Shown: positions 1-43,226 of the stretch, piece after piece
Position numbering within the stretch: the first letter of the stretch is position 1
How the letters are laid out: every line of letters begins with the position of its first letter
Assembly (NCBI GenBank): GCA_012838745.1
Contig: DUOS01000069.1
Span: 1 to 43,226 of the forward strand
DNA: 43,226 nucleotides
Source of the DNA: Treponema sp.
GTDB taxonomy: Bacteria > Spirochaetota > Spirochaetia > Treponematales > Treponemataceae
Direction of reading: 5' to 3'
Program-made: the position numbers and the translations under genes
The notes under the pieces: model-generated
Database searches by the model: none
What the model was told of the DNA's origin: nothing
What the model saw: the letters and a program-made list of their open reading frames with translations, nothing else

Positions 1-158
1 ACGATATGAGGAGTGAGTGGCTCAGTGGTATTACCAATTCCCAAACTGATAATTTCAGCGTGGGGATTTGCTTTAGCAAATTCGGCACGCCTTTTGCTTA
101 TCTCGGGGAAAAGATAGCCAGAGGTCAAGTTAGAAAAAGTCTTGTTACGGGTAATCAT
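1..158 (-). CDS. dapL: LL-diaminopimelate aminotransferase, N-terminal part (runs off the window)
   Basis: PLP-dependent class I/II aminotransferase that converts tetrahydrodipicolinate and glutamate to LL-diaminopimelate, for lysine and peptidoglycan. Only the first 52 codons are present. The reverse strand reads MITRNKTFSNLTSGYLFPEI..., followed by SLGIGNTTEPLTPHI. The GYLFPEI block near residues 14-20 and the LGIG-x-TTEPL block near 39-48 are the usual N-terminal signature of DapL. The ATG at 158-156 has an AAAGGA site about 8 nt upstream and starts 32 nt after the SGNH gene stop, so it is probably the last seen member of the ilvD-ilvB-MBOAT-SGNH run. The gene continues to the left of base 1. 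I am fairly sure of the family because the motif order matches DapL and not other class I aminotransferases. Confidence 0.85.
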   Translation of the reverse strand, partial: MITRNKTFSNLTSGYLFPEISKRRAEFAKANPHAEIISLGIGNTTEPLTPHI

Positions 159-190
159 TCAATAAATCCTTTGTTTTCGAATTATAGCAA

Positions 191-1297
191 TTATTCTGGA
201 AGGATGGCAACCGGAACTTCCGAAAAAGGGAAGTCTGCAACTAGGCGATTAAAGAGTCTCTTCATCACAAGTTGACCTCCTTCTACAGTGTAATGAGATC
301 CATCCTCTGTCATAACCTTTAACACCTTGCCTGGGGCAGTTTCTATCGTATCAGTATAGGGCAATTCCGATCCTGGAATCGTATCTTGTAAAGATATTCG
401 TGCCAGAACATCAGGGCTGTATTCTTGTGCAACATCATCGTGGATTTCTTCAATATATTTCAAGTTTTCGTTGTATGAAGCATTCTTTACCAGAGGCATT
501 TGAACCCAGTAAACCCGAGTTACCCGGGAAAGAGCACTATCTACTAAGTTACGACATTTTTCTTTGTATACCGTTTCCCACTCATTTGTTCTCTTTTTAA
601 GGACACGGCGATCCTGTGTCCAAAAGTTTTGATAATCATTCATACCGAGCATAATCACAACTGCTGCGTATTGTTTTTCACTCAGGGTATCTTCGAGTTT
701 TTGTGGCCAATCGTAAAAATCATCTCGAATAAATCCAGAAGAATGTATAGCAAGGAATTCAACATCTATTGATGAACCTTTACCGACAAGCCGAGAAAGA
801 CCTGAAGCGAGACTAAAAACTTGAGAGTCTCCAAAAAAATATACTGGCAAAGGGGAGGTGCGAGAATAGACAGAGGTGATAACTGGTTCTTTAGTCTTTT
901 CCACAGGCAATTGTACTGTTTCTGCAAAGAGGGTGCCAGAATTTTTAAGTGGAGTTGCTATGGGGCTTTCCATAACAGCGAGGGTTGTTTTTTGTACATG
1001 ATGGGTCTCGCGTTTATTAAAATAGCGGGAATCCCAAGAACTATGGGAATCTAAGCCTGTGATTGAAAGAAACCCCGATCTAATACGGGGGACAAGGGTA
1101 TCACAGCCAATTGAGGAAGAAAAAGCCGATACCGCCTCGGTTATTGAAAGAACAACAGCCCTCATATGCAAATTGGGAATACGAGTTGCTGGAATCCATA
1201 AAGATTTTGCACAAAAAAGAGAGGCACAACACACACATACCGTAACGATAATCATTACATGGTTGGGACTATATCGATCTTTTCGTAAAAACTTCAT
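191..1297 (-). CDS. SGNH/GDSL-type esterase (DUF459-like), membrane-anchored
   Basis: Probable periplasmic serine esterase or O-acyltransferase, 368 aa. Residues about 14-32 are hydrophobic and would act as an uncleaved signal anchor. A low-complexity linker of roughly 100 residues follows. The SGNH domain begins near residue 150: block I is FGDSQ with the nucleophile Ser, block III is MLGMNDYQNF with Gly/Asn, and block V is DGSHYT near residue 340 with the Asp-x-x-His pair. This spacing fits the DUF459 group. The start has a GGGATGGG stretch just upstream and lies 9 nt after the MBOAT stop. MBOAT-SGNH pairs (AlgI with AlgJ/AlgX, PatA/PatB) O-acetylate exported polysaccharides or peptidoglycan, so by context it should move or remove acyl groups outside the membrane. 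The substrate cannot be told from sequence. Confidence 0.8.
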   Translation of the reverse strand: MKFLRKDRYSPNHVMIIVTVCVCCASLFCAKSLWIPATRIPNLHMRAVVLSITEAVSAFSSSIGCDTLVPRIRSGFLSITGLDSHSSWDSRYFNKRETHHVQKTTLAVMESPIATPLKNSGTLFAETVQLPVEKTKEPVITSVYSRTSPLPVYFFGDSQVFSLASGLSRLVGKGSSIDVEFLAIHSSGFIRDDFYDWPQKLEDTLSEKQYAAVVIMLGMNDYQNFWTQDRRVLKKRTNEWETVYKEKCRNLVDSALSRVTRVYWVQMPLVKNASYNENLKYIEEIHDDVAQEYSPDVLARISLQDTIPGSELPYTDTIETAPGKVLKVMTEDGSHYTVEGGQLVMKRLFNRLVADFPFSEVPVAILPE

Positions 1298-1306
1298 GGC
1301 CCATCC

Positions 1307-2755
1307 CTAAAACTGGAAATAAATAAAGGGTGCAATGCCGGACATAGAAACAATAGAGAGAATGACAAAGAATGCAGCGAGAAAAATTCCTTTTACCGGT
1401 ATCGGTACGGTAATCCAACACTTCATACTTCTTTTTCGGATGTAACTGGGCACAAATTGAGTTGTAATAGTAAGAAAAATTAAAAACAGCGGCACGGGAA
1501 GGGAGATACTAAGCGGTATTGAGAAGTTTTTTAGGGAGGTAAACCACAATCCAAGCGCTTGAAGGTTCGAGGAACGAAACACCACCCAACTCAGAGTAAC
1601 AAAGGAGAAGGTTGTTAGGATTTGCACCGCGGCTTTCCAGGGCTCTAAACTACGTTTTGTGCCATAATTAAAGGCTCGCTCAAGAGCTAAAACACATCCT
1701 TGCATACCCCCCCAAATAAGAAAGGGAATTGAAGCTCCATGCCAAAGACCACCAATAATCATTGTGGCAATAAGGGCAAAAAGCGTTCTTTTTTTTCCAA
1801 AGCGAGAACCACCAAAGGCAAAGTACAGGTAGTTTCTTAGCCACGAAGAAAAGGTTATATGCCATCGTTTCCAAAATTCAGTAACAGAGAATGAAGTATA
1901 GGGTCGATTAAAGTTTTCTGGTGTTTCAAATCCTAAGAGAAGGGCAATTCCAATTGCCATATCACTGTACCCAGAAAAATCAGCATATATAACCGCAGAA
2001 TACCCTACTGCGGCAATAATCACTTCCAAGGTATTAAAGATTGAAAGATTAGAAAAAATGGGATCTACAAGCAGTGTAGAAATAAAATTAGCAAAAACCA
2101 TTTTTTTTATGAGCCCTGAAACTATCAGGGTGGCGGCACGGTCAAATGATATTGGACGCGAGCCTGGTTCAATTCCAGCGGTTACTGCAGGTTCAATTTG
2201 AGGGAGAAAATCAGATGCATGCACAATTGGACCCGAGGCAAGTTGCGGGAAAAAAGAAATATAAAGCATGATGTCAGGAAAGCTTTTTACTGGGGAAATT
2301 TTGCAAAGATACACATCGAACACATAGCTCAAGGCCTTAAATGTAAAAAATGAAATACCAACAGGTAAGAGCACCGCGATAACTGGAAGGGAAAAGATAG
2401 ATTCCTGCCCACCTGATAATGAAGAGCCCCAACTAAACAAAGCGTTTAAATGGGTCGCCAATATTGTGTAATACTTAAAAAATCCTAGAAGGAGTACATT
2501 CGTGAGTACGGCAAGGACAAGATAGAACTTTCGCCATACATGTTCCTTTCGAGTACCTATCAGCCAGCCAAATCCGTAATTTATGGCAGTGGAAAAAAAC
2601 AATAAAAAACAAAACCGCCAGTCCCAAAATGCATAAAAAAGGTAACTGGCGGCTATTAAAAATATAGTTCGGTCGCGGCTTCTTCGAAAAACATACCAAA
2701 AACCGATGAAGACAACGAGAAAAAAACACGCAAAGGTAAACGTGGGAAATATCAT
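1307..2755 (-). CDS. MBOAT-family membrane O-acyltransferase (AlgI-like)
   Basis: Polytopic membrane protein of 482 aa that would carry acyl groups across the inner membrane for O-acylation of a surface polymer. Hydrophobic helices run from residue 5 to the C-terminus. The MBOAT core is clear: an LLPVGISFFTFKALSYVFDVY block near 130-150, FWKRWHITFSSWLRNYLYFAFGGSR near 300-325, and GGLWHGASIPFLIWG near 345-360, which carries the catalytic His. These match AlgI/DltB-type members. The ATG follows an AGAGGG site and starts 5 nt after the ilvB stop, so it is cotranscribed with ilvB and with the SGNH esterase downstream. The function is inferred from the family. Alginate is not implied, because no alginate genes are present. 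Confidence 0.88.
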   Translation of the reverse strand: MIFPTFTFACFFLVVFIGFWYVFRRSRDRTIFLIAASYLFYAFWDWRFCFLLFFSTAINYGFGWLIGTRKEHVWRKFYLVLAVLTNVLLLGFFKYYTILATHLNALFSWGSSLSGGQESIFSLPVIAVLLPVGISFFTFKALSYVFDVYLCKISPVKSFPDIMLYISFFPQLASGPIVHASDFLPQIEPAVTAGIEPGSRPISFDRAATLIVSGLIKKMVFANFISTLLVDPIFSNLSIFNTLEVIIAAVGYSAVIYADFSGYSDMAIGIALLLGFETPENFNRPYTSFSVTEFWKRWHITFSSWLRNYLYFAFGGSRFGKKRTLFALIATMIIGGLWHGASIPFLIWGGMQGCVLALERAFNYGTKRSLEPWKAAVQILTTFSFVTLSWVVFRSSNLQALGLWFTSLKNFSIPLSISLPVPLFLIFLTITTQFVPSYIRKRSMKCWITVPIPVKGIFLAAFFVILSIVSMSGIAPFIYFQF

Positions 2756-2760
2756 CCCTC

Positions 2761-4464
2761 TTATAGTTGCGTATCCAACAACAGTTCGTCAATAGGCTTT
2801 CCGGCGGGAACCATCGGTAGTACCATCTCGTCAATATCCATATTACTATCAATTACAGCCGCTTTATTTGAGGCAAGAGCCGCTTCAAAGGCGGTAATAA
2901 ATTCCTTTTCGTTTGTAGCTCTATACCCTGCTATACCAAATGATTCGGCCAGCTTTACGAAATCCGGAGAACTTGTATCGAGGGTTGTTGCCGAATATCG
3001 TTTGTCGTAAAACATAGTTTGCCACTGGCGAACCATACCCAAGGTGCCGTTGTTGGCAATTATAATAATTATAGGCAACTTATATGTTGCAATAGTTGCT
3101 AGCTCATTGAGATTCATACGGAAAGAACCGTCTCCGGCAACATGAACAACCCGCCGTTTGGGATCAGCGATTTGCGCTCCAATAGCCGCACCAGTTCCAT
3201 ACCCCATCGTACCCAAACCACCAGAGGTAAGAAAAGTTCGCGGTTTTTGAAATGGATAAAACTGAGCAACCCACATTTGGTGTTGCCCAACTTCGGTGCT
3301 GATTACAGCTTCGTCCCCTACCCGTTCATGAACTGCTTCAAGAACAAATTTGGGATGGAGAGGTGTTTTCTTAGAATACATGGGAGGAACGTGCTCTTTC
3401 CATTTATCAATTTGCGTGTTCCATTCTGAACTAGAACGTGCCACTACCCGTTCTTGCAACGCAGTTAAAATATCTTTGATGTTTCCCTTGAGACAGGCTG
3501 CAGTTTGCACATTCTTATTTATCTCTGCTGGATCAATATCTATTTGAACAATACGAGATTCACGAGCAAACTTAGACGGATCAGAGATAACACGATCAGA
3601 AAAACGTGCTCCGATTGCAACAAGTAGATCGGATTTATTTGCGGCAGTATTTGACGCCTTGGTACCATGCATACCTATCATACCAGTACACAGCGGGTGT
3701 TTTGAAGGGAAGGCGCTTTTGCCCATGAGGCTTACTGAAACAGCGGCATTAATCTTTTCCGCTAAAGCTTGTAGTTCTTGTGTTGCATTGGATGAAACAA
3801 CACCTCCGCCAACGTAAAAGAAGGGACGTTTTGATTCGGAAAGCATCGCTGCTACTTCGTCTAGCTCATGATCCGAGGGAAAAGGAGTCTTGCCAAGGCA
3901 ACGCAAAACAGCAGCTGATGGTTTTGATTCCCCCACAGGAATCGGTTCAAACTCAGTTACATGTGCAGTAACATCCTTGGGAATATCTATGAGAACCGGA
4001 CCAGGACGACCGCACAAGGCAAGATCAAAGGCTTCGCGCACAACATCTGCCAGTTTGCTAACATCGCGTACAATATAGTTGTGTTTAGTGATAGACATAG
4101 TGATGCCGGTAATATCAACTTCTTGGAAACTATCTTTACCCATAAGAGTGGTAGGAACATTACAGGTAATTGCGACCATAGGCACTGAGTCCATATAGGC
4201 TGTTGCGATTCCGGTTACTAAATTAGTGCAGCCCGGACCACTGGTCGCCATAACGACACCAACTTTTCCGGAAATACGAGCATAGCCATCGGCAGCATGG
4301 CAGGCCCCCTGTTCGTGTGCAGTACGAATATGGCGAATTCTATCGGAGCTTTTAAAAAGCTCATCGTAAATATTGAGTATTGTTCCGCCGGGAAATCCAA
4401 AAACGGTGTCGACGCCTTTTTCAACAAGGCATTCGATAACTATCTGTGCTCCGGTATATTTCAT
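2761..4464 (-). CDS. ilvB: Acetolactate synthase large (catalytic) subunit
   Basis: ThDP- and FAD-dependent acetohydroxyacid synthase, 567 aa, the normal length. It condenses two pyruvates, or pyruvate with 2-oxobutyrate, for valine/leucine or isoleucine. Visible: [24 protein letters not shown] at the N-terminus, the activating Glu in [17 protein letters not shown] near residue 50, the FAD-domain segment around 190-350, and the ThDP/Mg motif [12 protein letters not shown]...IIIANN near 445-475. The ATG shares four bases (ATGA) with the ilvD stop, so the two are translationally coupled. The small regulatory subunit ilvN is not next to it but about 10 kb away, in the thrA operon. An MBOAT gene follows instead of ilvN or ilvC. 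Confidence 0.96.
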
Positions 4465-6119
4465 GTAAGAATTGCTCCTTTATCGGCACTGGAAACCATT
4501 TTGGCATACCGTGCAAGATACCCTTTGGTAATTTTTGCTGCCGGTGCTTGCCAAGCTGCTTTTCGTTTTTTTAGTTCTGCTTCGGTTACATCAAGCGTTA
4601 TAGAATAGGCATTAATATCGATAGTGACCCGATCACCGTCTTGTACTAAGGCTATGGGCCCGCCCATGGCGGCTTCCGGCGAACAATGACCAATAGACGC
4701 GCCACGGGTAGCACCAGAAAAACGACCATCGGTAAGCAGGGCTACCTGCTTGTCTAAACCACGACCAGCGAGCGCCGCAGTAACGGAAAGCATTTCCCGC
4801 ATGCCAGGGCCACCACGTGGGCCTTCATAGCGTATTACTACAACATCGCCAGCCTTAATGCCACCTTTTTGAATCGCTGCAAAGGTATCTTCTTCGCAAT
4901 CAAAAACGCGCACCGGCCCGGAGTGTTTCATCATCTCAGGCGCAACAGCAGAACGCTTAACGACACAGCCATTAGGAGCAAGATTACCGTACAACACGGC
5001 AATACCACCATTTTTTGAATAGGGAGTATCGATAGGCCGAAGAACTTCTGGATCTCGATTAACCGCACCCTTAATATTGTCTGCTATCTTTTTACCCGTT
5101 ACGGTAAGGAGTTTAGTATTTATAATTTTATTTTTTGCTAACTCTGCAAGAACTGCAGAAATTCCACCGGCAGCATCGAGATCTTCTACGAAATGGTTTC
5201 CCGCTGGCGCTAGCCGGCAAAGGTTGGGAGTGCGTTCAGAGATTTCATTTATGGTACGCAAATCGAAGGGTATTCCTGTTTCATGAGCAATTGCAGGAAG
5301 ATGCAAAATAGTATTAGTGCTACACCCAAGCGCCATATCGGCGGCTAGAGCATTGTGAAACGCCTCTTCTGTCATTATTTTACGAGCAGTAATACCCTTT
5401 TCAAATAAGTGCATAATAGCCATTCCAGCTTTTTTGGCTAAGGCAATTCGTGCTGCATAGACTGCCGGAATGGTACTGTTGCCCGGGAGAGCCATACCGA
5501 GAACCTCGGTAACACAGTTCATAGAGTTTGCGGTAAACATACCTGAGCAAGACCCACAAGTTGGGCAGGCACAAACTTCCATTTCTTCAAGTTCTTTTTT
5601 TGTCATGGTACCGGCGCCAACCGCGCCAACTGCTTCGAACATATCAGTAAGAGAAATACGTTTACCTGCATACTTCCCTGCAAGCATGGGGCCGCCGGAA
5701 ACAAAGATAGTAGGCAAATCAAGGCGGCCTGCTGCCATGAGCATACCCGGTACAATTTTATCACAGTTAGGAATCATAACGAGGGCATCGAAGGCATGGG
5801 CAGTAGCAACACATTCGATTGAATCTGCTATAAGTTCGCGAGTAACGAGGGAATATTTCATTCCTTCGTGGCCCATGGCAATACCATCACAAACGCCAAT
5901 TGCTGGAAATTCCATCGGAGTTCCACCAGCCATACGGATTCCAGCCTTTACAGCATTGACTATGGCATCCAAATGAATGTGCCCGGGAATAATTTCGTTT
6001 TTTGAATTTACGACACCGATAATCGGTCGTGCAATTTCTTCGTCGGTGTATCCCATAGCATGGAATAAAGAACGATGCGGAGCCCGTTCAATCCCTTTTT
6101 TTGCTCTATCACTTCTCAT
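4461..6119 (-). CDS. ilvD: Dihydroxy-acid dehydratase
   Basis: Iron-sulfur dehydratase, 552 aa, that turns 2,3-dihydroxy-isovalerate and -methylvalerate into the 2-oxo acids, the last common step before valine, isoleucine and leucine. The cluster cysteines are seen in [10 protein letters not shown] near residue 118 and in [20 protein letters not shown] near 183-202. The DGRFSG-type motif is present near 463 ([13 protein letters not shown]). The start has an excellent GGAGG site 6 nt upstream. It is the first gene of the minus-strand run ilvD-ilvB-MBOAT-SGNH-dapL and faces the XRE regulator across a 91-nt region with two palindromes, which suggests local control. Confidence 0.97.
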
Positions 6120-6136
6120 GCTGAACCTCCCTTGAG

Positions 6137-6153
6137 TTGTACTGCTAGTACAA
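6137..6153. promoter_or_regulatory. 17-bp inverted repeat in the ilvD leader, possible operator
   Basis: TTGTACTgctAGTACAA has two perfect 7-base arms around a 3-base centre. It lies between the likely ilvD transcription start (about 6155) and the ilvD Shine-Dalgarno site, where a bound repressor could block elongation. A short RNA hairpin is the other reading, but there is no T-run. Confidence 0.45.
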
Positions 6154-6161
6154 TAAAACTG

Positions 6162-6190
6162 TATCTACTGGGTGTTTGCTAAGATATTAA
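6162..6190 (-). promoter_or_regulatory. Candidate ilvD promoter
   Basis: On the minus strand TTAATA (6190-6185), 17 bp, TAGATA (6167-6162), 4 of 6 matches in each box. It would give a leader of roughly 35 nt with the GGAGG site. The -35 hexamer lies inside the left arm of the palindromic array at 6186-6211. Confidence 0.4.
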
Positions 6191-6204
6191 ACCAATAGTT
6201 TAAT
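6176..6204 (+). promoter_or_regulatory. Candidate leaderless promoter of the XRE regulator
   Basis: TTGCTA (6176-6181), 17 bp, TTTAAT (6199-6204), then only 6 nt to the ATG at 6211. No Shine-Dalgarno sequence is present, so the transcript would start at or next to the initiation codon. Confidence 0.5.
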
Positions 6205-6211
6205 TAAACTA
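6186..6211. promoter_or_regulatory. Overlapping palindromes, likely operator of the XRE regulator
   Basis: ATTAAAC (6186-6192), 5 bp, GTTTAAT (6198-6204) is a perfect inverted repeat. It overlaps a second perfect 16-bp palindrome, TAGTTTAATTAAACTA (6196-6211). Three alternating half-sites therefore cover the -35 of ilvD on one strand and the -10 and start codon of the regulator on the other. Binding here could repress both genes. The AT-rich composition lowers certainty. Confidence 0.5.
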
Positions 6212-6534
6212 TGAACACCCTTCAGGATATACAAATATTACTTGGTAACAATTTACGATTGTTACGCCATAAAAAAAAATTATCACAGTTGGCCCTTTCC
6301 GAAAAAACAGGAAAGTCCCATACCTTTATAAATAATATTGAAAACGGGAAAAAATGGATATCGGCGGAAACACTTTCTATTTTGTGTACCGCCTTGGACG
6401 CATCACCATACGAATTTTTTCTAACCGATGAAGTGAGAGATACTAATGCTGTTATGGCAATAACAAAGAAGCACAAAGAGTTTTTTGGGGGTATCAAAGA
6501 CATGGTCTCAAAATACGGGGAGGATTCGCCATAA
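6211..6534 (+). CDS. Small XRE-family transcriptional regulator
   Basis: DNA-binding protein of 107 aa. The N-terminal part is an XRE (Cro/C1-type) helix-turn-helix: LGNNLRLLRHKKKLSQLALSEKTGKSHTFINNIENGKKWISAETLSILCTALD, residues about 10-65, with the recognition helix around SHTFINNIENG. The last 40 residues have no recognisable sensor domain. There is no ribosome site, and a -10-like TTTAAT ends 6 nt before the ATG. An in-frame stop at 6205-6207 rules out an earlier start. It is divergent from ilvD and convergent with leuB, so the simplest inference is a local regulator of branched-chain genes that also controls itself. A phage- or toxin-linked origin is possible but nothing else supports it. 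Confidence 0.85.
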   Translation: MNTLQDIQILLGNNLRLLRHKKKLSQLALSEKTGKSHTFINNIENGKKWISAETLSILCTALDASPYEFFLTDEVRDTNAVMAITKKHKEFFGGIKDMVSKYGEDSP

Positions 6535-6703
6535 CTCGTTAGAAGGGAGAAAAAAATGCACGAAACAGTAAAAAATGTGGCTTTTCGTATCATTGCTCTA
6601 CCTCCATCCTTTGTTTTACCCATTCCTCATCATTCCATTTGCCCAGCAATGCGTTTACCCCGATTTTCTTGCCCCGCCGCGGTGGCGGAGCCTGTTCCGC
6701 TAG
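6535..6703. other. Non-coding gap between the XRE regulator and leuB
   Basis: A 169-nt stretch where two transcription units converge. It starts with a good Shine-Dalgarno-like AGAAGGGAG followed by an ATG at 6556, but that frame soon runs antisense into leuB and reads like noise. The right end holds the GC-rich double inverted repeat at 6674-6700. It is the only convergent junction in the window with spare length. Confidence 0.6.
6674..6700. repeat. Two overlapping GC-rich inverted repeats
   Basis: CCGCC-gcggt-GGCGG (6674-6688) overlaps GCGGA-gcctgt-TCCGC (6685-6700, with its left arm at 6685-6689). The two stems share bases and so are mutually exclusive. The local GC content is far above the flanks. 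It sits just past the leuB stop. There is no T-run, so it is not a classic intrinsic terminator. It could be a REP-like element or an mRNA 3'-end stabiliser. Confidence 0.5.
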
Positions 6704-7789
6704 TTAGGCCTCAAGCGCCTCGAGCGCCTCTACGACCAAATCGCCCATCTTACGCGTACCAACGATCTTATCGGAGAGCGCATCGCCTGCAATATCGCCC
6801 GTGCGCCATCCGGCATCAAGTACAGAATAAACAGCAGCTTCAATCGCGGCGGCTTCACGCTCACAGTTCAAAGAATAGCGCAACATCATGGCGCAAGTCA
6901 GTATGGTTGCCAGCGGGTTTGCAATATCCTTACCAGCGATATCGGGAGCGGAACCATGTATTGGCTCATAGAGCCCAGGGCCGGATTCACCGAGAGAAGC
7001 AGAAGCAAGCATCCCGATAGAACCAGTTATCTGGCTTGCCTCGTCGGATAAAATATCTCCGAACATATTGCTCGTAGCGATTACATCAAACTGCCCCGGA
7101 TTACGTACTAACTGCATAGCGGCATTATCAACATACATGTATGACAACGAAACTTCAGGATAATTGCCCTTAATAGATTCAGTTACTTCACGCCATAAAC
7201 GACTCGTTTCCAGAATGTTTGCCTTATCTATAACGCACAGTTTTTTTGTACGTTTCATTGCAGAATCAAAACCGATAGTGATAATACGCGCAATCTCTTC
7301 GCTCGTGTAGGCTTCGGTATCCCATGCAGATAAACCATCTTCGCTTCTACCACGATCTCCAAAATAAATACCACCGGTGAGTTCACGTACAATTAATATA
7401 TCTAAACCATTTTTTACAATTTCTGGCTTAAGTGGGCAAGCGGCGGAAAGCTGTGGAAACATGACGGCAGGACGCATATTCGCGTATACCTTCATTTCTC
7501 CACGAAGGCCCAACAGGGCTTTTTCTGGCCGCTTATCTCCGGATAAATGATCCCATTTTGGGCCACCTACCGCGCCAAGAAGAACGGCATCGCTTGCCTT
7601 ACATACATTCAATGTTGCTTCAGGGAGGGGCTCACCTGTTTTATCTATTGAGACCCCACCGGCGAGTGTTTCCGTAAATATAAATTTATGTCCGTATTTT
7701 TTACCAATAGTTTGTAATATGCGGCAACCTTCTCTGACAATGTCGGGACCAATGCCATCTCCGGGTATTGTTGCTATTTTAAATTCCAT
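6704..7789 (-). CDS. leuB: 3-isopropylmalate dehydrogenase
   Basis: NAD-dependent oxidative decarboxylase, 361 aa, third step of leucine synthesis. With a citramalate synthase in the same operon it probably also oxidises beta-methylmalate to 2-oxobutyrate. Motifs: [14 protein letters not shown] at residues 8-21, [11 protein letters not shown] near 71-81, the catalytic [10 protein letters not shown] near 133-142, [14 protein letters not shown] near 190, the metal-binding Asp in [17 protein letters not shown] near 242-257, and the cofactor-side [18 protein letters not shown] near 275-292. AGGAG lies about 7 nt before the ATG. It is the last gene of leuA-cimA-leuC-leuD-leuB and starts 13 nt after the leuD stop. 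Isocitrate and tartrate dehydrogenases belong to the same superfamily, but the neighbours decide for leuB. Confidence 0.96.
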
Positions 7790-7802
7790 AAGTTTCTCCT
7801 TT

Positions 7803-8297
7803 TTACTCAGCTAATTTTGCTTTTAGCTGTTGTACCAAACCATCCGCCTTGATTATGTCTTGCATAAAAGGAGGAAAGGGCTGGGCTTTGAATTCCTTGC
7901 CGCTGGTTTTATTTGTTATAAATCCAGTATCAAAATCTACCTCTACCTCATCGCCTGCCTTTATTCCAGCAACCGCTTCAGGGCATTCTAGGATGGGAAG
8001 ACCAATATTGATGGAGTTCCGATAAAAAATGCGAGCAAAGGTTGATGCGATAACGCAGGAAATTCCAGCAGTTTTTATTGCAAGTGGGGCATGTTCGCGG
8101 CTTGAACCGCATCCGAAGTTCTTATTAGCAACCATTATGTCGCCATCTTTTACCTTTGAGATAAATTCACCATCGATGTCTTCCATACAGTGCGCGGCAA
8201 GTTCTTTCGCATCAGAAGTATTTAAGTACCGAGCCGGTATAATAACGTCTGTATCGACATTGTCGCCATATTTAAATGCTTTTCCGTGTGCTTTCAT
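7803..8297 (-). CDS. leuD: 3-isopropylmalate dehydratase small subunit
   Basis: Swivel-domain subunit of isopropylmalate isomerase, 164 aa, the length usual for the short (LeuD2/archaeal-type) form. It shows [16 protein letters not shown] near residues 11-26 and the substrate-loop motif [21 protein letters not shown] near 57-77. I place the start at the ATG ending at 8297, because AAGGAG lies 7 nt before it. A longer reading from 8327 adds ten residues that overlap the leuC 3' end and has no ribosome site. It follows leuC with a 10-nt gap. The holoenzyme probably also hydrates citraconate in the citramalate pathway. Confidence 0.95.
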
Positions 8298-8307
8298 GTA
8301 TAACTCC

Positions 8308-9576
8308 TTACTTTTTTGGTAATTCATCCGGATCGGTAATTACGCCGGTAATTGCACTCGCCGCTGCAATAGCAGGGTTCGATAAATACACTTCGCTTTC
8401 GGGATGACCCATGCGCCCCACAAAGTTTCGGTTTGTTGTAGCAAGTGCGCGCTCTCCCTTAGCAAGGATTCCCATGTGCCCACCAAGACAGGGACCGCAA
8501 GTTGGAGTTGAAAGAGCAACTCCAGCCTTAACAAAAATTTCGGCGAGACCCTCTTTTACCGCTTGAAGGTAAATCTTTTGGGTTGCTGGGAAAATAATGC
8601 AGCGAATGTCTCGCGAAACACTACGGCCCTTGAGTATACGGGCAGCTATACGAAGGTCCTGAATACGGCCATTTGTGCAAGATCCGATAACCACTTGGTC
8701 AATTTTGAGTCCCTTGGCTTCGTCAATTGTTTTAACATTTGATGGAAGATGAGGAAAGGCAACGGTAGGTCGTATATCTGCTAAATCAACCTCGATAACC
8801 TTCTCGTAATGGGCATCAGGATCGGCTTCGTAAATACGATTAGGAGTTTTACCATGTTCTTTGAGGTACTTACGAGCAACCTTATCCACAGGGAAAATAC
8901 CGTTTTTCGCACCGGCCTCAATCACCATGTTGGCAATGGTAAACCTTCCGTCGATATCGATTGTAGCAACGCCAGGACCGGTAAATTCCATAGACTGATA
9001 TAGGGCACCGTCTACTCCAATCATACCTATAATATGGAGGATTACATCCTTGCCACTCGCCCATCCTGACAACTTATTTTTAAGTACAATTTTTATTGCG
9101 GAAGGAACCTTAAACCAAGCAGTTCCCGAGGCCATGCCTGCAGCCATATCGGTTGAACCAATACCAGTTGAAAAAGCACCTAGAGCACCATAAGTACACG
9201 TGTGACTATCCGCGCCAATAACTACATCGCCGGCAACCACAAGACCTTTTTCTGGTAAAAGCGCATGCTCAATACCCATACAGCCCACTTCAAAATAATG
9301 TTCTATATCGTGTTTACGAGCAAATTCTCGAACTTTCTTAGCCTGCTCTGCAGCCTTGATATCCTTGTTTGGAGTAAAGTGATCAGGCACAATAGCAATT
9401 TTCGTACGATCAAAAACAGTCTTACATCCAATTTTTACAAATTCATTGATTGCTACCGGAGTAGTCACATCATTTCCAAGAACTAGATCCAGGTTTGCCT
9501 CAATGAGCTGTCCGGGGGTAACCGAATCAAGCCCCGCATGGGCAGCCAGAATCTTCTGGGTCATAGTCATTCCCAT
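8308..9576 (-). CDS. leuC: 3-isopropylmalate dehydratase large subunit
   Basis: Aconitase-superfamily [4Fe-4S] subunit, 422 aa, the shorter LeuC2/HacA-like type rather than the roughly 470-aa enterobacterial form. Cluster ligands are seen in VIGSCTNGR near residue 300 and in [12 protein letters not shown] near 358-370. [23 protein letters not shown] near 122-144 is the usual substrate and cluster segment. The first ATG has AAGGAG 7 nt upstream and is preferred over Met3 or Met5. It pairs with LeuD. A stem-loop and a palindrome separate it from cimA, so it may have its own promoter or a processed transcript. Confidence 0.95.
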
Positions 9577-9592
9577 AAATAATCTCCTTGCC

Positions 9593-9628
9593 AGCTCGGA
9601 AACTGATTTTTTTTTCTCAGACCGAGCT
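9593..9628 (-). other. Stem-loop next to the leuC ribosome-binding site
   Basis: On the minus-strand RNA, AGCUCGG (9628-9622) pairs with CCGAGCU (9599-9593), and inside it CUGA (9620-9617) pairs with UCAG (9606-9603) around a poly-A loop. The helix ends 3 nt before the AAGGAG site of leuC. It could affect leuC translation or protect a processed cimA/leuC end. Confidence 0.55.
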
Positions 9629-9635
9629 TAATATA

Positions 9636-9654
9636 TACTACAGCTACTGTAGTA
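9636..9654. promoter_or_regulatory. 19-bp inverted repeat upstream of leuC
   Basis: TACTACAGctaCTGTAGTA has perfect 8-base arms and a 3-base centre. It lies in the 111-nt gap after cimA. On the minus strand AT-rich hexamers resembling -10 boxes (TAGTAT, TATATT) overlap or follow it, so an operator over an internal leuC promoter is plausible. No good -35 at ideal spacing is visible. Confidence 0.45.
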
Positions 9655-9687
9655 AAGTTTAACTAGATTGTATAGACGTTATAGGGG

Positions 9688-11277
9688 TTACATCCCCTCT
9701 TTTTCAGCGTCTAAACTTAATTTATACTCAAACGAATCCACTAGAGCAATCCACGAAGCTTCTATCAAGTCTCGTGAAACTCCCACGGTAGTCCATTCGT
9801 CTTCCCCGTCTGTAGACTCTATAAGAACCCGTACCTTTGCCGCAGTTGCCTTGCTAGAGTCTAAAACTCTAACCTTAAAATCTGTAAGGCGTATTTCGGA
9901 AACCGCAGGATAGAACTGCTCAAGGGCACTTCTTAGCGCACAGTCGAGGGCATGGACTGGGCCGGCACCTTCTCCTGCAGTAATGGCTACTTGACCCTCA
10001 ACTGCAATTTTTATCTGAGCAAAAGAATTACTTGGCATACCTTCTATTGGTTGTTCACCAATGATCTTGTAATAATGAAGATCAAAGAAAGGGGCATACT
10101 TACCCATGTTTTTTCGAATAAGGAGCTCAAAGCTACCTTCTGCACCTTCAAACTGGTACCCCTCGTGTTCAAGCTCTTTGAGGCGGGCTATAATAAGGGC
10201 CGCAACGGGGCTTTCCTTAGTAATGCTCGGATCAAAGATTTTAAGACGATCTATAATCATAGACCTGCCAGCAACCTCACTCATTAAAAAAGTACGCTCA
10301 TTACCCACTGCCGTAGGCGAAACATGTTCATAGGCACGTGGGTTTTTATTTACCCCGTCTATATGCATTCCCGCCTTATGGGCAAAAGCATTAAACCCCA
10401 CATACGGCATGCCACTTTCCACCGTTACATTAGCTATTTCTGCAATACGACGGGCGATAATTGTTAAGTTTTCAACTTTCCCAGCAGGAAGACAGGGTAT
10501 GTTCATCTTGAGTTCTAAGTTGGCTATTATAGTGGATAGATTTGCGTTCCCAGTACGCTCTCCAAAGCCAAGAAGCGTACCCTGAATTTGAGTTGCTCCA
10601 CCCTTCACGGCGAGAAGACTACTTGCTACGGCCATACCAGTATCATTATGACAGTGAATACCGACCGGAGTTTTGCATTCTTCTACTACAAGCTCGGTTA
10701 TTTTACGAACTTCGTCTGGAAGAGAGCCCCCATTAGTGTCGCAAAGAATGAGGGCCGAAGCTCCTCCAGTTACTGCAGCCTTGAGCGTTGCCATGGCGTA
10801 CTCAGGGTTGTCTCGATAGGCGTCAAAAAAATGTTCTGCATCGTAAATCACCGTACGCTGCATAGAAACAAGAAACTCAATGGTATCTTGAATCATAGCG
10901 AGGTTTTCTTTTAGCTTTGCCCGTAGTATTTCTGTAACATGAAAATCCCATGTCTTTCCAAAAATACACACATATTCAGTATCTGCTCCGAGCAAACTAG
11001 CAAGATTCGAATCATCTTTAGCAGCAATACCCTTGCGTCGGGTTGAACCAAAGGCTACCAAATGAGAGGTTTTAAGCTTAATTTTTTTAACTTCCCGAAA
11101 AAACTCGAGATCCTTAGGGTTAGAGCCTGGATTCCCCGCCTCTATAAAAGCTACGCCGAGTTCATCGAGAGCTTTTACAATGTGAAGTTTATCCTGAACA
11201 GAAAAGCTAATACCTTCTCCCTGTGCACCGTCGCGAAGCGTTGAATCAAATATATGGACGGTGGAAAGCAAACTCAT
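9688..11277 (-). CDS. cimA: (R)-citramalate synthase
   Basis: Condenses pyruvate and acetyl-CoA to citramalate, the entry to threonine-independent isoleucine synthesis. It has 529 aa, the usual CimA length. DRE-TIM motif FDSTLRDGAQGEG is at residues 10-22, the metal-binding HCHNDTGMAVASSLLAV near 210-226, and LGFGERTGNANL near 240-251. The C-terminal half from about 400 holds the LeuA-type regulatory (allosteric) domain. The TLRDGAQ..G and QGTLLGFGERTGN signatures separate it from LeuA and homocitrate synthase. The ATG overlaps the leuA stop by four bases (ATGA), so the two paralogues are coupled. No ilvA is in the window, which agrees with 2-oxobutyrate coming from citramalate. Confidence 0.93.
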   Translation of the reverse strand: MSLLSTVHIFDSTLRDGAQGEGISFSVQDKLHIVKALDELGVAFIEAGNPGSNPKDLEFFREVKKIKLKTSHLVAFGSTRRKGIAAKDDSNLASLLGADTEYVCIFGKTWDFHVTEILRAKLKENLAMIQDTIEFLVSMQRTVIYDAEHFFDAYRDNPEYAMATLKAAVTGGASALILCDTNGGSLPDEVRKITELVVEECKTPVGIHCHNDTGMAVASSLLAVKGGATQIQGTLLGFGERTGNANLSTIIANLELKMNIPCLPAGKVENLTIIARRIAEIANVTVESGMPYVGFNAFAHKAGMHIDGVNKNPRAYEHVSPTAVGNERTFLMSEVAGRSMIIDRLKIFDPSITKESPVAALIIARLKELEHEGYQFEGAEGSFELLIRKNMGKYAPFFDLHYYKIIGEQPIEGMPSNSFAQIKIAVEGQVAITAGEGAGPVHALDCALRSALEQFYPAVSEIRLTDFKVRVLDSSKATAAKVRVLIESTDGEDEWTTVGVSRDLIEASWIALVDSFEYKLSLDAEKEGM

Positions 11278-12824
11278 GATGCGCTCCTTGTTTTTTCCTG
11301 CTCTAATTCAAACAGCATGGCATTGATAGCGGAAAGATACGCCATGATAGACGATTCAACTATATCGGTAGAAACACCACCACCGTTCCAGGTTCTCCCA
11401 TCACGGGAAATCCGCACGTGGGTTTCACCCTGTGCGTCTGCACCGGTATCGGTCGCATCAACAATCTGGAGACTGTAGTCTTCCAGTTTAATTTCTGATC
11501 CGCCAATAATCTTATCCACTGCGTTGAGCGAGGCATCTACAGGGCCATCGCCAATAGCAACTTTTTCTACCTTTGAGCCATCTCTGAGCTCTAAGCGAAC
11601 AACCGAAGTAGCCGTTATTGAAGAACCGGAATTAATAACAAAGCGGTCGAGTTTGAACGCTTCGGGGATTCCTCGTAATGAGCCGCCGACCATGGCGTCA
11701 ATATCTCGGTCGGAAACAGTTTTCTTTTTATCGGCTAGGTTCTTAAATGCATCGAACAGTTCCTTGAGTCTTTCTTCGGAAACCCGATAACCCAAATATG
11801 AAAGACGCTCCTCAAAAGCATGGCTGCCGGAATGTTTACCGAGAACCATTTTATTGTGAGGAAGCCCGATGGATTCGGGAGTCATAATTTCATAGGTAGC
11901 TCGATTAGCCAGTACCCCGTGCTGGTGTATTCCAGACTCATGGGCAAAGGCATTTTCCCCAACAACAGCCTTATTTGGCTGGCAGCGAACGCCCGTAGCC
12001 TTAGAAACCCTTTTTGACGCTTGCCAAAGTTTAGTAGAGTCTATCCTTGTCGTCATGTTGTAATATTCCTTGCGGGTATACAGATTCATGACAATCTCTT
12101 CAAGAGCAGCGTTACCAGCACGTTCACCGAGTCCGTTTACCGTACATTCAATTTGATCCGCGCCTGCCATAGCTGCGGCCAAACTATTAGCAACACCTAG
12201 ACCTAAATCATTGTGGCAGTGAACAGAAATAACAGCCTTATCAATATTGGGCACATTATTTCGTATAGAATGAATTAAGGCAGCAAATTCTTCGGGAACT
12301 GCATAGCCCACTGTATCCGGAATATTTACCGTAGAAGCTCCAGCGGCAATAACACCTTCTATTACTCGATACATAAACTGCAAGTCTGAACGGGAAGCGT
12401 CTTCCAAAGAAAACTCAACATCTCCGCAAAGATTCCTTGCATAAGCAACCATTGCTACTGCTTGTTCATATACCTGATCAGGGGTCTTCTTAAGCTTATA
12501 TTCCATATGCAATGGACTGGTTGCCAAAAAAGTATGAATACGAGGACTCTCTGCATCGCGAATAGCTTCCCAAGAAGCGTCTATATCTTTTTCGAGAGCA
12601 CGGGAAAGTGACGCAACGGTAACACCGCGAATATTTCTGGCGATGGCTTGTACAGACTTAAAATCGCCGGGACTGGCAATAGCAAAGCCAGCTTCTATAA
12701 TATCCACGCCGAGACTTGCCAAACTTTCTGCAACAGTAAGTTTATCCTGCAAGTTCATACTACACCCGGGAGATTGCTCGCCGTCGCGTAAGGTCGTATC
12801 AAAAATCTTGATCTGTCGTGCCAT
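11274..12824 (-). CDS. leuA: 2-isopropylmalate synthase
   Basis: First committed enzyme of leucine synthesis (2-oxoisovalerate plus acetyl-CoA), 516 aa. Catalytic TIM barrel with [17 protein letters not shown] at residues 8-24, the metal site [42 protein letters not shown] near 203-244, and the ESGIHQHG motif near 298-305. The C-terminal regulatory domain (about 380-510) is present, so leucine feedback is likely. AAAGGAAG lies about 8 nt before the ATG. It heads the leuA-cimA-leuCDB operon. The 146 nt upstream carry no convincing leader peptide or attenuator. Confidence 0.95.
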
Positions 12825-12957
12825 AGATTTCTTCCTTTCAAAATTAATAGCACTATATAAGCATCTTTAGGCGACAGTTACAATAAACATTTCCTAATAA
12901 GGGACACTTTCTGTCTTATAAGAATGACAAACCATAGCTATAATTTATTTTGTCTAT
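12825..12957. other. Divergent intergenic region leuA / ATPase
   Basis: AT-rich and non-coding. It must hold the minus-strand leuA promoter (one weak candidate is TTGTAA, 18 bp, TATATA) and the plus-strand start of the ATPase gene. A 10-bp palindrome TCTTATAAGA lies near 12913. I see no terminator, attenuator or small gene here. Confidence 0.4.
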
Positions 12958-12963
12958 TATAGT
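12958..12963 (+). promoter_or_regulatory. -10 box of a candidate leaderless promoter for the ATPase gene
   Basis: TATAGT ends 7 nt before the ATG at 12971 and no ribosome site is present. The -35 position (TAGCTA, 12935-12940) is only a weak match, so this is less secure than the similar sites elsewhere in the window. Confidence 0.35.
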
Positions 12964-12970
12964 ATACATA

Positions 12971-14158
12971 ATGAGTTATATTAGAAAGAAACACTTACAA
13001 CAAGCTCTCTCTGCCCGTAAAACGCACCGCATAATCCTTATTGGCGGGCTAGCTGGAACTGGGAAAAAGACCCTGCTTTCTGCAATTATCACCGAACTTA
13101 AACAGGAAAAACCACCAGTACGGATTGTTCAAATTCGCGAAGAAAAATCGGTGGACTCTTCTACCGTGCTCCAACAAGCTCGCGCGCTTGGAGTGGGCCC
13201 GTCAGTCTTAATTATTGAAAATGCTGAAAACGAAATAGCAGAAGCACTCTCTAAAATTATTAGCAAGTATTCCGTAACCGTTTTTTTAATTGCACAAAAC
13301 GAACGGCCAATGGAAACCACACTCAATCGCCTGGTTGGAGATCTTGCCTACACCATACGACTACCGCCACTTTCCTACCCAGAATTTCTTGAAGCCAATA
13401 CTTTACGAGACTCCATGGAATCTCTTGAACTCTACGCTCAAAATGGCGGGCTCATACATCACGCAATCCTTCCACCCGATTCTCCCGACCGCTGTATGTA
13501 TTTGGAATTTAGGGCTAATTCTTTTTTGCTTACCGAAGTAATTGAACGCTTTACTGTTCGAAACCCACGGTCAATTCGAGAACTTTTGTACTTTGTAGCA
13601 CGCCATACGGGAGAAAGCCTTTCTTCGCGCCAAATACAAGAAGCATTTTCACATCGCCGCATGACAATCTCGCCCCAAGCAGCTTTGGATTATTTAGCGT
13701 ATTGCGGAGAATCTGGAATACTCGTACCAGTTACTATTTATGATCTTTCCAGAAAAAAAGATCTCGAATCGGGAACAAGCTGGTATTTTGGAGACACTGG
13801 TTTACGCTGTGCTTTTGTAAACAGAGACCGCTCGGCATCCTTTGACCGCGCACTAGCCAACCTCGTCTATCTCTCTCTCATTGATGGTGGCTGGCACCTA
13901 AAACAGGGTAGAATAATCTATGGCAATGGAACTCGAGAAGATATTAGTTTTGTTTGTGAAAAAGATGATAAACGCCTGTACGTACAAATGGAGGGATCGG
14001 CTGCAACTGCAGAAGAACACCTGAGAAAACGTACTGCTCTACTCGCTATCCGCGATGCATGGCCAAAATATCTCGTGGGTGCGTATTCCGAAAAAGGTGA
14101 AAATGACGGAATTATTCGCCGTTCTGTACGAGAATTATTATTGAACAGCCCCGAATAA
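12971..14158 (+). CDS. P-loop ATPase of the AAA_14/DUF4143 kind
   Basis: Protein of 395 aa without an assigned job. The N-terminal NTPase has a Walker A, GGLAGTGKKTLL, at about residues 25-36. Its Walker B-like strand reads SVLIIENAENE near 85-95, where the usual Asp-Glu is replaced by Glu-Asn. The block RLPPLSYPEFLE near 130-141 matches the LxxLSFxEFL segment typical of AAA_14 proteins. The C-terminal part has SWYFGDTGLRCAFV...LANLVYLSLIDGGW, as in DUF4143, and then GTREDISFVCEKDDKRLYVQM, which resembles the nuclease-like core with a changed acidic residue. I use the ATG at 12971. A TTG at 12950 is possible but falls upstream of the -10 box. It is convergent with ilvN with a 4-nt gap. These ATPases are common and poorly understood. 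Confidence 0.75.
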   Translation: MSYIRKKHLQQALSARKTHRIILIGGLAGTGKKTLLSAIITELKQEKPPVRIVQIREEKSVDSSTVLQQARALGVGPSVLIIENAENEIAEALSKIISKYSVTVFLIAQNERPMETTLNRLVGDLAYTIRLPPLSYPEFLEANTLRDSMESLELYAQNGGLIHHAILPPDSPDRCMYLEFRANSFLLTEVIERFTVRNPRSIRELLYFVARHTGESLSSRQIQEAFSHRRMTISPQAALDYLAYCGESGILVPVTIYDLSRKKDLESGTSWYFGDTGLRCAFVNRDRSASFDRALANLVYLSLIDGGWHLKQGRIIYGNGTREDISFVCEKDDKRLYVQMEGSAATAEEHLRKRTALLAIRDAWPKYLVGAYSEKGENDGIIRRSVRELLLNSPE

Positions 14159-14162
14159 ATTC

Positions 14163-14663
14163 TTAAGTATCAAGATCCATTGCTAAACCACCGCGTTCCA
14201 TAGCGGTAAGACCAGTTCGTACCAATTCTTTTATACCGAATGGTTCTAAAAGACGAATAAAACTTGCTATCTTTTCTTCGCTTCCAGTTGCCTCAATAAG
14301 CAGGGAATCAACAGATACATCAACAATGCGTGCACGAAATATATTAGCTGTTTCTATAACACCGAGCCGATTGGTTCCTTCTGCGCATACTTTTATGAGG
14401 GCAAGTTCGCGGAACACGGTAACAGAGGGATCGCAATGTTTAATAGAAACTACTTCTACCAGCTTGGCGAGTTGCTTTTCAATTTGTTCAAGAATGTATT
14501 CATCACCACGAACTACAATGGTCATCCGGGAAATATCGCTGTTTTCTGTTACTCCAACAGTCAGGCTATCAATATTATAGCCTCGCCGGCTAAACAAGCC
14601 GGAAACACGGCTCAGAACACCCGAATTGTTTTCCACTAAAACTGAAATCACGTAACGTTTCAT
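14163..14663 (-). CDS. ilvN: Acetolactate synthase small (regulatory) subunit
   Basis: Regulatory partner of IlvB, 166 aa. The N-terminal ACT domain reads RYVISVLVENNSGVLSRVSGLFSRRGYNIDSLTVGVTE, residues 2-40, with the NSGVLSR and NIDSLTVG segments that form the valine-binding site. The second half, REL-ALIKVCAE...GTGSEEKI-like, is the usual ALS_ss_C domain that contacts the catalytic subunit. The length is normal for the IlvH/IlvN short form. Its ATG overlaps the stop of the DAHP synthase fusion by ATGA, with AAGGAG just upstream. Its place in the thrA operon, away from ilvB, is unusual and would tie expression of the feedback subunit to aromatic and threonine genes. Confidence 0.94.
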   Translation of the reverse strand: MKRYVISVLVENNSGVLSRVSGLFSRRGYNIDSLTVGVTENSDISRMTIVVRGDEYILEQIEKQLAKLVEVVSIKHCDPSVTVFRELALIKVCAEGTNRLGVIETANIFRARIVDVSVDSLLIEATGSEEKIASFIRLLEPFGIKELVRTGLTAMERGGLAMDLDT

Positions 14664-16615
14664 GAAATCTCCTTAACTGAATAAATTCCAAGTATCCTAA
14701 CGCCCTGGATAACACCGGCATCCTGATTCATTTTTTGCATTTCCGCAAGAGCGTTCCGTATTCTCTCTCCTGCAACTACGCTAGAACTAACACCTTCCGG
14801 CAGGCTCATGTTCGCATAAAAGACATACCGCCAAGGTTCGCCCTGTATAGGGCGAGACTCTAGTTTTGTAAGATTCAATCCATTTTTCATAAACAAGCCA
14901 AGAGCACTATGAAGGGCGCCCGGCTGGTTTGCTACAGTAAAGATAATAGAAGCATGGTTTGGGGCTTCACAAATAATTTCACCAGTACGAGCAATAAGAA
15001 CAAAGCGGGTATAGTTACGCGGGCTGTTTTCTATACCAGCCTTTAGGGTTTCGAGGTGATAAATAGGGGCAGCAAGATCACTCGCAATTGCCGCGCGCGT
15101 GGGGTCTTTTTCAGATTCTACCAGCTTCGCAGCTGAGGAAGTTGAATTAGTTTCAATGTGTTTCCAGTTAGGATACCGAGCTAAAAACTCATCGCATTGA
15201 GCAAGGCCCTGGGAATGAGAATACACAGAAGTGATAGTATCGAGAGTCGCGCCTTTTACTGCAAGTAACGAATGTTCTATACGAATGGTCGCCTCTCCAA
15301 CAATTTCTATATCATCATACCGAGCGAGATTATCGTAGTTTTCGTAGACGGATCCTGCAAGAGAGTTTTCTATGGGGAGCATACCGCATTCAGCTCTGCC
15401 GTCTAATACAGCACGGATTACTTCGCGGAAATTGTTCAGAGGCAAGGCTTCAGCTTCGTCATCATAATACCGATGTATTGCTTGCTCGGCGTATGCTCCG
15501 CGACCACCTGAGTAGGCACATACAAGGGGAGTATCTGTGCCGCCCGACTTGCGGGTAATGGAAGTGGTACCGCGAATTGAACCAGCTCGAGGAATCGAAC
15601 GGTGAGAGACTTCACGGCCCACAACCGGAGCGAGGACTTCAATATCTCGCATCATTTTTTCAAACTGTACGGGATAAAGAGACTGAGCTCCATCAGAAAG
15701 TGCTGTATCAGGAGTAGGATGTACTTCCACAATAAGGCCATCTGCTCCAGCCGCAACGGCAGCTAAACACATAGGAGGAACCTTGTCTCGAATACCAACA
15801 GCATGGCTTGGGTCAACAATAATAGGAAGATGCGTCAGAGACCTAAGAACTGGAATAGCAGAGAGATCAAGCGTATTTCGTGTAGCTTTTTCATAGGTTC
15901 TAATACCACGCTCACACAGAATTACATCTTCGGTGCCACTGGAAAGCAAATATTCTGCGGCCATAAGCCATTCCTCGATAGTAGCGGAAAGGCCCCTTTT
16001 AAGAATTACTGGTTTACCGAGGGCGCCAACTTTCTTTAGCAGTTCAAAGTTTTGCATGTTTCTGGCACCAATTTGGTACACATCAATATAATCGAGCATT
16101 TCTGGTATGTGTTCGGCAGAAACGATTTCGCATGCCACGGGAAGGCCCCACGCATCTCCAGCTTCGCGTAAAAAGCGAACACCCTCTGCACCAAGCCCCT
16201 GAAAAGCGTAGGGACTAGTGCGTGGCTTATAGGCTCCACCGCGGAGCATTACAGCCCCGGACTCGGCAACACGAGCCGCTGATTCCATGATTTGCTCACG
16301 GTTTTCAACAGCACAAGGCCCGGCGATTACGGTAACACGATTCCCGCCAATCTTAACGCCGCGAATATTTACCACAGTGTTGTCTTTTTTGAATTCACGA
16401 GAGGCCATTTTATACGCTTTTGTAATAGGTATAACGCTGTGCACGCCAGGCAGTATCTCCACGTCTCGTGGATCAATGCCAACCTTACCAACCGCGGCAA
16501 AGATAGTATCTTCTTCACCGGTTATCTCATTTACTCGAAGCGAATTTTTTTCTAGAAAAGTTTTAATTCGTTGCTTATCTTCGTTTCTAATATTCTTATC
16601 AAGTACAATTACCAT
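14660..16615 (-). CDS. DAHP synthase / prephenate dehydratase fusion with C-terminal ACT domain
   Basis: Bifunctional aromatic enzyme, 651 aa. Residues 1-75 resemble the ferredoxin-like regulatory domain of Thermotoga-type DAHP synthases. Residues about 90-335 are a class I-beta DAHP synthase barrel with [41 protein letters not shown], and [19 protein letters not shown] short linker leads to prephenate dehydratase at about 365-545: [30 protein letters not shown] and the active-site NYTRFVLI. An ACT domain follows with GALHSAL and the Phe-binding LTKLESRP. It thus makes DAHP and, later in the route, phenylpyruvate. I see no chorismate mutase domain, although DAHP synthase-mutase fusions are the commoner kind. 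It overlaps thrA by 7 nt and ilvN by 4 nt. Confidence 0.92.
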
Positions 16616-19080
16616 GTTGCCGTCCTTAAAATATCTGCAAATACACCAGCCGCAGTTACATCCGCACCGGCTCCATACCCATGAATAACCAAAGGTATAG
16701 GTGAATAATATCGGGTTGTAAACACAAAGGCATTGCTACCACCGCGAACTGCTGCAAGCGGCCCATCTTGGGGAACCTCTATGGGGCCAACCTGTGCTTT
16801 TCCATCAGCAATGCTTCCAACAAAACGTAATACTTTTCCTGTCTTTTTTAAAGTTTGTATACGTTCTTCAAACCAAGAATCAAAACTTGGAAGGCGTTCT
16901 AGAAATTCCTCAACACTACCCGAAGTATCAAATTCTTCTGGAATTACTGGAACGCAGTCTACATCCTCAAGCTCTGCATTAATACCAGATTCCCGCGCAA
17001 TAATGAGAGCCTTTCGTGCCACATCCATCCCTGAAAGATCTTCACGAGGGTCAGGTTCGGTAAAACCTTTTGCTCGTGCTTCTGTTACCGCTTGGGAAAA
17101 GGAAATCCCTTCGTCTAAACGGCCAAAAATATAGGAAAGAGAACCAGACATAATACCTTCAAACTGGATAAGTCGATCTCCAGATTTTACCATATTTCGA
17201 AAAGTGTCAATAATAGGAAGCCCCGCCCCCACATTAGTTTCATATAAAAAACGTTTGCGGTTTTTACCTGCGGCCTCCCTAATTTTACGGTAAGAAGCCA
17301 CAGAACCGGAGTTAGCACGTTTATTTGGAGTAACCACGTGAATCCCTGCAGAAAGGATATCAGCATAACGAAGGGGTAAATCTCCGGTAGCAGTGCAGTC
17401 TACAAAGACAGGGTTAAGGGGTTGTTCTGCTCGTACAAAGGATAACATTGCATCCACAGATGAAGGCGTATCTGATTTTTCTAACGCTTCTTTCCAAGAT
17501 TCAAGAGGAAGAGAATCTCGTCCAAAAGACATAACACGTGAATTAGCTATACCGCATACCCGCAGGGCTATATTTGATTTCTCGAGCTCAGCTTGCTGCA
17601 GCCGCACTTGCTCAAGAAGCTTTCCGCCAACCACACCAATTCCAAAAAGAAACAGCTCAATGGTTTGCATAGTATTAAAGAAAAAGCGATGCGCAATTCG
17701 CACAGCCTTGTCGCCATCATCTGCGGAAACAACCGTGCTAATCGACCGTTCAGAAGACCCTTGAGCAATAGCGTGAATATTTATTCCACCGAAAGCGAGA
17801 GCAGAAAAGAAAGTTCCCGCAACTCCCTTGCAGTCAATCATGCCATCACCAACAATGGATACGATAGACATACCAGAATGAACCACTACCTCGTTTACAA
17901 GCTCGTCTTGTATTTCATGTACGAATTCTTCGGAGAGAACATCCTTAATCGTTTTTGCTTCACTTTGGTGAACACAAAAGCTAATGGTAAACTCTGAGCT
18001 TGACTGGGTAATAAGCAAGAGGGAAACACCAGTGCGAGTAACAGCCGAAAAAATCCGAGCAGCAATACCACTGCGGCCCTTAAGACCTGCTCCAGAAACA
18101 CTGATGAGCGAAACACCTGATAGACACGATACACCCCGCACCGGCCCCTGATTAGCACTCTGTTCAATTAAATCTGCCGGAGCGATACGTGTTCCCCGAG
18201 CAGAAGGATTAAAACTGTTTCTACTCCACGTTTCTATGCGACGCGATGCAATAGGAGTTAGGGTTTTGGGATGGAGCACCTTTGATCCAAAAAATGAAAG
18301 CTCCATCGCTTCCTCATAGCTAATATCACTAACTAACACCGCATCAGAAACAATGCGCGGATCTGCCGTGTAAATACCATCAACATCAGACCAAATTTCT
18401 AGCTTCTTTGCGTTGAGCCCCATTGCCATGAGTGCGGCAGAAAAATCCGACCCATTTCTACCGAGCAAGGTAGGCTTACCTGAACGATCAGAGCTAATAA
18501 ATCCTGCAGCTAATAAAACTCTAGCACCAGAATTGCGGTACGGAGTAAAGTTTTCTTCAATTATTTTAAAAGCGGGATCCGCCTCGCGAGCAGGCCCTCC
18601 CTCGGTAATTATTAACTTGCGACTATCGAGCACATCCACATCTTCGCCCAAGGATTTCAGCACTTCTGCAATTATGGGAACAGAAAGGCGTTCGCCCATA
18701 CCGAGAATGCGGCACTCTACGGTTTCTGGACACTCCCCAAAAGCGGCTACAGCAGAAAGGAGCTGCACATATTCTTCGTAAATTGGCTCGAGAATCTTAT
18801 CTACATTTTTTTTTGAGAACGTAGTTTGAGATTTGGCAAGGTCTGAAAGTATTGTAGTATGACGTAGGCGAATCGGATCGATAAAAGAAGAAACATCGAC
18901 AGTCCTGCCATCAGAAAGAGCCCGAGTAATAGTATCTTGGAGCATGTTTGAAACACCCCCAACTGCGGAAACTACGACACCAATACGTGACGAGCGAGCG
19001 CGTTCGCGTATAATAGCAGCAGCGCTGCTCATACGTTCGGCGTTTCCCATAGAAGATCCACCAAATTTCATTACCAACAT
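16609..19080 (-). CDS. thrA: Bifunctional aspartokinase / homoserine dehydrogenase
   Basis: Fused enzyme of 823 aa, the ThrA/MetL length, catalysing the first and third steps from aspartate to homoserine. The kinase starts MLVMKFGGSSMG, and has LLGRNGSDFSAALMA near 205 and WSDVDGIYTADPR near 224. Two ACT-type segments follow at about 310-460 (SVSGAGLKGRSGIAARIF, VSIVGDGMIDCKGVAGTFF). Homoserine dehydrogenase begins near 468 with the nucleotide fold LFLFGIGVVGGKLLEQV, then VDCTATG, VVTPNKRANSG and ETNVGAGLPIIDT. Threonine feedback is likely from the layout, but methionine regulation cannot be excluded. GGTGAGG lies about 5 nt before the ATG. It heads the operon with the DAHP synthase fusion and ilvN. 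Confidence 0.94.
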   Translation of the reverse strand: MLVMKFGGSSMGNAERMSSAAAIIRERARSSRIGVVVSAVGGVSNMLQDTITRALSDGRTVDVSSFIDPIRLRHTTILSDLAKSQTTFSKKNVDKILEPIYEEYVQLLSAVAAFGECPETVECRILGMGERLSVPIIAEVLKSLGEDVDVLDSRKLIITEGGPAREADPAFKIIEENFTPYRNSGARVLLAAGFISSDRSGKPTLLGRNGSDFSAALMAMGLNAKKLEIWSDVDGIYTADPRIVSDAVLVSDISYEEAMELSFFGSKVLHPKTLTPIASRRIETWSRNSFNPSARGTRIAPADLIEQSANQGPVRGVSCLSGVSLISVSGAGLKGRSGIAARIFSAVTRTGVSLLLITQSSSEFTISFCVHQSEAKTIKDVLSEEFVHEIQDELVNEVVVHSGMSIVSIVGDGMIDCKGVAGTFFSALAFGGINIHAIAQGSSERSISTVVSADDGDKAVRIAHRFFFNTMQTIELFLFGIGVVGGKLLEQVRLQQAELEKSNIALRVCGIANSRVMSFGRDSLPLESWKEALEKSDTPSSVDAMLSFVRAEQPLNPVFVDCTATGDLPLRYADILSAGIHVVTPNKRANSGSVASYRKIREAAGKNRKRFLYETNVGAGLPIIDTFRNMVKSGDRLIQFEGIMSGSLSYIFGRLDEGISFSQAVTEARAKGFTEPDPREDLSGMDVARKALIIARESGINAELEDVDCVPVIPEEFDTSGSVEEFLERLPSFDSWFEERIQTLKKTGKVLRFVGSIADGKAQVGPIEVPQDGPLAAVRGGSNAFVFTTRYYSPIPLVIHGYGAGADVTAAGVFADILRTATW

Positions 19081-19191
19081 ACAAACCTCACCAATAATTA
19101 ATTCTACAATAACTAATTTCTCATGGATACTCTAGTAGTTCTTGCATATTTATACAGTGTTTTTGTACTTTTTATGCATAACAACCCGTTA

Positions 19192-19220
19192 TTGTGAGCT
19201 CCGCGCAGTTGTGCTACACT
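19192..19220 (+). promoter_or_regulatory. Candidate leaderless promoter of the CorC-like gene
   Basis: TTGTGA (19192-19197), 17 bp, TACACT (19215-19220), then 6 nt to the ATG at 19227. There is no Shine-Dalgarno sequence. The same TACACT -10 is used in front of icd and the PlsC-like gene. Confidence 0.6.
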
Positions 19221-19226
19221 CAAATT

Positions 19227-20030
19227 ATGGAACCAAGTAGGTTAAACCCCTTTTCATTTACAAAAAAATGGCGCCCTGAAGACACTGCGGTAGAACCAGA
19301 AGGAATCTTCCTGCCTGCATACCGAAAACTTGGGGCATCAATGACCCATCGAGCCGATATTATATGGATAAACACCTCGATGAAAAAAGAAAACATTCGT
19401 GATTTGATTGTGGCGCATCCAGAGTTTTCGTGGTTTCCTGTTTGCGCCGGAACAGTTGATTCCATCGTTGGAGTACTTTCTGCACGTAAGTTTCTTGAAT
19501 CATTACTCTCCCCAGAATGGTGCGGACTCAAGGCACTAGTTACAAAGCCGGTCTACCTTCCTGAAACAGTTACCCTCGTAAAAACATTAAGTGCCCTTGC
19601 AAATGCAAAAAGCGACTTAGCATTTATAATAGACGAATACGGGGGTATAGAGGGAATCATAACCCGAAATGGTATTGTGCGAGAACTTATCGAAGAAGCA
19701 TGCGATGATTTTTTAGATGACGATCCCGATATATTTCGACGCGAAGATGGATCGTATCTCGTCGGGGGCCATATCCGTATGGATGAACTCACAGAAATAT
19801 TTGATTTTCCCGATGCTAAAGAAAACGGGCATGAATACTATACCCTTGCTGGTTATCTTCTTTCGTTAAACGGTAGCATCCCAAAAACTGGCGACCACAT
19901 TATGGCAAGCTCCTATCACTTTGAAATTGTAGATATGGATGCTCACCGTATAGACAAGGTTTTGATTACGCACGAAGAGGACGCCAATCAATCAGCCGAA
20001 ACAATGAAGAAACAAGAGCCAAACCAGTAG
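19227..20030 (+). CDS. CorC/TlyC-like CBS-pair protein without a membrane domain
   Basis: Soluble protein of 267 aa. SMTHRADIIWINTSM near residue 39 resembles the MTPRxDIxxL start of the CBS pair in CorC/HlyC proteins. The two CBS motifs run to about 155 (FPVCAGTVDSIVGVLSARKFL and AFIIDEYGGIEGIITRNGIVRELI). The C-terminal domain, about 170-255, is the CorC_HlyC transporter-associated domain (SYLVGGHIRMDELTEIFDF, YYTLAGYLLSLNGSIPKTGD, FEIVDMDAHRIDKVLI). The DUF21/CNNM membrane part of full-length relatives is missing, as in CorC and spirochaetal TlyC. A role in cation efflux or adenosine-nucleotide sensing is family inference. I chose the ATG at 19227, because a GTG at 19194 would lie inside the promoter. 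Its last 65 bp overlap thrE on the other strand. Confidence 0.85.
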   Translation: MEPSRLNPFSFTKKWRPEDTAVEPEGIFLPAYRKLGASMTHRADIIWINTSMKKENIRDLIVAHPEFSWFPVCAGTVDSIVGVLSARKFLESLLSPEWCGLKALVTKPVYLPETVTLVKTLSALANAKSDLAFIIDEYGGIEGIITRNGIVRELIEEACDDFLDDDPDIFRREDGSYLVGGHIRMDELTEIFDFPDAKENGHEYYTLAGYLLSLNGSIPKTGDHIMASSYHFEIVDMDAHRIDKVLITHEEDANQSAETMKKQEPNQ

Positions 20031-21213
20031 CTATAGCAAATGCGGCACTCAGAGTCGCAAAACCTGTTGCCGAGGCGGCCACGCCATCTCCCCAAACCGA
20101 AAACAGCATTGTTTCATACATCCCACCACCAGGAACAAGGGGAATAATACCAGGTATAATATATACCGTTGCTGGCTTTCCAAAGATTCTCGAAGCTAAC
20201 TCAGAACATAACCCCACACAGGCGGCTCCAGCAAAACATCCCGCTGCCGGCTCTGCTGTACTATTTATTACCAATAAATAAACAATCCAGCCAAAAGCAC
20301 CAAACAAAGCAGCCCACACTATATCTCGGCGCAATGAGTGATAAAAATATGCAAAAGAACCAGCCGCAAAAAAAGCGAGAAAAAAAGCAGGAAGCATTTC
20401 AGGTTGTACAAGGATTGCAGTCGTATACGCGGCTTCAATGGGAAACAATACCAATCCGAACGCCGCTCCAATTGAAAGAGCCGCCGCAACCACAAAGGCT
20501 TCGAGAAGGCGAGCAGAACCTGCAACTAAATCTCCAGCAATAATATCACGGATTGCATTTACAATCGCAACACCGGGAACTAAAGCCATTAGAACGGCAA
20601 TACTCACATTACCCGAAGAAGAAAGAAAACCAACGGAAACTGCAAGCCCTGAAAACAAGGAAATTACAGCGCCGCCCGTAACTGCAGAAACAAAAGAAGA
20701 GGGGGAAAACGGGGCTATCATAAAAAGAACTGAACGCATGAGTGCACCCAGTAAAAAAGCAAAGGCTGCTTCGAGCAAAGACCCTCTAAATAACAGAGAA
20801 AAACAAAAACAAGAAAATGCCGTAGTAAGAATAATCCAAAACGAGGAAGATACCGATGCGTTTCTAATACGACACAACAGGGCCGCAACTTGAGAAAGAG
20901 AACGGGTCGTTGGTTTATCTCTCAAACGGCGGGCGAGTTCGTTTACCCGAGCGATTCCACCAAGGTTAATTGTTCGTTCGGTAACCCGCTGAATGCGGGT
21001 GTGGCTCTGCCCAGAAGTATCTGAACACGTAAGCATAACCACGGTAGGAGTAACAAAGGCAGAAGCACTGCGAGCACCCAAGGAAGAAGCAATCGAAATC
21101 ATTGCAGCTTCACTCCGATACGTTTCTCCACCGTTTTTAAGAATCAGCATACCGGATTCAAGTGCAATATCGAGAATTTCATCAACCGTTGTGCTTGCTC
21201 TATGTTTATCCAT
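19966..21213 (-). CDS. thrE: ThrE-type threonine/serine exporter
   Basis: Inner-membrane exporter of 415 aa. The N-terminal third is the soluble ThrE (DUF1212) domain: ILDIALESGMLILKNGGETYRSEAAMISIASSLG at 13-46, then VTPTVVMLTCSD. From about residue 125 there are some ten hydrophobic helices, and the C-terminal ThrE_2-like part carries VYIIPGIIPLVPGGGMYETML near 355-375. In Corynebacterium ThrE exports threonine and serine. The full fusion of both halves is as in that protein. Co-location with thrA supports an overflow role, though it is a separate unit. It has its own leaderless-type promoter. The 3' end overlaps the CorC-like gene on the opposite strand by 65 bp, so the last 21 residues are antisense-coded. 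Confidence 0.88.
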   Translation of the reverse strand: MDKHRASTTVDEILDIALESGMLILKNGGETYRSEAAMISIASSLGARSASAFVTPTVVMLTCSDTSGQSHTRIQRVTERTINLGGIARVNELARRLRDKPTTRSLSQVAALLCRIRNASVSSSFWIILTTAFSCFCFSLLFRGSLLEAAFAFLLGALMRSVLFMIAPFSPSSFVSAVTGGAVISLFSGLAVSVGFLSSSGNVSIAVLMALVPGVAIVNAIRDIIAGDLVAGSARLLEAFVVAAALSIGAAFGLVLFPIEAAYTTAILVQPEMLPAFFLAFFAAGSFAYFYHSLRRDIVWAALFGAFGWIVYLLVINSTAEPAAGCFAGAACVGLCSELASRIFGKPATVYIIPGIIPLVPGGGMYETMLFSVWGDGVAASATGFATLSAAFAIATGLALVSSLFRLIDWRPLRA

Positions 21214-21219
21214 ACCTTA

Positions 21220-21248
21220 TTTGTACGACTTGCTCGGTTTACGGTCAA
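21220..21248 (-). promoter_or_regulatory. Candidate leaderless promoter of thrE
   Basis: Minus strand: TTGACC (21248-21243), 17 bp, TACAAA (21225-21220), 6 nt, ATG at 21213. The -35 matches the consensus at 5 of 6. An AAGG lies only 1 nt from the ATG, too close to serve as a ribosome site. Confidence 0.6.
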
Positions 21249-21268
21249 GCACGGCAAACCTCACAAGC

Positions 21269-21297
21269 TTGCACCTACCCTTCATTTTTACTACACT
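21269..21297 (+). promoter_or_regulatory. Candidate icd promoter
   Basis: TTGCAC (21269-21274), 17 bp, TACACT (21292-21297). The ATG is 36 nt further on and has an AAGGA site, so this unit has an ordinary short leader. It contrasts with the leaderless genes around it while using the same -10 sequence. Confidence 0.55.
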
Positions 21298-21333
21298 AGA
21301 CAAGATAAAATTATTTGATCTAAGGAACCAATC

Positions 21334-22533
21334 ATGAGCAAAATACAAATGAAAAACGCTATTGCAGAACTCGATGGCGATGAGATGACCCGTGTACTAT
21401 GGGCAGTAATAAAAGAAAAACTCTTGGAACCCTTTATCGAACTTAAAACTGAATACTTCGATTTAGGTCTAAAAGCTCGTGACGATACAAACGATGGTAT
21501 TACCTATGAATCTGCAGCCGCAATAAAACGGCTTGGGGTTGGTGTAAAATGCGCAACCATAACCTCCAACCAAGCGCGCGTGGATGAATACAAACTCAAA
21601 GGACTCACCCCAAGCCCCAACGGAATTATCCGAGCCGAGCTTGATGGAACTGTTTTTCGCACACCCATCCTTCTTAAAAATATTCCTTCCACCGTTTCTT
21701 GCTGGAAACATCCACTCGTTCTCGGGCGTCATGCCTATGGAGACGTCTATAAAAATTCTGAAATGAGTGTTCCAGGGCCAGGCAAGGCAGAACTCGTGTT
21801 TACCGGAGAAGATGGTAAAGAAATCCGCCAAACTATCATGGACATGAAAGGACCGGGAATCCTTCAAGGTATGCATAATCTCGACTCGTCAATTGAAAGT
21901 TTTGCTCGCTCCTGCTTTATTTATGGGCTTGATGAAAAGATGGATGTTTGGTTTGCGGCTAAAGACACTATCTCAAAAACCTATGACGGGCGTTTTAAAG
22001 AAATTTTTCAAAAGATTTACGACGAAGAATACCACGAGGAATATAAGAAAGCCGGTATTGAATATTTTTACACCCTCATCGATGATGCCGTTGCTCGCGT
22101 TATGCGCAACGACGGAGGCTTCCTGTGGGCATGCAAGAACTACGATGGCGATGTAATGAGTGATATGGTTGCCTCAGCATCGGGAAGCCTTGCTATGATG
22201 ACGAGCGTGCTAGTCTCGCCCGGTGGAGTGTTTGAATACGAAGCAGCACACGGAACCGTACAACGCCACTATTACAAATATCTCAAGGGCGAAAAAACTT
22301 CGACTAACCCCGTAGCACTTATTTTCGCATGGACCGGAGCACTCGCAAAACGAGCCGAAATTGATGGAACCCCCGACTTAGCCGGTTTTGCAAAACGACT
22401 TGAAAAAGAAACGTTGGGCCTAATTGAAGATGGCTATATGACCGGTGATCTTTCCCGAATGGCAAATCCTCCAGCAAAAGAAAAGCTTGATTCATGGCAG
22501 TTTATTGACCGCATTGCGGCACGATTGGTATAA
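21334..22533 (+). CDS. icd: NADP-dependent isocitrate dehydrogenase (eukaryote-like type)
   Basis: Oxidises isocitrate to 2-oxoglutarate and so feeds glutamate for the many transaminations of the neighbouring pathways. It has 399 aa, shorter than E. coli Icd and close to the homodimeric eukaryotic/type II enzymes. Motifs: VAELDGDEMTRVLW-like start (IAELDGDEMTRVLWAVIKEKLLEP), TSNQARVDEYKLKGLTPSPNGIIRAELDGTVFRTPI near 86-120 with the substrate-binding Ser and Arg, the catalytic Tyr in FAYGDVYKNS-like HAYGDVYKNS, NYDGDVMSDMVASASGSLAMM near 268-288 with metal-binding Asp, and VFEYEAAHGTVQRHYYKY near 300-318 for NADP. AAGGA lies 7 nt before the ATG. It stands alone and ends 3 nt from the convergent radical SAM gene. 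Confidence 0.95.
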   Translation: MSKIQMKNAIAELDGDEMTRVLWAVIKEKLLEPFIELKTEYFDLGLKARDDTNDGITYESAAAIKRLGVGVKCATITSNQARVDEYKLKGLTPSPNGIIRAELDGTVFRTPILLKNIPSTVSCWKHPLVLGRHAYGDVYKNSEMSVPGPGKAELVFTGEDGKEIRQTIMDMKGPGILQGMHNLDSSIESFARSCFIYGLDEKMDVWFAAKDTISKTYDGRFKEIFQKIYDEEYHEEYKKAGIEYFYTLIDDAVARVMRNDGGFLWACKNYDGDVMSDMVASASGSLAMMTSVLVSPGGVFEYEAAHGTVQRHYYKYLKGEKTSTNPVALIFAWTGALAKRAEIDGTPDLAGFAKRLEKETLGLIEDGYMTGDLSRMANPPAKEKLDSWQFIDRIAARLV

Positions 22534-22536
22534 AGT

Positions 22537-24228
22537 TTAGAGTAACTCAGGACCATCAGGTCCTGGGACTACTCGCAGCTGGCAAGGCTCCATACAAACA
22601 CAATCCACAAATTGAGACAAATCAAGTGCAGCTGAAGAAAAAATATCTTCTGGATGCCAAGAAAGATCTAAACTAGTTTCTTCTCCGTCTGCAAGAGCTC
22701 GAGTCCAAGCACCATTAAGGCGCACAATATCTTGGAGAGCAGGAAACAAAAAGCTCTTACCCGAATCTCTGTATTTCTTTTCAAGAAACTTGAGCTGCAG
22801 GCCTTCGGCTTTGTCGTGTTCAATCGTATCCGTGCTATATACTTTTTCAGACACTAAGAAATCAGAAAATTCAGAAAAGAATCGAGACGCTCGTATCTTA
22901 AGTGGATTAAGTGCCGAAAGAAACCACGACACCGCTCGCCCTTGTGTGTAAAAAATATTAACAGCCTGAGCTATCCGTTCTGCAGCATCAATTTCCTTTG
23001 CAGAAAATGAGGGCGTAGATCGAATGAGATAAGGAGGACGAGGATCATGAGAAAGCTCCAGCAATTCTACCCGTTCAAAAAGATCTGTTCCCGGTAATAC
23101 CGCAAGCCGAAATATTTCAAGATTATTGGGATAGAGTTGAATCGCATAGTCAACCGATTTCATAAAGCCTTTGAGGTTATCTCCGGGTAATCCATACATG
23201 AGATCAAAGCCAAAAACGACACCTGCATTATTAAGTAACGTAACACCGGAAGAAAACTTTTTAAAATTTACCGGGCGATTTACTAAGGCAAGTGCCGCTT
23301 CATTAGTGCTTTGCAGCCCAATTTGCAGAGAACAGGGAATATGCGAAAATGCATCAACTAGTTTCTTGTCGAGTAGTTCTGCCCGTATTTCAAAATTAAA
23401 ATAAATATCTGGAGCGGATTTTTTAATCATGTACAACAGAGAAAGCGCTCGTTCTCGAGATGCATTATAGGTGGGATCAAGTACAAATACTCGTTCTATT
23501 CCCTGCTGGGAAAAAAAAGCAAGTTCTTTTTCAAGACGTTCTAAAGGAACAGACCGAACTTTTTTTTCGCCTCGAGATTCATAACAGTAGGCACAAGAAT
23601 AGGGGCAACCTCGCGAAAGCTCCCATAAGGCACCTTTACCATCTCGTACAGCCGTAACTAAATTAAGGGTACCATCGAGCCAAGGAGACGCGAGACTATC
23701 AAGATTTTCTGGTCCGGTTCGTTCTCCAGACACATAGGGCACCCCGGCTATCCATGAAGAAATAAGGGATTGAGAAATACCTTCGCCCTCTCCGCGTATG
23801 CAGTAATCGAAAGAAGGTAATATAGTTTTCCGAGCCGTTATTTCTGGGCCGCCAACAAAGGTAAAAATACCCGGCAAAAGCTTTTTAAGCTCAGCGGCTG
23901 CAGATTCTAGAATACAGCGATTCCATATATACATAGAAAAACCCACTGCAAATGATGCGGGTGGAATATTTGAATCAGCAGCTATCTTTGCAAGACGCGC
24001 TGCAATAATGATACCCGCTTGCTCAGGAGAAACCGCCGCAATTTCGGGATCATCTAAGGAAAATGCTTCCAACTGTATTGTGGCAGAACGGGTAATACTG
24101 GGATCATGATTCAATGCACTAACAATACAGGCAGCGCCAAGCGGAACTGCCTGAAAAGAATTATCTGCGTTAAGCGCGGTGATAATTACGAGTCGACTCA
24201 AAGCAGCGGGATTCCTGCTTTTTCGCAT
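22537..24228 (-). CDS. B12-binding-domain radical SAM protein of unknown substrate
   Basis: Protein of 563 aa. Residues about 10-165 resemble a cobalamin-binding Rossmann-like domain (LVIITALNADNSFQAVPLGAACIVSAL, FVGGPEITARKTILPSFDYCIRGEGE), but without a DxHxxG motif for a base-off ligand. The radical SAM core starts at about residue 207 with LSRGCPYSCAYCYES, the CxxxCxxC cluster motif, and continues to about 400 (YGLPGDNLKGFMKSVDY). The last 160 residues resemble DUF4080, often found in such proteins. The first ATG (24228) is inside asnA by 31 bp. A TTG overlapping the asnA stop, about 27 nt later, is an alternative with AGGA ahead of it. It follows asnA on the same strand. The reaction is unknown; methylation or tRNA/thioether modification are possibilities only. 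Confidence 0.82.
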   Translation of the reverse strand: MRKSRNPAALSRLVIITALNADNSFQAVPLGAACIVSALNHDPSITRSATIQLEAFSLDDPEIAAVSPEQAGIIIAARLAKIAADSNIPPASFAVGFSMYIWNRCILESAAAELKKLLPGIFTFVGGPEITARKTILPSFDYCIRGEGEGISQSLISSWIAGVPYVSGERTGPENLDSLASPWLDGTLNLVTAVRDGKGALWELSRGCPYSCAYCYESRGEKKVRSVPLERLEKELAFFSQQGIERVFVLDPTYNASRERALSLLYMIKKSAPDIYFNFEIRAELLDKKLVDAFSHIPCSLQIGLQSTNEAALALVNRPVNFKKFSSGVTLLNNAGVVFGFDLMYGLPGDNLKGFMKSVDYAIQLYPNNLEIFRLAVLPGTDLFERVELLELSHDPRPPYLIRSTPSFSAKEIDAAERIAQAVNIFYTQGRAVSWFLSALNPLKIRASRFFSEFSDFLVSEKVYSTDTIEHDKAEGLQLKFLEKKYRDSGKSFLFPALQDIVRLNGAWTRALADGEETSLDLSWHPEDIFSSAALDLSQFVDCVCMEPCQLRVVPGPDGPELL

Positions 24229-25235
24229 GAGTCAATCATCTCTTGCGGCCAAACAGAAACCTGAGTTTCTCCAATATGGGCTTTTCGCAAGAAAAACATA
24301 CATAACCTTGACTGTCCAATACCACCGCCAATTGTCTGCATCAATGTATTATTTAATAGTTTTTTATGAAAATACAATTCCCCACGTTCAGGACATTCCC
24401 GAAAGTTTAACTGTTCTTGCAAGGAAGCAGGATTTACACGAATGCCCATAGAAGATAGTTCCAATGCCTGATCAAGCACTCCATTCCATACGAGCAAGTC
24501 TCCATTGAGACCATGTTTTCCGTCTTCAGTTTCTGTAATCCAGTCATCGTAGTCGGGTGCACGACCATCATGAAGCGTTCCGTCTGGCAGGGTATATCCA
24601 ATTCCAATAATAAAAACAGCACCATATTCTTTCACCGCTTCCCATTCCCGGTCTTTAGCGGAAAGGTCGGGATATCGGAGATATAAATCTTCCGCATGGA
24701 TAAAAGTAATATCCTCCGGCAAAATTGGTTCAATTTGTGGATAATTGTCATAAATGAAAAACTCAGTACGTTTAAGACAACGATAAATCCGATACACTAT
24801 ATCTTTAAGAAAAGGAAGGGTGCGGTCGGCTTCTTTCATAGCAATTTCCCAGTCCCACTGATCCACATACAAAGAATGAATATTATCTAAATCATCATCA
24901 GCACGTATTGCGTTCATGTCAGTATAAATTCCAAAGCCTTGTTTGCAACCAATATCAGTAACTTTGAGCCGTTTCCATTTAGCGAGTGAGTGGACAATCT
25001 CAAGTTCCTGATCGTTCATATTCTTTACAGGAAATCGAACAGGACGTTCCACACCACTAAGATCATCGTTGATTCCTTTGCCTCTTTGGACAAATAGCGG
25101 GGCGGTAACTCTGGTCAAATTAAGTTCTGTAGAAAGTGAAAGTTGGAAAAAATCTTTGATGCGTACGATAGCCTGCTCAGTTTCCTTAACCCCAAGAATG
25201 GGGGAATACCCTGCAGGAAGTAAAACGTGTGTCAT
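24198..25235 (-). CDS. asnA: Aspartate-ammonia ligase (asparagine synthetase A)
   Basis: ATP-dependent, ammonia-using asparagine synthetase, a class II aminoacyl-tRNA-synthetase-like fold. It has 345 aa from the start I choose. Motifs: LSTELNLTRVTAPLFVQRGKGINDDLSGVERPVRFPVKN near 30-70, LAKWKRLKV, GIYTDMNAIRADDDLDNIHSLYVDQWDWE near 100-128, and GGGIGQSRLCMFFLRKAHIGETQVSVWP near the C-terminus, which is motif 3. The ATG ending at 25235 has GAGG about 8 nt upstream. A longer reading from 25253 adds six residues without a ribosome site. AsnA is narrow in distribution and is known in spirochaetes, which fits the host guess. The downstream radical SAM gene overlaps its end. Confidence 0.93.
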   Translation of the reverse strand: MTHVLLPAGYSPILGVKETEQAIVRIKDFFQLSLSTELNLTRVTAPLFVQRGKGINDDLSGVERPVRFPVKNMNDQELEIVHSLAKWKRLKVTDIGCKQGFGIYTDMNAIRADDDLDNIHSLYVDQWDWEIAMKEADRTLPFLKDIVYRIYRCLKRTEFFIYDNYPQIEPILPEDITFIHAEDLYLRYPDLSAKDREWEAVKEYGAVFIIGIGYTLPDGTLHDGRAPDYDDWITETEDGKHGLNGDLLVWNGVLDQALELSSMGIRVNPASLQEQLNFRECPERGELYFHKKLLNNTLMQTIGGGIGQSRLCMFFLRKAHIGETQVSVWPQEMIDSCEKAGIPLL

Positions 25236-25335
25236 AGAAAACCTCTTTGCCATTATATGGTAAATCGCAGTTATTTTAGCGTACTACTGCGCATGGCGTC
25301 CAGTACCAATAAAAACGGCAACAGTAAATACCGGC

Positions 25336-25364
25336 TTGCGTAATTTACGTCTCAGAATTACACT
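25336..25364 (+). promoter_or_regulatory. Candidate leaderless promoter of the PlsC-like gene
   Basis: TTGCGT (25336-25341), 17 bp, TACACT (25359-25364), 6 nt, ATG at 25371. There is no Shine-Dalgarno sequence. Confidence 0.55.
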
Positions 25365-25370
25365 AACCCC

Positions 25371-26705
25371 ATGTACACCCCACAGATAGAACCAGTGAGC
25401 ACAATCACCCTCCCCGAACCGAAGGTTAATTTTCTTATTCTTCGAGCGTTTAGAAGTATCATGCGCCCTTTTGCACGTTTTCTCAAATTTGCCGAACCGC
25501 AGATTCTTTTCCCCGAACGCATGGTTGATCAGTGGCATGATTTCAACCAAGGCAAAACGCGTCTTTTACTCGGATTTCGCCATGCCTACGGCGACGACCC
25601 ACAGTTGATGGTGTACACCATTCATAAATCTCTGCCAAAGTATGCACGAAAGATACAACGGCCACTGCGCGCGCTCTCTCATGTACACTTTGTTTACGGC
25701 ACAGAAGTTCCACTGTGGTCTGGAAAGTTTGTTCGTTGGGTTTTGCCCAAGGGAGGAGCCCTACCGGTAAATCATGTCCGTATGGATTCTGTTGGAATGG
25801 GGCGTATACGCAAAACACTTCTGAATGGAGATTTTCCTATTGCCTTAGCTCCAGAAGGTCATGTAACCCATAGTAGCGAAACTGTTGACGATCTTGAAAC
25901 AGGCACTGCGAGATTTTGCTTTTGGTGCTTGGAAGATCTTGCAAAACAAAACCGCAATGAAAAAATGATTTTCTTACCGATATCCCTTCATTACCGTTAC
26001 CACGAAAAATCTCGTTACACTCTTTCTAACATGATTGCCCAGATGGAAAAAGAATGTGCGCTAGAAACTCGTCTACAAACAAGCCGAAAAGATCTCCAAA
26101 TTCCGCAACGTTTACAGCGGCTTGGCTCAAAGATTATAGCCCTGCTTGCAGATTTTTATGCTACAGAAGACCATAGTGGCCCAGAAGCTCAAGCCTCCAT
26201 TCTAGAAGCATCGCTGTGTGCATGCGAGCGCATGTATTCCCTCCCCCACGACGGCACGCCAGCTATGCGTATTTACCGAGTTCGGTCATCAGCCTGGGAT
26301 CGTCTGTTCCGCAGTGATCTAACTACGCTTTCTCCTCTAGAAAAAGAACTTGCCGGTCGTCAATCAGGAGAAGCCTGGTATGCGATGCGCCATTTAGAAA
26401 CATCAGGAATTCTTTATCAAGTAAACCTTACAGAAATACCTGAAACCGCATCACTCGAGCATTATATTGAAATTGCAAACAACTTTTACGACCTTATGGA
26501 ACGGCTCAAAGGTGGAACTCTGCGTAACAGACCAAATTTCTTTAAGAAATACCCAATTATTATTCCGGGAAAACCAGTCGTAATGAACGACTTTCTCGAT
26601 CTCTACCGTAAAAACAAAAAAGCCGCCTTCGAAGAGGCGACTGCTTTATTTCGAGAAAGGTACCTAGACTGTATTGCAGAATACCGGAATATCTTTCCGC
26701 TATAA
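25371..26705 (+). CDS. PlsC-like (LPLAT superfamily) acyltransferase
   Basis: Acyltransferase of 444 aa acting on a glycerolipid or similar acceptor. The catalytic HX4D motif is in LLGFRHAYGDDPQ near residue 65. Block III is FPIALAPEGHVTHSSE near 158-173, with the usual PEG for phosphate binding. GTEVPLWSGKFVRWVLPKGGALPV near 105-130 has the pattern of block II. There is no membrane helix. The C-terminal 200 residues, rich in helices and Tyr/Arg, are not recognised. At 444 aa it is almost twice the length of a plain PlsC, so it may be a spirochaete-type or specialised enzyme. Its end overlaps the convergent AmmeMemoRadiSam radical SAM gene by 6 bp. Confidence 0.75.
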   Translation: MYTPQIEPVSTITLPEPKVNFLILRAFRSIMRPFARFLKFAEPQILFPERMVDQWHDFNQGKTRLLLGFRHAYGDDPQLMVYTIHKSLPKYARKIQRPLRALSHVHFVYGTEVPLWSGKFVRWVLPKGGALPVNHVRMDSVGMGRIRKTLLNGDFPIALAPEGHVTHSSETVDDLETGTARFCFWCLEDLAKQNRNEKMIFLPISLHYRYHEKSRYTLSNMIAQMEKECALETRLQTSRKDLQIPQRLQRLGSKIIALLADFYATEDHSGPEAQASILEASLCACERMYSLPHDGTPAMRIYRVRSSAWDRLFRSDLTTLSPLEKELAGRQSGEAWYAMRHLETSGILYQVNLTEIPETASLEHYIEIANNFYDLMERLKGGTLRNRPNFFKKYPIIIPGKPVVMNDFLDLYRKNKKAAFEEATALFRERYLDCIAEYRNIFPL

Positions 26706-27602
26706 TTGAACGTTTCCAGTATACACGTACTCAAGATGCTTACGGGCTATTTCAGCAAGAGAAAACAACTCGTCAATTGAAATTGATGGTGGTTCGCTCA
26801 TATGAAAATCTGGATGATGGCGAGAAAGATGCAAGGGTATATCTGGCCGTATAGCAGCGAGCCAAGAGGAAATAGAATCAACCTCTTTGGGGTCTGAATT
26901 CCATCCAGGAATAATTAAAGTTGTTACTTCAACATGTGTTTCCTGAGCCGATTGGGCTATAGTTTTTTGGACAGGATCAAGACGAGCTCCACAAAGTTTC
27001 TGGTAATAACTGTTAGAAAAAGCTTTAAGATCTATATTCATCGCATCCACGAGTGGTAGAAGCTCGCCAAGGGGCTGGGTATTTATATACCCGTTAGTTA
27101 CCATAACAGCTGCAAGCCCCTCTGCATGAATTAATTCAAAGGTATCTCGAACAAACTCATAATTAATTGTTGGTTCATTGTAGGTAAAGGCAAGACCACA
27201 ATTCCCTCGTGGAACTGCGCTAATAGCCACATCAGTTATTTCGCGCGGACTCATAGGGCGGGGGAACCCATATTTTTCTGTTGACGAAGCAACAGGTGCA
27301 GAAGTTTGAGAAATATGCCAGTTTTGACAAAAAGAGCACGTCATATTACATCCGTAACCACCTGCCGATAGTATGAGCGAGCCCGGCTTAAAACGAGCAA
27401 GTGGCTTTTTTTCTATTGGATCCAAAGAAAGTGCGGAAACGGTTCCATATTGTTCTGCAACAAGTACTCCATCGCGATTAACACGAACCCCACACTTTCC
27501 AGCGCTTCCCGCTGAGATAACACAATAATGCGGACACAACAAACAGCGTACACTCTTATCACTGCCTATCGTTTCCCAAAAATTGGCGTGATGATATCCC
27601 AT
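26700..27602 (-). CDS. amrS: AmmeMemoRadiSam radical SAM protein
   Basis: Radical SAM enzyme of 300 aa. It starts with a cysteine-rich segment CLLCPHYCVISAGSAGKCGVR at about residues 20-40, related to pyruvate-formate-lyase-activase-like proteins. The cluster motif CNMTCSFCQNW lies near 89-99. The block GLAFTYNEPTINYEFVRDT near 143-161, NIDLKAFSNSYYQKLCG near 195 and VTTLIIPGWNSDPKEV near 228 are characteristic of the AmrS family. It is the last of three genes, and its ATG shares one base with the stop of the AMMECR1 gene (TAATG). The trio is conserved across bacteria and archaea; the reaction is not settled to my knowledge. Confidence 0.92.
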   Translation of the reverse strand: MGYHHANFWETIGSDKSVRCLLCPHYCVISAGSAGKCGVRVNRDGVLVAEQYGTVSALSLDPIEKKPLARFKPGSLILSAGGYGCNMTCSFCQNWHISQTSAPVASSTEKYGFPRPMSPREITDVAISAVPRGNCGLAFTYNEPTINYEFVRDTFELIHAEGLAAVMVTNGYINTQPLGELLPLVDAMNIDLKAFSNSYYQKLCGARLDPVQKTIAQSAQETHVEVTTLIIPGWNSDPKEVDSISSWLAAIRPDIPLHLSRHHPDFHMSEPPSISIDELFSLAEIARKHLEYVYTGNVQL

Positions 27603-28126
27603 TATGTGTATCGAGTTACCGTAAAGCGCTGAATCTCGTATTTATCAGTTGATTCAATTCCTCCCTTTCTGCGGGCAATAGCCATTTGATCATACACAGA
27701 CTCAACACCCTCAAGGTCGGGTAACAACAACCCTCGTCGAACACCGCTGGTTATAATAACACCGTATTTTTTAGGATCAAGATCATCTGGAGACTCAATA
27801 GTTTCTGGCTTCGATAGTATATCAACGCTAATTTCTACAGTATCCAATTCATTAGCACGTACCGCATCAAACCGAGGATCCTGTGAACATGCACTAATAG
27901 CATTCGCTACTATTTCTGCAGTAACTGTTTTTTTTGTGGGCAAAATAGTTCCAATACATCCACGTAAAACTCCATGAGCATGTAAAGAAACAAAACATCC
28001 AGCAGGATCATTTTCAAATACCGGTAGTTCTTGTGGAGAAACGACTTTATCATCTCGCAAATATACTTCAATGGCCTTGCGAGCAATACTCACAGGTATG
28101 CTTTCATTTCCTTTATTTTGATTCAT
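27602..28126 (-). CDS. amrA: AMMECR1-domain protein (AmmeMemoRadiSam protein A)
   Basis: Protein of 174 aa made up of one AMMECR1 domain. The hallmark is HAHGVLRGCIGTILP near residues 54-68, with the invariant LRGCIG. ISACSQDPRFDAVRANELDTVEISVDILSKPE and GVIITSGVRRGLLLPDLEGVESVYDQMAIARRKGG follow as in human AMMECR1. I set the start at the ATG ending at 28126, because GGAGG lies 5 nt upstream. The longer reading from 28276 adds 50 residues that overlap Memo and look like noise. It overlaps the Memo gene by 14 bp and the radical SAM gene by 1 bp, indicating tight coupling. Confidence 0.93.
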   Translation of the reverse strand: MNQNKGNESIPVSIARKAIEVYLRDDKVVSPQELPVFENDPAGCFVSLHAHGVLRGCIGTILPTKKTVTAEIVANAISACSQDPRFDAVRANELDTVEISVDILSKPETIESPDDLDPKKYGVIITSGVRRGLLLPDLEGVESVYDQMAIARRKGGIESTDKYEIQRFTVTRYT

Positions 28127-28976
28127 GAGAACCTCCTTCAGGGTATGAATCCAGACCGGCCACACAGTAACCGATCCCGAATGGCGCCTCGTAAGAATAC
28201 AAAGTACAAACAGGGTTTTTAAAAATAGCAGAGAGAATAACAAGCGAAGCGTAGCCGCATTCACCAGCACGCACACGAAGAGCAGTATCGATTGAACGAA
28301 GTGCCGTGATATCTGAGTTTTCTAGCGAATTACATACTTTTTGATCAAAAAGCGCACCCTCAGGAACCACTCCGTAAGGGCTTTCTTTGTTTACTCGATG
28401 AGACATATCACCGCTCGCGATTACACACACAGAGCGATTGCTTTCGCGTGCCGCCTCGGCAATACACTCACCAATGAGTACAAGGGTTTTAGCATCCATA
28501 TTTGGTGAAGAAAGCGCCACAAGAGGTACTTTCGGCAGTTTTTTTTGGAGAAAATACAGAGGAACTAAAACTCCATGATCAAGATTTTGGTCTAAACCCA
28601 TACGGGCTAGTTGAGCTTCAGGGAGTGTTCCTGCAAAAATAGAAGCGCCCTGCAACTGCGAAAAAAGAGCATCTCTGAGAACTGTATCTTGCACCGCTGA
28701 TAGAGTTAACTCTGGCGAACCAAAACGAGCAAAGGATCCGGTAAGTATTGGGGAATCATACATATATAAAAAATCAGAAAATAAAGGGGCATGGGGCGAT
28801 AGTATTATAATCGCCTCGGGCGAGAGTTCTGCTACCATTTCTGCTACATGAATACATGCTGCTCCGGTTTTTCCTGCATCTCGTTCGCGGCCTCTTCCAA
28901 TTTCTGGAATTAGCACTGGCGGGTGTGGCAAGAGGAATCCAGAGCGAACACCTATTCCTTCTTTTTGCCGTGCCAT
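28113..28976 (-). CDS. amrB: Memo-family protein (AmmeMemoRadiSam protein B)
   Basis: Protein of 287 aa with the LigB-like (class III extradiol dioxygenase) fold. SGFLLPHPPVLIPEIGRGRE near residue 11-30 and IILSPHAPLFSDFL near 57-70 supply the first metal-site histidines. VALSSPNMDAKTLVLIGECIAEAA and CVIASGDMSHRVNKESPYG near 155-195 supply the third. In human MEMO1 this site is conserved though dioxygenase activity is not established. I choose the second ATG (28976), because the first, at 28985, overlaps a perfect TATAAT box. The gene heads the operon amrB-amrA-amrS. Confidence 0.9.
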   Translation of the reverse strand: MARQKEGIGVRSGFLLPHPPVLIPEIGRGRERDAGKTGAACIHVAEMVAELSPEAIIILSPHAPLFSDFLYMYDSPILTGSFARFGSPELTLSAVQDTVLRDALFSQLQGASIFAGTLPEAQLARMGLDQNLDHGVLVPLYFLQKKLPKVPLVALSSPNMDAKTLVLIGECIAEAARESNRSVCVIASGDMSHRVNKESPYGVVPEGALFDQKVCNSLENSDITALRSIDTALRVRAGECGYASLVILSAIFKNPVCTLYSYEAPFGIGYCVAGLDSYPEGGSHESK

Positions 28977-28983
28977 ACTAATC

Positions 28984-29011
28984 ATTATAGGGGCAATCTT
29001 CCTATAATCAA
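28984..29011 (-). promoter_or_regulatory. Candidate leaderless promoter of the AmmeMemoRadiSam operon
   Basis: Minus strand: TTGATT (29011-29006), 16 bp, TATAAT (28989-28984), 7 nt, ATG at 28976. The -10 is a perfect match and there is no ribosome site. It decides the start of amrB. Confidence 0.6.
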
Positions 29012-29041
29012 AGTATTTACTTCTTATTTAGCGTTCTAAGC

Positions 29042-29081
29042 GACAATTGATTAGGTTTTACATGACAATTTATCTAAAACC
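29042..29081. promoter_or_regulatory. Direct and inverted repeats over the diguanylate cyclase promoter
   Basis: GACAATT occurs at 29042-29048 and 29064-29070, 22 bp apart (two helical turns). GGTTTTA (29054-29060) and TAAAACC (29075-29081) form a perfect inverted repeat around the -35. This could be a regulator site. The factor is unknown. Confidence 0.4.
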
Positions 29082-29090
29082 CCATATAAT
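29062..29090 (+). promoter_or_regulatory. Candidate leaderless promoter of the diguanylate cyclase gene
   Basis: ATGACA (29062-29067, 5 of 6), 17 bp, TATAAT (29085-29090, perfect), 8 nt, ATG at 29099. There is no Shine-Dalgarno sequence. This is one of the best sigma70-type promoters in the window. Confidence 0.65.
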
Positions 29091-29098
29091 TACTAATC

Positions 29099-30214
29099 AT
29101 GCAACTTTCAGCTGATGTACTCGCACAATTTAATCATCTTGAACGTTCCGGAGCACTAGATACCCTAGATGATCTCCGAAAAGAAAACCGTTCACTAGAA
29201 CGCATAATTACGGATGCGACCTTGCTTGTTTCCTACACAGATGTTGAATCAATGCTCGGGTTTATTATTTCTCAGCTCCTAGATTATTTTATTCCTCGAT
29301 TTTTAGTATTTATTGTCCACCCGCCCCGAGGAAAAGAAATCCGACAGTTTAGCTACCGTAATCTTAAAAAAAGCGACGACACTATTAAAGAAGAATATTA
29401 TGAAATTCTAAAAGATTACTTTGTTAAAAATCAAAACAGCGTTTCCTTTAGCGAGTTAGAAAAAACGCTGAGTGAAGATACTTTTGGCCAAGATTTCAAG
29501 CAGTTTGAACCAGAAATAATTTTCCCCATGTTTGGAATTGGCGGCTTGTATGGAGTAGCAATCCTTGGAAACAAAATTGTTGATCATAAATACACAGAAC
29601 AAGAAAGAAAATATATTGACCAAATGATCCGATTCCTTTCGGTAAGTATGCAAAACGGCCTACACTACGAAAGTTCTATAACTGACCCTAAGACTGGATT
29701 ATATACCCACGACTATTTTATGCATCGTCTCGAAGAAACCATAGCCCACAATCGGCGCCATGGCACACGCTCTGGAATTCTCATGCTTGATGTTGATAAT
29801 TTTAAACGATTTAACGACACATGGGGCCATGTAACTGGAGATGAAGTACTGCTCGGTCTTTCTCGTGAACTTATGAAAACCATACGAGCAGAAGACTGCG
29901 CTGCACGCTTCGGCGGCGAGGAATTTTCTGTTCTTGTGGCAGAATCCACTCCCGAGACTCTCTTTCACGTTGCGGAACGAATACGAAAGGCAATAGAAGG
30001 GATGTGTCTTACCTGTGGAGAGCATAAGCTCTCGGTTACAGTGAGCATTGGAGCGAGAATGGTAGACGGAATGCACGGTATAACGCCCATGATTCATATT
30101 GGAGACGCAGACAAAGCTCTGTATCGCTCTAAAGCTAACGGAAGGAACTGTTCAACTATGTATGTTCAGGGATTGCTTGAACGCGCATTTATTCTTAGAA
30201 ATACCTGCGAATAA
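29099..30214 (+). CDS. Diguanylate cyclase with GAF-like sensor domain
   Basis: Makes cyclic di-GMP; 371 aa, soluble. Residues about 40-185 form a GAF-like sensor (LEIRRFSYRN...IIFPMFGIGGLYGVAILGNKIVDHKYTEQERKYIDQMIRFLSVSMQN). The GGDEF domain starts with DPKTGLYTHDYFMHRLEE near 198 and has DVDNFKRFNDTWGHVTGDEVL near 223-243, then the active-site GGEEF near residue 271. An RAED sequence five residues ahead of GGEEF is a good inhibitory I-site, so product feedback is expected. There are no membrane helices or EAL domain. Ligand of the sensor is unknown. It stands alone, ends 3 nt from the convergent ffh, and has an unusual repeat-rich promoter. Confidence 0.92.
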   Translation: MQLSADVLAQFNHLERSGALDTLDDLRKENRSLERIITDATLLVSYTDVESMLGFIISQLLDYFIPRFLVFIVHPPRGKEIRQFSYRNLKKSDDTIKEEYYEILKDYFVKNQNSVSFSELEKTLSEDTFGQDFKQFEPEIIFPMFGIGGLYGVAILGNKIVDHKYTEQERKYIDQMIRFLSVSMQNGLHYESSITDPKTGLYTHDYFMHRLEETIAHNRRHGTRSGILMLDVDNFKRFNDTWGHVTGDEVLLGLSRELMKTIRAEDCAARFGGEEFSVLVAESTPETLFHVAERIRKAIEGMCLTCGEHKLSVTVSIGARMVDGMHGITPMIHIGDADKALYRSKANGRNCSTMYVQGLLERAFILRNTCE

Positions 30215-30217
30215 CAT

Positions 30218-31552
30218 TTAGAAACCAAGACCGCCCATACCCATCATCTTTGCAGCCATTCCCTTGTTTTTTGACATCTTACGCATAGTTTGTCGTGTTT
30301 TTACGAATTGCTTAATCAGCTTATTTACTTCACCTACCGAGGTTCCCGAACCGCGAGCGATACGCTTACGGCGAGAAGGTCCAATTATCAAATGGTTACC
30401 ACGCTCCTTTTTCGACATGGACTGGATAATTGCTTTTTGCGATTTGAGTGCTGAAGTATCAAGATCCTCTTCATTTATTTGCCCAGCCATACCAGGAATC
30501 ATATCGAGCATAGACTGAATAGAACCCATTTTATCGACCCGTTCTAGTTGGTCGAGCATATCTTGTAGGTCAAAGGTTTCCTTTGCCATTTTCTTTTGAA
30601 GCTCAGCAGCTTCTTTAACATCAATGGTTTCCTGAGCCTTTTCTACAAGACTGACGATGTCGCCCATGCCGAGAATACGGCCAGCAAGACGGTCGGGGTA
30701 AAAAGGTTCAAGGTCGTCAATATTCTCACCCACACCAATAAACAAGATGGGTTTTCCGGTGATACTGCGCAGAGAAAGAGCTGCACCACCCCGTGCATCA
30801 GAATCAAACTTAGTAAGAATAATACCAGTAAGACCAACTTTTTCATCAAAGGTTTTCGCTATATCAACCGCATTTTGACCAGTCATGGCGTCGGCAACAA
30901 GTACCGTCTCAACGGGAGAAAGTGCTTTTTGTATCGCTACAATTTCTCCTACCATAGCTTCATCAATTTGGAGGCGACCTGCCGTATCAACAATTAACGT
31001 ATCAAAGCCGTTCTTTTTTGCATGAACTAGGGCGTTTTTTGCTACTTTAAGCGCATCACGGGATTCTTCGCGGTATACAGAAACACCAATTTTTTCACCA
31101 AGAACACAGAGCTGTTCGATAGCAGCCGGGCGCACGAGATCACAGGCAGCTAAAAGCGGTTTACGCCCTTCGCGCAAAAGGCGTGCGGCAAGTTTCGCCG
31201 CACTGGTAGTTTTTCCTGAACCTTGTAGTCCTAAAAAAAGAATAACCGACTGAGTATCAGGACCTTTTAAGCGCAATTCTTGCCGCTCGTCTCCAAGCAA
31301 GGCAACAATTCTATCATGTACAATCTTTATAAATTGCTGCCCCGGATCAACGGCACGAAGAACTTTTTCACCTTTTGCTTCTTCAATAGTAGCGTTAACA
31401 AAACGACGCACTACCCGAAGGTTTACGTCTGCTTCGAGCAAGGCTATCTTTATTTCTTCTACGGCATCTTCAATGTTCTTTTCAGAAATCTGGGATTTTC
31501 CGCCGATACGGCGAACGATATCGCTAAAGGTTCCAGTCAGTTTTTCAAGCAT
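30218..31552 (-). CDS. ffh: Signal recognition particle protein
   Basis: SRP GTPase that targets membrane proteins with 4.5S RNA and FtsY; 444 aa, normal. The N domain is followed by the G domain with G1 LGLQGSGKTTSAAKLA near residue 107, the DTAGRLQIDEAMVGE G3 block near 189, and TKFDSDARGGAALSL near 247. The M domain begins near 300 and has the methionine-rich stretch ending MRKMSKNKGMAAKMMGMGG, with IGPSRRKRIARGSGTSVGEVNKLIKQF for RNA binding. The ATG overlaps the gpsA stop by one base (TAATG). GGAG lies about 13 nt upstream. It is the third gene of ndk-gpsA-ffh. Confidence 0.97.
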   Translation of the reverse strand: MLEKLTGTFSDIVRRIGGKSQISEKNIEDAVEEIKIALLEADVNLRVVRRFVNATIEEAKGEKVLRAVDPGQQFIKIVHDRIVALLGDERQELRLKGPDTQSVILFLGLQGSGKTTSAAKLAARLLREGRKPLLAACDLVRPAAIEQLCVLGEKIGVSVYREESRDALKVAKNALVHAKKNGFDTLIVDTAGRLQIDEAMVGEIVAIQKALSPVETVLVADAMTGQNAVDIAKTFDEKVGLTGIILTKFDSDARGGAALSLRSITGKPILFIGVGENIDDLEPFYPDRLAGRILGMGDIVSLVEKAQETIDVKEAAELQKKMAKETFDLQDMLDQLERVDKMGSIQSMLDMIPGMAGQINEEDLDTSALKSQKAIIQSMSKKERGNHLIIGPSRRKRIARGSGTSVGEVNKLIKQFVKTRQTMRKMSKNKGMAAKMMGMGGLGF

Positions 31553-32610
31553 TATAAAGTACGATCTCCATCTAGCAGTTGTTCAATGAATTGTACAGGA
31601 TCATTTTCCTTATTTAAAATGGTAAAAAGACCATTACAGATGGGAAGCTTTAAATTTTGTAGAAGGGAAAGCTCGTGTACATATTTACAGGCTACGGCAC
31701 CTTCTGGCAAATAACCTATTTCAGTTATCCGCGATAAAAGATCATCGAGGCTACTGAACTTAGCCAAAATATCCTTTTTAATAATATCTTGGCCAAAACG
31801 GCGATTTCGCCCGTATTTACTGCGGCAGGTTACATCGAGGTCCCCTACTCCAGCAATAGAAGTAAAGGTTTCTTGATGAGTTGCCCCCATTGCACGGCCA
31901 ATCGTTTGGATTTCGTTGAGCCCAGCTGCAAGAAGCAACGACTCGGTATTGTCACCAAAAGAATTAGAGTTTTCTGCAATCGCATCAAGCACACCAAAGG
32001 CAACAGCAATTACGTTTTTTGCCGCAGCACAAACTTGAACACCTATTACATCAAGACTCGAGAAGACAAGTAAACTTCTCGAGCGAAGTAATTCACGGAA
32101 TCTAATAGAGTTCATGGGGTTTTCGCTCGCCGCAATGAGACCAGTAAGTTTACCTATTGCTACTTCTTCTGCATGGCTCGGACCCGCTATATAAACAAGG
32201 GACTTGTTATATACAGGTGGCAAAAATGATTCAAGCGTTTCAAGTACTAACCGTGGGCCTGAATCAGAAGGAATAAATCCCTTTGTAAGAACGCCAATAG
32301 CAGTAGTTCCGCTCTTAAGAGAAGGTATGTCACAAATATCGCTAACAGTCGATTCAAGATATATTGAAGGGCTGGCAATAATGATAAAGTTCTTATCACT
32401 TGCCACCTTCCTTTTATCAAGAGATGCTACGAGATTTTTCGGAGTTGTGTGCCCAGGAAGATACCGTGTGTTTTCATGGTGGATATTTATAGATTCCACA
32501 ACATCTGGCTCAATTGCCCAAAGTTCAACATCATGCCCGGATCGTGCTAGCGAAAGAGCAAGCGCGGTTCCCCATGCACCTGCACCAAGAATACCTATAG
32601 AATGTTTCAT
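31552..32610 (-). CDS. gpsA: NAD(P)-dependent glycerol-3-phosphate dehydrogenase
   Basis: Makes sn-glycerol-3-phosphate for phospholipids; 352 aa. The Rossmann motif GILGAGAWGTALALSLARSGHDVELW is at residues 6-31. VYIAGPSHAEEVAIGKLTGLIAAS lies near 142-165, with VCAAAKNVIAVAFGVLDAI near 193 carrying the catalytic Lys, and GVGDLDVTCRSKYGRNRRFG near 255-274. The start has AAGGAGA 6 nt upstream and is 33 nt after the ndk stop, so ndk-gpsA-ffh read as one unit. The length is a little above the 330-340 aa common in other bacteria. Confidence 0.95.
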   Translation of the reverse strand: MKHSIGILGAGAWGTALALSLARSGHDVELWAIEPDVVESINIHHENTRYLPGHTTPKNLVASLDKRKVASDKNFIIIASPSIYLESTVSDICDIPSLKSGTTAIGVLTKGFIPSDSGPRLVLETLESFLPPVYNKSLVYIAGPSHAEEVAIGKLTGLIAASENPMNSIRFRELLRSRSLLVFSSLDVIGVQVCAAAKNVIAVAFGVLDAIAENSNSFGDNTESLLLAAGLNEIQTIGRAMGATHQETFTSIAGVGDLDVTCRSKYGRNRRFGQDIIKKDILAKFSSLDDLLSRITEIGYLPEGAVACKYVHELSLLQNLKLPICNGLFTILNKENDPVQFIEQLLDGDRTL

Positions 32611-32643
32611 GAATACTATCTCCTTATCGCCAGATCAGCGATA

Positions 32644-33093
32644 TTACATCCACTGCTCGTTTCCATCTTGCCAAGGAACCATTTCATTGGGTTGGAAAAA
32701 GAGTCGTAATTCACGCGCGGCACTTTCAGGCGAATCCGATGAATGAATAATGTTGTGATTTGTATGCAGACAGTAATCACCACGGATGGTACCCGGTAAG
32801 GATTCACATACTGCAGTTGGTCCGCATAGGCGCCGGACAAGCTGAATAGCCTCATCACCTTCAACAGCTATCGCTACTACAGCACCCGAGGTTATATATT
32901 CGATAAGATCATTATAAAAAGATTTTCCCTTATGCTCGGCATAATGGGTTGTTGCCAAAAGAGGCGGAATGACCATAACTTTAAGACCGATAATATTTAG
33001 TCCTTTGCGTTCAAATCGGGATAATACATCTCCGATAATCCTTCGTTGAAGCACTCCTGGCTTCAACATGGCAAAGGTTCTTTGTATTGCCAT
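32644..33093 (-). CDS. ndk: Nucleoside-diphosphate kinase
   Basis: Transfers the gamma-phosphate between nucleoside di- and triphosphates; 149 aa. The start reads IQRTFAMLKPGVLQRRIIGDVLSRFERKGL with the conserved Lys. HYAEHKGKSFYNDLIEYITSGAVVAIAVEGDEAIQLVRRLCGPT spans residues 50-95. The active-site His lies in TNHNIIHSSDSPESAARELRLFF near 112-130, where NxxHxSDSxESA is diagnostic. GGAGG lies 6 nt before the ATG. It heads ndk-gpsA-ffh and has its own promoter-like sequence upstream. Confidence 0.96.
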   Translation of the reverse strand: MAIQRTFAMLKPGVLQRRIIGDVLSRFERKGLNIIGLKVMVIPPLLATTHYAEHKGKSFYNDLIEYITSGAVVAIAVEGDEAIQLVRRLCGPTAVCESLPGTIRGDYCLHTNHNIIHSSDSPESAARELRLFFQPNEMVPWQDGNEQWM

Positions 33094-33120
33094 ACGTTAA
33101 TCCTCCAAACTTGATAACTC

Positions 33121-33149
33121 ATTTTAGTACATTTCGAACATTTTGAGAA
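33121..33149 (-). promoter_or_regulatory. Candidate ndk promoter
   Basis: Minus strand: TTCTCA (33149-33144), 17 bp, TAAAAT (33126-33121). The leader to the ATG at 33093 is about 20 nt and carries GGAGG. Confidence 0.5.
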
Positions 33150-33153
33150 CACT

Positions 33154-33169
33154 CCTAGTAAATACTAGG
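33154..33169. promoter_or_regulatory. 16-bp palindrome between malic enzyme and ndk
   Basis: CCTAGTA-AA-TACTAGG has perfect 7-base arms. It lies 4 bp upstream of the ndk -35 and 8 bp after the malic enzyme stop. An activator site for ndk is possible. Without a T-run it would be a poor terminator. Confidence 0.4.
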
Positions 33170-33177
33170 GTTTTACC

Positions 33178-34671
33178 TTACTCGCTTCGGTCTCTTACCG
33201 CTGAAACAGCATAATTAAGAGCTTCGTCTAGCATAGCGCGCGGCGGTTCTTTAATAAACTTATTATCCATGAGGGAATTTGTCGTTTCCCGAGCAGAACG
33301 AATATCTGCTGCGGCTGTATCGTGGACTTCCTGCCAACTCAGTGTAATCCGTGCAACACCTTCCTCAATAGCCTTCATAGCCACATCGGCAGCTTCCACG
33401 GCAAATACATCGGTGTCTTCCATCGTTACGATAATATGTTCAGGATCAATACCTTTTTTTCGAGAATAATCAGCAATCGAATGGGCACAAACAATTGCCA
33501 TGCCATCTGTAATTTTGCGACTTCGCACCAAGAGAGCACCTTTTAAGATTCCAGGGAAACATACAGAGTTATTAACTTGATTGGGAAAATCGCCCCTACC
33601 GGTTGCTACAATAAAAGCGCCAGCTTCTTTTGCTTCATGAGGCCAAATCTCAGGAACAGGGTTAGCACACGAAAAGACAATGGCTTTTTCAGCCATCGCC
33701 GCAACCCATTCCTTCTTAACCGTGCCAGGGCCCGGCTTTGAAAGGGCAATGAGCACATCAGCACCTTTAATTGCTTCTTCTATAGTTTTAATTTTCTTTG
33801 GATTTGTTTTTTCGCAAATTTCCCATTTTCGGTAAAACCGAGGATCTTGCTCAATATCTTTTCGTTCACTATGGAGGGCCCCTCGGGAATCACAAACAAT
33901 CATTTTTTCTGGTGATCCACCATCAGCTAATATTAGGCGTGCAATAGTAGTATTAGAAGCTCCCGCGCCGAGCAGTACAATTTTAGCTTCGGAAAGTTTT
34001 TTACCCGCTAGATGGAGTGCATTTAAAAGCCCCGCAAGGGTTACACAGGCGGTACCCTGCGCATCATCGTGCCAAACGGGTATATCACATACCTCGCGCA
34101 ACTCATCGAGAACTCGAAAACAATCTGGCTGACTAATATCTTCCAAGTTTACTGCCCCCACGGAAGGCTGGAGCATACGTACAAATTCTATTATTTTTTC
34201 TGGATCGTTTTGGCCCGCAGGAATACCACGTTGAACCGCTTCATCTTCACGAACGCGTGAATCAACACACAGGGCCATAGAATCTACCCCGCCGAGATAC
34301 TTCATAATCATAGCCTTGCCTTCCATAACGCCAAGGCCACCTGAAGGATTACAATCGCCATCTCCAAGAACACGGGTTGAATTGCTTACTACCGCAACGA
34401 GGTTACCCCGATTAGAAAGGGTAAACGACAAATCATTGTCATCGCGGATACCAGTTGATACCGAAGAAACGCCCGGAGTATACCAGACATTAAACCAATT
34501 AAAACCGTACAAACCACATTTGGGTACTGTCTGCATCTTTCCAGAATAGAATTCATGGGCGAGGAAAGAAAGTTTTTTTAAGAACAGGGTTTTTGCTTGA
34601 GCTTTTTCATCTTCAGTAAAATCAACGGGGAACACGTCCCCTAAATTATTAAGGCTTGTTTCAAGTTTCAT
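33178..34671 (-). CDS. NAD(P)-dependent malic enzyme
   Basis: Oxidative decarboxylation of malate to pyruvate, which would supply pyruvate and reducing power to the branched-chain routes here. It has 497 aa. YTPGVSSVSTGIRDD near residue 63 and the catalytic Tyr in it, GKAMIMKYLGGVDSMALCVDSR near 120 with the catalytic Lys, VNLEDISQPDCFRVLDELRE near 175, the metal-ligand block WHDDAQGTACVTLAGLLNAL near 199-218, and the Rossmann segment KIVLLGAGASNTTIARLIL near 227 are all visible. VFSCANPVPEIWPHEA near 333 is the usual late motif. About 40 residues beyond the common bacterial core are seen at the C-terminus. The gene has no ribosome site and a leaderless-type promoter inside the end of the chemoreceptor gene. 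Confidence 0.92.
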   Translation of the reverse strand: MKLETSLNNLGDVFPVDFTEDEKAQAKTLFLKKLSFLAHEFYSGKMQTVPKCGLYGFNWFNVWYTPGVSSVSTGIRDDNDLSFTLSNRGNLVAVVSNSTRVLGDGDCNPSGGLGVMEGKAMIMKYLGGVDSMALCVDSRVREDEAVQRGIPAGQNDPEKIIEFVRMLQPSVGAVNLEDISQPDCFRVLDELREVCDIPVWHDDAQGTACVTLAGLLNALHLAGKKLSEAKIVLLGAGASNTTIARLILADGGSPEKMIVCDSRGALHSERKDIEQDPRFYRKWEICEKTNPKKIKTIEEAIKGADVLIALSKPGPGTVKKEWVAAMAEKAIVFSCANPVPEIWPHEAKEAGAFIVATGRGDFPNQVNNSVCFPGILKGALLVRSRKITDGMAIVCAHSIADYSRKKGIDPEHIIVTMEDTDVFAVEAADVAMKAIEEGVARITLSWQEVHDTAAADIRSARETTNSLMDNKFIKEPPRAMLDEALNYAVSAVRDRSE

Positions 34672-34678
34672 GCAAGAA

Positions 34679-34707
34679 AAAATACCATAGATACGGGTCT
34701 ACTTCAA
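34679..34707 (-). promoter_or_regulatory. Candidate leaderless promoter of malic enzyme, inside the chemoreceptor 3' end
   Basis: Minus strand: TTGAAG (34707-34702), 17 bp, TATTTT (34684-34679), 7 nt, ATG at 34671. The -35 overlaps the last codons of the upstream gene. There is no Shine-Dalgarno sequence. Confidence 0.45.
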
Positions 34708-36450
34708 CTGCTCAAGATGATTACTGATGTTTTCTCCAGAATGCTTCATAACCTCTGCAATAGTGCGAAACTCCGTCATAACCTCTTTAAGACCCTCGAG
34801 CATGAGAGAAATAGCCGTAATACCTTCAAAAACACGACCCGAAATCATTTCTAGCTCACCCATAGAATCAGCAATAGTTCCCGCTCCATCAGCCATATTT
34901 CCAGAGTTCTTAGTTACATCATTAGTAACGTCCCGTAAGGTATTCATAGTTTGGAGTACCAATCCGGTATCTGTATTGGTTTTATTCAATCCCGACGAAA
35001 ACAGCGTCATGGTATCATGAACCACTCGTATATCTGCTATCATGGTTTCAAATGAATGATCAAGATCCCCACTCGATGCTGCCATGGTAGTAATGTTTTC
35101 TATTATCTCTTCTATTGAGATAGCTATTTCGCGAGAGCTTTCGGAGCTGGCTTCAGCTAACTTGGTAATTTCTTCGGCAACCACGGCAAAACCTTTTCCA
35201 GCATCCCCGGCATGAGCTGCCTCTATAGCCGCGTTAAGTGCAAGCATGTTTGTCTGCTCAGCAATATTTTCAATTACCTCTGCCATACCGTTAATACGAG
35301 AGATACTCTCGCTAATTGTCGTAATTTTATGATATGTCGATACAAATTGTTCGCGGCTTTCGCCCGAAGAAGCAACCAGTTCTTGCACTACAACTTCATC
35401 CCGTTCTGCAGCTCCTGCCATTTTTCCAATGGATGCAATAAGGGCATGAACAGAATCAAGGGAACCGTCTACTACTTCTTTTTGATTTAAAATATCCTTA
35501 TCTAAAAAACCTAATCCAGACGTAACCCGCTGCAGGGCTGTTTTCACCGTTTTAACCTGTTCTTCTAACACCGTCGTTTCACTTCGCATGTTTTCAATAA
35601 AACCGTCTACAACATCGAAAGTAGATGATGCATTGTCTACAGACTCAAGTAACTTGTCTCCTGTTCCACTTGCTTCGGAAGCTTCTTCGCGAATAGATTC
35701 AGAAAACTTTTGAAGCGAAGTAATAAAGCGAGCAAATTTTCCCGTAAGACTTTCAGTTTTTTCAACTTCGTTCTGAGGCACAGCATCTAAACACGAACTG
35801 ATATTGCCAGAAATGAGATTATCAAGCATACAAGCAACCTGTCCGCTATTTTTTGAAACTACCCGAGCATAAAACCATACAACCAGCAAGCCGAGTATCC
35901 AAAGAGCAAGAATTATTCCTCCGGAAACAAAAAATGAAACCCTCCGCCAAGCATGTATACTCTGCGCTAGATCGGGGACCCAGTTAGTTACATCAGCACG
36001 AACTAGGTCTATCTGATCAGAAAAACGAACTACGACACCTATAAAAGAAGGTGAAAAGGCTCCAGGTTCTTGAGCATAGGCATCAAAAACAGCCTGAGTC
36101 CCTGAAAGAATTTCAGTACGATAGGCGCCAATTGACGCAAGAACGTCAATTTTTGAAAGGTTTAGTGTACGTATGTAGGATTGGTTTTCAAAATAATCAA
36201 ACTTCGCATCAATCTCTTCTAAAGCATTTTCAATTGCTACTTTTTGCCGACGCACCGGATGCGTTTGAGTTCTTAGCAGCTCAATTTGCAAACGTGCAAG
36301 CTGCCCGTCTAAGGCAGCAAAGGAATCATAGTCGCGTTGAAGGCGACTTGTGGGAGCCACAACAATGAGAAAAATGCCCGCAGTACAACACAAAAGCAGC
36401 ACAAGAGAAAAAATAAATAAAACCCTTCGGGAAACAATAGTATTCAGCAC
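34699..36450 (-). CDS. Methyl-accepting chemotaxis protein
   Basis: Transmembrane chemoreceptor, 583 aa. TM1 is at about residues 9-30, followed by a helical periplasmic sensor of roughly 145 residues, then TM2 at about 171-193 ([24 protein letters not shown]). A HAMP-like region and methylation helices follow. The signalling tip is [50 protein letters not shown] near 392-440, which contacts CheA/CheW. The sensor has no recognised ligand domain. The start is a GTG with AAAGGA 5 nt upstream; an ATG start in the same place is absent. It is divergent from sbcD. A motile, chemotactic host is implied. Confidence 0.94.
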
Positions 36451-36474
36451 TCAAATCCTTTATTCCGGTAACCC

Positions 36475-36503
36475 TTTACATGTCCGGAAATTATTCTTAC
36501 AGT
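36475..36503 (+). promoter_or_regulatory. Candidate leaderless promoter of sbcD
   Basis: TTTACA (36475-36480, 5 of 6), 17 bp, TACAGT (36498-36503), 7 nt, ATG at 36511. The GTG at 36502 lies inside the -10 box and is rejected as the start. There is no Shine-Dalgarno sequence. Confidence 0.6.
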
Positions 36504-36510
36504 GTATGGT

Positions 36511-37743
36511 ATGAAGATCCTCCATACTGGCGATCTGCACCTAGGAAAGATTCTCCACGAAACCTCGTTACTCGAAGACCAAAAAATGATGTTGGATCGT
36601 CTAATTGAAGAACTATTCCGAGAACCCTATGTTGCCCTTATACTAGCAGGAGACATATACGACAGAACTATACCTCCGGCAGAAGCGGTAGAGCTTTTCA
36701 GCATCTTCCTTGTCCAAGTACGTACCAACTTTCCAGATCTCGTTGTGTTCATTATATCCGGAAACCATGATTCTGCGCGAAGGCTTTCCTTCGTAAACAA
36801 AATACTCGGTCAACAGCATATACATATTATCGGTGATCCAGAAGAATCTTTCACTCCAATTATAACGGTAAAAGACGGTAAACGGCTAGCGTTCTTTTTA
36901 CTGCCCTTTTTATTGCCGGGAAGCCTCGAACCCTTAAACACTTCTGAAGACATAAAAAAGCCCCCAGCAACAACCATCCCCCCTGAACTTGATTTCTCTA
37001 TTGAAGAAAAAGACGAAAAGCTTCTGCGTTCCCAGGCCGATCTTGCCAAAGAGGCATCTGAAAGATTTGATAGCATTCTCTCTCAAGAGGAATATCAGGA
37101 TATTCCTACTATTCTCGTTACTCATCTATTTATGACGGGAGGGGAAGAATCCTCATCGGAACGGGTTTTCATCGGTACGGCAGAACGAGTAGCTACCAAT
37201 CTCTTTTCAAAATTTACCTATGTAGCCCTCGGTCATTTACATAAAAGACAACGGGTACATGATCGCATTTGGTACGCAGGCGCGCCCCTTGCCTATGCCT
37301 TTGATGAAGCGGGAGCCGAAAAAAGCTTTTTACGGGTAACAATAGACACAGAAAAGACCGGTTTCCCCATTACTGTTGAACCGGTACCAGTACATCCACT
37401 GCGACCCGTTGTTAGATTATCGGGATCCTTTGATGATTTTTATACCAGCTCTCAATTTGAAGAACATGCCGGTTCTTATTTAGAAATTACCCTTAATGAC
37501 AAAACACTCGTAGCCAATCCCATGAACTTACTCCGCCCCAAGTTCCCCTTTCTTTTGAGCATACGCCAGGGAATTCCACTAGACTCAGAAAGCGAAGCAA
37601 CCGCAATTAATACAGCTCCAGAAAAAGGAAGCAACCCAATAGAAGATTTTTGTTCGTTTCAACAGCATTTATATGGTTCGATAGACGAACAGAAAAAAGA
37701 ACTGTTTGTACAGCTTCTTGGAGATCTCAAAAATGAAACCTGA
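36511..37743 (+). CDS. sbcD: Exonuclease subunit SbcD (Mre11 family)
   Basis: Calcineurin-like nuclease subunit of SbcCD, acting on hairpins and protein-blocked DNA ends; 410 aa. Metal-binding motifs: MKILHTGDLHLGK at the N-terminus (DxH), ILAGDIYDRTIPP near 47-60 (GDxxD), VFIISGNHDSARRLSF near 78-93 (GNHD), TILVTHLFMTGG near 203 and YVALGHLHKRQRV near 237-249 (GHxH). A C-terminal capping domain follows (EPVPVHPLRPVVRLSGSFDDF). The ATG at 36511 fits the promoter. The end overlaps sbcC by 11 nt. It is first in sbcD-sbcC-pncB. Confidence 0.95.
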   Translation: MKILHTGDLHLGKILHETSLLEDQKMMLDRLIEELFREPYVALILAGDIYDRTIPPAEAVELFSIFLVQVRTNFPDLVVFIISGNHDSARRLSFVNKILGQQHIHIIGDPEESFTPIITVKDGKRLAFFLLPFLLPGSLEPLNTSEDIKKPPATTIPPELDFSIEEKDEKLLRSQADLAKEASERFDSILSQEEYQDIPTILVTHLFMTGGEESSSERVFIGTAERVATNLFSKFTYVALGHLHKRQRVHDRIWYAGAPLAYAFDEAGAEKSFLRVTIDTEKTGFPITVEPVPVHPLRPVVRLSGSFDDFYTSSQFEEHAGSYLEITLNDKTLVANPMNLLRPKFPFLLSIRQGIPLDSESEATAINTAPEKGSNPIEDFCSFQQHLYGSIDEQKKELFVQLLGDLKNET

Positions 37744-40700
37744 AAAAATCACACTAAAGAATTTTGGTCCCTTTAATGGTACCCATATAGTAGATTTTAC
37801 TACACTCGGAGATATTTTTTTAATATATGGAAAAACTGGCGCTGGGAAAACGTCGATATTTGATGCCATCGCCTATGCCCTGTATGGTAACATTCCCGGA
37901 GGCAGAAAAGGCCTCATAAAAGAAATGCGTAGCCACTTTGCCGATGAAACCGAAGAAAGTGCCGTTGAGCTTATTTTTTCTCTTGCTAACAAACGGTACC
38001 GCATACGACGAGCCTTACCCACAGAACGAACAAATAAGAAAACAGGAAAAATAACTGACGTACCCGAAACATTAACCTTAGAAAAAGATGCTGCTGGAAT
38101 CTGGAAAGACTACGGCAACGCAAATAAGAGTGAAGTCAAAGAAGCTATTTTAAATCTTATTGGTCTTTCCCTTGATGAGTTCTCACGTATAGTTCTTCTT
38201 CCCCAAGGCGAGTTTGCACAATTTCTTAAGCAAACCTCATCAGCACGCAAACAAGTTCTTGCAAAACTTTTTCCCATGGAACGATATACCCAGGTTATTG
38301 CATCTGCTCGCGATCTAGCGTGGGAAGCAGAAGCCCGCCTAAAAGTAAAAGAAACCTCTATAAATGAATTGCAAGCTCGGTATGATCCCAGCTTGTACGA
38401 TGAATCTCTTTTAACAATTTCAACTGGTATCCAAGAAGGTCGCACTCAGCGGCAGCATTTTTTAGACTTGTATTCAAAACAGTCTCGAATATGCGAGCAA
38501 GCTAAAGTTGTAACGGAAAAGGCAACAGCGCTTATACAAGCAAAAAAAGATCACGAAAACTACGCAGCAGATAAGGAAAAAATAGCAACTAAGGAAGAAA
38601 CACTTGTATTAGCGAAAAAAGCAGCACCTCTCCTATTTCGCATTGAACAACGAAACGATTTAATGAGCCAACAAGAAGCCGGAGCATTAGAACTTCAAAA
38701 AACAACAGAACGCCAGGAAGAAGCCGAAACAGCTCTTACCGAACTAAAAGAAAAACAAGCCACTATTGCTTTGTGCAAAACTGAAAAAGAAACACTCTTG
38801 CTTCAACAACAAAACCTCAGCATAGCTGTTGGTATTGCAAAAGCCATACTCAAAGAAACTGAAAAACTTACTGAAACCAAAAAGTCATTAAAAACCTTAC
38901 GCGAAACTATTGCAGATAAAACCCGTGAAAGCACTGTTCTTAATACTAAACTAGAAGAACTCACGGAACCAATTTCTCACCTAGAAGAACGTACAGAAAA
39001 AAAAGAAACCATAGAAAAAAAACTACACTACGCTCGCCAACTTCAAGACCTTTCAGCTGAATTTTCTCGCCAAACCTTAGCCGTTACCGCACACAGCGGT
39101 GCCGCCGAAAAAACAGCAACACGGCTCAACCAAGCTACTACCGATCTTTCAATTGCACGGGCCGAGCTTCAAGATAGTATTGCTGAACGCGAACGGAATC
39201 GCATGGAACACCTTGCCGCGACGATAGCAGAATCACTCACTCCCGGAACTCCTTGCCCCGTGTGCGGCTCAGCTGAACACCCTCAACCCGCGCTTCGAGC
39301 TACAGACGCTTTTGATACGGCGGACCGCATCGAGGCAAAAGAGCGGCAATGCCAAAAGCTCGAAACCAGCATTGAGATAATCAAAGAAGAAATAACTACG
39401 CAAAAAGCAAATTTAAACACTGCAAAAGAAAGAGAATACGAAACAAGAGAAAAAATTGCGGTTCTTATGTCGCTACAAGAAAAATCCACAGAGTTAGAAC
39501 CTCCCACCCCCAGTGAGGCTGCAGAATATCTCAAAAACGCATCCCAAGAAATGCAGGAAGCGGTAAACGCCCTCACTCAATCCCAAAAAGCACTCCGAGA
39601 AGCAGAAATAATACGTAAACGCAGGGCGACCTTCTCCGGTGAATCCGAAAAAACTACCCAAGAACTTGAAGCTATATCCCAAACCCTAGCCGAATTAAAA
39701 ACAACTATTGCCATTAATACCACTCGATATAAAGAAACATTCCAGCAAGACAGCATCCCAGATCCTGCCTTCGCAGAAGAAGCTCTTGAAATATGTAAGA
39801 GCCGTCTTCTTGAGTTAGACGGTAAAATCCGCGTCTTTGAGGCACGTTTTGAGGCTGCAAAAATAAACAGTGCAAAACTTTCTGAGCGGAAAAAACAACT
39901 AGAACAGGCGAGTAACTCCCTCAAGACACAAACAGAGATAGTCCTCGCAGAGCTTTCCGAAAGCTGCATAAAAAGCGGATTTTCCGATGCCATAGCTGTT
40001 ACCAACGCCGCGCGAGAAACATTCGAAATTGAACGTCTTGAAAAAGAAATAGCAGAATGGAAAAAGGGCTATGAAAACACAAAGACAGAGGCAGCTCGCC
40101 TTAGCGAGGAAATAACCGCATGGAAGGGCCCAGATCTTAAAACCGCAGAACAAGAACTAAACGTTCTTGCAACGAAACTTTCACAAGTAGAAGCACTATT
40201 AGAAGAAAAGAACAAAGAACTCTCATCCCTAGAATCGCTAAATAACCAGTGGATTACCCTCGAAAAAGAGCGAGAAAAGCAATCAAAAGATGCAGGAGTC
40301 TTAGTCGCACTTTCCCAAGACCTCACCGGAGTAAATTCAGAAAAGCTCAGTTTTGATGCCTGGATACTCGGTACCTACCTCGAAGAAATTACGGCTTATG
40401 CCAATACCCGCCTTGAGCGGATAAGCGACGGGCGCTATCGAATACAGGTAAATAATAGCTACAAAAAAGGAAACAACCTTACTGGCTTAGACCTTGAAAT
40501 TCTTGATGCCTACACGGGTAAGACACGCCCCACGGGAACCCTTTCCGGTGGAGAAACCTTTATGGCGTCTATCAGCCTTGCCCTCGGCCTTGCTGATTCT
40601 ATACAAGCTCGCTCCGGAGGCATACAGCTCGACGCAGTTTTTATAGACGAGGGCTTTGGCTCTCTTGATGAAACAACCCTCGAAAAAGCGATAGGTATTC

Positions 40701-40834
40701 TCGATGAAATACGAGGGCACCGTATGGTTGGAATTATCTCCCATGTACCCGAACTTCGTTCCCGCATTCCCAGCCGCATTGAAATAACCAAGACACAAAC
40801 CGGCTCAACGATTTCCCAAGGAGAAATAGTATGA
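37733..40834 (+). CDS. sbcC: Exonuclease subunit SbcC (Rad50 family SMC-like ATPase)
   Basis: ATPase and long coiled-coil partner of SbcD; 1033 aa. Walker A is IYGKTGAGKTSIFDAIAYALYG near residues 34-55. Two long coiled coils (about 180-490 and 530-850, rich in Glu, Lys and Gln) flank the zinc hook CPVCGSAEH near 507-515. The signature motif is TGTLSGGETFMASISLALGLAD near 938-959 and Walker B is LDAVFIDEGFGSLDE near 972-986. I take the ATG at 37733, with GGAG about 8 nt before it, rather than the longer reading from 37706 that adds nine residues of shifted sbcD sequence. It overlaps sbcD by 11 nt and pncB by 4 nt. Confidence 0.96.
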   Translation: MKPEKITLKNFGPFNGTHIVDFTTLGDIFLIYGKTGAGKTSIFDAIAYALYGNIPGGRKGLIKEMRSHFADETEESAVELIFSLANKRYRIRRALPTERTNKKTGKITDVPETLTLEKDAAGIWKDYGNANKSEVKEAILNLIGLSLDEFSRIVLLPQGEFAQFLKQTSSARKQVLAKLFPMERYTQVIASARDLAWEAEARLKVKETSINELQARYDPSLYDESLLTISTGIQEGRTQRQHFLDLYSKQSRICEQAKVVTEKATALIQAKKDHENYAADKEKIATKEETLVLAKKAAPLLFRIEQRNDLMSQQEAGALELQKTTERQEEAETALTELKEKQATIALCKTEKETLLLQQQNLSIAVGIAKAILKETEKLTETKKSLKTLRETIADKTRESTVLNTKLEELTEPISHLEERTEKKETIEKKLHYARQLQDLSAEFSRQTLAVTAHSGAAEKTATRLNQATTDLSIARAELQDSIAERERNRMEHLAATIAESLTPGTPCPVCGSAEHPQPALRATDAFDTADRIEAKERQCQKLETSIEIIKEEITTQKANLNTAKEREYETREKIAVLMSLQEKSTELEPPTPSEAAEYLKNASQEMQEAVNALTQSQKALREAEIIRKRRATFSGESEKTTQELEAISQTLAELKTTIAINTTRYKETFQQDSIPDPAFAEEALEICKSRLLELDGKIRVFEARFEAAKINSAKLSERKKQLEQASNSLKTQTEIVLAELSESCIKSGFSDAIAVTNAARETFEIERLEKEIAEWKKGYENTKTEAARLSEEITAWKGPDLKTAEQELNVLATKLSQVEALLEEKNKELSSLESLNNQWITLEKEREKQSKDAGVLVALSQDLTGVNSEKLSFDAWILGTYLEEITAYANTRLERISDGRYRIQVNNSYKKGNNLTGLDLEILDAYTGKTRPTGTLSGGETFMASISLALGLADSIQARSGGIQLDAVFIDEGFGSLDETTLEKAIGILDEIRGHRMVGIISHVPELRSRIPSRIEITKTQTGSTISQGEIV

Positions 40835-42249
40835 TACAAAGTGCGCTTTTTACCGATTTTTATGAATTAACCATGGCCCAGGGGTACTGGAAATTGCACA
40901 TGAATAGAGCCACGGTCTTTGACATGTTTTTCCGCAAACAGCCTTTTGCAGGCGGTTTTTCTATTTTTGCCGGCCTTGAGCCCCTCCTCGACACCATCAC
41001 TAACTTTAGATTTTCAAAAGAAGACATTGCCTGGCTTACGTCCCTTAACAGATTTGAACCGGGGTTTTTAAACTATCTTGCAGAGTTCCAGTTCACCGGA
41101 GATATTTGGGCAATGGACGAAGGGACGGTAGTATTCCCAGACGAACCACTCCTGCGCGTACACGCTACCGCTATAGAAGCATCCATTATTGAAGGCCTAA
41201 TCCTAAATACGTTGAACTTTCAAAGCCTCATCGCAACAAAAACTGCTCGTATCTGGCTTGCCTCGGGAAAGGCCCCGCTTATGGAATTTGGGCTTCGCCG
41301 AGCTCAGGGAGAAAATGGTGCAATGAGTGCAAGCCGCGCCTCCTTTATCGGTGGAGCGAGCGGAACAAGCAATACGCTCGCGGGTAAAGATTATGGGATT
41401 CCCGTTCTCGGCACCATGGCACACGCGTGGGTTATGAGCTTTGAAACAGAAGAAGAGGCTTTTCGTGCATACGCAGAAATGTTCCCCGATGCCTCCGTTT
41501 TTCTCATAGATACCTACAACTCTCTCGAATCTGGATTACCCGCAGCAATCACCGTTGGCAAAGAACTCGCAGCAAAGGGAAAAAACTTTGGCATCCGCCT
41601 TGATTCTGGAGACATCCAATACCTTAGCGAAGAAGTACGAAAAAAACTTGATGCCGCCGGCCTACCCGATGCAACGATAACCGCATCAAATGAACTTAAC
41701 GAAGAAATTATTGATTCCCTCCTGCGCCACGAAGCACCAATTGATTCTTGGGGAATTGGAACCCACATGGTAACTGGAGGAAACGAAGCATCCTTTACTG
41801 GAGTGTATAAATTATCTGCGCGTACCGATGAGGAAGGCGATCTGTTACCCACCATGAAACTCACAGACAATCCAGAGAAAATGACAAATCCTGGAATAAA
41901 ACAAGTGTGGCGCCTGTTTCACGAAGATGGAACCGCAAAGGCAGACGTAATTTCACCTGAAGATGAACCGGTTTTAGCAGGGAAAGAATCTCGTTTTTAT
42001 CACCCCACCAACGAAATTCAAAGTTTTGTGTTTACACCCGCTCGCTGTGTTCCTCTGTTATCAAAAAAAATGGCAGCCGGAAAGCGGATTGCGCCCCCTG
42101 AATCGCTGCAAACTATTCAAGAGCGGGTACAAACGGGGCTTCGTCAATTTGACCGCACCTATCACCGTCTTCTTAATCCGCATTTATACAAAGTTTCCTT
42201 AACTAAAAAGCTCAGGCAGCTTAAATTTGATTTTCTACAAATTCATTGA
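40831..42249 (+). CDS. pncB: Nicotinate phosphoribosyltransferase
   Basis: NAD salvage enzyme joining nicotinate and PRPP; 472 aa. Motifs: ALFTDFYELTMAQGYWKLH near residue 5, FDMFFRKQPFAGGFSIFAGLEPLL near 30, EFGLRRAQGENGAMSASRASFIGGASGTSNTLAGKDYGIPVLGTMAHAWVMSFETE near 150-206 with the active-site His region, and NFGIRLDSGDIQYLSEEVRKKLD near 253. This is the longer Gram-positive/eukaryote-like NAPRT class, not the 400-aa enteric PncB. The ATG shares ATGA with the sbcC stop and has GGAG 8 nt upstream, so a DNA repair nuclease and an NAD enzyme are coupled. It ends 7 nt from the convergent TtcA-like gene. Confidence 0.94.
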   Translation: MIQSALFTDFYELTMAQGYWKLHMNRATVFDMFFRKQPFAGGFSIFAGLEPLLDTITNFRFSKEDIAWLTSLNRFEPGFLNYLAEFQFTGDIWAMDEGTVVFPDEPLLRVHATAIEASIIEGLILNTLNFQSLIATKTARIWLASGKAPLMEFGLRRAQGENGAMSASRASFIGGASGTSNTLAGKDYGIPVLGTMAHAWVMSFETEEEAFRAYAEMFPDASVFLIDTYNSLESGLPAAITVGKELAAKGKNFGIRLDSGDIQYLSEEVRKKLDAAGLPDATITASNELNEEIIDSLLRHEAPIDSWGIGTHMVTGGNEASFTGVYKLSARTDEEGDLLPTMKLTDNPEKMTNPGIKQVWRLFHEDGTAKADVISPEDEPVLAGKESRFYHPTNEIQSFVFTPARCVPLLSKKMAAGKRIAPPESLQTIQERVQTGLRQFDRTYHRLLNPHLYKVSLTKKLRQLKFDFLQIH

Positions 42250-42256
42250 TTATGGG

Positions 42257-42970
42257 TTATTTCGGCAAATAATCAAGTTTGACATGGGAAAGCGCATCAA
42301 AAAGTTTTCTCTTTTCTGCATACCGCCCATCGGTGAGCGCTTCGAGTTTTCTACGCGCATTCTTACGACCAGAATTATCTTGATAGGCGCAGGTACAGGT
42401 TGAGTTGATGTAGCCGCTTGCCTCGGCATGGCGCACTATCATGGGGATATCAGCCAAGCATAGCGGGCGTATTAGGGTAACGGGATATTTTTCGTACGCC
42501 AAACTTGGCGGCATCGTTGAAAGTACGCCCTTAACTAAGGCGTTCATAAGCAGGGTTTCGAGAATGTCATCCAAATGATGGCCAAGGGCTATTTTATTGT
42601 ACCCTTCCCGAACCGCAAAGCTATTTATCTCCGTACGCCGCTGGGTAGAACACCACCAACAATTCATGCGTTGCCCCGCTTTAATCCTCCCCAGCACCGC
42701 AACCTTTTTCGTGATCAAGGGAACCTTCCATTGTTCAAACCGGCTCAAAAGCTCATCGTTGAGGGGAGAGCTCATTTCGCTGGCAATATGCATAGCAGTC
42801 ACAGAAAACTGAGGGCCGCTACGCCGGAGCATTCGTAATGCAAAATATTCTATCAGGGCGGTAGAATCTTTCCCACCAGAAGCTCCAACGAGAATTCGGT
42901 CTCCGTCTTCTATAAGAGAAAAACGCGTTACCGCATGATCGATTACGCGAAAGAGTTTTGGATTTGCCAT
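42257..42970 (-). CDS. TtcA-like tRNA 2-thiolation enzyme (PP-loop ATPase)
   Basis: Adenylating PP-loop protein of 237 aa, probably thiolating a tRNA base (s2C32 if a true TtcA). The PP-loop is ILVGASGGKDSTALIEYFALRML near residues 26-48. Cys-x-x-Cys pairs are in MNCWWCSTQRR near 106-116 and, with one Cys more, STCTCAYQDNSGRKNARRKLE near 198-218. These would hold the Fe-S cluster. IALGHHLDDILETLLMNALVKG near 132-153 is the typical TtcA/TilS-family block. I set the start at MANPKLF (42970). A frame open to 43132 translates the antisense of the riboswitch and has no family resemblance. A TAGAAT box 7 nt upstream suggests another leaderless gene. It is slightly shorter than E. coli TtcA. Confidence 0.85.
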   Translation of the reverse strand: MANPKLFRVIDHAVTRFSLIEDGDRILVGASGGKDSTALIEYFALRMLRRSGPQFSVTAMHIASEMSSPLNDELLSRFEQWKVPLITKKVAVLGRIKAGQRMNCWWCSTQRRTEINSFAVREGYNKIALGHHLDDILETLLMNALVKGVLSTMPPSLAYEKYPVTLIRPLCLADIPMIVRHAEASGYINSTCTCAYQDNSGRKNARRKLEALTDGRYAEKRKLFDALSHVKLDYLPK

Positions 42971-42977
42971 GAACGGT

Positions 42978-42983
42978 ATTCTA
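42978..42983 (-). promoter_or_regulatory. -10 box of a candidate leaderless promoter for the TtcA-like gene
   Basis: Minus strand TAGAAT ends 7 nt before the ATG at 42970, and no ribosome site is present. No good -35 is visible at 16-18 bp, so it is weaker than the other examples. Confidence 0.35.
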
Positions 42984-43018
42984 TCAGGAAAATGGCGGTG
43001 CGTCCCTGGTGCAGGGCG

Positions 43019-43047
43019 TTGACCCTCGATTAAAAGCGGGGTATCGT
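43019..43047 (+). promoter_or_regulatory. Candidate promoter of the cobalamin riboswitch transcript
   Basis: TTGACC (43019-43024), 17 bp, TATCGT (43042-43047). It would start RNA near 43054, just where the riboswitch P1 strand begins. Confidence 0.5.
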
Positions 43048-43052
43048 ACGTG

Positions 43053-43200
43053 CGGTATATTTCAAAGGAAGCGAGGTGCAATTCCTCCGCTAGCCCGTAA
43101 CTGTAACCGGAAACAAACTGCCCCCATGCCACTGCGCCACAAACGCGGGAAGGCCAGCAGGACTGGAAAGCCGGAAGCCAGGAGACTTTGGTATGCTAAT
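43053..43200 (+). ncRNA. Cobalamin (B12) riboswitch
   Basis: The conserved blocks occur in order: AAAGGAA (43064-43070), GAGGTGCAATTCCTC (43072-43086), GCTAGCCCGTAACTGTAA (43089-43106), the late ATGCCACTG box (43126-43134), GCGGGAAGG (43145-43153) and the closing AAGCCAGGAGAC (43175-43186). The arms of the GAGG/CCTC hairpin pair. A G-U-rich P1 can form between GTATATT (43055-43061) and GGTATGC (43190-43196). It points right, so the regulated gene, most likely B12 synthesis or transport, begins after 43226. It is antisense to the false N-terminal extension of the TtcA-like frame. Confidence 0.92.
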
Positions 43201-43226
43201 CTTTTTTTTTCGGCCTTCGTGGTACA
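43201..43226 (+). other. Start of the riboswitch-controlled leader, cut by the window edge
   Basis: A run of nine or more T residues followed by CGGCC. No complete terminator hairpin or start codon is within the window, so whether control is by termination or translation cannot be told. Confidence 0.5.

Follow-up and report, generated by a model that had tools for sequence, protein, structure and literature searches.

An AmmeMemoRadiSam operon in Treponema whose B and A proteins may form an oxygen-independent enzyme unit

The AmmeMemoRadiSam operon of Treponema sp. described here is a genuine operon of the already catalogued kind (TIGR04335-4337). On balance, we favor the view that its B and A proteins are one oxygen-independent Fe(II) enzyme unit in an anaerobic spirochaete and that the radical SAM enzyme (rSAM) acts in the same pathway. 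The analysis shows the order and overlaps of the genes, their families, residues that do not vary, fusion of B with A on repeated occasions, co-occurrence, and a conserved leaderless start; the B-A complex, the metal, the independence from oxygen, and the order of the steps are inferred. The operon lies on contig DUOS01000069.1, and the window, as we call the whole stretch of DNA analyzed, is 43,226 nucleotides long. The original prediction held that the system has no settled function, and this still stands: the open-licence PMC papers to which our search was limited gave no assignment of function.

Layout and family membership of the operon

The three genes all lie on the reverse strand. The gene for protein B (28113..28976) encodes 287 aa from the ATG at 28976, and its product is of the LigB/extradiol-dioxygenase type within the PCAD-Memo superfamily. 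Protein A (27602..28126) is an AMMECR1-domain protein of 174 aa that carries an LRGCIG motif with an invariant cysteine, C57. The rSAM gene (26700..27602) encodes 300 aa with the CxxxCxxC motif at C85/C89/C92 and an extra N-terminal four-cysteine motif, C20/C23/C27/C37. The end of B overlaps the start of A by 14 bp (28113..28126), and A overlaps rSAM by 1 bp in the sequence TAATG. These coordinates, the gene order, and the overlaps agree exactly with the complete set that had been predicted, and all three products score above their NCBIfam cut-offs: rSAM with 267.7 bits against 220 for TIGR04337, A with 128.6 bits against 99 for TIGR04335, and B with 38.2 bits against 26 for TIGR04336, the last in a local match to profile positions 125-237 of 270. 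TIGR04336 is also matched by 34 of 37 aligned B relatives (E<=0.001). The window resembles the known AmmeMemoRadiSam system (TIGR04335/TIGR04336/TIGR04337) in that its adjacent, co-directional genes pass all three models, and it differs in that its B is of the LigB type, which is why the TIGR04336 match is local and low-scoring. Superfamily membership and the three-gene context are shared with the PCAD-Memo superfamily of Burroughs et al. (2019, J Biol Chem 294:10211), which, as described via PMC7159879 and PMC7694686, comprises 15 families and three-gene contexts with AMMECR1 and radical SAM proteins.

Two other frames lie near the operon. The convergent frame at 25371-26705 on the forward strand overlaps the 3' end of rSAM at 26700-26705 and, at E 0.001, had no match in Pfam or NCBIfam. 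The other, at 22537-24228 on the reverse strand, encodes a B12-binding radical SAM protein that falls below every cut-off among the 25 NCBIfam families listed.

Gene starts and the predicted leaderless mRNA of B

The overlaps had been taken to mean that equal amounts of the three proteins are probably made. The genes, however, show three different modes of initiation, as B is predicted to be leaderless, A has a strong SD sequence, GAAGGAGG, ahead of its ATG and within the end of B, and rSAM begins at the TAATG. Equal synthesis is therefore not implied. An SD-led alternative for B, a GTG at about 28949 with AAGGA upstream, was rejected since the nearest congener lacks this GTG and keeps the longer N-terminus (MERQ/MARQ..EGIGV), which backs the start at 28976.

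The proposed leaderless promoter, TTGATT-16-TATAAT-7-ATG, is present as a string, with the two hexamers at 28984..29011 on the reverse strand and the -10 hexamer ending 7 nt before the B ATG. Taken singly, the match is within chance, as the region holds 14 promoter-like sites compared to 14.4 expected in shuffles. The promoter is nevertheless credible because the position of the -10 hexamer is conserved across the genus. All 11 congeneric genomes, among them that of the window, have TATA(A/C)T 6-8 nt before the B ATG, and none of the 11 has an SD-like sequence ahead of B. None of 89 start sites from eleven other nearby genes, A and rSAM being two of these, has this signature, and the divergent GGDEF gene has it in 3 of 11 genomes. 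These findings bear out the earlier proposal, and we predict from the conserved signature that the B mRNA is leaderless, with a start conserved in the genus.

By inspection, four loci outside the genus (L016, L017, L020, and L023) have the same -10 spacing, and the B starts of L013, L015, L018, L019, and L021 look SD-led. In 240 kb of the congener G009, the -10 hexamer is enriched at 6-9 nt before starts (11 matches in 159 long frames). According to published scans, leaderless genes make up 1.8-6.9% in those spirochaetes that have them (PMC3160421). Together, the enrichment and the scans indicate that a leaderless start is nothing unusual in this lineage.

Protein B compared with dioxygenases and human MEMO1

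B scored 95.2 bits against Pfam LigB (PF02900) and 26.5 bits against Pfam Memo (PF01875), the latter narrowly under the gathering cut-off of 27. All 37 aligned B relatives match LigB, and 16 of the 37 match Memo. The solved folds nearest to the AlphaFold model of B (pLDDT 94.3, pTM 0.92) are TK2203 and aminophenol dioxygenases, with TM-scores of 0.72-0.76, and human MEMO1 ranked under about 30 dioxygenase chains. Judged by this predicted model, B is nearer to the extradiol dioxygenases than to human MEMO1 and is not a canonical Memo. TK2203 (5HEE), an extradiol-dioxygenase-like archaeal protein, is the best match of B in both sequence and fold (TM 0.76 by query, 23% identity), but it has no cysteine at the position of C243 of B in the profile alignment. 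For human MEMO1 (3BCZ, 7KQ8), the metal-site cysteine and the D/H pair align with B, whereas the fold is distant (TM 0.54-0.60) and the identity low (11-13%). A canonical Memo elsewhere in the window genome was considered and rejected, as no PF01875 was found in that genome or in seven congeners. The tie to human MEMO1 drawn in the original prediction is thus an indirect one, because B folds closer to the dioxygenases and the window genome has no Pfam Memo.

The numbering of B residues follows the 290-aa frame beginning at 28985. In the alignment of B, C243, D193, and H196 are each present in 66/66 rows, H65 in 65/66 (one gap), H137 in 64/66, and H21 in 63/66. A profile alignment (hhalign probability 98.1) with eight canonical spirochaetal Memos places C243 on their ACG cysteine, a residue that lines up with the CG of human MEMO1. 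Through His/His/Cys, MEMO1 binds both Fe(II) and Cu(I), and it alters iron homeostasis; the iron is bound by H49, H81, and C244, and the C244S change abolishes binding (PMC11081632). C243 of B aligns with the metal ligand C244, and the putative site would be His21/His65/Cys243. H21 and H65 appear to correspond by motif to H12 and H61 of LigB, through the LigB-MEMO1 equivalence given in PMC11081632. The idea of a metal site in B is thereby strengthened, with the conserved H21 and H65 and the invariant C243 as its putative ligands. The third ligand could also be Glu, because E242, next to C243, is present in 58/66 rows and is aligned by HMMER near the position of the dioxygenase Glu ligand. With standard substrates, dioxygenase activity was not seen for human MEMO1 (PMC11081632), so the site in B could serve metal handling, not catalysis.

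B-A fusion and co-occurrence with rSAM

B and A form one fused frame in three congeners (L006, L008, and L011) and in the majority of the Bacillota relatives, and 46 of the 65 aligned B-A rows are fused. The tree of these 65 rows, in which the genus is a starred clade, contains 10 changes between fused and separate states, and at least 7 of them are forced by starred branches. The predicted model of the fusion (mean pLDDT 92.8, pTM 0.83) suggests that the B and A domains pack in a fixed way. In this tree, the fusions L021, L019, L013, and L015, which belong to other genera within the family, branch among Bacillota, suggesting horizontal transfer, with several of the forks weakly supported.

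Of 198 Spirochaetota genomes, 119 hold rSAM, AMMECR1, or both: 105 have the two together, 4 have rSAM singly, and 10 have AMMECR1 singly. The compared genomes are drafts, and the association (Fisher p 1.7e-38), taken from counts made without phylogeny correction, ignores shared descent. In genus g3, five genomes have all three genes and seven have none. Of 80 loci fetched by AMMECR1 similarity, 48 carry rSAM, and 49 of 50 rSAM copies are on the same strand. The genes can also be apart. The B-A fusion and rSAM are about 50 kb from each other in G025 (g15), and four small draft genomes of Erysipelotrichaceae/Bacilli type (L035, L071, L073, and L104) have the fusion and no rSAM above cut-off genome-wide, suggesting that rSAM is not always needed. 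Solitary AMMECR1 loci were rejected as a sign of separation, since 17 of the 24 genomes tested have an rSAM above cut-off and 17 have a canonical Memo.

One spirochaete genome, G174, apparently holds two versions of the system. A canonical Memo-AMMECR1 pair is found on G174:C37 (L137), and about 8 kb off, a 512-aa AMMECR1-containing frame adjoins rSAM (G174:C37:106319-107977).

A possible pathway and its alternatives

The window genome and five congeners have a pyruvate-ferredoxin oxidoreductase (PFOR) domain, and no haem-copper oxidase was found in these six, which leaves room for other oxygen use; the genus looks anaerobic. AMMECR1 is a listed anaerobe-marking family, with 3.38% of aerobes and 50.66% of anaerobes having it (PMC13386939), and the AmmeMemoRadiSam kind is found mostly in oxygen-avoiding microbes. 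In the pathway that we favor, rSAM would make or prime a product by radical chemistry, and it is plausible that this product is then passed to B. B and A would form a two-domain enzyme unit, presumably as a complex, in which B would hold a mononuclear site of two His and one Cys for Fe(II) or another metal. AMMECR1 would pack against B and supply either binding or a reactive cysteine (LRGCIG). The B-A unit would act after rSAM and work without O2, so it would not be an ordinary ring-opening dioxygenase despite its fold. A more specific version is possible and is put forward tentatively: B-A would use the extradiol-dioxygenase fold and the His/His/Cys site for a new, O2-free reaction on the rSAM product, with human MEMO1 as a distant relative.

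If true, an oxygen-independent B-A unit would be a case of anaerobic chemistry carried out by a fold known for O2 chemistry. MEMO1 and AMMECR1 are also human genes with unsettled basic biochemistry, and relatives of them are widespread in microbes, anaerobes above all. This operon and, most of all, the B-A fusions found in nature and the genomes with B-A only show that B belongs with A and that rSAM is separable, which reduces the choice of proteins to purify and of purification conditions (anaerobic, Fe(II)). As for the substrate, Burroughs and colleagues reportedly suggested in 2019 a base or isoprenoid compound or modification. The archaeal Memo MJ0403, encoded in a mevalonate operon, was tried in vitro as an MVAP decarboxylase and no activity was seen (PMC3857490); we rejected that role.

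Another explanation gives B-A a role in the binding and delivery of Fe(II) or Cu(I) in place of catalysis, with rSAM as a client or as a partner in the same response. The retained cysteine of B and the metal binding and iron effects of MEMO1 (PMC11081632) agree with this. We consider it rather unlikely: the fold of B resembles that of active extradiol dioxygenases more than that of MEMO1, D193, H196, and H137 are conserved in addition to its presumed ligands, and metal transporter or chaperone genes do not recur near the loci. The fold could also mean that B cleaves rings with O2, as extradiol dioxygenases ordinarily do, and serves aromatic breakdown, in line with the LigB match and the likeness to TK2203 and the aminophenol dioxygenases. 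This seems very unlikely in view of the invariant cysteine beside the usual Glu position, the combination of PFOR with no haem-copper oxidase in the genus, and the tendency of AMMECR1 to mark anaerobes (PMC13386939), and aromatic-pathway genes do not recur in the neighborhoods.

It is also conceivable that the three genes share nothing but a transcript and function independently. Their distance in G025 and the B-A fusions with no recognized rSAM would fit, but the recurrent B-A fusion, the strong association of rSAM with AMMECR1, and the all-or-none pattern in genus g3 make separate action improbable. Finally, rSAM could be the activase of a glycyl-radical enzyme, with B-A acting on the product of that enzyme, since pyruvate formate-lyase activating enzyme is the best sequence match of the rSAM core among solved structures. 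Unlike that enzyme, rSAM has the extra N-terminal four-cysteine motif, and it passes TIGR04337 and lies far under the activase cut-offs. The window genome (G000), four congeners, and the two g15 genomes, all bearers of operon genes, yielded no glycyl-radical domain, whereas glycyl-radical enzymes are present in 7/7 operon-lacking g3 genomes. Their absence from five operon-bearing g1 genomes and their presence in the seven without the operon contradict the activase role, which we rejected as scarcely credible.

Neighborhood of the operon

The original prediction that the operon has no other partner holds in the window and across phyla but not throughout the genus. In four congeners, an FHA gene directly follows rSAM on the same strand (L157:11069-11413, L163:3394-3771, L164:11163-11540, and L165:6740-7120), and in three of them (L157, L163, and L164) a Ser/Thr kinase lies further on past the FHA gene, these identities having been checked with Pfam in L164 only. 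The window has neither gene after rSAM. Among the 80 loci fetched by AMMECR1 similarity, an extra partner conserved across phyla was rejected since the neighbors are clade-specific, such as, in 15 loci, a polyprenyl-synthetase-like gene next to a solitary AMMECR1 and, in Chloroflexi, RarA-like genes (both named by inspection). The suggestion that the three genes may be enough is not supported, and with loci continued by FHA in four congeners and B-A with no recognized rSAM elsewhere, the number of genes in the system is not fixed at three.

The malic-ndk-gpsA-ffh-GGDEF-operon-asnA block is shared within the genus and not outside it, so the GGDEF neighbor may be simple synteny. This neighbor is a divergent diguanylate cyclase gene at 29099-30214 on the forward strand that adjoins the operon and has its own TATAAT 8 nt before the ATG.
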